Below are positions 1-64,000 of a stretch of DNA of 64,000 nt, one piece after another. This DNA comes from Candidatus Jettenia caeni (GTDB lineage Bacteria; Planctomycetota; Brocadiia; Brocadiales; Brocadiaceae). The notes beneath the pieces are model-generated. The model was not told the origin of the DNA, did not search any database, and worked only from the letters and a program-made list of their open reading frames with translations. The stretch's first letter is position 1, and the number at the start of each line of letters is the position of its first letter. The stretch covers positions 868,001-932,000 of the forward strand of contig BAFH01000004.1 in the NCBI GenBank assembly GCA_000296795.1, written 5' to 3'. The position numbers and the translations under genes were made by a program.

Positions 1-103
1 CCGGACGAAATTTTTTTTTATTCAAACCCAAAACAAGAGAAAGCAATGCTTTGTCTGAACCGTACATATCAGCAGAAGGATGAACATATAGAATTGTTTT
101 CAT
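1..103 (-). CDS. Glycosyltransferase family 4, N-terminal part only
   Basis: Only the first 34 codons lie in the window; the gene runs off the left edge. The frame opens with ATG at 103-101 and reads MKTILYVHPSADMYGSDKAL, then a Leu-rich helix and a Lys run. The strand-turn followed by H-P-S-x-D-x-Y-G-S-D is typical of the start of GT-B fold GT4 glycosyltransferases, where the glycine-containing loop binds acceptor or nucleotide sugar. It lies on the same strand and downstream of the GT2 gene, so it is probably part of the same surface-polysaccharide cluster. Substrate cannot be told. Confidence 0.6.
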   Translation of the reverse strand, partial: MKTILYVHPSADMYGSDKALLSLVLGLNKKKFRP

Positions 104-316
104 TTCAATTTACTAATCCGAATTGTTTATAATTCTGATTATGAATTAGGACTTAACCTTACGATTTACAAGCATAGCCATCATCGAACAACCTACAACC
201 TAGATCAGCGAAGTTCAAAATAACATTGTCATTGAGGTAAAAAGTAAATTGATAACGCCATATTTAGCATAAGTAATGCTTGCCTTCAATTTGTATTTTT
301 AAGATAAAAAAATTTA

Positions 317-416
317 GAAGCTATCCCCAAAACCTTACTTTCGCATTGAAAACTCCTTATAAATACTGAAATTTTGAATACTTATAGATGATAAATTGGG
401 GTTTTGGGATAGCTTC
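317..416. repeat. 100-bp MITE-like inverted repeat flanked by TA
   Basis: The arms gaagctatccccaaaacc (317-334) and ggttttgggatagcttc (400-416) are near-perfect inverted repeats around an AT-rich centre with no coding capacity. The dinucleotide TA sits directly outside each arm (315-316 and 417-418), which fits a Tc1/IS630-type TA target duplication. It occupies the middle of the 374-bp gap between the two glycosyltransferase genes; the rest of that gap shows nothing else recognisable. Confidence 0.55.
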
Positions 417-477
417 TAGTCTAAGTAAATGAAGAACAAACACTTTTATCTGGTAATAAAATATTTGTTTCGGAAAT

Positions 478-1398
478 TTATTTATTTATCAAAAGTTGAA
501 AAGATACCTTCATAAAAGCTTTCGCCTTCTCTTTTGCTACAATTGATTTGGAGAATAACGATAAGAAATAAAATGCAATAGCTCGTAGAAACATAACAAT
601 ACATAAACCTGTTCGTAAGAAAACAACTGAATATTTACCATAAAATTTTTTTGTATATAAGAGATAAGATCTTTTCGTATTCAGTAATGCATTTTCACCA
701 ATCCAGGCACTACCAGCCCCTTGATAATGAATTATTTTTACATACGGAGTATAGCATACCCGATATCCTGTCTCTCTAACTCTTTTACAATAATCCACAT
801 CTTCAACATACATAAAATATCTCTCATCCAATCCACCCAACTTTTCCCATAAATCTCTGCGTGTCATCATAAAGGCACCAGATACCCATGCCACATCATA
901 TTGATAAAACGAGTAACGCCTTTCATCAACATCTACACGTTTAAAAATATTCGGTAGGAGTAAATAGCTACCAAGCCCCAACCATGATAAGACTTGTCTT
1001 AAAGGATCATGTTCAAAGCCAAAAGAAGGTTGAAAGCTACCATCGCCATAATACATTCTGCATCCTAATACCCCTAGTTGTTTATGTGTATCAAATTTAT
1101 TTATTGCCGGGGACAATGATGATATTAAACGAGTATCATTATTTAAAAGAAGAAGAATTTCACCTTTGGCATGTGCAGCACCCAGATTATTCCCACCAGA
1201 AAATCCCAGGTTCCTCTTGCTAGCAATTAAATTTACATCTGGGAAATTTTCACGTACAAATTCACAGCTATCGTCTGAAGATGCATTATCAACAACAATC
1301 ACCTCATGCTGAATACAGACATGCCGATTAATAGATTCCAGGCATTCAGAAAGATAATCTTTTTTATTATAATTAATAATCAAAATAGAGAGTTTCAT
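478..1398 (-). CDS. Glycosyltransferase family 2 (WbbL/rhamnosyltransferase type)
   Basis: A 306-residue GT-A fold glycosyltransferase, probably adding one sugar to a lipid-linked glycan on the cytoplasmic face. Visible hallmarks are the N-terminal strand LSILIINYNKKDYL, the nucleotide-binding VVDNASSDDS (residues 35-44), the acidic metal site in LLNNDTR (84-90), and a YVEDVDYCKR motif around residue 195 that supplies the catalytic base region of GT2 rhamnosyltransferases. A hydrophobic stretch near residues 255-285 (LCIVMFLRAIAFYFL) probably anchors the C-terminus to the membrane. It follows a methyltransferase gene by 115 bp in the minus-strand polysaccharide cluster. The sugar transferred is not deducible. 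Confidence 0.9.
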   Translation of the reverse strand: MKLSILIINYNKKDYLSECLESINRHVCIQHEVIVVDNASSDDSCEFVRENFPDVNLIASKRNLGFSGGNNLGAAHAKGEILLLLNNDTRLISSLSPAINKFDTHKQLGVLGCRMYYGDGSFQPSFGFEHDPLRQVLSWLGLGSYLLLPNIFKRVDVDERRYSFYQYDVAWVSGAFMMTRRDLWEKLGGLDERYFMYVEDVDYCKRVRETGYRVCYTPYVKIIHYQGAGSAWIGENALLNTKRSYLLYTKKFYGKYSVVFLRTGLCIVMFLRAIAFYFLSLFSKSIVAKEKAKAFMKVSFQLLINK

Positions 1399-1513
1399 AT
1401 TATTATATTTTTACATCAAATTCATATTGTATACACTTAAACAGATCATCTAAATCAACTACTTTTACTTTATTATAATTCCTTTGATCTAATCCACATC
1501 TTTGGATTAAAAA

Positions 1514-2479
1514 TCAATCTATTTTCCTGATCCAGAATGAGCCAGTACCTCTTTTCAACTTTTTAGCATATACAGGGCATTTTAAAGAAAACTCCTCCGA
1601 ATAATAAGAAGCTAAATAATTAACTGCTAACAGGACTTCAAACTTTGAATTGAATGCAAGAAATGCTTGTAAAAGATATTGTTCTGTCCAGAACCTTCTC
1701 TTATTCATAATCCAGAATCTTGGATACTCATTAGGTAAAAAAATATCATGGATATGTACCAGGACCCCTTTACGCAAATTTGGAATAATTTGTAAATACT
1801 CAACAAAAACATCTCCGCCTATTCTCAAAACATGCGATGAATCAATAAAAAGAATATCATTTTCTCTTAATTCATTAAACAAAATTGGATCAACGTCTTC
1901 TACTTTCGATCTTATAACCTTATCGATTCCTAAAGATTCGAGCCAATGCATTTCGTAGGGTTCAATGCATATATGGGATGACAAGAACCCTTCTTCCCTG
2001 TTTTTATCAAGTGCTTTTTTCATCATACGAGTTGAGAAACCAGAACCAATTTCAATTACTTTTTTAGTTTTAAAATGCCTTACCATATTATACAGTATTT
2101 CAGCATCACCTACCCCAAACGAATTATTGTGGAAAAACCCTAAGGGTTCTTTGGGTTTTTCAATTGGTATAACTTCTAATTCGGAATTATAGTTGAACGA
2201 TCTAAGCAAAGAGAGTTGACCTTCAATATTAAAATCTATTCCAGGAAGCTGATTTTCTCTATTCCAAATCCTCTCAGGGAGATTTCTAACATTAAACACC
2301 GGTTGATAATAATGATGCCGAATAGGCGAAACATGAAAGATATCCCATATCATATAAGTCAAAGGAAATCTTTCAGGACCTACCCTTGTTTGAACTGAAG
2401 AAACGAAGGCAATAAAAGGAGTAATCAAACAACTTATTATATCAAATATCTTTATAATAATTTTTACAATATAGCACAT
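1514..2479 (-). CDS. Class I SAM-dependent methyltransferase (Methyltransf_24 type)
   Basis: A 321-residue protein with a hydrophobic N-terminus (residues 1-30, possible membrane anchor) and a Rossmann methyltransferase domain. The SAM-binding motif I is VIEIGSGFSTR (141-151), and an acidic strand ends in LFIDSSHV (210-217), as in Methyltransf_24 proteins. The later segment HIHDIFLP carries the conserved His-Asp. The family is often found in glycan and natural-product clusters methylating sugars or small molecules. It lies between a sulfotransferase and the GT2, all in one direction, so methylation of the surface polysaccharide or an attached group is the likely role. The substrate is unknown. 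Confidence 0.82.
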   Translation of the reverse strand: MCYIVKIIIKIFDIISCLITPFIAFVSSVQTRVGPERFPLTYMIWDIFHVSPIRHHYYQPVFNVRNLPERIWNRENQLPGIDFNIEGQLSLLRSFNYNSELEVIPIEKPKEPLGFFHNNSFGVGDAEILYNMVRHFKTKKVIEIGSGFSTRMMKKALDKNREEGFLSSHICIEPYEMHWLESLGIDKVIRSKVEDVDPILFNELRENDILFIDSSHVLRIGGDVFVEYLQIIPNLRKGVLVHIHDIFLPNEYPRFWIMNKRRFWTEQYLLQAFLAFNSKFEVLLAVNYLASYYSEEFSLKCPVYAKKLKRGTGSFWIRKID

Positions 2480-2510
2480 GAGTATACTTTGCTTAATTTC
2501 ACAACTAAAA

Positions 2511-3407
2511 TTAGCTTAACCAGTTTAGTTGCCTGCCAGTTAATTTTTCCAGTTGTATTACATCATTCCTAAAATATTCTACTAGATATTTTTTGGACAT
2601 AGAATCCATTAAAGGCTTCTTTCCAGTATTTATATTCATCATGGTTAATCGAATAGGGATACGAATCTTCTCAGGAATAATTTTTTTAGCAATTGTTTTT
2701 AAAAAATTTGGCTTTGAAAAATAATTTGAAATTAAACTAGATTTAGGTTTGCCTGTTTTATTATATACTTTCGAAGTATCACAACAGAAGTTTGTATCAA
2801 CTCTCAAAAATTCAAACAGCTCACGCATAACTTTTTCGGGATCGTCAACAAGGTCTTCAAATAGCAAAATCTTAATATTGTCCCTGCCAAAAACAGAAAT
2901 ATATTTTTTGACCCTTTCCGTATAAAGAGAGCTTTCGGCATACCTCCAAATATCAGACCAGCCTAATTCCATCCTCTCACGCTCGGCCATAAGAGCATCA
3001 TAGAATGACAGTATCTCATGATTATCTCGAACCAAATGCATGTATTGAGAATACGCTTTTTCTACTGGATTTCTAAGGATTGTCACTATCTTTATCTGCC
3101 CTAACTCAGAAAAAATCTTCTCACTAATGTTTGAAAAATAAAGATAAGATGGCGATACGTCACCAATCATTCGTTCGTTTTTAACCGCTTCATAATGTGA
3201 TTTGTATTCCTTCTTTGTTGCGCAGAGTGAAGAAAGAGTGACCTTATCACCGGGACCATTTATGTTTTTCTCTAAACATTCGTATGAGAAGTAATGTAAT
3301 TCTTTCCGAACCGGAAGATAAATATCGGAATGCTGCTTTAGATAATAAAACAAAGAAGTTGTGCCAGACTTTGGGGCACCAATAATTATAAAGTTTGGTA
3401 GTCTCAT
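2511..3407 (-). CDS. PAPS-dependent sulfotransferase
   Basis: A 298-residue sulfotransferase-domain protein that would transfer sulfate from PAPS to a hydroxyl or amine, releasing PAP. The 5'-phosphosulfate loop is GAPKSGTTSL (residues 10-19). The 3'-phosphate binding element is ILRNPVEKAYSQY (110-122) with Arg112 and Ser120 in the expected spacing. Length is normal for the Sulfotransfer_1 / NodH-like group. The start ATG overlaps the stop of the upstream sulfotransferase by 4 bp (ATGA), indicating translational coupling. With its neighbour and CysQ (9157-10056) it suggests a sulfated surface glycan. Confidence 0.92.
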   Translation of the reverse strand: MRLPNFIIIGAPKSGTTSLFYYLKQHSDIYLPVRKELHYFSYECLEKNINGPGDKVTLSSLCATKKEYKSHYEAVKNERMIGDVSPSYLYFSNISEKIFSELGQIKIVTILRNPVEKAYSQYMHLVRDNHEILSFYDALMAERERMELGWSDIWRYAESSLYTERVKKYISVFGRDNIKILLFEDLVDDPEKVMRELFEFLRVDTNFCCDTSKVYNKTGKPKSSLISNYFSKPNFLKTIAKKIIPEKIRIPIRLTMMNINTGKKPLMDSMSKKYLVEYFRNDVIQLEKLTGRQLNWLS

Positions 3408-4324
3408 CGTTTAATACTTACCTTATTATGCATCCAATCATGTAAATTTAATCCCGTTAAAGATTCGACTTTTAAAATCTCATCATTAGCCACGTCCCAG
3501 AACTTATCTGGCACAGATTCACGCCAATTTTCAGATTTTATTTTTATCGGAGACTTATTTATCCGATCGAGAAAAATTGCAAATTTTAACTTTAAACTCT
3601 CTGAAGGTATTAAAGAACCGATAGCTTTTTTAAATGGAGAATGCCCGTAAATAAAATTTCTCAAAGTAATTGACCTTGGTTTACTTGCCTGATTTTGTCT
3701 TTTTTTAAAATTTACCATTCGAGAAAACGAATTAATTCCAATGAATTTACATATCTTATCATAAGTATCTATACATGAATTTTCACCAAAAAGATCATCA
3801 AACTTAATAAATAAAAAAGCAGATGTTGGAAAAAACTTGCGATAGCGGTTCACTTGTGTACAATACATACCTCTTGCTATATAACTATGATGAGGCATGT
3901 ACAATTTATTTGCCTGTTCACATCTGCTCGCCTCGACTATGAGAGCTTCCTTGAAAGAAAGAGTTTCATAGCCACGACTAAAAGACATAAGATAATGTGA
4001 GTACGCACGGTCAATTGGATTCCTAAAAATAAAAATAAACTTTGGCGATTCAACAAGCTCACGAATCCGCAATGGTGCCTCTTCATAAAATATATAATCA
4101 GGATCAACCTCACCCACAATAACATTGTCTTTGTATTTTGGAAATTGATTCAAATACCAGTTAAGACCACGATTGTATATATCCTTTCTGCTGAAAAAAT
4201 GTGTTTCCTTCAAGCGAGGTAAACATACTTCGGACTGTTGAATTAGCCAATCATGCAATGTAGTTGTACCTGCTTTTTGCACCCCAACGACAAAAAAAGT
4301 AGGAAGCTTAATTTTACTAGTCAT
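3404..4324 (-). CDS. PAPS-dependent sulfotransferase
   Basis: A second sulfotransferase, 306 residues from the chosen start. The PAPS loop is VQKAGTTTL (15-23) and the 3'-phosphate site is FRNPIDRAYSHY (100-111). I prefer the ATG at 4324 over the one 24 bp upstream. It places MTSKIKLP directly before the first strand, as in the paralogue, and overlaps the methyltransferase stop by 8 bp. It is clearly diverged from the neighbouring sulfotransferase, so the two probably modify different positions or sugars rather than being a recent tandem copy. The middle region differs from its neighbour in the segment expected to bind acceptor. Confidence 0.9.
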   Translation of the reverse strand: MTSKIKLPTFFVVGVQKAGTTTLHDWLIQQSEVCLPRLKETHFFSRKDIYNRGLNWYLNQFPKYKDNVIVGEVDPDYIFYEEAPLRIRELVESPKFIFIFRNPIDRAYSHYLMSFSRGYETLSFKEALIVEASRCEQANKLYMPHHSYIARGMYCTQVNRYRKFFPTSAFLFIKFDDLFGENSCIDTYDKICKFIGINSFSRMVNFKKRQNQASKPRSITLRNFIYGHSPFKKAIGSLIPSESLKLKFAIFLDRINKSPIKIKSENWRESVPDKFWDVANDEILKVESLTGLNLHDWMHNKVSIKR

Positions 4325-5087
4325 TTGATATATCCATCTTACTTGCAATAATTATTATGCGATAATTGCTCTTGCTTTTTATTCTCATAAGAAATGGGTA
4401 AAGCAATTGAAGGATAGGTCTTTGAAAGTGCCGTAATCCTAACATCCAACGTTCTACACCAAACCACATTAAATTCCATTCCCATAAGGAGACAGGAGTA
4501 TTTTCGAATACGGTCATACTCCAGCCTAAATTACTTGCTTCTATTTCGACTAGGTTGATAATTTCTTTGGCACACGGAAGCCCGTATTTAATATGATCAC
4601 GCAGCATTGGATGTGCTACGCCGTGCTTTCTTTTATAAGCCTTATTTACTCTGCAATCAGCATTCTCTGACTCCTGACCAACCGGAACAGTAATATAAAT
4701 CACACCACTGACTTTTACTATTCGGAACATCTCTTTTATAACAGAAGGTCTCATCGCAGCATTTACATGTTCTAACATATCGGTTGAAATTACAAAGTCT
4801 ATACTTCTATTATGAAAAGGTAACTTTGTACCAAGAGCCTTAATCCGCCTCTGTAATGCAGTGCTGATTACTCTATCGAAAGCAATATCAATTCCGAAAC
4901 TGGGATATTTTAAATAAGCAGATATGCCCCTGCTTCCGCTTCCTATTTCAACAATAGTAATAGGTTTTATTTTCTTGATTATCGAAATAGCTTTTTTATA
5001 ACGAAGAGCAGAATCGAGATTCCAATTCCAATTCCAATTTACGTATCGATGTATAAGCGATTTCATAAATAATTGCGTATAATTCAT
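4317..5087 (-). CDS. SAM-dependent methyltransferase (Methyltransf_11 type)
   Basis: A 256-residue class I methyltransferase. Motif I is VEIGSGSRG (46-54), and motif II contains an FVISTDMLEHV strand-helix with the DxLEH signature of Methyltransf_11 proteins. Near the N-terminus, a hexanucleotide repeated three times encodes alternating Asn-Trp (NWNWNWN, 17-23). This looks like a small slippage expansion. It is first of four tightly spaced or overlapping genes (MT, ST, ST, MT) and follows the IS630-type element, so its original promoter may have been displaced by the insertion. Substrate unknown. Confidence 0.85.
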   Translation of the reverse strand: MNYTQLFMKSLIHRYVNWNWNWNLDSALRYKKAISIIKKIKPITIVEIGSGSRGISAYLKYPSFGIDIAFDRVISTALQRRIKALGTKLPFHNRSIDFVISTDMLEHVNAAMRPSVIKEMFRIVKVSGVIYITVPVGQESENADCRVNKAYKRKHGVAHPMLRDHIKYGLPCAKEIINLVEIEASNLGWSMTVFENTPVSLWEWNLMWFGVERWMLGLRHFQRPILQLLYPFLMRIKSKSNYRIIIIASKMDISND

Positions 5088-5280
5088 ATGAGATTCCGAT
5101 ATAATTTAACTATTTATGTTTCCCTTTATATGCATCTGCATAAATATATGCCGTTATGTATAAAATACGGAGTTTAAATTAAATTTTAGGGTCATGCATT
5201 AATTAAAGTAACCACAATACTCGTATATGTGAATATGGATGAATAGCATTTACTTCAAGTCCAACTAGTCCTGCTTCTAT

Positions 5281-6066
5281 TTAATTTTTTAACATATGGT
5301 ATTTGCTTTTAAGCTTTTCACGAACAGTATCTTTCGTAAATTTCCAGTTTACCGTTGTGCATTTTCTATTACGATTTTCAGCCCATGCAAGAACCTCTTT
5401 TTCTAAGGCCTCCCTATCGGCAATACGTCGGTCGAGGCATTGCCGGGAAAGAGCAGAAAACTCTATTTCGGCCATATTCAGCCAACTCCCCTTTTTGGGC
5501 GTATAGTGTACCTGAAACTTTTCAGCAAGATCAAAAGATTCTTCAGGTGGAAATACTTCATAAAAAGAACCAGGTGTATGGGTATTCAAATTGTCTTGAA
5601 CAAGACGAATACATTCTACCCCAGGATAATATACCTGAACGAATTGTTTCATAAATTCGGCATAGTCAACCGCAGTACGCCTTTCTCTTACTTGCACATA
5701 ACGAAAGCCAGTATGGGGTTCAAATGCGAGTAAAACACAACAACTACCATTGCGCTCGTACTCATAATCTTCACGTTTGAGTTGTCCCAGCTTCATGGGT
5801 ATTGGAACAATACTATCACCAAGAAGCTGACACGGCCGTTCATCAAAACAGATCAGAGGTCGCAAAGGATTATAGGGTTGGGCATACCGATGGAGAACAT
5901 CTTCCATATGCCAAATATAATCGCCCGTTATTTTCCCTCTACACCATCGCTTCTTCAGCCAGGGCTTTAGTTCGTTTTTTTTAAAGCCTTTCTTACACTT
6001 TCTAAACAAAGGGATTCTACTACTTTTAACTCTACCAGTTTCTCCCCTAGTAACTCCAGTGTCCAT
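5281..6066 (-). pseudogene. IS630-type transposase, catalytic (DDE) portion
   Basis: A 261-codon open frame coding the C-terminal two thirds of an IS630 transposase. The catalytic acidic residues appear in order: Asp in ICFDERP, Asp in RLVQDNLNTH and Glu in WLNMAEIEFSAL, so the active site is intact. The first 30 or so codons do not look like transposase. The expected protein sequence (LLGEKLVELKVVE...) is instead encoded in a third frame at about 5983-6050, before an 8-base homopolymer run at 5975-5982. The transposase is therefore shifted twice relative to the N-terminal part, either by mutation or by recoding. Confidence 0.85.
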
Positions 6067-6406
6067 CGTGCAGCCCCCTGGGGGGCTCTGAACAGGCTAT
6101 CATGGAAACAGCAGACTCCACCCTCTTATCTACTTTGAGAGGCTGACCGCTTCGAGGCTTCTCTTGCAGCAATTCCACGATAGTATCAAACTTGCTTTGC
6201 GTGAACTTCTTCCGCATTTTATATATGGCTGTTCTACAAACCCCTAATGCACTGATTATTTCGTCATCAATCTTACCCTCATTTGACAGCAATAAAATAC
6301 GTGCTCGATTTATTGCTCGGGCTGATTTTCTCCCTTGTTTTACATACGTCTCTAACTCTTCTCGTTCTCTTTCGCTTAATTGAACAGTATATATTTTTTT
6401 TGGCAT
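6047..6406 (-). pseudogene. IS630-type transposase, N-terminal HTH portion
   Basis: A 119-codon frame coding the DNA-binding part of the IS630 transposase. It begins MPKKIYTVQLSERER and contains a helix-turn-helix of the type IDDEIISALGVCRTAIYKMR (about residues 51-70), which recognises the terminal repeats. It ends just after GLHDGHW, the point where IS630 proteins pass into the catalytic domain. The stop is caused by loss of frame, with a 20-bp overlap with the downstream frame. The ribosome binding region precedes the ATG inside the right terminal region of the element. Confidence 0.85.
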
Positions 6407-6474
6407 AATCGCTTCCTTCCTTGGAGGAAGTATACCAAAATATATTTATAGGTACAATTTAAATAGAAGCAGAA

Positions 6475-7848
6475 CTAGGTTTCTTGAGCTTCTTTAACAA
6501 AGTAATGCTTTCTATCCAAAATTATAGGAATATAAAATGTATTTATGTTATACTTTAATTTAATATTGATAGCACCTGCAATATTCCAAAAAGACATACT
6601 TACCATTGTCGCTATTGCGGCACCGTTTATGCCATATTTTGGAATTAATATATAGTTTAAAACTATATTAATCACAACCGCAATTAACATAATATTTCTA
6701 AAAAGATTTTGATCTCCTGTCATATTAAAAAAAATCCCAACGGAACCAGACGTAGCATTTATAAATTGTCCAATAACTAAAAAAATTAAAGCATATTTTC
6801 CTATTTTAAATTCTTCTCCAAATAATCCCAAAGAAAACTGCGGTAAAATAAGTAAAATACATAGTACTGGTATCGAAAATAAAAATATCAATTTCGAAGA
6901 AAATTGAACAACTTTTCTTAAATCTTCAACCTTGTTTGACCAGTAAAGTTCAGAAAATTTTGGAGCCGATACCGTATTAATGGCCATAAGAATAAAACTT
7001 GTTAAACTTGCAAGTTTTAATGCTGCATTATATATTCCGACATTTTCCATCGTTGAAAACATACCTATCATTATAGTATCTGTTTTCCCCATGATAAAAA
7101 AAGAGAATGCTGTTACAACCATAGGTAAAGATACTTTTAATATCTCTTTTTTCAGTATGTTATCATGCTGATATTTTTTAAAACCTAAAATAATTTTTAT
7201 TATATAACAAGTCGATAATAGAAAGGATATCGCTATAGCAATAGTATAACTTATAACTGCTACATAGTAACCTGTCATAAAAAGAGCAAATAAAACCAAA
7301 AATACTGTGTTAAATAAAGGAACAGTTAAGTTTCTAAGAAATTCAGAAAATTTTATATTTTTTAAGCCTCTAATAAATTCAATATTAATACTATACAAAA
7401 CCATAAAAGGAATTATTAATCCTATTATTTTAAAGCCAAGGACAAGAGACTCGTCTTTGAAAACATACATTGACAATTCTTTGGCAAAAATAAACAATAA
7501 TACTGATAACAAAATAGAGATAGGAATGGTTAACTGCACGATATTTTTATATAAATCAAAAATTTTTCGGTATTTACCTTCTGTATAAAATTGAGATACG
7601 AATCTTAAACTATACGTCTTTAAACCTAAAGTTCCAATTAAAACAAAAATCGTTAAAACCGAAGTTAATAGATTATATATCCCTAAACCTTTAGATCCAT
7701 AATATCTCGAAACAACTAACAAAAGAATATATCCCCCTATCATGCCGAAAATTCTATAAATAAGCGCAAGCGAACTACCTAATAATATTTCTTTTATGTC
7801 CTTATCTCTTAATTTATTTTTTAGTTTAGAAATAAATTTATTTATCAT
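6475..7848 (-). CDS. Polysaccharide flippase, Wzx-like (MOP superfamily)
   Basis: A 457-residue polytopic membrane protein with about 12-14 hydrophobic helices, starting in IKEILLGSSLALIYRIFGMIGGYILLLVV and continuing to the C-terminus. This matches polysaccharide biosynthesis / oligosaccharide flippase proteins that move undecaprenyl-linked repeat units across the inner membrane. Its codons are strikingly AT-rich compared with neighbours (Ile, Lys, Asn, Phe heavy), suggesting acquisition from elsewhere, as is common for wzx genes. The TAG stop overlaps the right edge of the IS630-type element. Joining the two flanks in silico across one TA gives the same TAG, so the protein is not shortened by the insertion. 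Confidence 0.87.
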   Translation of the reverse strand: MINKFISKLKNKLRDKDIKEILLGSSLALIYRIFGMIGGYILLLVVSRYYGSKGLGIYNLLTSVLTIFVLIGTLGLKTYSLRFVSQFYTEGKYRKIFDLYKNIVQLTIPISILLSVLLFIFAKELSMYVFKDESLVLGFKIIGLIIPFMVLYSINIEFIRGLKNIKFSEFLRNLTVPLFNTVFLVLFALFMTGYYVAVISYTIAIAISFLLSTCYIIKIILGFKKYQHDNILKKEILKVSLPMVVTAFSFFIMGKTDTIMIGMFSTMENVGIYNAALKLASLTSFILMAINTVSAPKFSELYWSNKVEDLRKVVQFSSKLIFLFSIPVLCILLILPQFSLGLFGEEFKIGKYALIFLVIGQFINATSGSVGIFFNMTGDQNLFRNIMLIAVVINIVLNYILIPKYGINGAAIATMVSMSFWNIAGAINIKLKYNINTFYIPIILDRKHYFVKEAQET

Positions 7849-7941
7849 AATCGTTTTTAACTCTTCTCGATTTTTTTAAAGGATAAAGATAATGGAATTA
7901 AACTATTAAAAGAAATACAAATATTATTATAGATACATTAA

Positions 7942-8875
7942 GAATTTATCCGTAAATAATATCAATTTTTCTCCAGCAAATGATGGCTGCGGCCAAGTGG
8001 AGAAGTGCTTCATAGGTCTCGTGAAACTTTTCATAGCGTACTAGCAGTTTCCTGAATCGGTTAAACCAGGAATGAGCCACTTCCACTATCCAGCGACGGG
8101 GCTTGTATCCCGACAGAGTCCTTTTTGCTTCAATTTCTTCTCCTCGTTGCCTTATATTGAGGAATGTAGCCTCAAGTTTCTATCGTTTCTCGTGCCGGAT
8201 TACCCTGGTATCCCCCTTGTCAGCACACAGATGGTGCTCTCCTTCCTGTGGCCTCTGGATAACCATGGCGTCTAAAACAACTCCCAGTTGGGATACATCA
8301 TGCCAGTTTGCTCCGGTCACGACTGTCGATAACGGGATGCCACGCTTGTCTACCAACACATGCTTCTTGCTCCCCTTTTTCCCCCTTATCCGTAGGATTT
8401 GGTCCCACTGCCTCTTGTGCTAGAGGCGCCTTTACCATTGCTTCATCAATACTCTGCCACTTCCAGGCTATACCTTCGAGTTTATCATATTCCGCTAGAC
8501 CGGCACACCATAGCCGCAGAAAGAAGCCTTCTCTGAGCTATTGAAGGAAGTACGCATGGATCGAACTTGCACTGCCAAACCGTTCTTTCGGTAATGCCTT
8601 CCACTGACAACCGGTTCGTAATACATACACGATTCCTTCAAATACCTTTCGTGCTTCCATTGGCTTCCGCCCACCACCAACCTTTCTTTTATACCCTTTC
8701 TCCGGATTTCTCTTCGGCACAACCGGAATAAGTGGTTTCACTCTCTCCCACAATGCATCTGATACCTCCCATGATCTTATCTTTGTCATATTCACCTCCC
8801 TATATTCTAAAGTTATATATGGAGTGAAATATACCATGCTTCCTGAAATATAGCTAGTTATTTACGGATATATTC
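7942..8875 (-). mobile_element. IS5-family insertion sequence, decayed
   Basis: A 934-bp element with terminal repeats gaatttatccgtaaataa (7942-7959) and its complement with one mismatch (8858-8875). Both ends are flanked by the same trinucleotide TAA (7939-7941 and 8876-8878), matching the short TNA-type target duplication of IS5-family members. It contains one transposase gene broken into several frames. It lies between the flippase and cysQ. Confidence 0.85.
7946..8789 (-). pseudogene. IS5-type transposase, frameshifted
   Basis: The N-terminal part is intact from ATG 8789, preceded by gggaggtga. It reads MTKIRSWEVSDALWERVKPLIP and contains GGGRKPMEARKVFEGIVYVLRTG, the DUF4096-like region of IS5/IS1031 transposases. 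After about codon 83 (near 8538) the frame is lost. The C-terminal end (VEVAHSWFNRFRKLLVRYEK, then HETYEALLHLAAAIICW) is recognisable in another frame around 7966-8095. Several frame changes in between mean no functional enzyme is made. Confidence 0.85.
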
Positions 8876-9156
8876 TAAGTTACAAATTATACACAGTACA
8901 ATTTCTGTGGCAATCTAGCAAAAAGAACGCTCTTATAATTGGCATTTAATTGATATTCGAGAGATTTTTATATATCTTGTAATTTCAAGGACTTAAAAAA
9001 CTGGATGTATGTTATGGATTGTTGTGAAATAAAGTAAGCCCTTTCATACACTTTTATGCTCCATATTCAACTTGACCCTATCCATATCCCTTTTTCCTTG
9101 CTCATATAAACCTTTCCATCTATTCATCAATAATACCCACATTACTTATTATCCAT

Positions 9157-10056
9157 TTAAGTTAATAAGTCTTTGTTCCCTAAAAAGGTAACAAACCATG
9201 GATTTACAAGATTCTCTTTATTATATTTTAAAGGGCCGCCTACTCCAAACTCTATAACTTTACCTTTCAACTCTTCTATTATTGCCTGTCCTGCTGCAGT
9301 ATCCCACTCCATCGTTGGAGCAAATCTCGGATAAATATCTGCTTTTCCCTCAGCAATTAAACAAAACTTTAACGAGCTTCCAACGGAAATAAGCTCAATC
9401 TCTCTATACTTCTGTTTTAAACCATATATGTAGTCTTCTGTTTCTTTGGAAAGATGGGAACGACTGGCTACAATAGTAATTGTTGAGGAGGGATTAGATG
9501 CAGTGGTTGGTCTTTCATCAAGAGGAAGTCTTTGCGACATTTTTTTTAAAACTTCTACACTCTCTTCGTTTTTAATATCCAACTTAGTCTCGCTCATTAC
9601 ATCATTCTTGTTTAGTAATTTATATGCTCCTATACCTTCTGCAGCAAAATAAAATACCTTTAAAACCGGGGCATAAATAATACCAAGAACTGGTTTCCCA
9701 TCGTGTATGAGCGCAATATTTACCGTAAATTCACCATTTCTTTTGATAAATTCTTTCGTTCCATCAAGTGGGTCAATGAGCCAGAAATATTCCCAGTTCT
9801 TTCTTTCCTCATAAGGGATGTCTTTACCTTCTTCGCTGAGTATACGACCAGTAATATATGCCTTCTGATTGGTAAGTTGTGATACATGCTTCGCAATAAT
9901 CTCATGAGAGCGCTTATCTGCTATCGTTAAAGGAGAATTGTCCTCTTTTTTCTCAACAGAAAAGTTTGAATTATAGACCTCTAAGATAGCATCGCCTGCT
10001 TCTTTTGCAGCTAACAAGGCAGCAATAAGGTTTTGTGCATATTTATCATTATTCAT
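9157..10056 (-). CDS. cysQ: 3'(2'),5'-bisphosphate nucleotidase
   Basis: A 299-residue inositol-monophosphatase-fold enzyme that hydrolyses 3'-phosphoadenosine 5'-phosphate (PAP) to AMP. The Li-sensitive phosphatase metal site is visible as EEG near residue 75, DPLDGTKEF (95-103) and a second acidic motif EWDTAAGQAI near residue 260. The DGTKEF form rather than DGTxNF is the usual CysQ signature. Its ATG overlaps the stop of rfbC by 4 bp, so it is translationally coupled. PAP is the by-product of sulfotransferases, and two of these lie downstream in the same cluster, so local recycling of PAP is the probable role. Confidence 0.93.
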   Translation of the reverse strand: MNNDKYAQNLIAALLAAKEAGDAILEVYNSNFSVEKKEDNSPLTIADKRSHEIIAKHVSQLTNQKAYITGRILSEEGKDIPYEERKNWEYFWLIDPLDGTKEFIKRNGEFTVNIALIHDGKPVLGIIYAPVLKVFYFAAEGIGAYKLLNKNDVMSETKLDIKNEESVEVLKKMSQRLPLDERPTTASNPSSTITIVASRSHLSKETEDYIYGLKQKYREIELISVGSSLKFCLIAEGKADIYPRFAPTMEWDTAAGQAIIEELKGKVIEFGVGGPLKYNKENLVNPWFVTFLGNKDLLT

Positions 10057-10646
10057 GGTATTTGCGGTTTCTCTTGAAAGTTTATCCTGGATTCAAAAAC
10101 AAAATTTTTATCAGCATCTTTTAACAGAGGAAGTTTTCGGTCTTTCTCTGAAATGACCGGATTTTCAACAGGCCACTTAATGTTAATATCCGGGTCGTTC
10201 CAGATAATTCCTCTCTCATTCTCAGGGGAATACTCTTTTGTACACTTGTAGATAACATCTGCAGTATCACTCAACACTACAAACCCATGAGCAAATGCAG
10301 GTGGAATGTAAAGCATACGATTATTTTCTTCAGAAAGCTCCACTCCAATCCATTGTCCAAAAGTAGAAGACCCTTTTCTTATGTCTACTGCTACATCAAA
10401 GATATTTCCTCTTAAGCATCGCACTAATTTGCCCTGCGCGCCTGGATTTTTCTGGTAATGAAGTCCCCGGAGGACATTCTTTTTTGATTTTGTATGGTTG
10501 TCCTGAACAAAAGATTCTTCTATACCAAACTGAGCAAAATCTGAATACTTGTAAACTTCTATGAAGCATCCCCTTTCATCGTGAAACACTTTTGGCTCAA
10601 TGAGTATAATCTCAGGTATTGATAATCGCTTAAAATGAAAAGGCAT
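10053..10646 (-). CDS. rfbC: dTDP-4-dehydrorhamnose 3,5-epimerase
   Basis: A 197-residue cupin-fold epimerase that inverts C3 and C5 of dTDP-4-keto-6-deoxy-glucose in dTDP-L-rhamnose synthesis. The family core is clear: FHDERGCFIEVY, VLRGLHYQ with the catalytic His, QGKLVRC, FDVAVDIRKGS with the conserved Asp, and YIPPAFAHGF. Length is standard. It lies downstream of rfbA but separated from it by a GxxExxY gene with flanking repeats, and overlaps cysQ by 4 bp. The partner genes rfbB and rfbD are not in this window, so they must lie elsewhere if the pathway is complete. Confidence 0.95.
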   Translation of the reverse strand: MPFHFKRLSIPEIILIEPKVFHDERGCFIEVYKYSDFAQFGIEESFVQDNHTKSKKNVLRGLHYQKNPGAQGKLVRCLRGNIFDVAVDIRKGSSTFGQWIGVELSEENNRMLYIPPAFAHGFVVLSDTADVIYKCTKEYSPENERGIIWNDPDINIKWPVENPVISEKDRKLPLLKDADKNFVFESRINFQEKPQIP

Positions 10647-10667
10647 TGATTATTCCTCTATAAAACA

Positions 10668-10693
10668 CCACAAAGCACACGAAGAACACGAAG
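10668..10693. repeat. Left inverted repeat of GxxExxY cassette
   Basis: A 26-bp sequence built from the phrase CACGAAG with about 9-base period (ccacaaagcacacgaagaac...). It matches the reverse complement of 11086-11111 at 22 of 26 positions. It lies 8 bp after the stop codon of the GxxExxY gene. Confidence 0.7.
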
Positions 10694-10700
10694 TAAAAAT

Positions 10701-11072
10701 TTATAAAACAAATCTTTTAATTCCATTTTTTAATATTTTTTCATTAAAGTTCATGAGCAGACCTATCCTTATTTTTGCAAGTTTCATATAAGTTAATAGT
10801 TGTGCTTCATGAATGGGGTGTACTTCATCAACACTTTTTAACTCCACTATCAATTTATTCTCTATTAATAAATCTATACGATATCCACAGGAAACGCTTA
10901 TCTCTTTATACTGTACTGGTAATTCTACCTCTAATAGGAATTTAATTTGTATCTGGCTTAATTCATAAGCAAGGCACTGTTTATAAGTATTTTCTAACAG
11001 ACCGGGCCCTAATTCTTTATGAACTTCGATTGCTAAACCAATTACCCTGTTAGACAGATTATCAAATTCCAT
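10701..11072 (-). CDS. GxxExxY family protein
   Basis: A 123-residue protein of the GxxExxY family (TIGR04256-type), named for the motif seen here as GPGLLENTY (residues 23-31). Other family features include YRIDLLIENKLIVELKSVDEV, which looks like a PD-(D/E)xK nuclease core (D...ELK), and HEAQLLTYMKLAKIRIGLLMNFN. The biochemical role is unproven in the family; nuclease-like folding is inference. The ORF sits almost exactly between two 26-bp inverted repeats and splits rfbA from rfbC, so it looks like an inserted cassette rather than an original member of the sugar operon. Confidence 0.88.
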   Translation of the reverse strand: MEFDNLSNRVIGLAIEVHKELGPGLLENTYKQCLAYELSQIQIKFLLEVELPVQYKEISVSCGYRIDLLIENKLIVELKSVDEVHPIHEAQLLTYMKLAKIRIGLLMNFNEKILKNGIKRFVL

Positions 11073-11085
11073 AAATAAGAGTTTT

Positions 11086-11111
11086 CTTCGTGAACTTCGT
11101 GTTCTTCGTGG
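11086..11111. repeat. Right inverted repeat of GxxExxY cassette
   Basis: The mirror copy of 10668-10693, reading cttcgtgaacttcgtgttcttcgtgg, 13 bp upstream of the GxxExxY start codon. Related CACGAAG-phrase sequences also occur at 21173-21203 after the TPR gene and, more loosely, at 24714-24745 upstream of korC. Confidence 0.7.
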
Positions 11112-11137
11112 TTTTAATTAAAATTCAATAGTATGAT

Positions 11138-12010
11138 TTACTTCGCTATATTTAAAAGATACTGTCCATAACTATTTTTCTTTAAAGGTTCAGCAAGTCT
11201 CAATAACTGTTCTTTATCTATGTAGTTCAGTCTATATGCAATCTCCTCTATACACGCTATCTTCATTCCCTGCCTCTTTTCTATGGTTGCTATAAACTCT
11301 CCGGCCTCCAGAAGACTTTCAGGTGTCCCGGTATCAAGCCATGCATAACCCCTTCCAAGAAGCTCAACCCTGAGACTGCCCCTTCGGAGGTACTCTTTAT
11401 TTACATCTGTTATTTCGAGCTCCCCTCTCCATGAAGGCGCAATATTCCTGGCTATTTCAATAACTGTATTATCGTAAAAATACAGCCCTGTAATTGCGTA
11501 TCTTGATTTTGGGGACGTGGGTTTTTCCTCTAAGGATATAGCCACCCCATTTTTATCAAACTCAACTACCCCATACCGTTCCGGATCATTTACATAATAT
11601 CCGAATATCGTTGCTCCTTCTTTCATAGATACATCCTGAACAGTTTTTTTTAGCAAGTCAGTCAGGCCGTGACCATAAAATATATTATCTCCCAGTATGA
11701 GGCACACGTCATCACTGTCAATAAATTCCCTGCCAAGTAAGAAGGCTTCAGCAAGTCCATTCGGGTGAGGTTGTTCTTTGTATGAGAAACGTAAGCCTAA
11801 ATGAGAGCCATCGTGGAGTATTTCACGAAATTTGTGGAGATCATGAGGTGTGGAGATGATTAAGATTTCCTTTATACCCGCAATCATCAGGACAGATAAA
11901 GAATAATATATCATTGGCTTGTCATAAATCGGTAAAAGCTGCTTACACACAGCCAACGTTACCGGATATAACCGTGTACCACTACCACCCGCTAAGATAA
12001 TGCCCTTCAT
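11138..12010 (-). CDS. rfbA: Glucose-1-phosphate thymidylyltransferase
   Basis: A 290-residue nucleotidyltransferase that joins dTTP and glucose-1-phosphate to give dTDP-glucose, the first step of dTDP-rhamnose synthesis. The nucleotide loop is [11 protein letters not shown] (residues 8-18) and the catalytic Lys lies in [23 protein letters not shown] carries the metal-binding Asp, and the [12 protein letters not shown] and [13 protein letters not shown] motifs of RmlA follow. Length is standard. It heads the minus-strand sugar genes; the upstream region (12011-12060) has no clear consensus promoter that I can defend. Confidence 0.96.
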
Positions 12011-12084
12011 AAGTATTGTTTATAATCTTTTTCTTTACATGTAATATTTAGGAATTTCTCCAGCACAGGCTCGCGTCTGTATGA

Positions 12085-12126
12085 TACCGACACTAATCAC
12101 TGACACTGAAAAGTTATCAAAGGCCT
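12085..12126 (-). repeat. Dispersed repeat, GGCCTT...CAGTGATTAG family
   Basis: The reverse complement of this stretch (ggcctttgataacttttcag, then tgtcagtgattagtgtcggt) closely matches 16957-17005 on the plus strand. Shorter relatives of its start (aggccttcggcaactttt) occur near 19740 and 21306. It is non-coding. Confidence 0.6.
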
Positions 12127-12394
12127 GATGTAAAATTTAAAGGTAGTTGATATACCATAAAAATTTTTGAAAATCAAGAATAAACAAAAACGAGGTGATG
12201 CATATCTTATCATGGGATATATGATAATTGATTAGTTTTACTGTTGCGAAGCTGATAAAACATCTTATAATCAGGAATACATAACTCTTATTTTATAATG
12301 AATGTTCAGGAATTTCAAGCGTGTTGCCTCCCCCCGAATCCTCCTTACTGAGGGGTACAGGCACTGTCTCCCTCTGGCGGGGGCGAAGGGGCGT

Positions 12395-12812
12395 ATGCAT
12401 CAAGCTAAGAATAGTGTTCCATGAAAAAAGAGGCTATCCTCCTGGAAAAAGAGCAAGGTGTGTCCTTATTCCCCTCTAATCCCCCCTACCCCCCTTTAAA
12501 AAAGGGGGAACAAGGGATTTCCCCCTTTTCTAAATGGGGATCAAGGGGGATTATAGGTGGCTTATTATTCTTCACCATTTACCTAATTTTAGCTTGTGCA
12601 TATGCCTCTAACCTCCCTTTAGAAAAGGGAGGAAAGCAAGGAAGGGTTTTTTCTTGAGAAAAGTTTGTCTGATCAAACATATCAAACTTTTCTCCATTTC
12701 TAAAGGGAAACGAAGGGGATTATGCATTTCCCCCTTTTTTAAAGGGGGACTAAGGGGGATTAGGGCGGTTTGTTATTCTCCACCGTTTACCTATTTTTGC
12801 TTGATGCATATG
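12395..12812. repeat. Repeat element with ATGCATCAAGCTAA-type ends and C5T/A G5 palindromes
   Basis: The element opens with atgcatcaagctaagaatag and closes with the near complement ctatttttgcttgatgcata, giving terminal inverted repeats of about 17-20 bp. Inside are several palindromic tracts of the form cccccttttttaaaggggg with G-rich tails (agggggatta). A second copy lies at 19799-20086, and a copy lacking the left end at 30061-30164. A 78-codon frame inside (12421-12657) is made of repeat sequence and is not believed. The rest of the 12011-13106 gap holds the two other repeats listed and nothing else I recognise. Confidence 0.65.
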
Positions 12813-12930
12813 GGATTTAGGGTTGGGTAAATCGGGAGAGAACCAACCTCTTCGTCCCATCCAAGGGGAACTGAAGGTTGGGTAAAAAAAAATTCGCTGG
12901 GTTTTGCCTTTTAAAACCCGACCTGGTTTA

Positions 12931-13086
12931 AACGTTTAGGGAATTCCAACGTTCTGTTGTATGTTGTAGGGGCAAGTTTAAAACCTGCCCCTACTTGTGT
13001 TCACTCTTGCCTTGTAGATTTAAAACGTTTGTGTTTATTTTCCGTTTGCCCGAACACAAGGTTCGCCCCTACGCCGGTGTTATAAA
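12931..13086 (+). repeat. Dispersed repeat, AACGTTTAGG...CGCCGGTGTTATAAA family
   Basis: It starts aacgtttagggaattccaac and ends cgccggtgttataaa; the interior contains inverted phrases of aacctgcccctac. A shorter copy in the opposite orientation is at 21229-21302 with the same outer parts (acaacaccggcgta ... ggaattcctaaacgtt). Directly upstream of the MATE gene; it may carry or lack that gene's promoter, which I cannot tell. Confidence 0.6.
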
Positions 13087-13106
13087 TTTGAAAAAAATTA
13101 ACTTCT

Positions 13107-14456
13107 ATGAGACAACTTGAACTTACAGAAAAAAATCTCAACAACAATATCCTTACATTAAGTGTTCCTGTAGCCATTGAAAACATTCTCCATATGGGTG
13201 TTTTTCTATCAGACACGATCATGGTAAGCCGGTTGGGAACTGACGCTATTGCTGCAGTGGGTTTGGCAGGTACTCTTTTCTTCATTATCTCTATGGTCTT
13301 CTCTTCCTTCAATGTTGGCACAACAAGTATCGTAGCAAGACATGTAGGCGCAAAAGAACATGAGCAAGCCCGGATGGTCGGAGGTCAATCCATACTTATG
13401 TCACTCATTACCGGTATAATAGTCACGCCATTCCTGCTGCTTTTTGCAAAAAAAATATTAATTCTCATGAGCGCAGAACCAAACATCGCAGCCCTTGGCA
13501 GCGACTTTCTTCAAATTATCACGGCATTCCTTGTATTTCGTCTGATTACTCTTACCGGTAGCGGGATTCTGCGGGGAGCGGGTGATACAAAAACTCCCAT
13601 GAAGATAACCCTTATTGTTAATTGTATAAACATTCTGCTCAATTGGCTATTAATCTTTGGTATAGGACCTTTTCCGGAACTCGGTGTTACCGGAGTCGGA
13701 TGGGCCACAGCCACCGCTTATACTATAGGCGCCATATTACTCTGTATAAGGCTCTTTGCAGGAAGGTATACTCCGCATATCTCTCTTCGTCATGTAGCAC
13801 AAATCAATTACCACGCGCTTCAAAGAATTATCCGTATTTCTGTTCCTGCTGCTATTGATGCCGTTCTGACACAGACAGGATTCCTGTTCTTTACAAAGAT
13901 TGTCGCTCTCCTTGGCACGGCGCCTCTGGCTGCGCATCAAATTGCCGTTCGGATTGAAGCGATGTCCTTTATGCCTGGATTCGCCCTGGCAGTCTCTACA
14001 GCCACGCTCGTTGGTCAGAGTCTCGGAAGAAAGAATGTAAATCTTGCACTGCTCAGCATGAGACGCAGTTGCTATTTTGCCCTAATTTTAATGGGGTCAT
14101 TTGCCTTCATTTTTCTTATATTTCCTCAGCAGATAGCTATGATATTCAAACCTGAAGCCAGGGTGCTCTCATTGTCAGTAGCTTGTATCATGGTAGCCGC
14201 CATTGAGCAACCTGCCCTCGCTATCTATATGGTATACGCCGGCGGGCTTCGCGGAGCGGGTGATACGATAAGTCCCATGATCATAACTATCGTAGGCACT
14301 TTATGTTTCCTCGCCCCTCTTGCCTATTTTTTTGGCATCACACTTGGCTGGGGATTAGCTGGTATATGGTTTGGTTCTGCCCTGGACTGGATTGGCCGTG
14401 CTGTCGCTATTTATATTCTCTATAGAAGGGGCAGATGGAAGAGGATTTATGGGTAA
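13107..14456 (+). CDS. MATE family efflux transporter
   Basis: A 449-residue inner-membrane protein with about 12 helices in two similar halves, coupling Na+ or H+ entry to export of cationic or organic compounds. Typical MATE features are the start LSVPVAIENILHMGVFLSDTIMVSRLGTDAIAAVGLAG, the repeat GILRGAGDTKTPM in half one and its counterpart GGLRGAGDTISPM in half two, and DAVLTQTGFLFFTKIVALLGTAPLAAHQIA. Length is standard. It stands alone on the plus strand between repeats, and its substrate cannot be predicted. Codon use resembles the core genes, not the AT-rich flippase. Confidence 0.93.
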   Translation: MRQLELTEKNLNNNILTLSVPVAIENILHMGVFLSDTIMVSRLGTDAIAAVGLAGTLFFIISMVFSSFNVGTTSIVARHVGAKEHEQARMVGGQSILMSLITGIIVTPFLLLFAKKILILMSAEPNIAALGSDFLQIITAFLVFRLITLTGSGILRGAGDTKTPMKITLIVNCINILLNWLLIFGIGPFPELGVTGVGWATATAYTIGAILLCIRLFAGRYTPHISLRHVAQINYHALQRIIRISVPAAIDAVLTQTGFLFFTKIVALLGTAPLAAHQIAVRIEAMSFMPGFALAVSTATLVGQSLGRKNVNLALLSMRRSCYFALILMGSFAFIFLIFPQQIAMIFKPEARVLSLSVACIMVAAIEQPALAIYMVYAGGLRGAGDTISPMIITIVGTLCFLAPLAYFFGITLGWGLAGIWFGSALDWIGRAVAIYILYRRGRWKRIYG

Positions 14457-14720
14457 ATAAAAGAAAGAACAACAAGCATATGAATCGATAATAAGTTTCT
14501 CCGGGACTGTGTGTTTTCGCTTGACTTGTAATGAAAAAGGTATTAGCATAATTTCATAAGTTAATGAGAACTTCGGCAACCAGGTAACATGCAGGGCAAG
14601 ACTTTAGCCTTTCATCCCCGCCTGAGTGCGCATGGGGATAGCAAACCTAAAGGTTTGCCCTACAGAATTGGAATCCCTATAACAGGAAAATATAACATCT
14701 TTCATTTGTGAGCGTTGGAT

Positions 14721-15107
14721 ATGCCTTTGAAGTATTTCAGGAAAAATAAAACTTTAGCGAACAACGTGTTTATTTCTGTCCTGCTTCCCTATCTCCTCCT
14801 GTGTCTAACGATAGGAGGCTTCCATGATAGCATCTTTACCACCCCACATTGTACCCATACCCAACAATCAGCAACTAACGATACAGATACTACACAAATT
14901 GGGATCTGTGAGGATGCGTCAGGACACAACTCCGAGACATGTCAAATTTGTCAGTGGTTAAAGACTCCCTCAACACTTATACGGTTTCTATTACCAGATA
15001 CTCAATTCCAGTGTATCTGTATCAAATTTGTATGCCGTTCCAATCCATTACTTCCGTCTCTATCCATCCATAAATTTACCATCCGGCCACCTCCGTCTCT
15101 CGCCTGA
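14721..15107 (+). CDS. Small secreted or membrane protein with Cys pairs (DUF2946-like?)
   Basis: A 128-residue protein of uncertain family. A hydrophobic segment near residues 15-32 (NNVFISVLLPYLLLCLTIGG) may be a signal anchor. It is followed by a His/Cys/Thr-rich part and a CQICQWLKTPS motif near the middle, then CICIKFVC and a Pro-rich C-terminus. The layout (signal, CxxC-x-W, short tail) recalls DUF2946 proteins, which occur near metal-uptake genes, but I would not insist. The ATG at 14721 is preferred to a TTG 6 bp earlier. It precedes the porin and ZnuABC-like genes in the same direction, so metal handling is a reasonable guess. Confidence 0.55.
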   Translation: MPLKYFRKNKTLANNVFISVLLPYLLLCLTIGGFHDSIFTTPHCTHTQQSATNDTDTTQIGICEDASGHNSETCQICQWLKTPSTLIRFLLPDTQFQCICIKFVCRSNPLLPSLSIHKFTIRPPPSLA

Positions 15108-15289
15108 TTTTCAGCATAAAAAACGATAAGAGCTTTAAACAGGAATAGTATCTGTTTATTTCAGGGTTTACTAGCTATTTGTACCTATACACTACCTGAG
15201 ACTGCGGGGAATTCTGCAGATTTATGCTCGTTCATAATGATTTCCTGCATGATTATTTATATAAGAATCGTTTTCACAGGAGAGTTTGT

Positions 15290-16948
15290 ATGAGACGGCC
15301 AAGTTATATTTTACTCATATGCATACTTATTATAGAAAGTAATGTGCCGTATGCATATAGCGAGGTGATAAAGAAAGATTCACAATTGATGAGCACAGAA
15401 GAAGATACAAATAGTATCTGTATAAAAAAGGACGAATTTAATGAGATCATTGGACAACTGCAGGGTATGAGAGACCTTCTGGAAGAGATGAAACAGGATT
15501 ATGATTCACGCTTGAAAGAAATGCAAGAAAAGATCGCTACCCTTGAGAAAGAGAAAACGGAACCCGAAAAAGAAAAAATACCATGGGAAGAGAATACATC
15601 CATCCCTCCGGAGACAGATTCAAAACTCTTAGAAACTTCTGTAATAAGCGAAGAAGAAGCATCTATGCTATCACGCACAGATACTATTACAAATACCCCT
15701 CCGCCTTCTCAAACAGTATCGCCTTCTCCAGAAAGTGAGACAACAGAATCTGCTATGCCATTAATGAATACCACCACACCCGATCAATCGGCAGGCGCAG
15801 GAACAGGACACTGGTCTCCTGCACAACCTATCACGTTATGGAGTAGCGGACAGAGTTATATGAATATCTCTTTTAATGGATTGTTTGCGGCAGCAGGTTC
15901 TACAGCGAAAGATTTAGAAAAAATTGAAACAGGAGCACATGACCCTGTTCAGCGAGGATTTACTGTGCAAAATTTAGAAACTACCTTTGAGGGCGCAATA
16001 GATCCTTATTTCAAGGGACAAGCAAATATCATTTTTCAAATCGATAAAGATGGTGAATCGTCTCTCGAAGTGGAAGAAGCTTATCTGACTTCTTTATCGT
16101 TACCTTTGAATTTACAGGTAAAGGCCGGAACATTTTTTACCGAATTTGGCAGACAGAATCAACTTCATCCTCACGCATGGAATTTTGCAGACCAACCGTT
16201 AGTTAACGGCCGGTTTTTAGGACCGGACGGGATGAGAAACCCCGGTGCACGCCTTTCATGGTTAGCTCCTACAAACAACTACACGGAGTTATTCTTTACG
16301 GTACAAAATAGTCAGGGAGAAACTGTTCACAGCTTCAGATTTGAGGAAGATGGTACAGGGCTGTTTGGACGTGAGGCAGTGGAAACACGCGTACACAGCA
16401 TGGAAGATCTCCTCTATGTTCCACGGATTGCCACCTCCTTTGATATAACAGATGAGCAAACCGTTTTATTGGGCGCATCAGCAGCCTTTGGGCCAAATTC
16501 CACAGGAAGGGATAAAAATACCCTGATCTACGGGATAGATATGTTTTGGAAGTGGAAGTCTAAATACGCCGCCGGTGGATTTCCCTTCGTCTCCTGGCAG
16601 ACAGAAGTTATGGGCAGACGTTTCGAAGCCGGAGAAGATGTTAATTCCAATTTGCCGGATGAAGTAATGAATAACTGGGGCGCTTACTCTCAGATTATGT
16701 GGGGATTTAAAAAGCGCTGGATAGCCGGGCTCCGTGGTGATTATGTTGATGGAGAGAAGGAAGCAACAGATCCTTTAGGATTTGAACGATGGAGGCTTTC
16801 CCCCAATATTACCTTTTATCCATCAGAATTTTCAAAAATACGGTTGCAATACAACTACGATACTATCTTAGGCAACGACAGCACGGAACATTCCGTATTT
16901 TTACAATTTGAATTTTTGCTGGGCTCACATGGCGCACACAAGTTCTAG
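15290..16948 (+). CDS. Outer-membrane porin-like protein with periplasmic coiled coil
   Basis: A 552-residue exported protein. I chose ATG 15290 because it follows aggag by 7 bp and begins a good signal peptide (MRRPSYILLICILIIE, cleavage near AYS-EV); a frame extends 66 bp upstream but spoils the signal. Residues about 40-95 form a charged heptad-rich coiled coil (LQGMRDLLEEMKQDYDSRL). A Ser/Thr/Pro-rich linker follows, and from about residue 180 there is a beta-barrel-type sequence with alternating aromatic strands, ending in Phe. It would sit in the outer membrane, with the coiled coil trimerising or contacting the wall. Its place before ZnuA-like genes suggests metal passage across the outer membrane. 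Confidence 0.7.
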   Translation: MRRPSYILLICILIIESNVPYAYSEVIKKDSQLMSTEEDTNSICIKKDEFNEIIGQLQGMRDLLEEMKQDYDSRLKEMQEKIATLEKEKTEPEKEKIPWEENTSIPPETDSKLLETSVISEEEASMLSRTDTITNTPPPSQTVSPSPESETTESAMPLMNTTTPDQSAGAGTGHWSPAQPITLWSSGQSYMNISFNGLFAAAGSTAKDLEKIETGAHDPVQRGFTVQNLETTFEGAIDPYFKGQANIIFQIDKDGESSLEVEEAYLTSLSLPLNLQVKAGTFFTEFGRQNQLHPHAWNFADQPLVNGRFLGPDGMRNPGARLSWLAPTNNYTELFFTVQNSQGETVHSFRFEEDGTGLFGREAVETRVHSMEDLLYVPRIATSFDITDEQTVLLGASAAFGPNSTGRDKNTLIYGIDMFWKWKSKYAAGGFPFVSWQTEVMGRRFEAGEDVNSNLPDEVMNNWGAYSQIMWGFKKRWIAGLRGDYVDGEKEATDPLGFERWRLSPNITFYPSEFSKIRLQYNYDTILGNDSTEHSVFLQFEFLLGSHGAHKF

Positions 16949-16956
16949 CCGTTACA

Positions 16957-17005
16957 TGAGGCCTTCGGCTACTTTTCAGTATCAGTGATTAGTTATCGGT
17001 GTCAG
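16957..17005 (+). repeat. Dispersed repeat, GGCCTT...CAGTGATTAG family (plus copy)
   Basis: Reads gaggccttcggctacttttc followed by agtatcagtgattagttatc. It is the direct counterpart of the inverted copy at 12085-12126. It separates the porin gene from the ZnuA-like gene. Confidence 0.6.
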
Positions 17006-17074
17006 ATTGACACAAATCACTCACACTGACACTTCATGCCCTTGTTGCATGATTTTTTATAAAGGACGTACGAT

Positions 17075-17989
17075 ATGAAGATAAAATACCAAATATGCCT
17101 TTGTCTGTTATTTGTTTCCGGCTGGATGTCTGTTGCCTATGCAAAACTAAATATCGTCGCATCAACATCTGATTTGGGCGCCTTAGCTGCTGAAATTGGA
17201 AAAGATAAGGTTACTGTTACTAGCATTGCAAAACCCACAGAAGACCCCCACTTTGTGGATGCAAAACCTAGTTTTATTGTTAAACTGAATAAAGCAGATA
17301 TGCTTATTGAGGGAGGATTGCAGTTAGAAATCGGCTGGTTACCACCCTTGGTTATGGGAGCAAGGAATAAAAAAATACTTCCAGGGCAAGCCGGATATTT
17401 GACTGCCTCCACGGGAGTTGAAATAGTAGATGTACCCAAAACCCCTGGCGATCGTTCTATGGGTGATATTCATTCTTTTGGAAATCCACATTTTATATTG
17501 GACCCATCCAATGGCAAGATAGTTGCGACACATATTTGTGAACGCCTCTGTCAAATCGATACCGTAAATTGTAACTATTATAAGAATAATCTACAGGATT
17601 TTGTGAGAAGGCTAGACCAGAAATTATCTGAATGGCAAAAAATATTACAACCCTTTCAAGGGACAAAAATCGTTACGTATCATAAGACCTTTCCTTATCT
17701 TGCACGGCGATTTAATTTGAATGTATTGGGAACGCTTGAGCCAAAACCTGGCGTTCCACCTTCTCCCTCACATCTAAACAGCCTTATTCCCATGATGAAA
17801 AATGAAGGAGTAAAATTGATCATTATTGAAGAGTTCCGGGAACGCAAAATACCTGAATTTGCTGCATCCCAGACAGGAGCAAAGATCGTTATTTTGCCCA
17901 TCATGGTCGGAGGTCAAAAAGAAACCAAAGATTATTTAGCCCTTTTTGATTATATTATTAAGCAAATTGCATCAGCCCTTAAAACGTAA
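17075..17989 (+). CDS. Metal ABC transporter substrate-binding protein (ZnuA/TroA family)
   Basis: A 304-residue periplasmic protein binding Zn2+ or Mn2+ for import. The signal peptide is residues 1-23 (cleavage after AYA), and the start follows an aaaggac ribosome site. The cluster A-I signatures are present: KPTEDPHFVDAKPS with His59, GDIHSFGNPHFILDP with His133 and His139, and VTYHKTFPYLARRF with His203. These are the usual three-His coordination positions plus one spare, and a Glu pair at about 252 is in the place of the fourth ligand. The His-rich loop of proteobacterial ZnuA is missing. It is first of a substrate-binding, ATPase, permease set. Zinc versus manganese is not settled. Confidence 0.88.
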   Translation: MKIKYQICLCLLFVSGWMSVAYAKLNIVASTSDLGALAAEIGKDKVTVTSIAKPTEDPHFVDAKPSFIVKLNKADMLIEGGLQLEIGWLPPLVMGARNKKILPGQAGYLTASTGVEIVDVPKTPGDRSMGDIHSFGNPHFILDPSNGKIVATHICERLCQIDTVNCNYYKNNLQDFVRRLDQKLSEWQKILQPFQGTKIVTYHKTFPYLARRFNLNVLGTLEPKPGVPPSPSHLNSLIPMMKNEGVKLIIIEEFRERKIPEFAASQTGAKIVILPIMVGGQKETKDYLALFDYIIKQIASALKT

Positions 17990-18023
17990 ATTATATCCAC
18001 AGATTTCTCTGAATAATACAGAT

Positions 18024-18725
18024 ATGGATACCGACAACTGCATCACACTAAAAGACCTGGCTATTGGGTATAAGGGAAAAATCATCCTCAGTGATATTAA
18101 TTTCTCATTAAAAAAAGGGGAATTTGCAGTCCTGTTTGGATCAAACGGTTCAGGCAAAACCACATTGTTCAAGACCATTTTACGGATTATTCCCCCTATT
18201 CAGGGTACCATTCTTTATGGTAATAGCCAGTATCCGAAATTTGGTTATGTACCGCAACGCAAGTATTTAGATGAAATATATCCATTTACCGCAGAAGAAG
18301 TAGTATTAATGGGCACTTTCGGATCGATAAAACCATTTAGTCCAAGTCCTGCATCAAATCACATTTTAGTGAACCAATGTTTAAAGGATGTTGGAATGTT
18401 TGAGTTAAGAAAACAGTTGTTCTCTGAGCTGTCCGGAGGACAAAAACAGCGTATACTGATAGCCCGGTCACTCGTGACAAAACCTGATGTTTTACTGCTT
18501 GATGAACCCATTACAGGAGTTGATATCCATGCACAAAGGAAGATTACAGAGCTTATTTCTGAATTGCATAAAAAGCGCAAATTAACGATTATGATGGTTA
18601 CTCACGAGGTTCATCATATTCCAAGATGGGTAAATAAAATAATCCATATTCATCACTATAAAGTGGTACTTGGCTCATTGGAAGAGATAATTTCTTTATC
18701 AAGAATTGATGAAATACCAAATTAG
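18024..18725 (+). CDS. Metal ABC transporter ATPase (ZnuC-like)
   Basis: A 233-residue ABC ATPase energising metal import. Walker A is GSNGSGKTT (39-47), the signature motif is ELSGGQKQRILIARSL, and Walker B is DVLLLDEPITGVD, followed by a switch His in VTHEVHH. I use the ATG at 18024 because it starts the ABC fold at the usual place. A longer frame starting at 17946 would overlap the previous gene by 44 bp and add a non-conserved tail. No strong ribosome site precedes 18024, so coupling to the upstream gene is possible. It is followed by the permease 12 bp downstream. Confidence 0.88.
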   Translation: MDTDNCITLKDLAIGYKGKIILSDINFSLKKGEFAVLFGSNGSGKTTLFKTILRIIPPIQGTILYGNSQYPKFGYVPQRKYLDEIYPFTAEEVVLMGTFGSIKPFSPSPASNHILVNQCLKDVGMFELRKQLFSELSGGQKQRILIARSLVTKPDVLLLDEPITGVDIHAQRKITELISELHKKRKLTIMMVTHEVHHIPRWVNKIIHIHHYKVVLGSLEEIISLSRIDEIPN

Positions 18726-18737
18726 GGATATTTATAC

Positions 18738-19604
18738 ATGGAACAATTAGGAGAAATATTGAATCCGCATTTTCTTTTGCGAAATGCCCTGTATGCAGGA
18801 TTATTGGTAGGTCTCGTATGCCCACAAGTGGGTATATTTTTTGTATTACGCCGTATGATTTTACTAGGCATAGCCTTACCTCAGGTATCAAATGCCGGAA
18901 TTGCCTTTGCATTTTTAATGCATACCTTAGGATGGCATCTTTTCTATCATATGGAATCTGAAAAAGTTATGGCCCTTTCAGGTTCGATTGTTTTTACGTT
19001 CATTGCTATATTTACCCTGGCAATTCTCGAACGCAAGCAAAAAGGGTTTGCTGAAAACCGTATAGGTTTTACTTATGCCCTTGCAGGAGCGGCCTCCATA
19101 CTGTTTGTTGCCTGGAACCCGTATGGACAAACAGAAGTACTTTCTATGCTTAAAGGAGAGATTATATCTATTCCGGATATTTATGTGTTATCAATGCTTA
19201 TTATTTATGGCACTATTTTCATTTTTTTAATCGGTTTTCATCGCAATTTTATCCTGGTATCATATGATATCGATATGGCTACCACCCTTGGTAAAAATGT
19301 TATCCTGTGGGACACCCTCCTCTATCTGATCATCGGTATCATTATATCATTCGGTGTAATGACCGTTGGACCGTTGGTTATATTTGGCTTCCTCCTGATA
19401 CCACCAATGGCTGCGAAAATGGTCACCCGGGGTATATTCCTTTTCTGTATTGTTTCTTCTGTCATCGGAATTTTCACATCTTTTATTGGTTTTTACATCT
19501 CATACCGTTTCGATCTTCCAACAGGCCCCACAGATGTAGCATTGCTTTGCGTCATATTTATGCTGCTCTCTTTAGGAAAAATATTTTTCCGGCTCAAGAG
19601 ATAA
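18738..19604 (+). CDS. Metal ABC transporter permease (ZnuB/TroC-like)
   Basis: A 288-residue inner-membrane permease of the ABC-3 family, with about 8 hydrophobic helices. Family traits include the N-terminal segment FLLRNALYAGLLVGLVCPQVGIFFVLRRMILLGIALPQVSNAG, the long loop with LSMLKGEIISI, and the C-terminal FGVMTVGPLVIFGFLLIPPMAAKM where the ATPase coupling helix lies. It completes the three-component importer with the two preceding genes. Length is normal. The gene is followed by about 200 bp of AT-rich DNA and then repeats. Confidence 0.9.
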   Translation: MEQLGEILNPHFLLRNALYAGLLVGLVCPQVGIFFVLRRMILLGIALPQVSNAGIAFAFLMHTLGWHLFYHMESEKVMALSGSIVFTFIAIFTLAILERKQKGFAENRIGFTYALAGAASILFVAWNPYGQTEVLSMLKGEIISIPDIYVLSMLIIYGTIFIFLIGFHRNFILVSYDIDMATTLGKNVILWDTLLYLIIGIIISFGVMTVGPLVIFGFLLIPPMAAKMVTRGIFLFCIVSSVIGIFTSFIGFYISYRFDLPTGPTDVALLCVIFMLLSLGKIFFRLKR

Positions 19605-19798
19605 GTTGCATGTCTACCCCTGTATCGATATAATTACTACAATAACTTTTTCTGCAATAAAGCCATAAAGGCGTTAAAATTGAAAATAATTTATTAATAA
19701 CGGATTCAGCGTGCGCGTAGATTGCCTTTTGGATAAAATAGGCCTTCGGCAACTTTTATCCTTATTAATAATATTATGTAGGGCGAGGCTTTAGCTTC

Positions 19799-20086
19799 AT
19801 ATGCACCAAGCTAAGAATAGTGTTCCATAAAAAGGGGTATCCCCTTGGAAAAAGAGCAATGGGTGTTCATCTTTCCCTCTAATCCCCCCTAACCCCCCTT
19901 TAAAAAGGGGGGAAAGAAGGAAGGAAGGATTTTCTCCTGAGAAAAGTTTATCTGATCAAACATATCAAACTTTTCCCTCTTTTCTAAAACATTCACCATT
20001 TCCCCCTTTTCTAAAGGGGGATCAAGGGGGATTATGGGCGGTTTGTTATTCTTCACCGTTTCCACATGTTAGCTTGATGCATATAT
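19799..20086. repeat. Repeat element with ATGCATCAAGCTAA-type ends, second copy
   Basis: It opens atgcaccaagctaagaatag and closes ttagcttgatgcatatatgg, so the ends are inverted repeats as in the copy at 12395-12812. Internal ccccctttaaaaaggggg palindromes are shared, but about 130 bp is missing relative to that copy. It fills most of the gap between znuB-like and TPR genes; the remaining 19605-19798 shows only a fragment of the aggccttcggc repeat near 19740. Confidence 0.65.
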
Positions 20087-20132
20087 GGGCTTTAGCCTTG
20101 CCCTAAAGAGTTGAAATCCTATACGTTAAACT

Positions 20133-21146
20133 ATGAGGAGAGGTATATTGAATAAGAGAAATATTGTAAGTGTTGCAACTGTTTGCAGTCTTGTGATGGT
20201 AACATTATGTAATCCAGCCCGTTGCTTTTCTCAGGAAGGAAAAGAAACCGGCATAAACGATACTGCTCGTAAGGTCAAAAAAGACAGTCCATCCAACCAT
20301 ATTGATATGCCTCATGAACAGTATAAGCAAGGCTTACACTACGCACAGTATGGTCTTTTTGACGAAGCAATAGAGATGTTTAAAAAATCGTTAGCTAAAA
20401 ATCCCAATAACACCGATGCGTATAACAATATAGGCCTTGCATATGCCCAAAAGGGCATGTTTGATAACGCTATTGAGGCATTTCAGAAGGTTATAGAACA
20501 AAAACCGGACAATGTTGATGCTTATTACAATCTGGGTTCTGCATATTTTGATACGGGTCGTTTTGATAAGGCTATTGAAAGCTTTAAAAAAACCGTTCAG
20601 ATAAAACCCGATCATCGGTCTGCTTATTCCCTCCTGGGAATTGCGTATTCAAAAATCGGCAAATATGATGATGCAATCCAGATATTGAAAAAACGCATAG
20701 AGTTAGACCCAAATCTGGCAATAGCCCATTCGAACTTAGGTATTGTTTATTCTATGAAGGGAATGGACAAGGAAGCTATGGAAGAATACACGAAGGCATT
20801 AGAAATTGACCCGGGACATGAAAGTGCACTGTACAATACAGCGCTTTTATACGATAAAACAGGAGATACAGATAGGGCTATTCAATATTATATAAAGGCA
20901 ACCGAGGCAAATGTAAGTAATGCAGATGCCCAGTATCGGTTGGGCAAAAATTATATAAAGAAAAAACAATATGACGATGCAATCAATGCCTTTCAAATAG
21001 CAGTAATGACAAATCCAGACAATGCAGAAATCTATCAGGATATCGGCAATGCCTATAAGGCAAAAGGTATGAAAAAGGAAGCGGAGGGGTATTTCTCTTT
21101 ATACAAAAAGCAGACAAAGGGAAAGAATAAAGCAGCAGCAAAATAA
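20133..21146 (+). CDS. Exported tetratricopeptide-repeat protein
   Basis: A protein of up to 337 residues made of a signal sequence (VATVCSLVMVTLCNPARC, cleavage near CFS-QE) and about eight consecutive TPR motifs from residue 55 to 320. Each has the pattern A-x-Y-N-x-G-x-A-Y-x-x-x-G-x-x-x-x-A-I (for example AYNNIGLAYAQKGMFDNAIE). A TTG at 20148, 5 bp after the purine-rich gaggagagg, is a plausible alternative start giving a shorter signal peptide; ATG 20133 lies inside that ribosome site. TPR arrays bind peptides or proteins, so this is probably a periplasmic scaffold. No enzymatic part is present and no partner is obvious nearby. Confidence 0.85.
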   Translation: MRRGILNKRNIVSVATVCSLVMVTLCNPARCFSQEGKETGINDTARKVKKDSPSNHIDMPHEQYKQGLHYAQYGLFDEAIEMFKKSLAKNPNNTDAYNNIGLAYAQKGMFDNAIEAFQKVIEQKPDNVDAYYNLGSAYFDTGRFDKAIESFKKTVQIKPDHRSAYSLLGIAYSKIGKYDDAIQILKKRIELDPNLAIAHSNLGIVYSMKGMDKEAMEEYTKALEIDPGHESALYNTALLYDKTGDTDRAIQYYIKATEANVSNADAQYRLGKNYIKKKQYDDAINAFQIAVMTNPDNAEIYQDIGNAYKAKGMKKEAEGYFSLYKKQTKGKNKAAAK

Positions 21147-21228
21147 TGAAAAACTAAGGGAGAAGTAAGATAAACCACGAAGTACACAAAGGGCACGAAG
21201 AAAGAGCAAATGAGGCCTTTCGGAGACT

Positions 21229-21302
21229 TTTTTACAACACCGGCGTATGGGCAAGGTTTTAAACCTGCCCATACAACAGAACATTGGAATTCCTAAACGT
21301 TA
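21229..21302 (-). repeat. Dispersed repeat, AACGTTTAGG family, inverted copy
   Basis: Read on the minus strand it matches the start and end of 12931-13086 (ggaattccaatgttctgttg, then cgccggtgttgt) with the interior shortened. A run of CACGAAG phrases (21173-21203) and an aggccttcggc fragment (21306) flank it, so the whole 21147-21493 gap is built of repeat pieces. I see no gene in it. Confidence 0.6.
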
Positions 21303-21493
21303 CATTAGGCCTTCGGCGACTTTTTCCCCTTCCTTGATGGGAGGGGCCAGGGGAGAGTGGTTGTCCTTTTCCTTCACCCCCACCTAACCTCCCCCATCAA
21401 GGGGGAGGAACTCTTTGTTTGAATTTCCTAATATGGACGTAGAAATGCAAGGTTTATATTTTGTTTTGAATAAATACTCTATTTATACAATCT

Positions 21494-22876
21494 ATGCATT
21501 ATGAGTTTAAAAACAAAAAAATCACTGTTATGGGATTAGGTTCCTTTGGCGGCGGTGTGGGCGTAGCTCAATTTCTTGCAAAACAAGGCGCTCTCGTTAC
21601 GATAACTGATTTAAGGAATATGCCAGAACTTTCTTCATCCATAAAACAGCTTGAAGGGCTCCCTATTTCATATAAACTCGGAGGACATTACGAAGAAGAT
21701 TTCATCAATACAGATATGGTTATTGTTAACCCCGCGGTGCCAGAGAATTCAAAATTTCTACAAATTGCAAGAAATAACCAAGTGCCGTTAAATACCGAAA
21801 TAAACATTTTTTTCTCCTTATGCCCTGCCCCTATTATCGGTATTACCGGCAGCAACGGGAAATCAACTACAACCGCTCTTGTTGGTAAAGTACTGCAGCA
21901 AACCTCTCGTACAACATGGATTGGAGGAAATATCGGGAGGTCTTTACTGACAAACCTTGAAGAGATAAAATCTCAGGGAATTGTAGTACTTGAACTCTCC
22001 AGTTTTCAACTAAAAGAACTATCGAGTATCAAAAAAAGTCCACACATTTCTGTTGTAACCAACGTATCTCCCAATCATCTTGATCGGCACATCGGTATGG
22101 ATGATTATATTCAAGCGAAAAAAACTATTATCACCTATCAAAGACCGGAGGATTACGCTATTCTTAACTATGATGATACCGAGGTAAGAAGATGGGAGCA
22201 AGAGTGCAAAAGCCATGTTTTATGGTACAGTACAAGACAAAGCATAAAAAACGGCGCATGGATAAAAGATGGCAGTATTGTATTATCTGTCCATGGCCAG
22301 GAAAGAGTGATAGTATGCACATCCGGAATCAAGATACCAGGGGGTCATAACCTTCAGAATATTTTGGCGGCCTCTTGTGCCGCACATCTGGCTGGCGCCC
22401 ACGAGCAACACATGGAAAGAATCGTGACAAGCTTTGGCGGATTGGAGCACCGTCTGGAATTTGTGCGGGAAATACATGGTGTACGGTATTACAACGACTC
22501 CAAGGCCACTACACCAGAATCGGCCATTGCCGCTATGAGAGCCTTTCAGGAACCGATAATACTTATTGCCGGTGGAATTGATAAGGGTAGTAATTTTGAA
22601 AAATTTGCTGAAACCTGCATACAACAGACTAAAGCTATTGTTCTGATCGGAAAAATGGCACAGAAAATACAAGAGCTTATCCTGCAAAAAACAGATGGAG
22701 AGAAAAAGCCCTCAATATGCATATCAAACACCTTCAGAGAGGCATTTCAGCAAGCCCATGGTATCGCAAAACCAGGAGAAATTGTACTGCTCTCCCCTGC
22801 TTGCGCCAGTTATGATATGTTTCTGAATTATGAAGAACGAGGGAGGCAGTTTAAGAATATGGTGCAGGCTTTATGA
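21494..22876 (+). CDS. murD: UDP-N-acetylmuramoylalanine--D-glutamate ligase
   Basis: A 460-residue Mur ligase adding D-glutamate to UDP-MurNAc-L-Ala using ATP in the cytoplasm. An N-terminal Rossmann-like UDP-binding domain (VMGLGSFGGGVGVAQFL) is followed by the ATP loop GITGSNGKSTT (116-126). The central domain contains LELSSFQL and TNVSPNHLDRH, and the C-terminal domain has HRLEFVREIHGVRYYNDSKATTPESA and ILIAGGIDKG. All Mur ligase invariants are recognisable, and the length is normal. It stands apart from any dcw cluster. Planctomycetes of the anammox group were once thought to lack peptidoglycan, so an intact murD is informative. Confidence 0.95.
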   Translation: MHYEFKNKKITVMGLGSFGGGVGVAQFLAKQGALVTITDLRNMPELSSSIKQLEGLPISYKLGGHYEEDFINTDMVIVNPAVPENSKFLQIARNNQVPLNTEINIFFSLCPAPIIGITGSNGKSTTTALVGKVLQQTSRTTWIGGNIGRSLLTNLEEIKSQGIVVLELSSFQLKELSSIKKSPHISVVTNVSPNHLDRHIGMDDYIQAKKTIITYQRPEDYAILNYDDTEVRRWEQECKSHVLWYSTRQSIKNGAWIKDGSIVLSVHGQERVIVCTSGIKIPGGHNLQNILAASCAAHLAGAHEQHMERIVTSFGGLEHRLEFVREIHGVRYYNDSKATTPESAIAAMRAFQEPIILIAGGIDKGSNFEKFAETCIQQTKAIVLIGKMAQKIQELILQKTDGEKKPSICISNTFREAFQQAHGIAKPGEIVLLSPACASYDMFLNYEERGRQFKNMVQAL

Positions 22877-22956
22877 TTCATGGTGCAGTATCGTACGGCA
22901 AAAAGTTTCCAAAATAATCGTAAATCCGACATAATTTATTTTTTATAAATCCTGGT

Positions 22957-24087
22957 CTACTTTTTACCTCCCGTATAGTCAGGTATGCTAACATTTGGCT
23001 CATCAGCAATAAGTCTCATATATTTAGCCGTTATATCATCCCAATGGTATTTTGATTGAACACGTCTTTTTGCTTTATCTGCGATACCTTCCTGTTCATG
23101 AGATGAATATAGTTCAATTTTTTTTATAATACCAGGAATATCATGTGAACCAGTAAAGTATAATGCAATGTCACCCGCTACTTCCCGGTTAAATCGATTA
23201 TCATGCGCAATCACCATATTTCCGCAACCAAGAGCTTCAAGTAAGGATGGATTTGTCCCGCCCGCTGTATGGCCATGAAAATAAGCTAATGAATGGGAGC
23301 GGAGCGCCTGCAGTTTTAATGTATCATAGACAGTGCCAATAAAACGAATACGATCATCTTTTAACCTTAACAAACACTCCACATACGGTGTTCTTGTTGT
23401 ATGGTCTCCAACAATGACAAGGGGATAAGAGCTACCAGAAGCGATAAATCCCTCTATTACTTCTGACACGCTATTTTCTGGCTCTAATCTGCATACCACC
23501 AGATAATATGCCTTAGCATACAGTTTCCACTCCCGTAATAAATCAACAGGAGGAGAAACTTCAGATACATAGGCGCCGTAGGGAATAACTGAACATGGTG
23601 GCATATGTTTATGCCGTGATTGTAAATGTTCCTTAATACCATCGGCATCAGCGATAAGCTGATTTGGTGTATACATAGCAACAGTCTCCATACATTTGAA
23701 CCATAGTTTGGCAAACGTGCCCCATTTGGAGCGAGCCCATTCAATACCATCCATGTTTAACCAAACCCGGTTTCCCCATAAACGCGGAATAAAACATACG
23801 ATACTTGCGCCATAGCCTAACATATAAACTATATCGAATTTATTTCGGGCATGCCAAAGGCAAAGAAGATCAAACCAAATAGTAGTAAGAGGACCTAAAT
23901 GAAAGGAAGGAATATATACCAAATGAACGCCCTTATAAGTACCTGGCTGTTGGTTATTATCTGCCTTACAATATACCGTTACATCAATACCTTGCCGGGC
24001 AAGACGGACAGCCAATTCTTCCGCAAATGTCTCAAAGCCACCGTATTTGGCTGGTATACCGCGCGTTCCAAGAATAGCTACTTTCAA
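22957..24087 (-). CDS. DUF1972-type glycosyltransferase (GT4, rhamnosyltransferase-like)
   Basis: A 376-residue GT-B fold glycosyltransferase. It opens with the DUF1972 hallmark KVAILGTRGIPAKYGGFETFAEEL, where the Gly-rich loop and Glu contact the sugar donor. The C-terminal half has the GT4 nucleotide-sugar motif HGHTAGGTNPSLLEALGCGN (residues around 272-291) with the conserved Glu. The start codon is TTG at 24087, since no ATG precedes the conserved strand. It faces murD tail-to-tail with 80 bp between and is separate from the main polysaccharide cluster. The family includes rhamnosyl- and glucosyltransferases; the substrate is open. Confidence 0.9.
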   Translation of the reverse strand: MKVAILGTRGIPAKYGGFETFAEELAVRLARQGIDVTVYCKADNNQQPGTYKGVHLVYIPSFHLGPLTTIWFDLLCLWHARNKFDIVYMLGYGASIVCFIPRLWGNRVWLNMDGIEWARSKWGTFAKLWFKCMETVAMYTPNQLIADADGIKEHLQSRHKHMPPCSVIPYGAYVSEVSPPVDLLREWKLYAKAYYLVVCRLEPENSVSEVIEGFIASGSSYPLVIVGDHTTRTPYVECLLRLKDDRIRFIGTVYDTLKLQALRSHSLAYFHGHTAGGTNPSLLEALGCGNMVIAHDNRFNREVAGDIALYFTGSHDIPGIIKKIELYSSHEQEGIADKAKRRVQSKYHWDDITAKYMRLIADEPNVSIPDYTGGKK

Positions 24088-24156
24088 AATATTACCTAAC
24101 TCATATCCATTGGCATAAAGTAAAAACTATAATCAAAGACTGAGAGAGATGCAACC

Positions 24157-24699
24157 TTATAAAAGAGATTCTATCACTTGCATACCGCTCTCAAAGGCTT
24201 GTTTATTGATAAGAAATAATTCCCCTTTTTTCTGTTTTAACATTATCCGCAATTGGTCTAAAACATGATCGGTAGAAAATAACTTTTTAATCGCTATATA
24301 AGCGCCTAACATAACGATATTTGAAACCAGCACACTTCCCAGCTTGCTGGCAATCTCTGTTGCCGGCACATTGTATGTTTTTACATGAGGAAGATTATCT
24401 GATTTGCTCATGGAGGAATTTAAGATAAGCAACCCATCATGCTTCAGCATACCCTTAAATTTTTGATATGATGGTTGATTCATAATGATAAGGGTATCAG
24501 CAACCTCGATAAGCGGAGAAAAGATTTCTTCGGTTGAAATAATAAGGTGATATACAGCCGTCCCCCCTCTTACCTCAGTACCGTAGGAGGGAAAATAAGT
24601 AACATATTTGCCATCGGTCATAGCCGTCTGGGCAAGCAACTTACCTAACAGCATCATTCCCTGTCCGCCAAAACCGGCTAAGATTATCTTTTCCGTCAT
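24157..24699 (-). CDS. korC: 2-oxoacid:ferredoxin oxidoreductase, gamma subunit
   Basis: A 180-residue gamma subunit of a CoA-acylating 2-oxoacid oxidoreductase, probably 2-oxoglutarate synthase. It has the domain III motif GFGGQGMMLLGKLLAQTA (residues 9-26) that contributes to binding CoA, followed by YFPSYGTEVRGGTAVYHLIIS. It is the last gene of a run ferredoxin, alpha, beta, gamma. The enzyme converts 2-oxoacid, CoA and oxidised ferredoxin to acyl-CoA, CO2 and reduced ferredoxin, and can run in reverse for CO2 fixation. The 88-bp gap before it contains CACGAAT-type repeat phrases. Confidence 0.9.
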   Translation of the reverse strand: MTEKIILAGFGGQGMMLLGKLLAQTAMTDGKYVTYFPSYGTEVRGGTAVYHLIISTEEIFSPLIEVADTLIIMNQPSYQKFKGMLKHDGLLILNSSMSKSDNLPHVKTYNVPATEIASKLGSVLVSNIVMLGAYIAIKKLFSTDHVLDQLRIMLKQKKGELFLINKQAFESGMQVIESLL

Positions 24700-24787
24700 A
24701 GTTATGATTATTTAGCCACGAATGGACACGAATCTACACGAATAATGAAGGTATTATCATAGGTATTATACATTTGCACAGCTAAAT

Positions 24788-25534
24788 TTAATTTTTGCGC
24801 TCCCAGTCTTTCACCACTCCCAGGGGAAAGGTAAGAGACATCTCTTCATCAATATATTTCATTGCTTCATTAGCGTCCATTCTCCAGTAAATTGGACAGG
24901 GGGAAAGAACCTCTATGAGAGAAAACCCTCGCTTTTCTATCTGAGTTTTAAAACCCTTCTCAAGAGCCTTCTTTGCCTTTCGAATATTTTCCGGAGAAGA
25001 TACACTGACTCTCTCCAGGTAACTACTACCATCAAGAACCGCCAGTAATTCACATACACGGATGGGATATCCATAATTCATCGCATCACGGCCCGAAGGC
25101 GTGGTGATGGTTTTCTGTCCGATTAAGGTTGTTGGAGCCATCTGCCCGCTTGTCATGCCATAAACAGCGTTATTAACAAAGATAAAGGTAATATTCTCTC
25201 CTCTGTTGGCAGCATGAATAATTTCTGCTGTCCCGATTGCTGCCAGGTCGCCGTCCCCCTGGTAAGCAAACACAATGTGGTCCGGATGAACTCTTTTGAT
25301 ACCGGTAGCTACAGCAGGCGGGCGGCCATGAGCAGCTTCGCACATGTCGATATCAAGATAATTATAAGCAAGAACGGAACATCCTACCGGAGCTAGCCCA
25401 ATCGTTTTACTTCGAATATCCCATGCATCAATAATCTCTGCAATCAGCCTCAACACAATTCCATGACCGCAACCCGGACAAAAATGTGTTGGTGTTTCTG
25501 TAAGCGCCTTTGGTTTTTCATATATTAGTTGCAT
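24788..25534 (-). CDS. korB: 2-oxoacid:ferredoxin oxidoreductase, beta subunit
   Basis: A 248-residue thiamine-diphosphate-binding subunit. The N-terminal HFCPGCGHGIVLRLIAEI supplies the CxxCGH motif of KorB. The TPP/Mg site is GDGDLAAIGTAEIIHAANRG with the following NNAVYGMTSGQMAPTT, matching GDG-x(about 26)-NN. The substrate-specificity loop resembles 2-oxoglutarate rather than pyruvate enzymes, but this is by family resemblance only. It follows the alpha gene by 14 bp. Confidence 0.92.
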   Translation of the reverse strand: MQLIYEKPKALTETPTHFCPGCGHGIVLRLIAEIIDAWDIRSKTIGLAPVGCSVLAYNYLDIDMCEAAHGRPPAVATGIKRVHPDHIVFAYQGDGDLAAIGTAEIIHAANRGENITFIFVNNAVYGMTSGQMAPTTLIGQKTITTPSGRDAMNYGYPIRVCELLAVLDGSSYLERVSVSSPENIRKAKKALEKGFKTQIEKRGFSLIEVLSPCPIYWRMDANEAMKYIDEEMSLTFPLGVVKDWERKN

Positions 25535-25548
25535 AGTACCAATCTCAA

Positions 25549-26625
25549 TTAATGTGATGCCACAGAGACTGAGCGGCTATCCGATATGATGTCTGTTAAT
25601 TTCTTCATCACTTCCAAAGATGTAGGTACCCCACCGCCGGTTCTTCCATAAAAATGAACCGGGCATCTCCCCTCAACTGCCAGCCTTACATCCTCAACCA
25701 TCTGCCCCGCACTCATCTCCACCGTCAAAATACACTGCACTTTTTCTGATACCGTTCTGATACACTCCTTGGGAAACGGCCATAAGGTAATGGGACGTAT
25801 CAAACCTACGTTACATTCAAGCTGACTGCTTTTCCTGATAACCTCTTTACATATACGCGCAGAGGTACCATAAGCGATGAGAACAACATCGGCATCATCA
25901 GTATCAATTGACTCATAACGGACTTCATGTTCCTCAATTGTTCTGTATTTCCTCTGCAGGTGAGCATTGAACTCTTCCAATTGACCCTTAATAGGATAGA
26001 AGGACTTTACAATATTCCTCTTTCTCCCTTCGGCACCTGTCAATGCCCAATCTTTTGGCGGAAGATCCTTTTTCTGTTTCTTATGAAATTCCACCGGTTC
26101 CATGAGTTGTCCTATCTGCGCGTCCCCCAGGATCAAAACAGGATTCCTGTATTTATCAGCTAAATCAAAAGCATCATAAACAAGATCTGCCATTTCCTGA
26201 ACAGAGGCTGGCGCAAGCACTATAACATGATAGTCGCCATGCCCTCCGCCTTTTACCGCCTGGAAATAGTCAGCCTGAGATGCTGAAATATCACCTAATC
26301 CTGGTCCACCCCTTTGTATATTAACAATTACACAGGGAAGTTCACTTCCTGCCAAATAGGAAATTGCTTCTTGTTTCAAACTTATTCCGGGACTCGAAGA
26401 AGAGGTCATTGTCCGGGCGCCTGCCGCTGCACTCCCGTAAACCATATTAATTGCTGCAATCTCACTTTCAGCCTGAATAAAGGTGCCGCCAACCTGAGGC
26501 ATTCTTACTGCCATATAGTTAATAAGCTCATTCTGGGGAGTAATAGGATATCCGTAATAGTATCTGCAACCAGCTTGTATGGCAATCTCGGCAGCAACTT
26601 CATTTCCTGTTAATAACCGCTTCAT
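25549..26625 (-). CDS. korA: 2-oxoacid:ferredoxin oxidoreductase, alpha subunit
   Basis: A 358-residue alpha subunit carrying the pyrimidine-binding and domain II regions. Signature stretches are the N-terminal GNEVAAEIAIQAGCRYYYGYPITPQNELI, the Glu that activates TPP in IQAESEIAAINMVYGSAAAGAR, TMTSSSSPGISLKQEA, and the C-terminal VEMSAGQMVEDVRLAV. Separate gene rather than fusion with gamma, as in four-subunit VorB/KorA enzymes. It lies between the small ferredoxin (delta) and beta genes. Substrate could be 2-oxoglutarate or a branched-chain 2-oxoacid. Confidence 0.92.
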   Translation of the reverse strand: MKRLLTGNEVAAEIAIQAGCRYYYGYPITPQNELINYMAVRMPQVGGTFIQAESEIAAINMVYGSAAAGARTMTSSSSPGISLKQEAISYLAGSELPCVIVNIQRGGPGLGDISASQADYFQAVKGGGHGDYHVIVLAPASVQEMADLVYDAFDLADKYRNPVLILGDAQIGQLMEPVEFHKKQKKDLPPKDWALTGAEGRKRNIVKSFYPIKGQLEEFNAHLQRKYRTIEEHEVRYESIDTDDADVVLIAYGTSARICKEVIRKSSQLECNVGLIRPITLWPFPKECIRTVSEKVQCILTVEMSAGQMVEDVRLAVEGRCPVHFYGRTGGGVPTSLEVMKKLTDIISDSRSVSVASH

Positions 26626-26691
26626 AATCGTATGTCCTTCGAAAATTATCTTTCTCTACAATCCGTGTTCTTCTGTGCCCCATTGCCATGC

Positions 26692-26895
26692 TCAGGTATA
26701 AATCTCTATCGCTACATCAGGACACATGATTGCGCATTTCTTACAACCGTCACACACACTACCTTCTTTAAATACTATGGGATGCAATCCTTGTTCATTT
26801 ATCGTAGTTGATACCACTAATGAATTATTATGGCATACCGGCAGACAGAGAAGACACCCTTTACAGTAATTTTCTTTTATCTTAATTACGGCCAT
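26692..26895 (-). CDS. korD: 2x[4Fe-4S] ferredoxin, delta subunit of the oxidoreductase
   Basis: A 67-residue bacterial-type ferredoxin with two CxxCxxCxxxC-type cluster sites: YCKGCLLCLPVC near residue 10 and CDGCKKCAIMCPDVAIE near residue 50. It has the size and order of KorD/PorD, which carries electrons from the TPP-bound intermediate to external ferredoxin. It overlaps the end of nadK by 14 bp, so it is probably cotranslated with it, and precedes korA by 66 bp. Confidence 0.9.
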   Translation of the reverse strand: MAVIKIKENYCKGCLLCLPVCHNNSLVVSTTINEQGLHPIVFKEGSVCDGCKKCAIMCPDVAIEIYT

Positions 26896-27724
26896 AATTC
26901 GGATGTCCTCCCCAGTTTAATTTTTCGCGCAATACGCCATAAAATGTCCTTGTCCCTGTATCGATCATTTGGACTTCAATAGCAGATCGCTCGATCTTTA
27001 TTTTATCACCTACCTCTAACTCGGTAAAAACCTGTCCATCTACGGTAAAACCGGTACCGCCCAATTGTGATAAAAGCTCCATTTCTATCTTCACATTGCC
27101 TGAAACAACTAACGGCCGGTTTGTAAGGGTATGAGGACATATAGGCACAATAATAAATGCGTTTAAATCAGGGGTAAGAAGCGGTCCTCCTGCAGACAAA
27201 GAATGCGCTGTTGAACCTAAAGGGGTTGATACAATTAAACCATCAGCACGGTACGTTGCTACACATTCTCCGTTAATATTCAACTTAATAGAAATCAACC
27301 TTGATAAGGATGAGCGGGAAATTACCGCATCATTAATACCCGTGGATTCATTCAGTATTTTACCTGAACGTTCAACATGGCATAAGAGCAGCATTCTCTT
27401 TCGTATCAGATAATCTCCCATAAATATCTTTTCTAAGGACACGAACACATCCTTTTCCATAAGTTCTGCCAGAAAGCCAAATCTTCCCATATGCACACCA
27501 ATAATTGGTATTTGATTCCTTCCGAGAGCTCTACAGGTAGAAAGGATTGCACCATCGCCGCCAAATACTATGGCAATTTCTGCTCCAACTCTCTCAAATT
27601 TTTTTTCTTTAGACAGATCAATAATTTCAATGCCTACATACTTCTCAAGCCACGGCTTTAATCCGTAAATAGAATCATAAATCTTTTTTCTGCTTAAATC
27701 GCCTAAAACTAAAATCTTTTTCAT
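26882..27724 (-). CDS. nadK: NAD kinase
   Basis: A 280-residue kinase making NADP+ from NAD+ and ATP or polyphosphate. The catalytic GGDG loop is at residues 55-58 (VFGGDGAILSTCRAL), with the NE/D-equivalent motif in GINDAVISRSSLSRL. The C-terminal substrate region has GSTAHSLSAGGPLLTPDLN. I choose the ATG at 27724 (MKKILVLGD), five codons inside the longest frame, because it lies just after the dxs stop with no overlap. It is between dxs and the ferredoxin genes; both gene products supply or use reducing power. Confidence 0.93.
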   Translation of the reverse strand: MKKILVLGDLSRKKIYDSIYGLKPWLEKYVGIEIIDLSKEKKFERVGAEIAIVFGGDGAILSTCRALGRNQIPIIGVHMGRFGFLAELMEKDVFVSLEKIFMGDYLIRKRMLLLCHVERSGKILNESTGINDAVISRSSLSRLISIKLNINGECVATYRADGLIVSTPLGSTAHSLSAGGPLLTPDLNAFIIVPICPHTLTNRPLVVSGNVKIEMELLSQLGGTGFTVDGQVFTELEVGDKIKIERSAIEVQMIDTGTRTFYGVLREKLNWGGHPNYGRN

Positions 27725-27728
27725 TCGC

Positions 27729-29660
27729 TTAAACGGCAAAGCTCCGGCTTCCCACCCTGGTAAATAGATTAATATTTGTCATTTCAAGCGCTTCGGTAAA
27801 CCTGTTAGCAATTCCATCCTCATCTAAATTCAGGTTTTTTAGTATGAGATTCCGGGGTCCATGCTCAATAAAGTGATCGGGAATACCCATCCTCACAATT
27901 TTATTTGCATCTTCGTTTTCACTCGTAATAAGCTCAAGCACTGCAGACCCAAAACCACCCATGAGGGCATGATCTTCGACTGTCAGGATTAATTTATGAT
28001 TCTTCACCAGGCTTAAAAGAAGTCCTTTATCAAGGGGTTTGGCAAATCTTGCATTAACCACCGTAACTTCTATACCTTTTTTACTCAACTTCTCCGCCGC
28101 CCCTAAACAACGATACACCATCGCACCATACGCAAAAAGCACTCCATCAACTCCTTCCCGTAATACCTCAGCCTTCCCGATCTCAAATGTTTTATCGTGT
28201 AAATCCTGTTTTTCTTCAGGAATATCTTCCTTAGGATATCTGATCGCTACAGCTTTACCTGAATCCAGGGCTATTTTCAGCATAGACCTCAGTTCACTTC
28301 CGTCTTTTGGCGCCATCAGGATAATCTCCGGCAAATGGCGGAGATAGCCAATATCAAATATACCATTATGCGTAGGCCCGTCATTACCGACAATCCCTGC
28401 CCGGTCTAACATAAATACGACTCCGTTTCGCTGCAGGCAAATATCATGGAATACCTGATCATAGGCTCTTTGTAAAAACGTTGAGTAAATAGCCACAACA
28501 GGTTTCAGGCCTCCGGCAGCTAACCCATTTGCCAAACCAATTGCATGTTGTTCACAAATCCCGACATCATAAAACCGGTCAGGAAATTTTTTACCAAAAG
28601 AAATAATTCCGGTCCCGTCAGGCATGGCAGCAGTAATTCCAACAATCTTATGATCCGTTCTGGCAAGTTCTACAAGGGCGTCTCCGAAAACATTCGTATA
28701 AGAAATTGTCTTTTGATCTTTTATACTTTGTGTAACCTTTCCACCGCACATTTCAAATTTACCAGCGCTGTGGTACTGGGTCGGATTCTGACATGCCGGC
28801 TCAAAACCTCTTCCTTTTTCTGTAATCACATGCAAAAGTACCGGACCTTCAAGATGCTTCATATTATTCAACGTCTCAAGTAATATTTTAAAATCATGTC
28901 CATCAATCGGACCAAAATAATTAAACCCAAGATCCACAAATATCTGGCCTGGAGCAGCCCCTTTTCTTATTGACTCAACGATATGTTCCAGCGTCTTCCC
29001 TACTGGCTTGCCAAATACTGGTAAGATACTCAGTAAATTGTGAAAATCCTTCTTGAGATCGGTATAGAGTGGCGCTGATCTGATCTTATTTAAATATTTT
29101 GAAAAAGCTCCAACCGTATTGGAAATTGACATCTCATTATCATTTAACACTACCAATAAATTTTTCTTAAGATCACCCGCATGATTAAGCGCCTCCAAAG
29201 ACATTCCAGCCCCTATAGCGCCGTCTCCAACAACAGCAACAACAGACCTCCTGTATCCAAGAATCTCATCAGCGCAAGAAATTCCGAGAGCTGCCGATAT
29301 AGCATTACCACTATGGCCGCAAGTAAAGGGATCATAGGGACTCTCGTTCTTGTCTGGAAAACCACTCAGGCCCTTGTATTGTCTTAAGGTTGAAAATTTC
29401 GATTTTCTTCCGGTAAGGATCTTATGAACATAGGCCTGGTGGCCTACATCCCATACTATTTTATCCCTTTTAAAATCGAAGCAGTAATGCAGTGCAATGG
29501 TTAATTCAACAACACCCAGGTTTGAAGAAAGATGGCCTGGATTTTTTGAAACAACATCTACGATGAGTTCTCGAATCTCTGTTGCCAGTTGAGGCAAATC
29601 CTCTACTTTTACTTTTTTTAAATCCTCTGGATATTCAATACAATCTAATAATTTACTCAT
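27729..29660 (-). CDS. dxs: 1-deoxy-D-xylulose-5-phosphate synthase
   Basis: A 643-residue TPP enzyme condensing pyruvate and glyceraldehyde-3-phosphate, the entry to the MEP isoprenoid pathway. The TPP/Mg motif is VGDGAIGAGMSLEALNHAG with NDNEMSIS downstream. The N-terminal HLSSNLGVVELTIALHYCF and WDVGHQAYVHKILTGR are typical of DXS. The C-terminal transketolase-like half begins near residue 320 (YTNVFGDALVELAR), and the catalytic Glu is in VGICEQHAIGLANGLAAGG. Full length. Same direction as xseB upstream and nadK downstream. Confidence 0.97.
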   Translation of the reverse strand: MSKLLDCIEYPEDLKKVKVEDLPQLATEIRELIVDVVSKNPGHLSSNLGVVELTIALHYCFDFKRDKIVWDVGHQAYVHKILTGRKSKFSTLRQYKGLSGFPDKNESPYDPFTCGHSGNAISAALGISCADEILGYRRSVVAVVGDGAIGAGMSLEALNHAGDLKKNLLVVLNDNEMSISNTVGAFSKYLNKIRSAPLYTDLKKDFHNLLSILPVFGKPVGKTLEHIVESIRKGAAPGQIFVDLGFNYFGPIDGHDFKILLETLNNMKHLEGPVLLHVITEKGRGFEPACQNPTQYHSAGKFEMCGGKVTQSIKDQKTISYTNVFGDALVELARTDHKIVGITAAMPDGTGIISFGKKFPDRFYDVGICEQHAIGLANGLAAGGLKPVVAIYSTFLQRAYDQVFHDICLQRNGVVFMLDRAGIVGNDGPTHNGIFDIGYLRHLPEIILMAPKDGSELRSMLKIALDSGKAVAIRYPKEDIPEEKQDLHDKTFEIGKAEVLREGVDGVLFAYGAMVYRCLGAAEKLSKKGIEVTVVNARFAKPLDKGLLLSLVKNHKLILTVEDHALMGGFGSAVLELITSENEDANKIVRMGIPDHFIEHGPRNLILKNLNLDEDGIANRFTEALEMTNINLFTRVGSRSFAV

Positions 29661-29804
29661 ATTGCATCCATTATGTTAAAGGTAAAAATGTATGTAATCT
29701 ATTCATCTTCCAGGCAGTTCCGGAATATATTTTTTCCCCAAAATCTTCATATCTCTTTATCATGATACTACATAATCCTGACAAAAACAGATACAAAAAT
29801 TTCT

Positions 29805-30035
29805 TCAGGTAGTCTCAATCTCGAAATCTTTTGTACGAAAGCCGCCGTTCCCGTCCTTCATCAGGATTTGAATCTTTTTTTCTGCATCTTCTAACATAGA
29901 GACACATTGTTTATACAATTTAATACCGTTCTCATATTCAGATAATGCCTCATCCAGAGACAGATCTCCTCTCTCGATCCGCTCTACAATATCTTCTAAT
30001 CCTTTTAGCGCATCCGCAAATTTTATCTTGGCCAT
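29805..30035 (-). CDS. xseB: Exodeoxyribonuclease VII small subunit
   Basis: A 76-residue helical protein that binds XseA to form the ssDNA-degrading exonuclease VII. The conserved core is visible as FADALKGLEDIVERIERGDLSLDEALSEYENGIKLYK followed by a second helix with CVSMLEDAEKKI. Length is typical. It is separated from xseA by about 190 bp that contain a repeat element (30061-30164), so the usual tight xseA-xseB coupling is disrupted here. Confidence 0.93.
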   Translation of the reverse strand: MAKIKFADALKGLEDIVERIERGDLSLDEALSEYENGIKLYKQCVSMLEDAEKKIQILMKDGNGGFRTKDFEIETT

Positions 30036-30060
30036 ACAATCGTAACCATATATTCCTGAT

Positions 30061-30164
30061 TTCTAAAACATTCACCATTTCCCCCTTTTTAAAGGGGGAT
30101 CAGGGGGGATTACGGGTGGTTTGTTATTCTTCACCGTTTCCACCTGTTAGCTTGATGCATATGA
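30061..30164. repeat. Repeat element fragment with ATGCATCAAGCTAA-type end, third copy
   Basis: The sequence (ttcaccatttcccccttttt, then aaagggggatcaggggggat, then ttagcttgatgcatatgagg) equals the right half of the copies at 12395-12812 and 19799-20086. The left terminus is absent. It lies between xseA and xseB. Confidence 0.65.
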
Positions 30165-30225
30165 GGCTAAAGCCTCGCCCTGCATCGATTCTCCCTTTTA
30201 CCAAAGGCAGTCTCATGTAAAATAT

Positions 30226-31470
30226 TTACTTTACTATCTCAACTATTGAAGATACAACATTACCATGAGAAAATCGTATTTTCAATTTTTTTCCAACAAC
30301 GAGTCCCTCGGTTGATTTGATCGGCTTATCATCTTCTCCGTTTGTCGTAATGGAGTAGCCTCTTTCTAATACTTTTAATGGACTCACATTATCCAATCTA
30401 TTTGCAAGACCCGTTAACCGTTCCCATTCCAACTCCATGGTGTGTTTACTTACCGTAATTAATCTTTGCGCAACTTCATCTAATTCCTGTTGTAACCTAA
30501 GAATTTTATCATGGAGTTTCTTAAAGGAAAGACTATTTCTGATTCCCATAAGCTGACTCTTGATAAGCAATATTTTATTATATAGTGACTGGGCAAGTCT
30601 AGTTTTAATTTTCTCCAATGCATCGCTTACCTGATCATAGCATGGAACGACGAGCTCCCCCGCCTCTGTAGGTGTAAGAGCCCTTTTATCAGCAACCAAA
30701 TCGGAAATAGTTATATCAATCTCGTGACCAACTGCGGAGATAACGGGGATTTTTGAGGCATAAATACTCCGTGCAACTACCTCCTCATTAAAGGCCCACA
30801 AATCTTCCAGACTACCGCCGCCCCTTCCAACAATCATCACATCAATATCCGGAATAGTATTCAAATCAGAAATTGCCTGAGCAATCTCCTGCGCTGCCCC
30901 TTCCCCCTGTACTTTTACCGGATAAATGAGAATCTTTACCTTAGCAAATCTTCTGTGAATCACCTGGATAATATCCCTGATTGCGGCGCCGGTCAGAGAC
31001 GTTACAATAGCGATCTTTCCCGGAAACGACGGAAGGGCTTTTTTATGTGCTAAATCAAATAATCCTTCTTTCCCGAGTCGTTCTTTTAGCTGCAAAAAGG
31101 CCAACTGCAATGATCCCATACCTTTTGGCTCAATCGCTTCAATAATTAATTGATATTGACCGCGGGATTCGTATACGGTAACAGAGCCAAAGACCAGCAC
31201 CTCCATCCCATCCTTTAACTCAAATTTTACAGAGCTTGCAACAGACCTGAACATAACAGTCTGAAGCTGGGCACCGGCATCTTTTAATGTCAGATATACA
31301 TGCCCGGATATCGGTCTTTTCATGTTGGATATTTCTCCCACAACCCATACATGAAAAAATTCCTGCTCAAGCGAACCACGTATCCTTCGTGTAATTTCAG
31401 AAACCGTTTGTATACTTTTTCGATTCTTTGTGATATCCGTCTGGAAAGGTAATGGTTCAGTAAAATCCAT
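30226..31470 (-). CDS. xseA: Exodeoxyribonuclease VII large subunit
   Basis: A 414-residue catalytic subunit of exonuclease VII. The N-terminal OB-fold (residues about 20-115) contains VWVVGEISNMKRPISGHVYLTLKD. The catalytic domain has IAIVTSLTGAAIRDI, VGRGGGSLEDLWAFNEEVVARSI and the signature HEIDITISDLVADKRALTPT; the C-terminus is a long coiled coil. Length is normal. The start abuts the TIGR00282 gene (1-bp spacing), showing cotranscription. Confidence 0.95.
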   Translation of the reverse strand: MDFTEPLPFQTDITKNRKSIQTVSEITRRIRGSLEQEFFHVWVVGEISNMKRPISGHVYLTLKDAGAQLQTVMFRSVASSVKFELKDGMEVLVFGSVTVYESRGQYQLIIEAIEPKGMGSLQLAFLQLKERLGKEGLFDLAHKKALPSFPGKIAIVTSLTGAAIRDIIQVIHRRFAKVKILIYPVKVQGEGAAQEIAQAISDLNTIPDIDVMIVGRGGGSLEDLWAFNEEVVARSIYASKIPVISAVGHEIDITISDLVADKRALTPTEAGELVVPCYDQVSDALEKIKTRLAQSLYNKILLIKSQLMGIRNSLSFKKLHDKILRLQQELDEVAQRLITVSKHTMELEWERLTGLANRLDNVSPLKVLERGYSITTNGEDDKPIKSTEGLVVGKKLKIRFSHGNVVSSIVEIVK

Positions 31471-32262
31471 TTAATCGCCCTCTCTGACTTCAACTCTCTT
31501 TATACTATCAGCTTTTCCCGTTTGGCTATCAACAACTACCTTCACTCCGTTTATACGGATATCTCCTTCTGCCACCTCAAACCGGGTTGGCATTTGTGTC
31601 GTAATTGCCTTCAAGACACAATCAATTTTCCTTCCCAGGATAGACTCATGAGGGCCTGTCATTCCCAAATCGCTGATGCATGCCGTTCCTTTTGGCAATA
31701 TCTTCTCATCTGCAGTAGGCACATGAGTATGGGTGCCGACAACGGCGCTTACCCTGCCATCCAAATACCATCCCATTGCAATCTTTTCAGAGGTTGCTTC
31801 TGCATGCATATCCACAAAAATTACCTTTGTCTCTTTTGATACAATCTTCAGAATATCATCAACCACCCTGAAAGGGCAATCTACCGGTTTCATAAATACC
31901 CGGCCCAATACGTTAATAACCCCAACCGGAGTACCTGCATGAGAGGTTTTTACAACATAACCTCTTCCAATTGCCAGCGGCGAGTAATTACCAGGTCTCA
32001 GGATACTCCTGTTCGTTTCTAAAAAATGCATTATATCTTTTTTATCCCAGACATGATCGCCCATAGTTATAACATCAACACCATAAGAAAATAACTCATT
32101 AGCTATTTCCTCAGTAATACCGGCGCCACCAGCAGCATTTTCACCATTTGCTATACAAAAATGTATCTGTTCCCTATCGATATATGCCTTTAATTTATTC
32201 TTTAATATGATACGTCCAGGTTTCCCCACAATATCACCAATAACCAGAACGTTAATTTTCAT
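31471..32262 (-). CDS. TIGR00282-family metallophosphoesterase (YmdB-like)
   Basis: A 263-residue calcineurin-like phosphoesterase. Metal ligands are visible as GDIVG near residue 9, ENAAGGAG near 41, MGDHVWD near 67, and the paired His of VDMHAEATSEK and GTHTHVPTAD. In Bacillus the homologue YmdB hydrolyses cyclic nucleotides and affects biofilm and motility decisions; the role here is not known. It overlaps coaD by 4 bp (ATGA) and is followed at once by xseA. Confidence 0.9.
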   Translation of the reverse strand: MKINVLVIGDIVGKPGRIILKNKLKAYIDREQIHFCIANGENAAGGAGITEEIANELFSYGVDVITMGDHVWDKKDIMHFLETNRSILRPGNYSPLAIGRGYVVKTSHAGTPVGVINVLGRVFMKPVDCPFRVVDDILKIVSKETKVIFVDMHAEATSEKIAMGWYLDGRVSAVVGTHTHVPTADEKILPKGTACISDLGMTGPHESILGRKIDCVLKAITTQMPTRFEVAEGDIRINGVKVVVDSQTGKADSIKRVEVREGD

Positions 32263-32759
32263 TCAACTTTCTTTCCATAAAAATCCTTAAATTTCTGTTT
32301 TAAACGCCTTTCGACATCAGCCGGAACAAACAGACTCACACTACCTCCCAAACTGACAGCCTCCTTAATTAAGGTAGAGTTTAAGAATGAATACTGCTCG
32401 CTTGTCATTACAAATACCGTCTCAACTTCTTTATTGAGAACCCGGTTAGTAAGCGCCCTTTGAAATTCATACTCAAAATCAGACACGGTACGTATACCGC
32501 GGAGTATGATATTCGTCTGTTGTTTTTTTAGATAATCAACGAGCATGCCGGTAAAAGAGTCAACTTCCACATTCTTCAAATCTCCAATATTATCACGAAT
32601 CATCTCCATACGTTCATGAACGGAAAACAAGGCGTCTTTCAAAGGATTGCATCCTACAGCAACAATTAAGGTATCAAAAATAATGCAACCCCTTCTTATT
32701 ACATCCAGGTGCCCATTCGTAACCGGATCAAATGTTCCCGGATAAATTGCTTTTTTCAT
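32259..32759 (-). CDS. coaD: Phosphopantetheine adenylyltransferase
   Basis: A 166-residue nucleotidyltransferase that transfers AMP to 4'-phosphopantetheine, the penultimate step of coenzyme A synthesis. The T/HxGH motif is in YPGTFDPVTNGHLD (residues 6-19), and the ISSTxxKE-equivalent is FLNSTLIKEAVSLGG. I use the ATG at 32759, since the upstream 29 codons of the longest frame are not conserved in the family and overlap lptD. Length fits the family. Confidence 0.96.
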   Translation of the reverse strand: MKKAIYPGTFDPVTNGHLDVIRRGCIIFDTLIVAVGCNPLKDALFSVHERMEMIRDNIGDLKNVEVDSFTGMLVDYLKKQQTNIILRGIRTVSDFEYEFQRALTNRVLNKEVETVFVMTSEQYSFLNSTLIKEAVSLGGSVSLFVPADVERRLKQKFKDFYGKKVE

Positions 32760-32775
32760 AGTAATATGGTATCGC

Positions 32776-35547
32776 TTAAAACCAAAAACGGTTTCGGGTT
32801 CTCTGCAATCCTTTCGGTGATATATCAAACCTGTAGGAACTATCATTTCTCACAGGATCGAGTTCCAGAGTAAGACTTGCTACCCAATCATGAAAATAAC
32901 GGGACAGGATAAAATTCGTTCTAAGGTTTTTAGGGTCACTTTCGCCGTCATCATCGGTATCGTCCGTATCGAGAGATTTAAAATCATACATTTCCCTGGC
33001 TGCCACACTCCATTTCTCACTAATCTGGTAATCTGCCGCCAGGATGAGAGTAGAACTGATGTCCCGGATAAATCTATGGCCAACAAAATATTGCCACTTC
33101 GGTGGATTGTAAATTTCAAAACCTGAACTAAGGACGTCAAATCGGAACTCTTCGGTATTAAACTCATTTCTTTCAGAAACAAACGTAACTATATCGGTGA
33201 GTTTACACCGGAAATCGAGATTCACAAAATTGTCTTCCCTTATAACAATTCCATTAATACCATCATTAAAAATACCGGCATCCGTTGGAAAGATGTAGTA
33301 CTCTAAATTAAAATAAACAAAATCCACATTTTTTTCAAAACCCGGCTCTCCCCGTTTTGTCTGCAACATATTCTTTACCCCTATTACAACAATCTGCGAT
33401 GAGTCCTGCGCATCAATTTCATCATACTGATAGAACGTATTCGGATCTTCCGTAACAACCGGGTTATACACATAACGCAGCTCGGGAACAAAGATATGCC
33501 TTAAACGGTTTATCCTTAAGAAATCGTTATAGACACTGTAGGTTCTCCAATGTGTCGAACTCCAATCAAATCCCAGGGAACCAATAAAACGACCTGTGGC
33601 AGGACCGTTTGGCTCATCATTCGGACCAGAGGTATCTATACTTTCGGAATATCCTGTCACTCTGCCTTCTACAAAAGGATTTATATTAAAAAACCCCGGT
33701 TTCCAGGGCATAGTTATACGATTCACATTATCAAGTCTTATAACAGATTGAGGTTGCACCGGTTCATCTATCCGGTCAAGAGAACTATCAAAGTGAGTCG
33801 CTGATGATTCTGAGGTAAATATAAGGCGGTTATCCCATATAGGTTCTCCAATAATTTGATACGTTAATTCCGGTAAACGCTCCGCATATCTCTTTTCTCT
33901 TAACGAATCCACCGTTGTATCGAATCCATTCAACTGCTCGTTAATCAAAAATGTCTGCGCCGTAGTATCGTGAATTCTTCGTAAATATAATACCGTCTCA
34001 CGGTCTTTTTCTTCTTTAAATTCATGGCGGAAAAATTCTCTCAGGAACCTTGGATCACTCAAATATGAATACTCCATATCCAAACGGAAATCATAAGGCA
34101 ATTCCTGACGATGTCTCCAAAGAATTGAGCCACGGTCTTCGTCTTCGACAGGGATATCATTAATATCGAATTCACCCTTATCTTTTATATAGTAGGTGTC
34201 GAGAAAACCATAAGCATCCTGCCCTCTGTACTCAAAGTTAATTCCTGCGCCCAAACCTCTCTCCTGTAAATAATCGAGGCTGAAGATAAGGTCGCTCCAG
34301 TCTTTTTGACTTCCACCTGTTATCGCAAATAAATCCCAGTCCGTACTAAGAAAAGAACCAAAGCGCGAAGAACTTCCAAATTCCCAGTTTCTTAAGATTT
34401 TTTCTTTTTTCCGGACATCAAGGGATAAATAGGGTAAATAGCCCATAGGATAGCTGCCTACATGAAAAGTATTGTTTGTAGAAGATATAATATTGTGTTT
34501 ACCTCTCTGAATCAACCGGATCTTTTTACCTTTAAAATGATAGTGGGGATGCCCATATCCACACGTAGTTATCACACCGTTTTTAATCTCATATTGTCCT
34601 TTATCAACGTGTTTTATCTGTTCTCCACTAACATAAACAGGCAACCCTTCGAGATATTCGCTTTTACCTTTTTGAGATTCGTCGCGTATGGCGCCTTGTT
34701 TTTGTGGCTGAAGAATCGTTTTTATCTGGCTATTAATAAGAATCCCTTTATCTTCCTCTATATTCTCAAATATTTTATCGGCAATGAGCATATCATCTTT
34801 GCGGCGCATCATCACATTTCCTTCCGCATATATCGCACTCAGCGGTAGCTCCGAATATTCTGAATCCTCCGATTTTTTTTGATCAAACCATAAAATTACG
34901 TTATCGGCATCTATCGCCGCATCTTTTTTGTTAATTTTAACATTTCCAAGCGCTACAACGATACGCTTATCTTCTTCCTGCCATGAGTCGATATTGTCTG
35001 CTATAATATCAACTATTTCCTGTTTCTCAGGAGTATCTGAGGTTAAGACTTTTTTGGGTATCTCATGAGATAAATATTCCTCTTCTTTCCTGGATCGTAT
35101 TTCTTCACCACGTAAAACAACTTCTGTCTTTTGTGCCTCTTCAAAAGTCTTTATCGGTTGTGTATACGGATTAACTACGACACCGGTCATCGTCTCAAAT
35201 CTTAAGTATACCTGTTCGTACTTCTCGTAGTTCTCATCCTGCAGAATAGTCACGTTACCTTCACAATACACTTCTACCGTTGCCTCCTTGCTTTGTATGG
35301 CTTCTTCTTCATGAAACCAGCATACAATAGTATCTGCGGTAATTTGGAATGGTGCCTGTAATACTTTCGCTTCCTTATGGGCAACAAACACTCTAATCCC
35401 TTCTTTTTTCCAGGTACTAACGGTTTCCGCCGACAGAGAAAAAGGCTTTTGTTCTATATATTTTACCGACAATAGTCCATCAGCATAACTATCTCTATTG
35501 ACAACAAACAGAATGGCTAAAATTATGAGAATATGTATTTTCTGCAT
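32776..35547 (-). CDS. LptD/OstA-like outer-membrane protein
   Basis: A 923-residue exported protein. A signal peptide covers residues 1-21 (HILIILAILFVVNRDSYA). The N-terminal third (about 30-330) contains several OstA/LptA-like beta-jellyroll repeats with phrases such as ITADTIVCWFHEEEA and NIDSWQEEDKRIVVALGNVKI. The rest is an outer-membrane beta barrel (aromatic alternating strands such as FEYRGQDAYGFLDTYYIKDK). The C-terminus ends in RNRFWF, a barrel-type terminal aromatic. LptD inserts lipopolysaccharide into the outer leaflet with LptE. The lptD gene supports a true Gram-negative outer membrane. Length is above E. coli LptD, as in other deep-branching lineages. Confidence 0.85.
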   Translation of the reverse strand: MQKIHILIILAILFVVNRDSYADGLLSVKYIEQKPFSLSAETVSTWKKEGIRVFVAHKEAKVLQAPFQITADTIVCWFHEEEAIQSKEATVEVYCEGNVTILQDENYEKYEQVYLRFETMTGVVVNPYTQPIKTFEEAQKTEVVLRGEEIRSRKEEEYLSHEIPKKVLTSDTPEKQEIVDIIADNIDSWQEEDKRIVVALGNVKINKKDAAIDADNVILWFDQKKSEDSEYSELPLSAIYAEGNVMMRRKDDMLIADKIFENIEEDKGILINSQIKTILQPQKQGAIRDESQKGKSEYLEGLPVYVSGEQIKHVDKGQYEIKNGVITTCGYGHPHYHFKGKKIRLIQRGKHNIISSTNNTFHVGSYPMGYLPYLSLDVRKKEKILRNWEFGSSSRFGSFLSTDWDLFAITGGSQKDWSDLIFSLDYLQERGLGAGINFEYRGQDAYGFLDTYYIKDKGEFDINDIPVEDEDRGSILWRHRQELPYDFRLDMEYSYLSDPRFLREFFRHEFKEEKDRETVLYLRRIHDTTAQTFLINEQLNGFDTTVDSLREKRYAERLPELTYQIIGEPIWDNRLIFTSESSATHFDSSLDRIDEPVQPQSVIRLDNVNRITMPWKPGFFNINPFVEGRVTGYSESIDTSGPNDEPNGPATGRFIGSLGFDWSSTHWRTYSVYNDFLRINRLRHIFVPELRYVYNPVVTEDPNTFYQYDEIDAQDSSQIVVIGVKNMLQTKRGEPGFEKNVDFVYFNLEYYIFPTDAGIFNDGINGIVIREDNFVNLDFRCKLTDIVTFVSERNEFNTEEFRFDVLSSGFEIYNPPKWQYFVGHRFIRDISSTLILAADYQISEKWSVAAREMYDFKSLDTDDTDDDGESDPKNLRTNFILSRYFHDWVASLTLELDPVRNDSSYRFDISPKGLQRTRNRFWF

Positions 35548-35562
35548 GAAAAGAATGTAACG

Positions 35563-36669
35563 TTATATCTTTGAAAAGAAATTTTTTATGTGACCGATTA
35601 CACAATCCTGTTCCTTGTATGTAATTTCAGAAAAGACAGGCAGGGCTAATGTCTCACGCGATGCTCGTTCGGATTCGGGTAAATCACCTTCTTTATATCC
35701 CAGATATTCAAAACACTCTTGTAAATGAAGAGGCATTGGATAATAAACAGCAGTTTCTACTCCTTGCTGCCCAAGATACTTCATCAATGCATCTCTTTGA
35801 GATGTCGCTATCACGTATTGATGAAATATGTGAGTATTATAAGATTCTATTTCAGGCAGACGGATGGGTAACGACTTCAAATGCTCAGAATAATATGAAG
35901 CAGCCAACCTGCGCTTCTCAGACCACTCATTCAGATATTTTAATTTAACCGATAGAACAGCAGCCTGTATGGCATCTAATCTTCCATTCATACCAACATA
36001 TGAATGATAATACCTGGATTTCGACCCATGCACTCTCAAAACCTTAATAAGCTCTGCCAGTTTATCATCATACGTTGTCACCAGTCCACCATCACCATAG
36101 CCGCCCAGATTCTTTGTAGGATAGAAAGAAAAACAACCTATGTTTCCGATAGAGCCGGCTTTTTTACCTTTATACACCGCCCCTATTGCCTGTGCAGCAT
36201 CTTCAATAACCACGAATCCATGTACACCTGCAATTTCAAGGATACTATCCATATCGGCACACTGCCCGTACAGGTGAACGGGAAGGATAGCTTTTGTCCT
36301 TTTACTTATTGCAGATGCAATCTTGCTTACCTCAATATTATAGGTAACAGGATTTATATCCACAAATACCGGAATCGCTCCCAAACGAGCAATCGACCCT
36401 GCCGTTGCAAAGAAGGTAAAAGGTGTAGTGATAACCTCATCACCCTTACCAATACCGGATGCCATTAAGGCTAATAAGATTGCATCTGTACCTGAGGATA
36501 CTCCAATGGCGTGCTTAATGCAGCAGAATTCTGCTATGCTGTGCTCGAATGATTCGACAAAAGGACCAAGGATAAAAGATTGGCTAGCTATTACTTCTAA
36601 AACAGCGTTATTTATTTCATCTCGAATATTTTCGTATTGCCGTTTTAAATCCAGAGCTGTTACTTTCAT
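35563..36669 (-). CDS. DegT/DnrJ/EryC1/StrS family sugar aminotransferase
   Basis: A 368-residue PLP enzyme transferring an amino group to a keto-sugar nucleotide. The PLP Lys is predicted at 186 in FSFYPTKNLGG, the Asp that holds the pyridine N is in VIEDAAQAIGA (about 155-165), and the start LDLKRQYENIRDEI is typical. It is first in the long minus-strand run ahead of lptD, with a consensus promoter 80-110 bp upstream. Function could be modification of LPS sugars, which would fit its position beside lptD. Confidence 0.93.
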   Translation of the reverse strand: MKVTALDLKRQYENIRDEINNAVLEVIASQSFILGPFVESFEHSIAEFCCIKHAIGVSSGTDAILLALMASGIGKGDEVITTPFTFFATAGSIARLGAIPVFVDINPVTYNIEVSKIASAISKRTKAILPVHLYGQCADMDSILEIAGVHGFVVIEDAAQAIGAVYKGKKAGSIGNIGCFSFYPTKNLGGYGDGGLVTTYDDKLAELIKVLRVHGSKSRYYHSYVGMNGRLDAIQAAVLSVKLKYLNEWSEKRRLAASYYSEHLKSLPIRLPEIESYNTHIFHQYVIATSQRDALMKYLGQQGVETAVYYPMPLHLQECFEYLGYKEGDLPESERASRETLALPVFSEITYKEQDCVIGHIKNFFSKI

Positions 36670-36749
36670 CTACGAGTAATAATTATCCCCTCTATAAATT
36701 TAATTCATAAATTTGCTAATCTATTGTATTTGCATAATAAGAGTTTGGA

Positions 36750-36778
36750 ATTATATTTACAGAATGAGGCTTTGTCAA
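36750..36778 (-). promoter_or_regulatory. Sigma-70-type promoter of the DegT-lptD-...-kor run
   Basis: On the minus strand TTGACA (36778-36773) and TATAAT (36755-36750) are both perfect and are 17 bp apart. The start codon of the aminotransferase is 81 bp downstream of the -10. The following genes through korC are all on this strand, many with small gaps or overlaps. No operator-like symmetry is clear. Confidence 0.8.
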
Positions 36779-36823
36779 TTAAAAAGAGATTTTACCTATC
36801 CTAACTTATGTCGAACATTAATC

Positions 36824-36853
36824 TTGATTTCAGTTATTCTTTTTATGTAAAAT
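36824..36853 (+). promoter_or_regulatory. Probable promoter of tRNA-Arg
   Basis: TTGATT (36824-36829), an 18-bp spacer and TAAAAT (36848-36853), 24 bp before the mature tRNA 5' end. Confidence 0.5.
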
Positions 36854-36877
36854 TTCAAAATGTACGTGAAATGAGCA

Positions 36878-36951
36878 GCCCCTATAGCTCAACTGAATAG
36901 AGCGTTGGCCTCCGGAGCCAAAGGTTGCAGGTTTGAATCCTGCTGGGGGCG
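36878..36951 (+). tRNA. tRNA-Arg (anticodon CCG)
   Basis: A 74-nt cloverleaf. The acceptor stem gcccctA pairs with tgggggc (G-U at the sixth pair), and the D arm is gctc...gagc. The anticodon stem ttggc/gccaa encloses ctccgga, so the anticodon is CCG (codon CGG, Arg). The T arm is gcagg-tttgaat-cctgc, and the discriminator base is G. The CCA end is not encoded. Confidence 0.95.
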
Positions 36952-36963
36952 CTTGTATTTCAC

Positions 36964-37142
36964 GGGTTTCAAGGTATCGTTTAGTCAAGGGTGGCACTGA
37001 CAAACCATGTCCCTGTATGTCTTCAACAGGGATCGTTTGTCAGTGTGTTATATTCCCTATCCACGTTGGCATTTGAAGCAAGCACGGCAAACGGAGAGAC
37101 ACATTATTATGCGTCTGTACAGTCCGTGCCACCCTGAAACCC
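36964..37142. repeat. Nested imperfect palindrome after tRNA-Arg
   Basis: An inner hairpin is formed by cactgacaaac (36995-37005) and gtttgtcagtg (37035-37045), with extra pairing of tccctgt and acaggga inside. An outer pair is gggtttca plus agggtggcac (36964-36971 and 36988-36997) with gtgccaccctgaaaccc (37126-37142). The left outer arm is interrupted by 16 bp. The gap 36952-37465 otherwise shows only a 62-codon frame made from these repeats, which I do not believe is a gene. Confidence 0.5.
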
Positions 37143-37465
37143 GCTTCATGAAAATGAAAATTCCTCTGCAATCAAGATACCGCATGAAGGTGTGACACAT
37201 GCGTGACGTAGCACCTCCAAAATAATAGTAAATATGATGGATTTTATTAGAGATCAAAATGGAATGGCAGCTTTACTGGTAAAGTCCTGAATTACTTTCT
37301 CTATACAGAAGCTGAGATGAAGGAAGAAGTGATTACTTTGTGAAACCCCTACAGAATGCAAGCGAAAACAGGCTTATTAAATACCTCTCAAAACAGGCTG
37401 TAAAGCCATAAGTATAGTAGTATGAAAAAAGCTAAGATTTTCAATGTATCCTTCCTTGTTTTACA

Positions 37466-37726
37466 TCAATTTTCTAATAGTCCTTTACTGATAAAGAATT
37501 TTAATGTTCGCTGAACATCTCCTGCTATATCATATTCTCTTGTCATAGAAAAGTTATCCCTTACAGCTTGTTCTATATCTTCTATACTATGCTCACCATC
37601 ACAAAGTTCCCAAATGAATTTTGCCGTAGCATTAAGGACATGGAATACCCGCTCCCTGGCGCTATAAAGAAGCGTTTCACGTCCTATGTCTTGTACAAAA
37701 ATACCCTGTTTTCGGATAGGCATCAT
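37466..37726 (-). CDS. PqqD-like peptide-binding protein (RiPP recognition element)
   Basis: An 86-residue protein of the PqqD superfamily. Diagnostic features: an N-terminal beta hairpin (IFVQDIGRETLLYSARERVFHVLNATAKFIWELCDG), with the N-A-T-A-x-x-I-W-E-L-C-D-G phrase that ends the winged-helix start. A conserved helix IEDIEQAVRDNF follows, and a C-terminal helix DVQRTLKFFISKGLLEN. PqqD proteins hold the leader of a ribosomal peptide and present it to a modifying enzyme. The start could be either of two adjacent ATGs (37726, 37723); a ribosome site aaggaat lies about 20 bp upstream. It is 176 bp downstream of the small peptide gene on the same strand. No radical SAM or other modifying enzyme is in the window. 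Confidence 0.82.
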   Translation of the reverse strand: MMPIRKQGIFVQDIGRETLLYSARERVFHVLNATAKFIWELCDGEHSIEDIEQAVRDNFSMTREYDIAGDVQRTLKFFISKGLLEN

Positions 37727-37902
37727 CTTATCATTATCATCATTCCTTATATCCTTTTTATTAATGATAACCAGACCTCCAATAAGGGCAATGCGATATT
37801 GTTAACCAATCCATAAAAATTTCGTTGTTCCTCCTCTCCGTAATTTCTTATACTTTTCGTATAATACAGTAATACCATCAAATAAAGATAAGTGAAAAAC
37901 CT

Positions 37903-38052
37903 CTATGATGCTAAAACTTCCATGTGCATGTTCTGATGCATCGGTCGTTTTGATCTCATTGGTCTGTGACGGACTAACTCTTCAAGAATCTCTTCATCGG
38001 TATAGGTAACCACACTGGGTAACTCATATTCGGGTAATTTTTTTTCTTCCAT
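37903..38052 (-). CDS. Short peptide, candidate RiPP precursor
   Basis: A 49-residue peptide. The ATG at 38052 follows aaagga by 8 bp, a better start than the longer frame from 38112. Residues 1-26 are an acidic leader with PSVVTYTDEEILEEL. A similar T-Y-T/S-D-E-E-I-L-E-E-L phrase is known to me from putative RiPP precursors near PqqD proteins. Residues 27-49 form a basic, Met/His-rich tail with an R-P-M phrase repeated twice (VRHRPMRSKRPMHQN...) and no Cys. Such a leader/core contrast fits a precursor. Family membership is by motif memory, not search, so it could also be an unrelated small protein. Confidence 0.6.
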   Translation of the reverse strand: MEEKKLPEYELPSVVTYTDEEILEELVRHRPMRSKRPMHQNMHMEVLAS

Positions 38053-38475
38053 TTTGTATATCCTTTCCGTAAATAGGAATTTTTTCTGTTTAAACTTTCC
38101 GGTCTTATTCAAGTATTTTATCGATTTTAGGAAATCATCTTTATCAAAATATGTACCAGTTAACAGTCAAATTTTGAAATGTTTATTTTTAGAAAATTAT
38201 TTACATCATAAGTACCATTAAATAATAGATTTAAATAGTTTTTAGCAGGAAAAATAAACTATGAAATTCAGGCAATAGCAGAATAAAATTATCAAACAAA
38301 ACAATAAAAAGTGTGACGTGACACCAGGGAGTGCCATTGTAAGGTGCGACATGGCACACTATATGGCACAATACAGAGGAAGCAAGATATGAGCAGAGGA
38401 GTAAATAGTGATAGCACAATATTGTATTTAAGCACAAATAACCGAAATTGCGATCTGTGGTTCCTGATTCTACCG

Positions 38476-39837
38476 TTATGAACGGCCGTAATCATCCTCT
38501 AATCTGACAATGTCGTCTTCTCCTAAGTAGTTACCGCGCTGGATCTCAATAAATACCAGAGAAGATTGCTCCTGATTTGCTACACGGTGAGCTGCTCCTT
38601 TGGGAATATCAATGGCTTGCCCTGATTTAAGCAATATCTCTTTCCCGTCTATAGTTACCGATGCTTTGCCCCCGACCACATTCCAATACTCCTCACGTTG
38701 AAAATGTTTTTGGTAGCTAAGCCGGTTTCCCGGCAGAACTGTAATCCTCTTTACCTTATAAGTGGGTTCATCCAACAGCACCTCCCACTTTCCCCAGGGA
38801 GGATTAGCATGGTGTGCCCGTGGTCTTTCCATCTCAAGTATCTTCTTGTATACTTTAAGGTAGTCATCCACCATACGATCCTGACTAAAACGATCTTCTA
38901 CCCATCGGCGACATTGCATCCGATTAATTGTGGAAATGTGTTTCAATCTATTCAATGCATCTTCAATACTTTCAACAATATACCCTGTTTCACAGTCTTT
39001 TATAATCTCATGCATGGCGCTTCCTGAAAAAGCAATAACTGGTGTTCCGCATGCCATGGCCTCGATAATGCTCAGATCAAAAGGATCTCCGAAACGAATT
39101 GAATGCAAAAAAGCATAGGCGCCACCCAGCAATTTATCCTTAAGTACCTGATCTATCATTCCACAATGAATTATAAGATGATCCCCCTGCTGCGGAAGCA
39201 CAACATTCTCAAAATAGGTTTGGTCCAAAACATTACCGGTAAGAATAAGTTTCATACCAGATTTCCGGGCAATCTCAATCGCCTCTTCAATACCATTATT
39301 TGGATGGATATTACCAAAGGATATAAGATAGTTTTCTTTTTGTTCTTTCAACGTAAATGACTGTAAATCGATACTATCATAAATTGTAGAGATATACTCC
39401 AGGCAAGGGTTGCGACTGGCAATACTCGTCGAAACGTAGTAGCTTCGACCTTCGTCTTCCTTAAAAAGAGATAAGATGTCCGAAGAAGGCGCATGAATTG
39501 TAGTAACCATCGGAGTATTAATGAGGCAGCGGTAAAAGAGAGGCACGAGATTAAAGTAATTGTGGATTAAATCGAACTCTCCGGCCTTTTTCAACACATT
39601 AACCATATGAGAAGATACACAGGCTATAAAGTTAAGGTGGTTTTCTTCTTTACAAGGAATTGAGCAGTTGGGTTCGAGTCGTTCTTTTGTTTCTAAGTCA
39701 CTGCTGGTAAAGAGTGTGACATCCACTCCCCGTTTTATTAAACCTTCGGATAAGAGTGAAATGGCATTTTTCCTTGAATTGCAAGATTTGTGATGCTGCA
39801 TGAACCTGCCTGATGGCGATAGTATGGCAATTCTCAT
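38476..39837 (-). CDS. GT4 glycosyltransferase fused to a cupin (phosphomannose-isomerase-like) domain
   Basis: A 453-residue two-domain protein. Residues 1-335 are a GT4 glycosyltransferase: MRIAILSPSGRF start, the phosphate-binding LISFGNIHPNNGIEEAIEIA (171-190) and the donor motif DLSIIEAMACGTPVIAFSG (254-272). Residues 346-450 are a cupin related to the C-terminal domain of type II mannose-6-phosphate isomerase / mannose-1-P guanylyltransferase. It contains LPGNRLSYQKHFQREEYWNVVGG and IDIPKGAAHRVAN, including the metal His and Glu. The fusion may bind or isomerise the sugar phosphate that feeds the glycosyltransferase. It is 423 bp upstream of the peptide gene; that gap holds no believable gene. 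Confidence 0.87.
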   Translation of the reverse strand: MRIAILSPSGRFMQHHKSCNSRKNAISLLSEGLIKRGVDVTLFTSSDLETKERLEPNCSIPCKEENHLNFIACVSSHMVNVLKKAGEFDLIHNYFNLVPLFYRCLINTPMVTTIHAPSSDILSLFKEDEGRSYYVSTSIASRNPCLEYISTIYDSIDLQSFTLKEQKENYLISFGNIHPNNGIEEAIEIARKSGMKLILTGNVLDQTYFENVVLPQQGDHLIIHCGMIDQVLKDKLLGGAYAFLHSIRFGDPFDLSIIEAMACGTPVIAFSGSAMHEIIKDCETGYIVESIEDALNRLKHISTINRMQCRRWVEDRFSQDRMVDDYLKVYKKILEMERPRAHHANPPWGKWEVLLDEPTYKVKRITVLPGNRLSYQKHFQREEYWNVVGGKASVTIDGKEILLKSGQAIDIPKGAAHRVANQEQSSLVFIEIQRGNYLGEDDIVRLEDDYGRS

Positions 39838-40185
39838 AAGATTACCTCCCTAAAAACCCTTATGGTGTGTCTTTAAAATGAATGAGATTTCAAGGACAAC
39901 TAGAGATTAGGATTTTTAGCATAATCTATGCCATTTATGGTTTCAAATGTGTTTATCTGTGAGCATAATTCAAATAATCATTCTTAATGATGATAATGAA
40001 TCGGGAAAGATGCAGGATAATGCTGTACAGGTTATCCGGGAATTGTTTTGTAAACCAAATGCTCTCCGGTATAGTGGTCAATCTTTACCATGTACACAAT
40101 GGTAGAGACGCAAGATGTTCCGCCTCTACCTAATCCCGTAGGGATGTTATGATTATAGGAAAAAACAGAGAAAAGATTTTAAACC

Positions 40186-40234
40186 CCGAAGGGGTGACAT
40201 GGGATACCTGTGCTGAGATATCATCCCTTCGGGA
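40186..40234. repeat. Imperfect hairpin CCCGAAGGGGTGACAT / ATATCATCCCTTCGGG
   Basis: Arms 40186-40201 and 40219-40234 pair over about 13 of 16 positions around a 17-nt loop, and cccgaagggg is itself palindromic. It lies in the 525-bp gap 39838-40362, which otherwise has no convincing gene. Not followed by a T tract. Confidence 0.4.
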
Positions 40235-40362
40235 TTGAATTGTGGTATGTTCAGTTTCATATAGGGGGTACTATAGCTTTACCGCTTAATATTCCTCACA
40301 GTTTGTTAGGCTAAGTTGAGATACGAGAACTAACCCATTCATGAAGTACAGTATTCCCCGAA

Positions 40363-40575
40363 TTAAGTATTTCCGAGATACTTTAACTCACCAACATTAC
40401 AGACCGGACACCTCTCTGGGGTACCAAATGCATCTTTGCACGCCCCCATTTCGATCAGGCATTTTGCACAGACAGGATACTTATGTGCCTGGCAATGAGA
40501 AGCCTTACAGGAATATACCGCCCTTGGTTGCCAAAAAGTACTTTTATGCCCGCATCTGCTGCATTCAATTGCCAT
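40363..40575 (-). CDS. Small zinc-ribbon protein
   Basis: A 70-residue Cys-rich protein. The ATG at 40575 follows a strong aggagg site by 6 bp and is preferred to the longer frame. Paired metal ligands are visible: CSRCGHKS, CKASHCQAH, CAKCLIEMGAC and CPVCNVGEL, enough for two zinc sites or one rubredoxin-like knuckle pair. No enzyme motif is present. It lies downstream of the DUF1264 gene on the same strand with a 113-bp gap. Zinc binding is an inference from the Cys spacing; the partner is unknown. Confidence 0.65.
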   Translation of the reverse strand: MAIECSRCGHKSTFWQPRAVYSCKASHCQAHKYPVCAKCLIEMGACKDAFGTPERCPVCNVGELKYLGNT

Positions 40576-40688
40576 AGTATCCTCCTTAACTCTACAAAAA
40601 GGAACCACCAATCAATTTTATCCTCTGGTATTTTTAACAACGTAGCAAAAATCTCTTTCCATAAGCATACTCATTCTTTCCGGAGTTT

Positions 40689-41444
40689 TTATTTTAACTT
40701 CTTTGGTTTATCTGGTCCCTTACCAGTCCACTGCCGGCCAATCTCCTCAAGAGACTTAGGTACTTCCACTTTCGGAACCTGATAACCATATACCTTTCTC
40801 CGCTCACGCAGATCATCCGAAGCAATACCGAATTGCTTATCGCGTTTGTCTATCATCTCTTTGCTGATCTGCCCGTCAGCGCCGGCCGACCACATCAGGA
40901 GCGGTTCGCCGAGTGGAATATCAGTGCTGGGGTCAGGCCATGTATGAAACGTCTTACCCCAACTCATAATAAAACCTTCAAGCGCCTTATCACCCATGTC
41001 GGATAAATCCGGCACAATGAGTTGTCCGGCTATTATTTCATAAGCATGAGGATGCCAATACTTCTTTTCCTGTGCCGGGAGCGATTGATAGGTCTTATCG
41101 CTAATAATGTACTCTATACCAAGAAGCTTGGCAGGCGCTTCTTTGGAGTCGTATACGACACATTGGTGGAGCTCTCCATCCCGGATATTAAGATCCCGCA
41201 TTGAACAATAGTGATGAGCCTCTACCGCCAGATTAGGGTTGTTCTTGGCAATATGGAATGCACAGAGATATAGGTGGATATCCTTGATGGGATCAGCATA
41301 CTTCAACTTATTAACGTTGTTAACACCCTCACCCTCTTTTTCTGCTGCAATACATTTTGTTGCAATGAGCATGAAACCAAGAAACGCAATAATTACAACT
41401 ACCGTCATCTTGCTCATCGTCTTTTTATAAGAATGTCGACGCAT
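40689..41444 (-). CDS. DUF1264 (OBAP-like) exported protein
   Basis: A 251-residue protein with a signal sequence or anchor (KMTVVVIIAFLGFMLIATKCIAA). It has a domain that resembles DUF1264, known from plant oil-body-associated proteins and various bacteria. Typical phrases are LYLCAFHIAKNNPNLAVEAHHYCSMRD, HQCVVYDSKEAPAKLLGIEYIIS and KTFHTWPD. The catalytic role, if any, is unknown. The start at 41444 is 6 bp after aggag; upstream in-frame Met codons overlap the ribosome site. His and Cys residues are numerous, so metal or haem binding is conceivable but unproven. Confidence 0.8.
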   Translation of the reverse strand: MRRHSYKKTMSKMTVVVIIAFLGFMLIATKCIAAEKEGEGVNNVNKLKYADPIKDIHLYLCAFHIAKNNPNLAVEAHHYCSMRDLNIRDGELHQCVVYDSKEAPAKLLGIEYIISDKTYQSLPAQEKKYWHPHAYEIIAGQLIVPDLSDMGDKALEGFIMSWGKTFHTWPDPSTDIPLGEPLLMWSAGADGQISKEMIDKRDKQFGIASDDLRERRKVYGYQVPKVEVPKSLEEIGRQWTGKGPDKPKKLK

Positions 41445-41465
41445 TTCCATCTCCTTTCGTCTCAA

Positions 41466-41830
41466 CGATTAAGAAATTGTCTTTATCAATTCCTGATGTA
41501 ACCTTTCAAGATACTCAAAAATTACCTGTCTTTCTGCCAGATCAGATCTTTTCGGCTACCTGAACAACTTCACTTTCAACATATATTAAATCTATTGCAC
41601 AAGCAATTGAAAAATAGTTGGAATTTTGTAGTATACTTTTTTATTATTCACAGAAGGGCTTGCGGTAAATCTCTACAATTCCTTCTACATACAATAAGTT
41701 ATTTCAGTTACCAATATCTTTGCAGCAAAGTTTTTTATCTGGAGATAAAAAAATAACAGAGAATATATTTGTAATACTCTTTCTTTTCTCTTTTAAAGTT
41801 TAAACATGGTAAACGTTATCCAGGGAGGAA
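41466..41830. other. Divergent intergenic region without a recognisable gene
   Basis: This 365-bp gap lies between the DUF1264 gene (minus) and the membrane protein at 41831 (plus). I see no consensus promoter pair I can trust and no repeat. The only site of note is gggaggaa directly before 41831. Confidence 0.5.
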
Positions 41831-42817
41831 ATGCTCTTGAAGAACAAAGAACATGAAGAAACAGATACAGATAAAGAAAAGAAAAAAATTTGCCTGAATA
41901 TGAGAGATGTAATTACGTATTATATTGCACCATTAGGAAGTATCATTGTTGCAGTAGCTATCGGAATATCAGGATTCTTAGGCTCCAGCTATCTCAAGGA
42001 AAAGGCAGCCGTTAAAGCCCGTACTGAAAAGAGCTATCTAACCGTTGAAGCATTGCGAATTTACTCAGAGTTAATGAATAAACAGGAGGAGGTGGACAGT
42101 GTACTGCGAAAAAATATATTTGACTCAATTATCAGATCGTTTTCTGAAATGGAAAACGTACCGATTGAAAAACTCCTGCTAAATCTTAAACTTCTTGCCT
42201 ATAATTTTAATAAATCATTGAATATTAAACCCTTTTTTCTATTCCTCAGGGATAAAAAGTTACTTTCCAATACCATGTCCAGTGAGGAATATTTAAAAGA
42301 TTTGGAGAACATCGCACAATACGTTATTACCAGACAACTATGGGTTTTGGAAGGAGATGGTAAATGTTTTTTTAGAATAATTGATTTGAATTTACTTAAG
42401 CAAAATAAAGCATGTCTTCTGCTAAAAGATGAAACCATCACCCTGGGAGAAATAGAAAGAAACTTTAGAATCGCTGTGTTAGAAGTTAATACGAACATGA
42501 AAGAAATAAAGGTTAGATTAGAAATTAAAACATCACAAGGACCAAATCATGCATTGGATATAAAAATAGTAGAATTCTGGATAGGCTTATTTGATTTCCC
42601 CATGATTGATAATATTTACTTATTCCATGATCAGAGGTGTGCGATCATACTGAACCAATTTTCAGAACAAACTGCAAATATTGCTCTAGCACTCTTTCCC
42701 GATGCCCTTGCAGGCATGAAAGAAAAACCATATTACCAGGAAACAGTCCAACACATTCTTGAAACAGGTGAACTCCTGGGTGAAGAAGGATTAAAAAAAT
42801 CATGGTCGCTTAAATAA
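41831..42817 (+). CDS. Hypothetical membrane-anchored protein
   Basis: A 328-residue protein I do not recognise. There is one transmembrane helix near residues 30-52 (YYIAPLGSIIVAVAIGISGFL), preceded by a Lys/Glu-rich N-terminus, so most of the chain lies on one side of the membrane. The rest is predominantly helical with a mixed alpha/beta C-terminal half. A TTG at 41837 is 8 bp after ggagg and may be the real start; the ATG at 41831 is too close to that site. It stands between the DUF1264 and ferredoxin genes. No paralogue is seen in the window. Confidence 0.65.
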   Translation: MLLKNKEHEETDTDKEKKKICLNMRDVITYYIAPLGSIIVAVAIGISGFLGSSYLKEKAAVKARTEKSYLTVEALRIYSELMNKQEEVDSVLRKNIFDSIIRSFSEMENVPIEKLLLNLKLLAYNFNKSLNIKPFFLFLRDKKLLSNTMSSEEYLKDLENIAQYVITRQLWVLEGDGKCFFRIIDLNLLKQNKACLLLKDETITLGEIERNFRIAVLEVNTNMKEIKVRLEIKTSQGPNHALDIKIVEFWIGLFDFPMIDNIYLFHDQRCAIILNQFSEQTANIALALFPDALAGMKEKPYYQETVQHILETGELLGEEGLKKSWSLK

Positions 42818-43018
42818 CTACCATCAATTTTCATCAACCTCTTACTTACCAATGTGTATTAAAGAATGTCAGAACTGTTGCACAAGAATAAGTTTTGACA
42901 ACCTCTCATCGTATAAAAGTAAAAATATAACAAGAAGGAGATAATTTATTTGCAGCTTGCTGTACAATCTTATAAAATAATGGTTATTAATTATTTTACA
43001 AATCCAGGGAGTCTCGCC

Positions 43019-43447
43019 ATGAAAAAGAAATTCATAAAAGATAAATGTATAACGTGTAAGCAGTGCATGATGGAATGTTCTGTACGCCATTCTGCCTCAG
43101 GAAATCTCTATGACGCTTTTACAGAAACACCGAAATCCCATTACCGGTTACAAGTATCCATAAGAAAAGACAGGCCACATATGACGGTATGCCAAAATTG
43201 TGCAAAACCCAAATGTATGGCATCCTGCGAATATGGCGCTATCACAAAATATGAAGATGGTAATGTGGTCATTGATACAAAAAAATGTGTCGGCTGCTGG
43301 GCTTGTGTAGAGGCATGCCCTTTTGGCGCAATTACCAAGAATGCCGAACTTAATTTTGCCTTCAATTGCGACGACTGCAGGGGATTTGATACTATGGCCT
43401 GTGTAGAGGCATGTAAAACCGGCGCTCTCGTGTATACTGATAAATAA
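43019..43447 (+). CDS. Four-cluster [4Fe-4S] ferredoxin (DmsB/HycB/CooF type)
   Basis: A 142-residue electron carrier with 16 Cys in four sites. Cys 10/13/16/20 and Cys 58/61/66/70 are the first two; Cys 90/93/96/100, ending in Pro, is the third; Cys 117/120/128/132 is the fourth. This is the fold of molybdoenzyme and hydrogenase beta subunits and of CooF. It has no catalytic partner beside it, so it may serve an enzyme encoded elsewhere. I choose the ATG at 43019 (after ggga, spacing about 7). A TTG at 42950 preceded by aaggag would add 23 residues with no family match, but it has the better ribosome site. Confidence 0.9.
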   Translation: MKKKFIKDKCITCKQCMMECSVRHSASGNLYDAFTETPKSHYRLQVSIRKDRPHMTVCQNCAKPKCMASCEYGAITKYEDGNVVIDTKKCVGCWACVEACPFGAITKNAELNFAFNCDDCRGFDTMACVEACKTGALVYTDK

Positions 43448-43469
43448 ATATTAAATGTATTTTAGCATA

Positions 43470-43504
43470 GGTAGTAAGGGCAAATAGCTGTTGCCCTTAC
43501 TACC
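43470..43504. terminator. Perfect 14-bp hairpin between convergent genes
   Basis: GGTAGTAAGGGCAA (43470-43483) and its exact complement (43491-43504) enclose a 7-nt loop. It lies between the ferredoxin gene end (43447) and the leuS end (43520), which converge. No T tract follows on either strand, so it may act as a Rho-aided or weak bidirectional terminator. Confidence 0.55.
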
Positions 43505-43519
43505 AAACAAAAACTTCGC

Positions 43520-46018
43520 CTATTTTACCACAATATTCACAAGTTTTTTCGGCACGATAACGGTATTGATAATTTTCTTACCATCCAATAATGCGATAAT
43601 GCGTTCATCATCGAGCACACACCTTCTCAATTCATCATTGTTCATATCGACAGGCACCGATAGACGACTTCTGACTTTACTGTTGATCTGAATAACAATC
43701 TCTATCATCTCCTCATGGATAGCATTTTTGTCATACGTAGGCCATGGTTGCCGGAATATGCCTGGTTTGTGACCCATAACTTCCCACAATTCTTCACAAA
43801 TATGAGGAATAAAGGGAGCCATTAACAAAAGAATAGTCTCCATGGCATGGCGGAAGACATGAAAATCAAGTTCTTCAGTGTTCTGCGGGATGGTAACATG
43901 AAACAAATCTACGTTGTTGAGTAACTCCATTACAGAAGCAATCGCCGTGTTGAAATGCCAGGAGGTTTCTACATCTTCTGTGACCTTCTTTATGGTTTGA
44001 TTTGTTTGACGGTAAAGGGTCTTCGCCTGATTTGAAAGTTTTTGGATGGAAATATCCGTTCCCGGTATTTTTGCATAAACTTCTTCATAATCGGTGATTT
44101 TTTGCCATAAACGGCCAAGAAACCGATAAGCGCCTAAAACTCCACGGTCGTTCCATTCAGCATCCTTCTGAGGCGGACCGATAAAAAGGATATAGAGGCG
44201 CTGGGTATCTGCTCCATACTTATCAATAAGGATATCAGGACTCACGACGTTACCTTTGGACTTTGACATTTTAGCGCCGTCCTTGATAATCATACCCTGA
44301 GTAAAGAGGTGTTGAAAAGGCTCTTTAAACGTAATATATTCAAGATCGTAAAGGACCTTGGTAATAAAGCGGGAATAAAGAAGGTGCAGGATCGCATGTT
44401 CGACACCGCCAATATACTGGTCTACAGGCAACCATGTATTAACTTTTTCCGGAATAAAAGGCCGATCCGCTTCCTTAGGAGAAAGATATCTGAGGAAATA
44501 CCAGCTTGAGTCTACAAACGTGTCCATCGTATCGATCTCCCGCCTTGCCGCCCCGGAACATCTCGGACATTGCGTATTAATAAAGGAATCAACCTCTGCC
44601 AATGGGCTCATGCCGTGAGGCTTAAATTCTACTTTTTCAGGCAGTACTACCGGAAGTTGTGATTCAGGAACAGGCACTGTACCACATTTTTCACAGTAAA
44701 CAATGGGAATAGGCGCTCCCCAGTAACGCTGCCTTGATATAAGCCAGTCCCGTAACCTGTAGGTTACTGTCTTTGCGCCGAATCCTTTCGATTCAAGATA
44801 TTCAGGAATTTTTCTTATCGTCTCTGTATTCGGCATACCATTAAAAACTCCTGAATTGACCTGGACACCATTATCGATATATGCCGCATTCATTGTATCG
44901 GCTCTTAATTCCCCTTCTTTGGGCTGAATAACAATCTTAACCGGCAGATGATATTTCCTGGCAAACAGAAAATCCCTCTGATCGTGAGCAGGCACACCCA
45001 TAACAGCTCCCGTGCCATATTCCATAAGAACGTAGTTGGCTATCCAGACGGGTACTTTACTCTTATCGATGGGGTTGATAACATATTTACCAGTAAATAC
45101 CCCCTCCTTCTCTGTCCCTTCAGCCGTACGCTCTACCATACCCTGACTGCGTGCCCTTTCTATAAAATCCTTAATGGCCATTTCTTGGGGAGAACCTGAG
45201 ATCAACTCATTAACAAAGGGATGTTCTGGCGCCAGGGAGATAAAGGTAACGCCATAGAGTGTATCAGGGCGTGTGGTAAAGCACGGTACTATCGTATCAG
45301 AATTTTCTAAGGTAAAATTAATACGAATACCTTCGCTTCTGCCTATCCAATTTGCCTGCATGGTCTTTACCCGTTCAGGCCAGCCTTCTAATAAAGAGAT
45401 ATCATCCAGTAATATTTGCGCATACTGACTGATACGGAAAAACCATTGTTCAAGATCTCGCTGCCGGACAGGCGTATCACAGCGTTCACAGCAACCATCT
45501 ACAACCTGTTCATTGGCCAGCACGGTGGCGCATGAAGGACACCAGTTCACGGCTGCCTTCTTTTTATACGCCAGATTATTCTCGTAGAGTTTAAGGAATA
45601 TCCACTGCGTCCATTTATAATAATCGGGGTTACAGGAAGTAACCTCTCTGTCCCAATCATAGCCTACCCCCCATCGCTGAAGTTGGCGTTTCATGGCCTT
45701 AATATTGTCTCTTGTCCAGAGAGCAGGATGAACACCGCTCTTGATAGCTGCATTCTCTGCAGGAAGACCAAAGGCATCCCAACCAATAGGCGAAAGCACG
45801 TTATACCCCTTCATAATCTTGTATCGTGAGACAACATCACCGATAATGTAGTTTCTGCCATGGCCTACATGCAGGGTACCGGAGGGATACGGGAACATGA
45901 CCAGACAGTAGAATTTTTCTTTCCTGCTTGTCTCATCAACACGGAACAATCCGCAACCTTCCCAAAATCCCTGCCACTTTCTTTCAATATCGGTGAAGTT
46001 ATATTCCCTCTTTGCCAT
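43520..46018 (-). CDS. leuS: Leucyl-tRNA synthetase
   Basis: An 832-residue class Ia synthetase charging tRNA-Leu. The HIGH motif is seen as PYPSGTLHVGHGRNY (43-57), the KMSKS loop as GAKMSKSKGNVVSP, and the editing (CP1) domain from about residue 220 contains TTRPDTLYGVTFISLAPEHP. The tRNA-binding C-terminus is complete, and length is normal for bacterial LeuRS. A good aaggag site precedes the ATG by about 6 bp. I find no T-box or other riboswitch in the upstream 46019-46346 stretch. Confidence 0.97.
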   Translation of the reverse strand: MAKREYNFTDIERKWQGFWEGCGLFRVDETSRKEKFYCLVMFPYPSGTLHVGHGRNYIIGDVVSRYKIMKGYNVLSPIGWDAFGLPAENAAIKSGVHPALWTRDNIKAMKRQLQRWGVGYDWDREVTSCNPDYYKWTQWIFLKLYENNLAYKKKAAVNWCPSCATVLANEQVVDGCCERCDTPVRQRDLEQWFFRISQYAQILLDDISLLEGWPERVKTMQANWIGRSEGIRINFTLENSDTIVPCFTTRPDTLYGVTFISLAPEHPFVNELISGSPQEMAIKDFIERARSQGMVERTAEGTEKEGVFTGKYVINPIDKSKVPVWIANYVLMEYGTGAVMGVPAHDQRDFLFARKYHLPVKIVIQPKEGELRADTMNAAYIDNGVQVNSGVFNGMPNTETIRKIPEYLESKGFGAKTVTYRLRDWLISRQRYWGAPIPIVYCEKCGTVPVPESQLPVVLPEKVEFKPHGMSPLAEVDSFINTQCPRCSGAARREIDTMDTFVDSSWYFLRYLSPKEADRPFIPEKVNTWLPVDQYIGGVEHAILHLLYSRFITKVLYDLEYITFKEPFQHLFTQGMIIKDGAKMSKSKGNVVSPDILIDKYGADTQRLYILFIGPPQKDAEWNDRGVLGAYRFLGRLWQKITDYEEVYAKIPGTDISIQKLSNQAKTLYRQTNQTIKKVTEDVETSWHFNTAIASVMELLNNVDLFHVTIPQNTEELDFHVFRHAMETILLLMAPFIPHICEELWEVMGHKPGIFRQPWPTYDKNAIHEEMIEIVIQINSKVRSRLSVPVDMNNDELRRCVLDDERIIALLDGKKIINTVIVPKKLVNIVVK

Positions 46019-46224
46019 CCAAAGCTCCTTAAACTTGAATCATAGAGACACAAAAATATGGATAAAACGGACAGATAGAGTTTACAACTATACTTCTGTA
46101 CCTCTATATCAATGAAATCTTTTTCCTAAATTATTGTATGGTATTCCTTTTAAGAAATCGTCAAAGAAATTAAGATTCTATCAAAATTTCATACTGAATC
46201 AATTGAAATTCCCATTGAAAAGCC

Positions 46225-46253
46225 TTGACAATCTTTATTGATCATGTTATTTT
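46225..46253 (+). promoter_or_regulatory. Probable promoter upstream of tRNA-Ala
   Basis: TTGACA (46225-46230), 17 bp, TATTTT (46248-46253), about 93 bp ahead of the tRNA 5' end. Confidence 0.4.
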
Positions 46254-46346
46254 TATACCTTGTCAAATTAACCACGAAAATATCACGCATTTCTCTTTTA
46301 TATACGTGTAAATTCGCGGCTAATTTCTCCGGTGGAATATTTAGGT

Positions 46347-46423
<77 letters not shown>

Positions 46424-46437
46424 TAAATACAAGGGTT

Positions 46438-46925
46438 TCAGGCATTTGATATAATCTGGTTTTGCTTGATTGTCACCAAATTGTCACTTACTTCTATTGC
46501 CTGGATTGCTCCCCTTAGACTTTCGGGACAATGATGTGCATACCTTTGGGTCATCCGAATGTCTTTATGACCAAGAAGCTTTGCGATGGTATAGATATCA
46601 ATGCCTTTTTGTGCTAATCGTGTAGCAAAGGTATGCCTTAAGTCGTAGAAGTGAAAATTTCCAATACCTGCCTTTTGCAATACTTTATAAATTAACACGG
46701 TTCCATTGAAGATCGAGAAGTTCCCTCTGTCGTAATCCAATGTGCAGATCAAAAATAATTATATCTTTGAGCCATGTTGCACAATTATCCAGGAGTTTTA
46801 ATTCCTCATCCTCAGTTAACCACCGATCCTTCTTATTATTCTCTTTTTCCTTCGTATCTTAGAGACAGGATTCCCTTTAACCCATTCCCATTCTTTGACC
46901 GCAAGACTAACCCGATATTCTCGTA
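46438..46925 (-). pseudogene. Tyrosine recombinase (integrase), truncated relic at tRNA-Ala
   Basis: The C-terminal catalytic part is intact on the minus strand (46438-46752). It has FYDLRHTFATRLAQKG, KLLGHKDIRMTQRYAHH (Arg, His and Tyr of the active site) and a normal tail. Upstream in another frame (about 46755-46925) lies the core-binding region: LAVKEWEWVKGNPVSK, RWLTEDEELKLLD, and GLRQRELLDLQW with the first active-site Arg. An internal segment of roughly 80 residues between them is missing and the frame changes. It faces the tRNA-Ala 3' end. Confidence 0.85.
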
Positions 46926-47054
46926 CCCAAAAAGGTTATTTTTGGTTAAGAATTACCCAGAAACCCTTGAATTTACAGGAGTCGATTTTCAAAATGGCTT
47001 GTAGTGCCGACCTACCCTATTACCGTCACTTGGGGAAACTGAGAAAATGGTTAC

Positions 47055-47898
47055 ATGCTTTTACGGAAAAAAACACGGATGAAAGATGGGAAAACACACT
47101 GGTATTGGAGCGTAGCAGAGAACCGGCGGACCAACGGAAGAAGAGTATTCCAGAGGCAAGTTCACCACTTGGGAGAACTCAATGACAACCAACGTGCAGA
47201 ATGGGTTCGGACGATAGAGGCCGTTTCTGGTGAAGAATCCAAGATAAAACAACTGGCATTGTTTCCGGATGACCAGGAAGAATTACCGGTAATGGCATGT
47301 GAAACCATCCGGGTAAGGTTGGACAAAATAGCATTACGCCATCCACGGCAATGGGATACATGCTGGTTGGGATTGTATGTATGGAATATGCTGGAATTGA
47401 ACACATTTTGGAGGGAACGTTTGCCGTCAAGCCGTAAGGGAACAAGTTGGCTCAATATGCTGAAGGCATTGATCTGTTACCGATTGATAGATCCGGGAAG
47501 TGAATTTCGTTTTCACCGTGAGTGGTATGTGCGCAGTGCTATGAGGATCTGCTGGGGGCGGATTACTCACTGGCACAAAAGGGTAAGCCATATCGTTGTT
47601 TGGATTTGCTGCTGAGGCATCGCGATGAACCGTTGGTATTTTTTGGACCGGATTGAAAAGCAGTGTGGGAAATTCCGGACGTCGCGAAGGACGCTATCTG
47701 CTTCGTTCCAATATGCAGGCCGCCTCAGCTGAAACCGTCTGGGAAACGGATCTGCTGTTGACCCGGATTGAACAGGCATTTAAGGATTTGAAGGGATCGC
47801 TTTCCATCCGACCCATATGGCACCAATTGGAAAGGAGAATTGAAGCCCATATTTTTGTTTCCTTTCAATGGAAATACACACGTAGAGTATGTTATTGA
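47055..47898 (+). pseudogene. IS1634/IS4-type transposase, internally deleted relic
   Basis: The N-terminal part (47055-about 47560) reads HWYWSVAENRRTNGRRVFQRQ, then HHLGELNDNQRAEWV and KGTSWLNMLKALICYRLIDPGSEFR, as in IS1634 transposases. The reading then shifts frame (SLAQKGKPYRCLDLLLRHRD). The C-terminal part (about 47660-47870) gives REGRYLLRSN, EQAFKDLKGSLSIRPIWHQL and ERRIEAHIFVSF, which includes the catalytic Glu region. Most of the catalytic core between is deleted. No terminal repeats were found. Confidence 0.8.
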
Positions 47899-48307
47899 TA
47901 ATCCAGAATATATTTTGCCTGTCACACACGAAGATTATAAGTTGTTAGTTAGGGGAAATGGGAAAAACAAGGCAACTGTCGTTGAATTTGTTTACAGAGG
48001 TGGCAAGTACAGAGTTCGTTCAGCATATATTATAAAGGAAGGGCAATTGGAAATAAAAAAGGAAAAGGCTCAGAGTGCGGTTTCCAAGCCGAGTCCTGAA
48101 AGTATTTTCGATAAAACGGAAAAACTTGGCCAGGGTGGTAGCGTGCCTTTCGACACGCCTCACACTGAGTCTTTTCCTAAAAGTAGTATACAACCTTATG
48201 AGGTAAGCCTAGTATCTAATTGCCAAAATAATCTATATTTATGTATATTCTTGGCATTATGCCAAGAAAAACACCAAAAACAGAAATATTGCCAGAAGAC
48301 AAAATGA
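47865..48307 (+). pseudogene. Gene fragment of unknown family fused to the transposase end
   Basis: An open stretch of about 145 codons after the transposase frame. It includes VEYVIDNPEYILPVTHEDYK, FVYRGGKYRVRSAYIIKEGQ and a Ser/Pro/Lys-rich tail. It has no own start with a ribosome site and appears to be the 3' part of a gene whose 5' end was lost. I do not recognise the family. Confidence 0.35.
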
Positions 48308-48429
48308 CTTTATTATAATGGTCTAAAAATGGCGTATTAGTACCAGACCTTGAATCTTTTTGCTGCACTGAAGGTTTCAACCTGACAAATACACGGAAAA
48401 GTTACTGAGACAAAAAAAATGAGAAGGCT

Positions 48430-48570
48430 TTCAAGCCTTTAATGGATGAAATCGCTGCCGAGTATTCTCCTGAGCAAGAAGTTCATGTTATTTTAGACAA
48501 TTATTGTACTCATAAAAAGAATAAAAAATTGTTGCAGAATACAATCCAAATTCAAAAAGGAAGATAAATG
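48430..48570 (+). pseudogene. IS630-type transposase fragment
   Basis: Codes FKPLMDEIAAEYSPEQEVHV then ILDNYCTHKKNKKLLQ, the region around the second catalytic Asp of IS630 DDE transposases. About 45 codons only, not of the same subtype as the element at 5268-6475. Confidence 0.65.
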
Positions 48571-48574
48571 AAAG

Positions 48575-48955
48575 AGACCGTTAATTAACAGGGGATGAAG
48601 AAAAGAGATTCCTTGAGAATTCTCTAGCATGGCTTAAGAATATAATCCTTTTTTCAGTAGTACAGGCAACCAAGATTGACAGGCATAATCTGAGAAGGGC
48701 TTTTAATGTCGCTTTAGAGGTAAGGCTGACACTCAAGGTTTTTATTTCCACGACCTCAGACATACCTTTGCTACGAGATTAGCACAAAAAGGAGTAGTTA
48801 CAAAATATCAAAACTATTAGGGCATCAGGATATTAGAATGACTCAACGGTATGCACACCACATTGCCCTGATAATTTAAGAGATGGGGCTTGAGGCTGGC
48901 TACAATCTGACTACAGTTGAGGAAAAACGAGATATGGCAAATTCGAGAAACCCTT
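48575..48955 (+). pseudogene. Tyrosine recombinase (integrase) relic at tRNA-Pro
   Basis: Plus-strand remains of an integrase close in sequence to the one at tRNA-Ala. There is a GDEEKRFLENSLAWLKN start, then LRRAFNVALE, HDLRHTFATRLAQKG (about 48749-48793) and KLLGHQDIRMTQRYAHH (about 48811-48861). Frame changes separate these parts, and the tail CPDNLRDGA is in yet another frame. It points toward the tRNA-Pro 3' end, mirroring the relic at 46438-46925. Confidence 0.8.
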
Positions 48956-48963
48956 AAATTTAT

Positions 48964-49041
48964 TGGTCGGGGTGGCGGGATTTGAACCCACGACCTCTTG
49001 AACCCCATTCAAGCGCGCTAGCCAAGCTGCGCTACACCCCG
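48964..49041 (-). tRNA. tRNA-Pro (anticodon GGG)
   Basis: A 78-nt cloverleaf on the minus strand. The acceptor stem is cggggtg/caccccg, discriminator A, CCA encoded. The anticodon stem cttga/tcaag encloses atggggt, giving GGG. The T arm is gtggg-ttcaaat-cccgc. After CCA the minus-strand sequence continues ataaatttaagggtttc, nearly identical to that after tRNA-Ala. Confidence 0.95.
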
Positions 49042-49051
49042 ACTTACGCAT

Positions 49052-49079
49052 ATTATAGTATCTTTTTATCTATTATCAA
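49052..49079 (-). promoter_or_regulatory. Promoter of tRNA-Pro
   Basis: On the minus strand TTGATA (49079-49074), a 16-bp spacer and TATAAT (49057-49052), 10 bp before the mature 5' end of tRNA-Pro. Confidence 0.65.
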
Positions 49080-49101
49080 CTTAAATCTCTTTTGAAATAT
49101 T

Positions 49102-49130
49102 TTGACATCATCCTTATTTTTTACTATAAT
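49102..49130 (+). promoter_or_regulatory. Sigma-70-type promoter of ftsH
   Basis: TTGACA (49102-49107), 17-bp spacer, TATAAT (49125-49130): both boxes perfect. The ftsH ATG is 66 bp downstream. Divergent from the tRNA-Pro promoter 22 bp away. Confidence 0.8.
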
Positions 49131-49196
49131 TTAATCTGTTTTTCTCGGAAAAAATTGCTAGTATTTTACTTATAGTTTACTTATCTCACTAAATAC

Positions 49197-51131
49197 ATGC
49201 TTAAAAAAAATAAGAACAAAACTAAAAAGACACCTTTTTCTATTGGATATATATTACTATTCCTTGCCGTTATGTATATCGTGCAGATGTTTTTATCTCC
49301 TAAGGCTGAGGAACTGTCTTATAGCCAATTCCGGTTATATCTGAAGAACGGTTATATATCCGATTGTTCCGTAGGAGCTAATCTTATCCGCGGCCATTAT
49401 AAAAAATCATCTCCTGAAGAAACTGGTAAAGAACAGAAAATTGCATTTGTTACCGTACCCATACACGACAAAGAGCTTATCAGCGAACTCGAATCACAAA
49501 AGGTTAGATTTAAAGGTACAACCGAAAATAACTTTCTTAAAAATATCTTTATGTGGTGGGTATTTCCCTTCGGTATTATGGCATTAGGCTGGTTTTTTCT
49601 CTTCAAAAAAGTTGGTGGGATGGGATCACCTTTTATGTCTTTTGGAAAGGCAAAAATTAAATTATATTCGGACAATGGCTCGCAGAAGACTACTTTTATA
49701 GATGTTGCAGGATGTGACGAAGCAAAAGAAGAATTGAAAGAGATCATAGATTTTCTCTCTTTCCCTGAGCGGTTTCAAAAGCTAGGGGGAAAAATCCCTA
49801 AAGGGGTACTTCTCATTGGTCCTCCGGGAACAGGAAAAACATTGCTTGCCAGGGCCGTCGCTGGAGAAGCAGGGGTACCTTTTTTTTCGATTAGCGGATC
49901 AGACTTTGTCGAAATGTTTGTTGGAATGGGCGCAGCAAGGGTGCGAGATATGTTTGAACAAGCAAAAGAAAAGGCCCCATGTATTGTCTTCATTGACGAA
50001 ATCGATAGTGTTGGCCGACAAAGGGGCACAGGATTAGGTGGCGGCCACGATGAGCGCGAACAAACTCTTAATCAACTCCTTGCAGAAATGGACGGTTTCA
50101 ATTCACAAAAGGGAGTCATTATAATTGCAGCAACGAACCGACCTGACGTCCTGGATAGCGCATTACTTCGCCCAGGTCGTTTTGACCGACAAGTAACCGT
50201 TGATAGACCAGACCTTATTGGACGAGAAGCTATTTTGTCTGTTCATGCCAAGAATATAAAGCTGGCTTCCAATATTAGTTTAAAGGTTATCGCAAAACGT
50301 ACGCCTGGCTTTTCCGGGGCAGATTTAGCCAACGTTATCAATGAGGCTGCACTGCTTGCAGCAAGGTATAATAAGACTGATGTGGGCATGGAGGAATTAG
50401 AATCCTCCATAGACAGGGTGTTAGCTGGTCCGGAAAGAAAGAGCAGGATTATGAGCAGTGGTGAAAAAAGGACTGTTGCTATTCACGAATCAGGACATAC
50501 CCTGATAGCAGCCTTACTTCCCAATACAGACCCCGTACATAAGGTTTCTATTATTCCAAGAGGAACTGCAGCACTTGGCTATACTATGCAGCTGCCTATG
50601 GAAGATAAATATCTAACCAGCGAATCTGAGATACTCGACACTCTTTGTGTATTACTCGGAGGCCGCGCTGCTGAAGAACTCATATTACAGGAAATATCGA
50701 CAGGCGCTCAAAATGATCTCGAAAAGGTCTCACAATTATCTCGAAGTTATGTATGCCGGTTTGGCATGAGCAAGGTACTAGGACCTCAAACTTTCGGTAG
50801 ACAATCGGGAAATATCTTTCTCGGACATGATCTTGTCCAGGAAAAGGAATATAGCGACAAAACCGCGGTGATTATCGATGATGAGGTTACCAATATTATT
50901 ATGAGAAGTTATGAAAAGGTAAAAAAACTCATCAATGATAACCGGGATAAATTAGAATTATTATCAAAAAAGCTGGAGGAAGAAGAGGTATTAGAGGGAG
51001 ATCAGGTACTTGAATTGCTCAATATAGAAAGGAAACATCCAAAGACGCATAAAGAAACTGAGATTGCTCCCGTAGAACAGCCGCAAAAAAGCTTGCAATA
51101 CATAACCAAAGATATTGGACTGGGACTATAA
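49197..51131 (+). CDS. ftsH: ATP-dependent zinc metalloprotease FtsH
   Basis: A 644-residue membrane-bound AAA+ protease degrading misfolded and regulatory proteins. There are two N-terminal transmembrane helices (residues about 16-33 and 115-136) around a periplasmic domain. The AAA domain has Walker A GPPGTGKT (208-215), Walker B FIDEID (265-270) and the second-region-of-homology [13 protein letters not shown]. The zinc site is HESGH (430-434), with the third ligand Asp in [18 protein letters not shown] region. HESGH in place of the usual HEAGH is a tolerated change that keeps both His and the Glu. A 22-residue linker and coiled-coil tail end the protein. A consensus promoter precedes it. 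Confidence 0.97.
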
Positions 51132-51232
51132 ATAATAATATGCAGGATTACCGAAAGACTATCCTTATCTCAGCTCATACATTACAAGGAACAAGTTTTA
51201 TCAGTTAAATAAAAGGGTATGCTATTACCCAT

Positions 51233-51991
51233 TTACTTCGAAGATTGCATTTCTGCAAGAAGGCTTTGTGGAAGATTAAAATTAGAATATACGTTTTGCA
51301 CATCATCATGTTCTTCAAGCGCCTCCATAAGTCCTAATACTTTGCGGCCTGCAGTTTCATCTAAATCAACACTATTTTTGGGTATCCAGCTTAGTTCCGC
51401 GGTTTGGACTGTTATGTTTTTATTTTCAATTGCAACCTTGATGTTGTACAAGTCTGCTTGTGAACAGATTACCTGAAAGGCGTCACCTACCTTTTGCATG
51501 TCCTCTGCACCTGCTTCCAAAGCCAGCATCATCAAATCGTCTTCATTGAGGGTATCACTATTTATTATAATAAGCCCCTTCTTTTCGAACATCCAGGAGA
51601 CGCAACCTGATTCTCCCATATTTCCACCAAATCGCTCAAAGATTTTCCTTATTTCAGGTGGGGTTCTATTTTTATTATCAGTCACAATCTCCACCATTAA
51701 TGCTACACCGCTCGGACCATATCCCTCGTACATACATTCAAATAACTCGGCTTCTGCGCTCCCCTCTCCTGTCCCTTTTTGAATAGCACGTTCAATATTA
51801 TCTTTCGGCATATTAACAGCTCGTGCTTTACTTATAGCAAGTTGTAACCTTGGATTCATCTCTGGGTTTCCCCCGCCCCTTCTGGCAGCTACAGTAATCA
51901 TACGAGCTATTTTAGAAAACGCTTTGCCCTTTTTAGCGTCAGCAGCGCCCTTTTTATGCTTTATACTTGCCCAATGTGAATGTCCTGCCAA
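51233..51991 (-). CDS. YebC/PmpR (TACO1) family protein
   Basis: A 252-residue protein of the YebC family, known as transcription regulators and, in more recent work, translation factors relieving stalling at Pro runs. The N-terminus is MAGHSHWASIKHKKGAADAKK, then FSKIARMITVAARRGGGNPEMNPRL and MPKDNIERAIQKGTGEG. These are the hallmark segments. The start codon is TTG at 51991; no ATG would give the conserved MAGHS start. A second gene-end lies opposite (ftsH ends 102 bp away). Confidence 0.93.
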   Translation of the reverse strand: MAGHSHWASIKHKKGAADAKKGKAFSKIARMITVAARRGGGNPEMNPRLQLAISKARAVNMPKDNIERAIQKGTGEGSAEAELFECMYEGYGPSGVALMVEIVTDNKNRTPPEIRKIFERFGGNMGESGCVSWMFEKKGLIIINSDTLNEDDLMMLALEAGAEDMQKVGDAFQVICSQADLYNIKVAIENKNITVQTAELSWIPKNSVDLDETAGRKVLGLMEALEEHDDVQNVYSNFNLPQSLLAEMQSSK

Positions 51992-52029
51992 ATTTCTTTC
52001 TCTCTCCCAAAATTATTTTAATACATTGA

Positions 52030-53613
52030 TTACGGTTGATTACTATTTTCAACCTCTCTATGATTTACAGTAACTTTTAAAATCGTTTCTTCCAGAGAAA
52101 TTAATCTTCCTATTTTTTCTAATTTTGCTGTTATATTCTTTAATTTCGTCCCATGGTTAAATATCTCTTTATAGAGGACCTTTGCTTCTTCAAAAGCCTT
52201 TATAGCTTCATCCCAATACCCAAGACTATAATAGACATCTCCCATATGCTCATAAATATCAGGTTCTTCCGCAAATTGAACAGCTTCCCGTAACTTTTCA
52301 AGCGCCATAACGAGATAATTATCTTTTCTTTCCTTCTGCGCCTTCTTATAGTATGCCCAACCTAAACTATCAAGATATGCCCCATTCTTAGGTTGCGCCT
52401 TTAATGCCTTGCTAATAAGCCGTATGGCTTCGTCCAAATTTTTATTATTTTCAACAAATAAATAACCAAGAAAATTATTTGCCTCATGGAAATCAGGATC
52501 AAGTTTTACCGTCATATATAACTCTTCTTCTACCCTGTCAAATTCCTGACTCTCATAATAAAGATTTGCTAACAAGAAATGGACATCCCTGCTTGTTTCT
52601 TTATCCAAAGGAATCAATTTCATATTCTCAATAACGGCAATTGCCTTACCAATCCTATGTTGACTCCTATAAATTTGACTTAATAAAAAATATTCCTTTG
52701 GATTTTTGCTACCAGCATCTACATTTTTTCTCAAAATTTCTTGGGTTTTTTCAATTTCTTCGTTTCTTTTGGATTCATCATGTATTTTTCTGTATATATC
52801 AGATAACGCAAAATGCATAATCCAGTTGTTTGGTTCTTTTTCTAAAAAAGCTTTTCCCTCATTTATGGCATGAGAGTAATCGTTGAGTGCATCGTAACAA
52901 AGGGTAAGATAGAAGTTAGCAAAATTTAAGTTCGGATCAGCCTTTTTCACAAGAAGGAAGTACTCCAAGGCATTTTTAATATCATTTTTTTCAAAATATC
53001 TTCGGCCAATCTCATAATATATCTTTGCAGGCTCGTTAACAAGTTTCATATCGAGCATACTTTTGTAACACTCCGCGCCTTTTTCCATCATCCCCTCCTG
53101 CATATAAAGATTGGCAAGTCTGTACAAAGTATCAGCCAAAAATACATGGTCTAACTTTGTTATCTTGCATCGGCGCGCATTCTCGTATTCCACAATAGCA
53201 TCTTGATATTTTCCCCCAATCTCATAGAGCGTAGCCAACGTATAATGTACATTGAATTCATGAGGTTTCATTTCGGCTAATTTTTTAATGAAGTTAACTG
53301 CCTTTTCATTCTTACCCAATTGAAAATAGCAGGTCGCTAAGTGACGTAGTATCTTTTCAGAAGAATTATCTAACTGCAGCGCTTTTTCAAAATAACGGGC
53401 TGCGTCTTCCCAATTTTTCTCTAACATATAAAAGTAGCCGGTACAGAAATAAGAGTATGTTTTTTCCTGGACGTCTAAAGGTTGATTTTTGTTACCAGCT
53501 AAAGGTTGAGCCTCCTGCCTGGCGGTAATACTATGACATCCTAAAAGACCAATACATAAGAACGCTATAATACCCAAAACAACACTACCCGGGTTAGGAA
53601 AAAAACATCTCAT
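52030..53613 (-). CDS. Tetratricopeptide-repeat lipoprotein
   Basis: A 527-residue exported protein. The N-terminal hydrophobic stretch ends in a lipobox (IGLLGCHS, Cys26), so the mature protein is probably lipid-anchored. From residue 50 to 490 there are ten or more TPR or TPR-like helical hairpins (for example YFCTGYFYMLEKNWEDAARYFEKAL, LGYLFVENNKNLDEAIRLISKAL). No catalytic domain is present. Such proteins act as scaffolds in the periplasm or outer membrane. It is downstream of hisG by 43 bp and upstream of yebC by 38 bp. Confidence 0.88.
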   Translation of the reverse strand: MRCFFPNPGSVVLGIIAFLCIGLLGCHSITARQEAQPLAGNKNQPLDVQEKTYSYFCTGYFYMLEKNWEDAARYFEKALQLDNSSEKILRHLATCYFQLGKNEKAVNFIKKLAEMKPHEFNVHYTLATLYEIGGKYQDAIVEYENARRCKITKLDHVFLADTLYRLANLYMQEGMMEKGAECYKSMLDMKLVNEPAKIYYEIGRRYFEKNDIKNALEYFLLVKKADPNLNFANFYLTLCYDALNDYSHAINEGKAFLEKEPNNWIMHFALSDIYRKIHDESKRNEEIEKTQEILRKNVDAGSKNPKEYFLLSQIYRSQHRIGKAIAVIENMKLIPLDKETSRDVHFLLANLYYESQEFDRVEEELYMTVKLDPDFHEANNFLGYLFVENNKNLDEAIRLISKALKAQPKNGAYLDSLGWAYYKKAQKERKDNYLVMALEKLREAVQFAEEPDIYEHMGDVYYSLGYWDEAIKAFEEAKVLYKEIFNHGTKLKNITAKLEKIGRLISLEETILKVTVNHREVENSNQP

Positions 53614-53656
53614 ACTTCTTTCTATGTCTTACCATATCGTAGTAATTCATCTCTTC

Positions 53657-54529
53657 TTAAAGAATAACTTTATTTAAGGGATATTCAATAATCCCCTCGG
53701 CTCCTGCTCTTTTTAATTCAGGGGTTATCTTTCTTGCTATCGTTTCATCCAGCACGGTTTCAATTGCATAACCAGCTCCCTCGGATAACGATGAAATCGT
53801 TGGTTTCCTCAGCGCAGGTAATTTTTTTAATACCTGATCTAAAGCACCGTTCGGCACATTCATTTTCAACCCAACCTTTTCACGGGCGATAATAGCTCCT
53901 TCAAAGAGCATTGCAAGGTTTTCTATCTTCGTACGCTTCCATTCATCCTCCCATGCATTATGATTTGCAATAAGGAGTGTTGATGATTCCATAATAGTTT
54001 CCACAATGCGAAGTTTATTTGCCCGTAAACTGTTACCTGTCTCGGTGAGTTCTACAATTGCATCAACTAAATCAGGAGCTTTTGCCTCTGTAGCGCCATG
54101 AGAAAATTCAATATCAGCAACAATTCCCCGTTCAGCAAGATATCGACGTGTTACATTTACCAATTCAGTTGCAATCTTTTTCCCCTGCAGATCATTTACG
54201 GTATGTATTGCTGAAGTTTCAGGAACTGCCAAAACCCATTTAACTTTTGTCAACTGTTGTTTGGCATATATCAGGCTTACAACAACTCTGACATCAGATT
54301 CAGCCTCTTTTACCCAATCTGCGCCAGTTAAGCCTGCATCTATAATGCCTTTTTCAATATACCTTGACATATCCTGCGGTCTTATCAATCTTACAGAAAT
54401 TTCGTCATCATCAATCGTAGGATAATAGGACCGTGAATTCACGATGACCGTATAACCTGCCTTTTTCATCATATCAATAGTTGCTTCTTGAAGGCTGCCC
54501 TTAGGCAGGCCTAAACATAATTTTTTCAT
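53657..54529 (-). CDS. hisG: ATP phosphoribosyltransferase, long form
   Basis: A 290-residue enzyme catalysing the first step of histidine synthesis (ATP + PRPP). The N-terminal LCLGLPKGSLQEATIDMMKKAGY and DAGLTGADWVKE are family signatures, and ATEAKAPDLVDAIVELTETGNSLRANKL holds the PRPP loop (E-L-T-E-T-G). The length and the C-terminal segment (about 215-290, with LKMNVPNGALDQVLKKLPALRKPTIS) show the HisG_L type with its own regulatory domain. It does not need HisZ and is expected to be inhibited by histidine. No other his gene is near. Confidence 0.95.
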   Translation of the reverse strand: MKKLCLGLPKGSLQEATIDMMKKAGYTVIVNSRSYYPTIDDDEISVRLIRPQDMSRYIEKGIIDAGLTGADWVKEAESDVRVVVSLIYAKQQLTKVKWVLAVPETSAIHTVNDLQGKKIATELVNVTRRYLAERGIVADIEFSHGATEAKAPDLVDAIVELTETGNSLRANKLRIVETIMESSTLLIANHNAWEDEWKRTKIENLAMLFEGAIIAREKVGLKMNVPNGALDQVLKKLPALRKPTISSLSEGAGYAIETVLDETIARKITPELKRAGAEGIIEYPLNKVIL

Positions 54530-54534
54530 TCTTC

Positions 54535-54903
54535 CTACTCACCCTTTACCGTTATATCACTTCCCTTAACGGCTTCATCAATAAGTTTTGAAATATGCAT
54601 ACTCTTTTTAATCGATTCATCCAAAAAAAATGATAAAACAGGTGTATATCGCGTTTGCAAATGCGCACCAACTTCAGCCTGGATAAATCCTTTAGCGTGT
54701 TCTAACGCCCTGAGGGTTTTCCTCTGCGTTGGTTCATCACCTAATATAGAAATATATACCTTTGCCCTTTTCAAATCAGGTGTTATTTCCACCTTTGTTA
54801 CGGTAATAAAACTTATCCGGGGATCTTTCAATTTATAGAGGATGGCTTTGCTTACCTCTTGCTTGAGGACCTCAGATAATCTCTCAATTCTTCTTGAAGA
54901 CAT
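54535..54903 (-). CDS. rbfA: Ribosome-binding factor A
   Basis: A 122-residue KH-like factor for 30S maturation. The family core is RIERLSEVLKQEVSKAILYKLKDPRISFITVTKVEITPDLKRAKVYISI. Position (nusA, infB, DUF503, rbfA) matches the common bacterial order. It ends 5 bp before hisG starts. Confidence 0.95.
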   Translation of the reverse strand: MSSRRIERLSEVLKQEVSKAILYKLKDPRISFITVTKVEITPDLKRAKVYISILGDEPTQRKTLRALEHAKGFIQAEVGAHLQTRYTPVLSFFLDESIKKSMHISKLIDEAVKGSDITVKGE

Positions 54904-54987
54904 AGTACGTTCCCTCTTCTTTTTATGAAGAAAAAAATAAATATCATAATAAGGGACTTAAAATTTATATGCTTAATGGTAAGTAAG

Positions 54988-55299
54988 TTAAACAAATTCA
55001 AGTTTATAATCAACAAGCTCTACAGAGTTTGCACATCTGATCAGGTTAATCAAATTTGACAAAACGCTATTCACATATCGATTGTCGTTTCCTACCATTG
55101 CAATTCCTATTTGAGAATATTGACAATGGTCTAAAGATCCTGTTTCTGCAATAGATACATTAAAATTATTTTTAATACGATCTTTCAGGCTTTTAATAAT
55201 ACGGCGCTTATCTTTTAAAGTATTTGCGCTCCTTATTACCAACCGAATATTTACAATACCAATTACCGTATCGTTAGATTTATAAAACTCAAGATTCAT
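54988..55299 (-). CDS. DUF503 family protein (YlxP-like)
   Basis: A 103-residue protein of the DUF503 / YlxP family commonly located between infB and rbfA. Typical sequence: IGIVNIRLVIRSANTLKDKRRIIKSLKDRIKNNFNVSIAETG and then LDHCQYSQIGIAMVGNDNRYVNSVLSNLI. YlxP-type proteins have been linked to ribosome assembly; the detailed role is unclear. Confidence 0.9.
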   Translation of the reverse strand: MNLEFYKSNDTVIGIVNIRLVIRSANTLKDKRRIIKSLKDRIKNNFNVSIAETGSLDHCQYSQIGIAMVGNDNRYVNSVLSNLINLIRCANSVELVDYKLEFV

Positions 55300-55380
55300 A
55301 CCATAGTAAACTGCGATTAAAGTATCAAAAAATATTTCTTTTAGACCATTACAGAATACTATTTAATTTTAATTCAATTA

Positions 55381-57609
55381 CTATCCCGTTAAGGTACGGG
55401 CAATCTTTTGCACTTCGTATGCTTCTACAATATCGCCAACTTTAATATCATCATAATTTGCAATCTTTATTCCGCATTCGTGACCCGCTCTAACTTCTCT
55501 CACATCGTCTTTAACTATCTTTAGAGATTCTAACTTTCCATCATAAATAATAATACTATCACGAATCAAGCGAACAGAAGCGTTTCTGGTAATTTTACCA
55601 GATTTCACATAACAACCAGCAACATTGCCAATCTTTGAGATATTGTAAACAAGTCGTATTTCAATTTGTCCGAGAACAACCTCTTTAGTTTCTGGTTCCA
55701 ACATACCTTCCATTGCAGCCTTTATTTCGTTCGTAGCATCATAGATAATTTTGTAAAGTCTGACCTCAACTCCTTTTTCTTCTGCCAATATACGAGCCTT
55801 ATCCTCAGTTGTCACATAAAAACCAATCACAAATGCATCCGATGCATCCGCAAGAAGCACATCTGATTCCGTAATCCCCCCTACACCACAGTGTAAAATT
55901 TTCACTTTAATTTCGGGGGTTGAGAGGCCTTCTAAAGCCTTTTTCAACACTTCAACGGAACCTTTATAGTCTGCCTTTAGTATCACTTTAATCTCTTTTA
56001 CCTTTCCTTCGGCAATTCTGGAGTAAAGGCTATCCAGGGTAACATGCTGAAATTTCATTAAAGAGGTCTCTCGTTCCTTCTTTTGCCTCTCCTGAGCGAT
56101 TTCCCTTGCCTTCTGTATATCGTTGACTACAAAGAATTTATCTCCAGCTTCGGGAACCTCAGAAAAATCTGAAACAGATACAGGAATCGCCGGGCCAGCT
56201 TCTTTGAGATCAATACCTCTTTCGTTTGTCATAAGACGCGCCCTGCCAAATGTTTTACCACAGAGAATTATATCTCCCTGATGCAGGGTGCCGTCCTGTA
56301 TCAGGATACTGGCAACAACACCCCGTCCCTCACTTAAATGCGCCTCTAATACCACACCGCGTGCAGGATTTTTAGGATTTGCTTTTAATTCAAGAATTTC
56401 GGATTCTAATAGAAGCCTTTCGAGAAGGGTATCTATTCCTTTTTTTGTTATAGCAGAAGTTTCAACAAATTGAGTTTTTCCGCCCCATTCTTCGGGGATT
56501 AAATCCAGTCCTGCAAGCTGCTGTTTGACTCTCATAGGATTGGCACCTGGTTTATCAATTTTGTTCACCGCTACAACAATCGGCACATTAGCAGCCTTGG
56601 CATGGTTTAGCGCCTCCTCTGTTTGAGGCATCACTCCGTCATCAGCTGCCACAACAAGCACCACCACATCAGTAATATTCGCTCCTCTTGCCCGCATTGC
56701 GGTAAAGGCTTCATGACCTGGAGTATCCAGAAATACCACATGCTTTCCGTTCATTTCTACTTTATATGCACCTATATGTTGCGTAATACCACCTATTTCT
56801 CCGGCAGCTACATCTGTTTGCCGGATACTGTCGAGAAGCGATGTCTTCCCGTGATCAACGTGCCCTAAAAAAGTCACAATTGGCGCACGATGCACCATAT
56901 CCTCTACTTTTGTGGACACCTGCTCAGCTATAAAATTATGCTCCTCAACAACCTCCCGTTTTCTAATCTCAATTTCGATTCCATACTCGATGCCTAATAA
57001 GTGAACAATATCTTCTTTTAAGATTTGGTTAATTGTTACACGAATATTATGCTCAAGAAGTAGTTTTGTTATAATTTCGTTTGCGCGTATCCCCAATTTG
57101 GAGGAAAGGTCTTTTACCGTTATTGGTGATTCCATAATAACCTTTGTTTCTTTCTCCTTAATTATCGGTTTTTTTACTTCTGCAACTTCCTCTAAATGCT
57201 CTCTCCTTTTAGGGGATATATTACTCGGCGGGTGCTTCTTTTTCCAATATGATTTTACGGGTGTTACCCTTACAACCTGTTTTTGTGCAGGAGCACTTCC
57301 CCTGTGAACTGTGACAACTTTGTTTGGTTGAACAACTTTAACAACATTACCTGCCTGCGGCACTGTCTTGACTTCTTTTTTTTGTTCAACAATTGGTGGT
57401 GGCACCGTTTCTTTTACTTTAGGTTCTTCTGCAGGAGTTACCTTTGTGCTTGGCTGGAACAGTTGCCGTATCATTTCTGCTTGCTCAGGCACCAGCGTAT
57501 TTGCATGGTGAGTAATATGAGTGAGCCCTCTCTCATGGCACTTATCAATCAACAGGCTACTCTTTACTCCTAGTTCTTTTGCAAGTGAACTGATCCGAAT
57601 TTTTTCCAT
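55381..57609 (-). CDS. infB: Translation initiation factor IF-2
   Basis: A 742-residue GTPase placing fMet-tRNA on the 30S subunit. An N-terminal IF2_N domain ([20 protein letters not shown]) is followed by a basic/Pro-rich linker and a second IF2_N domain near residues 160-210. The G domain starts at G1 GHVDHGKT (249-256), with DTPGHEAF, then NKID and SA motifs, and the two beta-barrel domains and C2 tRNA-binding end follow. Length is moderate. Follows nusA by 46 bp on the minus strand. Confidence 0.97.
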
Positions 57610-57655
57610 CTAAACTCCTAAAATATAACGTAATTTTCTAATATAATATATAGAA

Positions 57656-58729
57656 TTAAGATTCCTCTTTTTTATCACTCGTTTCAATATTGTCGGGAGA
57701 TATTTCATGTTTCGCAGGTAAATCACCTGAGGGCATTTTATTCGCTTCGGCAACTTCTGTAAGTTCTACAGCATGAGATTTTTGCCTCTCTTCAAGTTCT
57801 GATTCTGTTATGATGTCAATATCCCAGGAAGTTAAGCGAGCTGCAAGGCGCACATTTTGCCCTCTTTTCCCAATCGCTAAAGAAAGCTGATCATTTGGTA
57901 CCACAATCGTTGCGACCTTATTTTCTGCAGAAAGAATAATCCCAGAAACTTCTGCAGGCTTCAGTGCATTCGGCAACAGGAGTTCTGGCTCATCACACCA
58001 TCTGATAATATCAATCTTTTCACCATTCAACTCATCAACAATATTCTTGATCCGAGCCCCGCGTACACCAACACATGCACCGACACTATCCACATTTGGA
58101 TCACTCGAAGCTACAGCAATTTTGGTCCTGTGTCCTGGCTCTCTTGCAAGAGATTTAATCTCAATTGTACCTTCTGCAATTTCAGGTACTTCCAGCTCAA
58201 AAAGCCTGCGAACAAAATCAGGATGTGCTCTTGAGAGCAATATCTTTACCCGTGCTCCTACTTTCTTAACATCGAGAACAATTGCTCTGATCCGTTCACC
58301 CGTATTATAATGCTCATCAGCAATTTGTTCTGGTTTATGCAAAATACTTTCTGTTTTGCCAAGATTCACAACCATCGTAGAACCTTCGAATCTTTGCACT
58401 GTGCCACTGACAATAGTACTCTTCCGGCTGATAAAGTCCTCATATATCACATCCCGTTCAGCCTCTCGTATCTTTTGGATAATAACTTGTTTAGCAGTTT
58501 GTGCTGTAATCCTGCCCAACTCAGAAGGGTCGATTTTATGATCGCCCTCCATAGCTATAATCTCTCCAGTATCTCTATCAATTTGGATGGAAATAGTATT
58601 CTGAGATTTAAAATGTTTTCGCGCAGCAGTAGTCAAAGCAGCTTCTATACCCTGGAAGACAACATCTTTGGCAATTTCCTTATCCCTATGTAAACTATCT
58701 ACTAAACGTAGTAAACTTTCCTTATCCAT
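57656..58729 (-). CDS. nusA: Transcription termination/antitermination protein NusA
   Basis: A 357-residue NusA. It consists of the N-terminal RNA-polymerase-binding domain (1-125), an S1 domain (about 135-200, VSGTVQRFEGSTMVVNLGKTESILHKPEQI), and two KH domains with GVRGARIKNIVDELNGEKIDIIRW and VPNDQLSLAIGKRGQNVRLAARLTSWDIDI. It ends in an acidic/Glu-rich tail. The C-terminal AR repeats of E. coli are missing, as in many bacteria. rimP is not immediately upstream. The leader of about 300 bp carries a promoter, a hairpin and a small ORF. Confidence 0.96.
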   Translation of the reverse strand: MDKESLLRLVDSLHRDKEIAKDVVFQGIEAALTTAARKHFKSQNTISIQIDRDTGEIIAMEGDHKIDPSELGRITAQTAKQVIIQKIREAERDVIYEDFISRKSTIVSGTVQRFEGSTMVVNLGKTESILHKPEQIADEHYNTGERIRAIVLDVKKVGARVKILLSRAHPDFVRRLFELEVPEIAEGTIEIKSLAREPGHRTKIAVASSDPNVDSVGACVGVRGARIKNIVDELNGEKIDIIRWCDEPELLLPNALKPAEVSGIILSAENKVATIVVPNDQLSLAIGKRGQNVRLAARLTSWDIDIITESELEERQKSHAVELTEVAEANKMPSGDLPAKHEISPDNIETSDKKEES

Positions 58730-58779
58730 AAATACCTTTATACAATTTAAATAATTATACTATAAGGTAAACAGTTTCT

Positions 58780-58833
58780 TTACTTTAACCAGAAGGAAAA
58801 CAACTCATAGAGTATAGCATTAGAACGACTCAT
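58780..58833 (-). CDS. 17-codon leader ORF upstream of nusA
   Basis: ATG at 58833, 6 bp after taggag, followed by codons for MSRSNAILYELFSFWLK and a stop 51 bp before the nusA start. The good ribosome site makes translation plausible. No gene family can be assigned to so short a peptide; it may couple or report on translation ahead of nusA, or be chance. Confidence 0.35.
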   Translation of the reverse strand: MSRSNAILYELFSFWLK

Positions 58834-58890
58834 TGAAATCTCCTACCCAGTATAGGCAAAGAACTTTAAATCCTTAAAAATTTCCAAACA

Positions 58891-58920
58891 TTAAAACAAA
58901 AAAGTGGGTTACCCCACTCT
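58891..58920 (-). terminator. Terminator-like hairpin in the nusA leader
   Basis: On the minus strand AGAGTGGG (58920-58913), the GNRA-type loop GTAA (58912-58909), then CCCACTTT (58908-58901) continuing into TTTG TTTT. The 8-bp stem with a U-rich tail is a classical intrinsic terminator. It lies about 110 nt after the predicted transcription start and 170 nt before the nusA ATG, so it would attenuate the operon. Confidence 0.65.
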
Positions 58921-59028
58921 TGTAGTCTTACAATCTTCTCTTATCTGGTTTACAACTACTTAAAAATCCTTTAGAAATGAAGCATCTATTTTTTCCCTAA
59001 ATTGAATAACCAATGAATCCTTAAGGGA

Positions 59029-59056
59029 ATTTTAACAAAAAAAACGATATTGTCAA
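59029..59056 (-). promoter_or_regulatory. Promoter of the nusA-infB operon
   Basis: On the minus strand TTGACA (59056-59051), 16 bp with a T8 run, and TAAAAT (59034-59029). Transcription would start near 59020. It is the only close match to consensus in the divergent region between nusA and pabA (58730-59190). Confidence 0.7.
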
Positions 59057-59190
59057 GTTATTTTTAGGGTACAGATCTATTGTAAATAGATGTTACAACT
59101 TGTCTTATTTATTTATTCATGAAAAATATCTTTGATATTCATACCTTATTTTGTTAATATCAAAACGCTTAAGGAAAGAAGAAATATACT

Positions 59191-59754
59191 ATGGTAATTA
59201 TTATCGATAATTATGACTCCTTCACGTATAATCTTGTGCAACAAATAGGTGCATTTGGCGCAAGAATGGAAGTCTTTAGAAATGACAAGGTCAATATTAA
59301 AAAAATTGAAGAAAAAATGCCCAACCATATCATTATATCACCGGGACCTTGCACACCTAAGGAAGCAGGCATCTCGAATGATATTATAAAGCACTTCTCC
59401 GGTAAAATACCTATCCTTGGAGTCTGCCTCGGTCACCAGTGTATTGCTTATACCTATGGCGCAGATGTGATCCGTGCCCGCAGGCTTATGCATGGCAAGA
59501 CATCCATGATCACTCATGATGGCAAAACTATTTATAAAGGACTTCCCAATCCCTTTGTAGCAACACGTTATCATTCTCTTACTGTCAAAAGAGATTCATT
59601 ACCTGATTGTCTTGAAATTACTGCCAGAGCAGATGATGATGAAATTATGGGTATACGCCATAAGGAATATCCGTTGGAGGGAGTTCAGTTTCATCCGGAA
59701 TCTTTTTTAACTGAAGAAGGTCCAAAACTTCTTAAAAATTTTTTAGCGCTTTAA
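59191..59754 (+). CDS. Glutamine amidotransferase, anthranilate/aminodeoxychorismate synthase component II
   Basis: A 187-residue class I glutaminase that supplies ammonia to TrpE or PabB. The catalytic triad is Cys79 in GVCLGHQCI, His167 and Glu169 in GVQFHPESF. The N-terminal IIIDNYDSFTYNL is typical. TrpG and PabA cannot be separated by sequence here, and one protein may serve both enzymes. No trpE or pabB is nearby. It precedes pyrF by 41 bp in the same direction. Confidence 0.94.
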   Translation: MVIIIDNYDSFTYNLVQQIGAFGARMEVFRNDKVNIKKIEEKMPNHIIISPGPCTPKEAGISNDIIKHFSGKIPILGVCLGHQCIAYTYGADVIRARRLMHGKTSMITHDGKTIYKGLPNPFVATRYHSLTVKRDSLPDCLEITARADDDEIMGIRHKEYPLEGVQFHPESFLTEEGPKLLKNFLAL

Positions 59755-59795
59755 TTGCTCAAGGCTATTAAAATCTAGTCCCAGTTTTGTACAAC

Positions 59796-60737
59796 ATGGA
59801 AAATTTTGCCGACCGCCTTATCGCTACTATCCGCGTAAAAAACAGCCCCGTGGTAGTAGGCCTAGATCCTTATTTTACCCTCATTCCTGATTCATGTAAA
59901 CAAAAGCCCTTAACCCTGAATAAAGACAATCTTGCGTATGCAGCATATGGTATCCTGGAATTTAATAGACAAGTCATCGATATTATTGCTCCATTTGTAG
60001 GTATCGTAAAACCCCAAATTGCATTTTATGAACTTTATGGTTACTGGGGAATTTGGGCCTATACGGAAACTGTTAAATATGCTAAACAAAAGGAATTAAT
60101 TGTAATCGGTGATATTAAGAGGGGTGACGTTCCCAGCACGGCTGAGGCTTATGCTAATGCCCATATCGGAGAGGTTCAGATAGATAACGTCATCGAATCC
60201 CCTTTCTCTACAGACGCCATAACTGTTAACCCATTTTTGGGAACCGATAGTCTGCTTCCTTTTATACAAACAGCGAAAAAAAATCACAAGGGCATATTTA
60301 TTCTTGTTAAAACATCGAACCCCCTCTCCGGTGAATTTCAGGATCTCTTATGTGGAAAGAGAAAACTCCATGAGATTATTGCAGAAAAGATACCTGTATG
60401 GGGAAAGGAATTAATCGGTAAGCAGGGATACAGCGCTATTGGAGCAGTTGTAGGAGCTACATTTCCACAAGAATTATCAATTTTACGAAAAATTATGCCT
60501 GCAGCTTACTTTCTCATACCAGGTTATGGCGCTCAGGGTGCAACAGCAAAAGACATGAAATGTTGTTTTAATCCCGATGGCCTCGGAGCGATTATAAATG
60601 CTTCCCGTTCTATTCTTTATGCTTATAACCTCTCGCCATGGAAAGAAAAATACGGCGTGAGTGCATGGAAAGAAGCTACCCGAGAAGCTATTATTAAAAT
60701 GAATAGAGAACTTGAAGAAATCTCAGGTATGACATAA
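59796..60737 (+). CDS. pyrF: Orotidine 5'-phosphate decarboxylase, type 2
   Basis: A 313-residue TIM-barrel enzyme that makes UMP from OMP. The active-site motif is IGDIKRGDVPSTAEAYANAH with the paired Lys/Asp residues; GLDPYFTLIPD starts the barrel and LIPGYGAQGATAKD closes the phosphate site. The long form (about 310 rather than 230 residues) defines type 2. I choose the ATG at 59796 over a TTG 9 bp upstream. Confidence 0.95.
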   Translation: MENFADRLIATIRVKNSPVVVGLDPYFTLIPDSCKQKPLTLNKDNLAYAAYGILEFNRQVIDIIAPFVGIVKPQIAFYELYGYWGIWAYTETVKYAKQKELIVIGDIKRGDVPSTAEAYANAHIGEVQIDNVIESPFSTDAITVNPFLGTDSLLPFIQTAKKNHKGIFILVKTSNPLSGEFQDLLCGKRKLHEIIAEKIPVWGKELIGKQGYSAIGAVVGATFPQELSILRKIMPAAYFLIPGYGAQGATAKDMKCCFNPDGLGAIINASRSILYAYNLSPWKEKYGVSAWKEATREAIIKMNRELEEISGMT

Positions 60738-60788
60738 ATAAAATTATCAGATATACTACATTATATGAATAGATTAAGGAGTAACACG

Positions 60789-61583
60789 GTGAAAATTTTT
60801 TTGCACATACTCGTATTCGGAATGATAGTGTTTTCTCATGAGAAATATCTACAGGCTGGTCTTCTTGAAGATGTTATGGATGGTAAGGCTTTGGTTATTG
60901 ATTTAACGTATCCTTTGAATGAAAAGAATCCTCACTGGCCAATTGGTAATTACACTCCATTTAAATATGAAATTATTGCTACAATCAAAAAAGACAGGGT
61001 TTTTTCGGGCAAATATAGTACACCAGAACATCTTGGAACACATATAGATGCACCAAACCATTTCGAACAAAATCAACCTTCCGTAGACCAAATCCCTTTT
61101 GAGCAGTTAATTGGGTCCGCTGTTGTTATTAACATAACTGAGAAGACAGAGAGAGATGCTGACTATACCCTTTCATTGTCAGATATTTCATTATGGGAAA
61201 AGGAACATGGGATAATACCTAAAGGATCGATTGTATTAGTCAATACAGGATGGAGCAAACGGTGGAATAATTTTAACGATTACAAGAATATTGATAAAAA
61301 TAGCTGTATGCACTTTCCTGGTTATTCAAAAGAAGCGGCTAGTTTCCTGGTAGAGAAGAGGCATATCAAAGGTATTGGCATTGATACCCTTAGCGGGGAT
61401 TGTGGAAATTGTTCCGATTTTCAGGTACATCATATTATAAACGGTGCAGGAAAATTTATCCTTGAAAATATAGCAAATCTTGATAAGTTGCCTCCGAAAG
61501 GAGCAACTCTCATAGTAGCCCCTATTAAGATCGAAGGTGGCTCAGGGGGGCAGTGCCGTATTTGGGCAATTTTGGCAAAGTAA
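60789..61583 (+). CDS. Cyclase / kynurenine-formamidase-like family, exported
   Basis: A 264-residue protein of the cyclase family of metal-dependent hydrolases. GTG at 60789, 7 bp after aaggag, is the best start, giving an N-terminal signal sequence (IFLHILVFGMIVFSHE). The metal motif HLGTHIDAPNHF supplies His, His and Asp ligands, and a later VHHIING holds further His. Family enzymes hydrolyse N-formylkynurenine or related amides and lactones. Substrate here is unknown, and export from the cytoplasm is unlike the tryptophan pathway enzyme. It stands downstream of pyrF but has no obvious link to it. Confidence 0.82.
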   Translation: MKIFLHILVFGMIVFSHEKYLQAGLLEDVMDGKALVIDLTYPLNEKNPHWPIGNYTPFKYEIIATIKKDRVFSGKYSTPEHLGTHIDAPNHFEQNQPSVDQIPFEQLIGSAVVINITEKTERDADYTLSLSDISLWEKEHGIIPKGSIVLVNTGWSKRWNNFNDYKNIDKNSCMHFPGYSKEAASFLVEKRHIKGIGIDTLSGDCGNCSDFQVHHIINGAGKFILENIANLDKLPPKGATLIVAPIKIEGGSGGQCRIWAILAK

Positions 61584-61654
61584 TTATCCTAACATTGGAA
61601 TTCAGCAGTATGTCTTAACACGTCCGAAAAGCGGTCAGTGTAATGCACGGACTT

Positions 61655-61675
61655 GGGTAAGGTATACTCTTACCC
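61655..61675. terminator. 7-bp perfect hairpin next to the fprA-side end
   Basis: GGGTAAG (61655-61661) and CTTACCC (61669-61675) form a perfect stem with a 7-nt loop. It begins one base after the stop (minus strand) of the small reading frame at 61676-61939. No T run follows, so the termination role is uncertain. Confidence 0.4.
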
Positions 61676-61939
61676 CTATACAAGAAGCCGTACGCGCTTG
61701 TTCTTGGCCTTGTATTCCTCAACAAGACCTTTTCTTTTCAATACACCAAGGTTTCGCATAACACGCTTTTCAAACTCTAAACGGGGATTGCCTCTCGTCC
61801 GCACTCCAAGTTCCTTCAAGACATTAAAGATATTGAATACATCAATAACTAAGCCGAAAAATTCATCAAAGGTTACATTTACCCTTGAGACCCAATAAGG
61901 CGGGTTGTTTCCAATAAACCCGATATTTCCCGCTTTAGT
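61676..61939 (-). other. Open frame of 87 codons without a start, overlapping fprA end
   Basis: A minus-strand frame, different from fprA's, begins after a stop at 61942-61940 and runs to TAG at 61678-61676. It reads NNPPYWVSRVNVTFDEFF then GLVIDVFNIFNVLKELG and a basic tail RKGLVEEYKAKNKRVRLLV. The composition is protein-like (hydrophobic helix, charged end). It contains no ATG, GTG or TTG before codon 56, so it is not a normal gene. Options are a C-terminal relic of a longer gene or a product of -1 frameshifting from fprA. Confidence 0.35.
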
Positions 61940-63084
61940 TTATCGAAGATTTCCTGTAGTTGCGTTTCATCCGGAATATACTGAACATTTATGGATTCTA
62001 TCATATCAAAGCCACATCCCTTTAATACTTCTTCCACATGGCGAACCCCTTGTCCTCCCCATCCATAAGAACCGAAGGCTAGCCCAATTCTGTTTTTGGG
62101 AGACAGCCCTTTCAGATAGGTTAAAAAACCTGCAACAGTAGGAAGCATATTACTATTTAACGTAGGAGAACCAACGCAGATAAATTTCGCCGTTAATATA
62201 TCGTTCATTATGTCAGAAATATGGTTATACCGAAGATTGAGTATCTTTGTGGGAATTTTGTATGATTCAAAGGCTTTCTGAATTATAGAAGCGATCTTTT
62301 CCGTGGATTTCCACATGGTATCATAAATAATCAGTGCCTTCATTTCTGCCTGATTAGCAGCCCATTTCCCATACTCTTCCAGGATCATCTTTACATAAGA
62401 ACGCCAAACAACCCCGTGTGCAGGAGCAATCATGTCAATGGCAAGCGGGGCTATTAAATCTATTGCCTTTTTCACCAGCATAGAGTAAGGTAAAACAATA
62501 TTAGCATAATACTTCTTTGCCTCTTCAACAACGATACCAAAAGGATATTCATCATCGAACCTTTCAGAAGAAGCAATATGCTGTCCAAATGCATCATTAG
62601 AGAAAAGGACATTATCCTCTTCCAGATAACTCACCATATTGTCCGGCCAGTGAACCATTGGAGTATGAAAGAACTTGATATTTCTCTTACCAAGGTTAAC
62701 AGACTCATCTGATTTAACCACCTTAAAATTCCAATCCTTTCTCTTATAGTGAGCAATTAGCCCCTTTTGTCCATTTGGGGAGGTTATAATCGTTGCATTT
62801 CTGGCAGTTTCCATAAGAAGCGGCAGGCTCCCGGAATGGTCCATTTCCACGTGATTTGCAATAATATAATGAATTTGTGAAGGGTCTATGAGAGAGGATA
62901 CACGGCTCATCATTTTCTCATAGAGATAAGGTCTGACCGTATCAATCAGGGTAATTTTTTCATCAAGTATCAGATAGGCATTATACGTTGATCCCCGTTG
63001 GGTTAAATAGCCATGAAAATTGCGAAGATCCCAGTCAATTTCTCCAACCCAATAAATTCCTTCTTTCAATTTTACCGGATTCAT
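61879..63084 (-). CDS. FprA-family flavodiiron protein
   Basis: A 401-residue A-type flavoprotein reducing O2 or NO to water or N2O. The N-terminal metallo-beta-lactamase domain holds the di-iron ligands: HVEMDHSG (His78, Glu80, Asp82, His83) and further His and Asp in WPDNMVSYL and NDAFGQHI areas. The C-terminal flavodoxin domain starts near residue 255 (MKALIIYDTMWKSTEKIASII) and binds FMN. GTG/ATG choice: the ATG at 63084 has a ggagg site 5 bp upstream. No rubredoxin domain is attached. In an anaerobe it would serve oxygen or NO defence; the window has no partner reductase. Confidence 0.92.
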   Translation of the reverse strand: MNPVKLKEGIYWVGEIDWDLRNFHGYLTQRGSTYNAYLILDEKITLIDTVRPYLYEKMMSRVSSLIDPSQIHYIIANHVEMDHSGSLPLLMETARNATIITSPNGQKGLIAHYKRKDWNFKVVKSDESVNLGKRNIKFFHTPMVHWPDNMVSYLEEDNVLFSNDAFGQHIASSERFDDEYPFGIVVEEAKKYYANIVLPYSMLVKKAIDLIAPLAIDMIAPAHGVVWRSYVKMILEEYGKWAANQAEMKALIIYDTMWKSTEKIASIIQKAFESYKIPTKILNLRYNHISDIMNDILTAKFICVGSPTLNSNMLPTVAGFLTYLKGLSPKNRIGLAFGSYGWGGQGVRHVEEVLKGCGFDMIESINVQYIPDETQLQEIFDKLKREISGLLETTRLIGSQG

Positions 63085-63173
63085 TCGTTCCTCCACAAAA
63101 ATCAAAGTACCTGAAAAAATATTCATGAATAGTTGAACTTAAATATTTTATAACTTTGTTTATTGCTTCTTTG

Positions 63174-63815
63174 TTATAGAGATTGGATTGGTTGTCCCAC
63201 TATTTCTCTGATATGATTAAGAAAAACCTCATTAGGAGTGTAATTTTCCAAAAATGGATTTATGATAAAAACAGGGACATGACAGCCGATCCGATACAAC
63301 CTCTCTTGTGTTTTCATAATATCGATAGAGGTATCATCTTTATATTTATTAATCACTGCAAGATCGATCTTGGAAATAATCTGTTTTGTAGAACGTTTTA
63401 TCTTCGGTTCTCTGGCTGTGGTAACAAGAATACTGAGACTAGCATTATGGGTATGTAAAAAGCTGTTACCTTCTACAAGGACTAAATTGCCTTTATCAAA
63501 ATAGGACAGCGCCTCTTCGATGCCCATTCGAAGACATTCAGAATGAGTTTGAAGCCATACGACCTTTCTGGCACCGGCACTTTTGAAGAGAGCAGTATCT
63601 TTACCCGGTTGATTAATCTGAAGCGGATCAACAGTGATCTTATAGGGATACGCCATAGTATCACATACATCACAATCGGATTGCCTGGTGCAGTTACCTT
63701 CATGTTTTGTAGTAATTTTTAAGGCCGATAAGTCAAAAAAATGCCTGAGTAAAAATTGTGCAATTGTCGTCTTTCCTACACCACTTGCTGTGCCAGTAAT
63801 AGATATAATCTTCAT
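63174..63815 (-). CDS. MobB-like P-loop protein
   Basis: A 213-residue P-loop protein. The nucleotide loop is GTASGVGKTTIAQFLL (about 7-22) near the N-terminus; a Cys pair motif CTRQSDCDVC follows at about 43-52. Downstream is LVLVEGNSFLHTH resembling the Walker B region and VEG motif of MobB. MobB is a GTPase helping to attach GMP to molybdopterin. The Cys cluster is not in standard MobB, so the assignment is tentative. I chose the ATG at 63815 because the 32 upstream codons of the longest frame are not conserved. Confidence 0.6.
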   Translation of the reverse strand: MKIISITGTASGVGKTTIAQFLLRHFFDLSALKITTKHEGNCTRQSDCDVCDTMAYPYKITVDPLQINQPGKDTALFKSAGARKVVWLQTHSECLRMGIEEALSYFDKGNLVLVEGNSFLHTHNASLSILVTTAREPKIKRSTKQIISKIDLAVINKYKDDTSIDIMKTQERLYRIGCHVPVFIINPFLENYTPNEVFLNHIREIVGQPIQSL

Positions 63816-63919
63816 ATTATACAAGTATACTATACTTCTCCCGGTTCCTACAACTCCTTTTGCCTTTTTCTCCTTATTAATGCTAGAAATTCCTGTCCAA
63901 CTGTATTGCATCTTTAAAC

Positions 63920-64000
63920 TTACGATTGTTGGGCCGACCTCTGCTGAGGCGGAGTTTGAGAGCTTTTTTTGTTAATCAATTCCTCGTACTCATTGATATA
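63920..64000 (-). CDS. C-terminal end of a gene continuing past the window
   Basis: Twenty-six codons and a stop, reading YINEYEELINKKSSQTPPQQ and ending RSAQQS. The Ser/Pro/Gln-rich tail looks like a disordered C-terminus. No function can be given. Confidence 0.4.
   Translation of the reverse strand, partial: YINEYEELINKKSSQTPPQQRSAQQS

Follow-up and report, generated by a model that had tools for sequence, protein, structure and literature searches.

PqqD-type domains serve to find the gene clusters of ribosomally synthesised, modified peptides (RiPPs). What, then, does a PqqD protein do when only a small peptide gene stands beside it? We examined such a pair in a 64,000-nucleotide stretch of the Candidatus Jettenia caeni genome (the window; the assembly comprises 4.09 Mb in 4 contigs), using sequence and structure comparisons with related genomes.

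The peptide-PqqD pair and its surroundings

On the minus strand, a gene for a 49-residue peptide (positions 37,903 to 38,052) is followed, after a gap of 176 bp, by a gene for an 86-residue PqqD protein, that is, a RiPP recognition element (RRE; 37,466 to 37,726). A ribosome-binding site, AAAGGA (38,061 to 38,066, minus strand), lies 8 nt before the ATG of the peptide. The peptide, MEEKKLPEYELPSVVTYTDEEILEELVRHRPMRSKRPMHQNMHMEVLAS, consists of a conserved leader (residues 1 to 26; 37,975 to 38,052, minus strand) and a basic tail of 23 residues (37,906 to 37,974, minus strand), and RPM occurs twice in it. Residues 9 to 12 of the leader, YELP (38,017 to 38,028, minus strand), form the YxxP motif described for lasso-type leaders (PMC10368454). 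The peptide matches no family of Pfam or NCBIfam. Orthologues were found at 96% identity in two more Jettenia genomes, and two genomes from a second genus encode orthologues at ~60% identity; this recurrence in relatives indicates that the 49-residue reading frame is no chance ORF. The order and strand of the two genes were identical in all five of these pair genomes, three from Ca. Jettenia, the window's genus (G000 to G002), and two from one other genus (G005 and G012).

No homologues or remnants of the kinase, S24/S26 protease, NTP_transf_5 protein or C25 peptidase that accompany related precursors (see below) were found around the pair in the five genomes. On reading through the surrounding ORFs, no radical SAM protein was recognised and no lasso B2 protease/cyclase was seen. 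A tRNA-Arg (CCG) at 36,878 to 36,952 separates the pair from a DegT aminotransferase gene. In Jettenia G001 (L058:6103-6718), the DegT aminotransferase and PqqD genes flank a HicA/HicB-like toxin-antitoxin pair, identified by eye, which the window lacks.

The PqqD protein matched PF05402 with 43.3 bits (cut-off 23.4; E 4.7e-11). Its structure model (pLDDT 78.8) showed three strands and three helices, and the best structural matches were lasso B1 proteins with bound leader (TbiB1, 5v1v/5v1u; 6jx3) and the PqqD protein 5sxy. The TM scores were 0.73 to 0.78 (~0.78 for lasso B1) with Foldseek E values of 1e-3 to 2e-2, a good agreement in shape that is statistically not strong. The model thus predicts a winged-helix fold resembling that of leader-binding RREs. 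The preliminary description of the locus, which had reported the two genes, their spacing, the ribosome site and the RPM repeat, was confirmed in these points. Its proposal of a RiPP-type leader with a PqqD partner was supported, as was the lack of a local modifying enzyme as far as the families named above and the ORFs around the pair show.

A leader family with GPAHTGY-type cores in anammox bacteria

The leader, residues 1 to 26, recurs in 19 of 59 related genomes with up to 8 copies each, amounting to over 40 additional copies. Aligning 20 leader relatives showed Y9, P12, Y17, E24 and L26 to be invariant, and the window leader has all five. Among 52 leader copies read, which include one on a stray contig of G032, 46 are followed by a canonical core starting with G-[PTA]-[AV]. 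Thr5 is present in 45, and none of the 46 has Asp or Glu at core positions 7 to 9. Counted from the core Gly, Y9 and P12 stand at -18 and -15, which is near the -17/-14 spacing reported for the YxxPxL leaders of lasso peptides (PMC10368454). The stray contig (G032:C87, L057) comes from a Brocadia MAG, measures 4.4 kb and is nearly identical to Jettenia G001; it is probably a binning error, and G032 was left out of the count of pair genomes.

Named organisms that share this peptide family are, among others, Ca. Jettenia ecosi, Ca. Brocadia and Ca. Kuenenia. A scan of 84,980 species genomes with one short pattern, which is not exhaustive, returned mostly anammox Planctomycetota and a single Anaerolineales-labelled contig, which may have been misbinned. 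As far as searched, the family is confined to anammox genomes, apart from a few stray contigs. No description of the canonical precursors was found in the open-licence literature or in the family libraries searched. The window peptide does not show the canonical core pattern G-[PTA]-A-x-T: its tail starts with VRHRPM, and a ghost of the core can be read only in a shifted frame.

The canonical cassette

Near the GPAHTGY precursors, Pfam domains usually revealed a PqqD protein, an HprK-like kinase, an S24/S26 protease, an NTP_transf_5 protein and a PorU-related C25 peptidase, the last two in many canonical loci. The gene order in G028, for example, is precursor, PqqD, kinase and S24/S26. The kinase retains the GKTTL loop and an SDE motif and gave weak matches to solved HPr kinases; against HprK_rel_A it scored 60 bits, far under the cut-off of 200. 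Its assignment is sequence-based, a structure model of low confidence (pLDDT 50.8) having been set aside. The co-occurrence with an HPr-kinase-like gene that had been suggested for the window pair holds for its canonical relatives and not for the pair itself: the kinase was present in 11 of 13 genomes with canonical cores, as opposed to none of the five with window-type tails (Fisher p 0.0025, on related genomes, so that the pattern may represent one or two losses). The two canonical genomes with no close kinase, G004 and G017, are possibly incomplete assemblies.

By analogy with HPr-kinase homologues in known systems, we infer that the HprK-like kinase may phosphorylate Thr5 of the canonical core. 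The missing acid at core positions 7 to 9 argues against a lasso ring in the canonical product; an Asn-synthetase-type cyclase was also absent from the 25 Pfam families listed for the cassette surroundings. Large secreted proteins with a common C-terminus like MHGPEKVRVRS...KRQKRK, possibly a sorting signal, were seen beside canonical precursors and near the PorU-like C25 peptidase (L066, L067, L070 and L071).

Gene loss and a probable old frameshift in the pair-only genomes

Orthologues of the cassette kinase and of the C25 peptidase were undetected in all five pair genomes, while PqqD was retained in all of them. In G000, kinase relatives were limited to a ScmC-like protein of 270 residues. 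Only a distant S24/S26 relative (~35% identity) was found in G000 to G002, which in G000 belongs to a radical SAM cassette, and none was found in G005 and G012. Relatives of NTP_transf_5 do occur in the pair genomes, and we do not claim a loss of this gene.

The tails that follow the leader in the five genomes read VRHRPMRSKRPMHQNMHMEVLAS, VRYSTTKIDRVVPQKISREVLAF, VQHCPAKQDRVKAEQKISREALILSYL or close variants. In the reading frame one base off beyond Leu26, SPSQT appears in the window and GTALPC in G012, and both look like ghosts of the canonical core. Scored on canonical cores against random sequence, their chance probabilities were ~0.006 and ~0.007, respectively, values that are not independent. 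The corresponding ghosts in G005 (0.28) and G002 (0.05) are decayed. These core ghosts suggest that, most likely, a single old deletion of one G in the Leu-Gly junction converted the core to a tail without resemblance to it, a reading drawn from a short sequence. In the window, the putative scar is TTA GTC (37,972 to 37,977, minus strand), where the ancestor presumably read Leu-Gly with GGT. A programmed frameshift reaching the old core was ruled out, because in G002 and G005 the fourth codon of the shifted frame is a stop. From the PqqD tree, it was not apparent that the pair-only state arose once. We consider it very probable that the window pair was derived from the canonical operon.

Selection on the leader, PqqD and the tail

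Is the pair then the functionless, decaying rest of a RiPP operon that was lost? The loss of the kinase and the C25 peptidase, the destroyed core and the weakly conserved tail would all fit this explanation. However, PqqD of G000 and G001 differed by 12 synonymous and 0 non-synonymous substitutions (p 2e-9), and dN/dS between PqqD of G005 and G012 was ~0.12. For the leader between genera, dN/dS was ~0.1 or below, or the synonymous sites were too saturated to estimate it (p 5e-5 to 9e-8). The leader peptide and PqqD also remained intact and adjacent in all five genomes, and the loss of the peptide with retention of PqqD, which would have spoken against a precursor, did not occur. Such strong purifying selection indicates that the leader and PqqD are maintained for a function, and we regard mere decay as improbable.

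The tail gave weaker signals. Its frame is open and ends at about the same point in each of the five genomes, with a weak conservation of the type ..QK/N..xEVLA, so the tail may matter. It could have become a new functional peptide, for example one binding metal or nucleic acids, with the leader and PqqD as its chaperone; the open frame, a dN/dS of ~0.15 to 0.22 within Jettenia and the basic, Met/His-rich composition there would suit this role. However, the Met/His richness is a feature of the Jettenia tails and is absent from those of G005 and G012, and the tests of selection on the tail were weak (p 0.03 to 0.16). We therefore hold a new functional tail to be very improbable.

RiPP-like cassettes elsewhere in the pair genomes

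The pair might still belong to a working RiPP system in which the tail is modified in trans by the enzymes of another cassette, with PqqD as the carrier. All five pair genomes encode one or more further RiPP-like cassettes, and the enzymes of these might act in trans (for G001, this was derived from orthologous matches). G000 carries a separate cassette (G000:C3:512935-516365; L110:10936-14366) of a ScmC/HprK-like protein, its own PqqD, a radical SAM/SPASM protein and an S26-like protein. It lies on a contig other than that of the pair, next to exopolysaccharide export genes, and includes an apparent 54-residue Cys-rich precursor with CCC and with YKKP, which fits YxxPxI and so recalls the leader of the pair. 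A different, lasso-like cassette in G002, G005, G012 and G024 encodes HprK-like, radical SAM and lasso-B2-type proteins, with PqqD seen except in G024 and NTP_transf_5 except in G002 (following the cassette in G005 and G012). Its presence in three pair genomes together with PqqD would also favour modification in trans. In the precursor of this cassette, repeated EPKLT is followed by a terminal stretch rich in Gly and Phe (L142:5810-10885; also L141, L143 and L144).

On the other hand, each of these cassettes comes with a PqqD of its own and, close by, an apparent precursor (the precursor being seen in G012 and G002). Close relatives of the G000 radical SAM protein were found only in G001, G002, where the gene is split, and G016; they are absent from G005 and G012. 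The radical SAM cassette was thus ruled out as a constant partner. As no cassette is common to all five pair genomes, a constant enzyme acting in trans is unsupported, and a genome-specific one is possible. YcaO gave no match in the 12 genomes tested. The proposal in the preliminary description that the tail is a core modified at His, Arg, Met or Lys was not supported, given the Jettenia-only Met/His richness, the frameshift-like origin of the tail and the lack of a shared cassette. We judge modification in trans to be unlikely, though deserving of attention.

A proposed retained leader-PqqD interaction

We favour the reading that the leader and PqqD of the window were kept as binding partners and act with no modification of a core, and we give it about an even chance. 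The full version, for example in Ca. Brocadia, runs from the precursor over PqqD and the HprK-like kinase to the S24/S26 protease and would be an anammox-specific RiPP operon. PqqD would grip the YxxP leader and, by analogy with known systems, present the GPAHTGY core with its nearly invariant Thr5 to the kinase. Neither the kinase nor the C25 peptidase is found in Jettenia and the second genus with the pair, and a one-base deletion after the leader most likely scrambled the core. In the window lineage, PqqD may then bind the leader strand, and the complex rather than a modified core would do the work, for example as a small adaptor or regulator. Given the purifying selection on both partners, their interaction is the function most likely to have been retained. 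The comparisons show the homology, the gene loss and the selection, and from these we deduce the binding and the absence of core modification. We would go further only tentatively, to an exaptation in which, after the enzyme loss and the core frameshift, leader and recognition element became a stand-alone interaction pair used beyond the making of modified peptides.

If this is true, a leader-PqqD pair can outlive its enzymes and its core, PqqD domains can have non-RiPP roles, and genome mining that relies on them can be led astray. In the canonical relatives, anammox bacteria have a precursor family with multiple copies, a nearly invariant Thr5 and an HprK-like kinase; this family is directly testable biochemically, while the bacteria themselves are hard to manipulate.

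Comparison with known systems

The PqqD proteins of SynChlorMet and PQQ biosynthesis (TIGR04248 and TIGR03859) have the PqqD fold in common with the window protein. However, the window PqqD matched these profiles weakly (26.7 and 30.5 bits), far under the cut-offs of 100 and 46, and its locus has no radical SAM partner. The HPr-rel-A system (TIGR04352/TIGR04353 in NCBIfam) likewise pairs an HprK-related kinase with a PqqD-family chaperone, as the canonical anammox relatives do. The window PqqD, in contrast, gave no match to TIGR04353, and no such kinase lies near the window pair.

The closest parallels were found in phosphorylated lasso systems, in which an HPr-kinase homologue phosphorylates a precursor Ser and a nucleotidyltransferase can follow (PMC8498205); BsfK, for instance, phosphorylates Ser3, aided by a B1 protein (PMC10368454). 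Paeninodin, pseudomycoidin and BsfA likewise have a YxxP leader, to which a separate B1 protein of the PqqD type binds (PMC8498205, PMC10368454). An HPr-kinase homologue and the nucleotidyltransferase family occur both there and in the canonical anammox loci, whereas the B2 protease of the lasso systems contrasts with the S24/S26 and C25 peptidases of the anammox loci. Gly1 is present in the canonical relatives, none of whose 46 cores has an acid at positions 7 to 9. The window peptide has the YxxP leader motif and no Gly1-type core with Asp or Glu at positions 7 to 9, and its locus differs from the phosphorylated lasso systems in having no kinase, canonical core or listed enzyme nearby. Taken together, the canonical system is a lasso-like RiPP operon whose product is probably phosphorylated, and the window pair is very probably its surviving front end.
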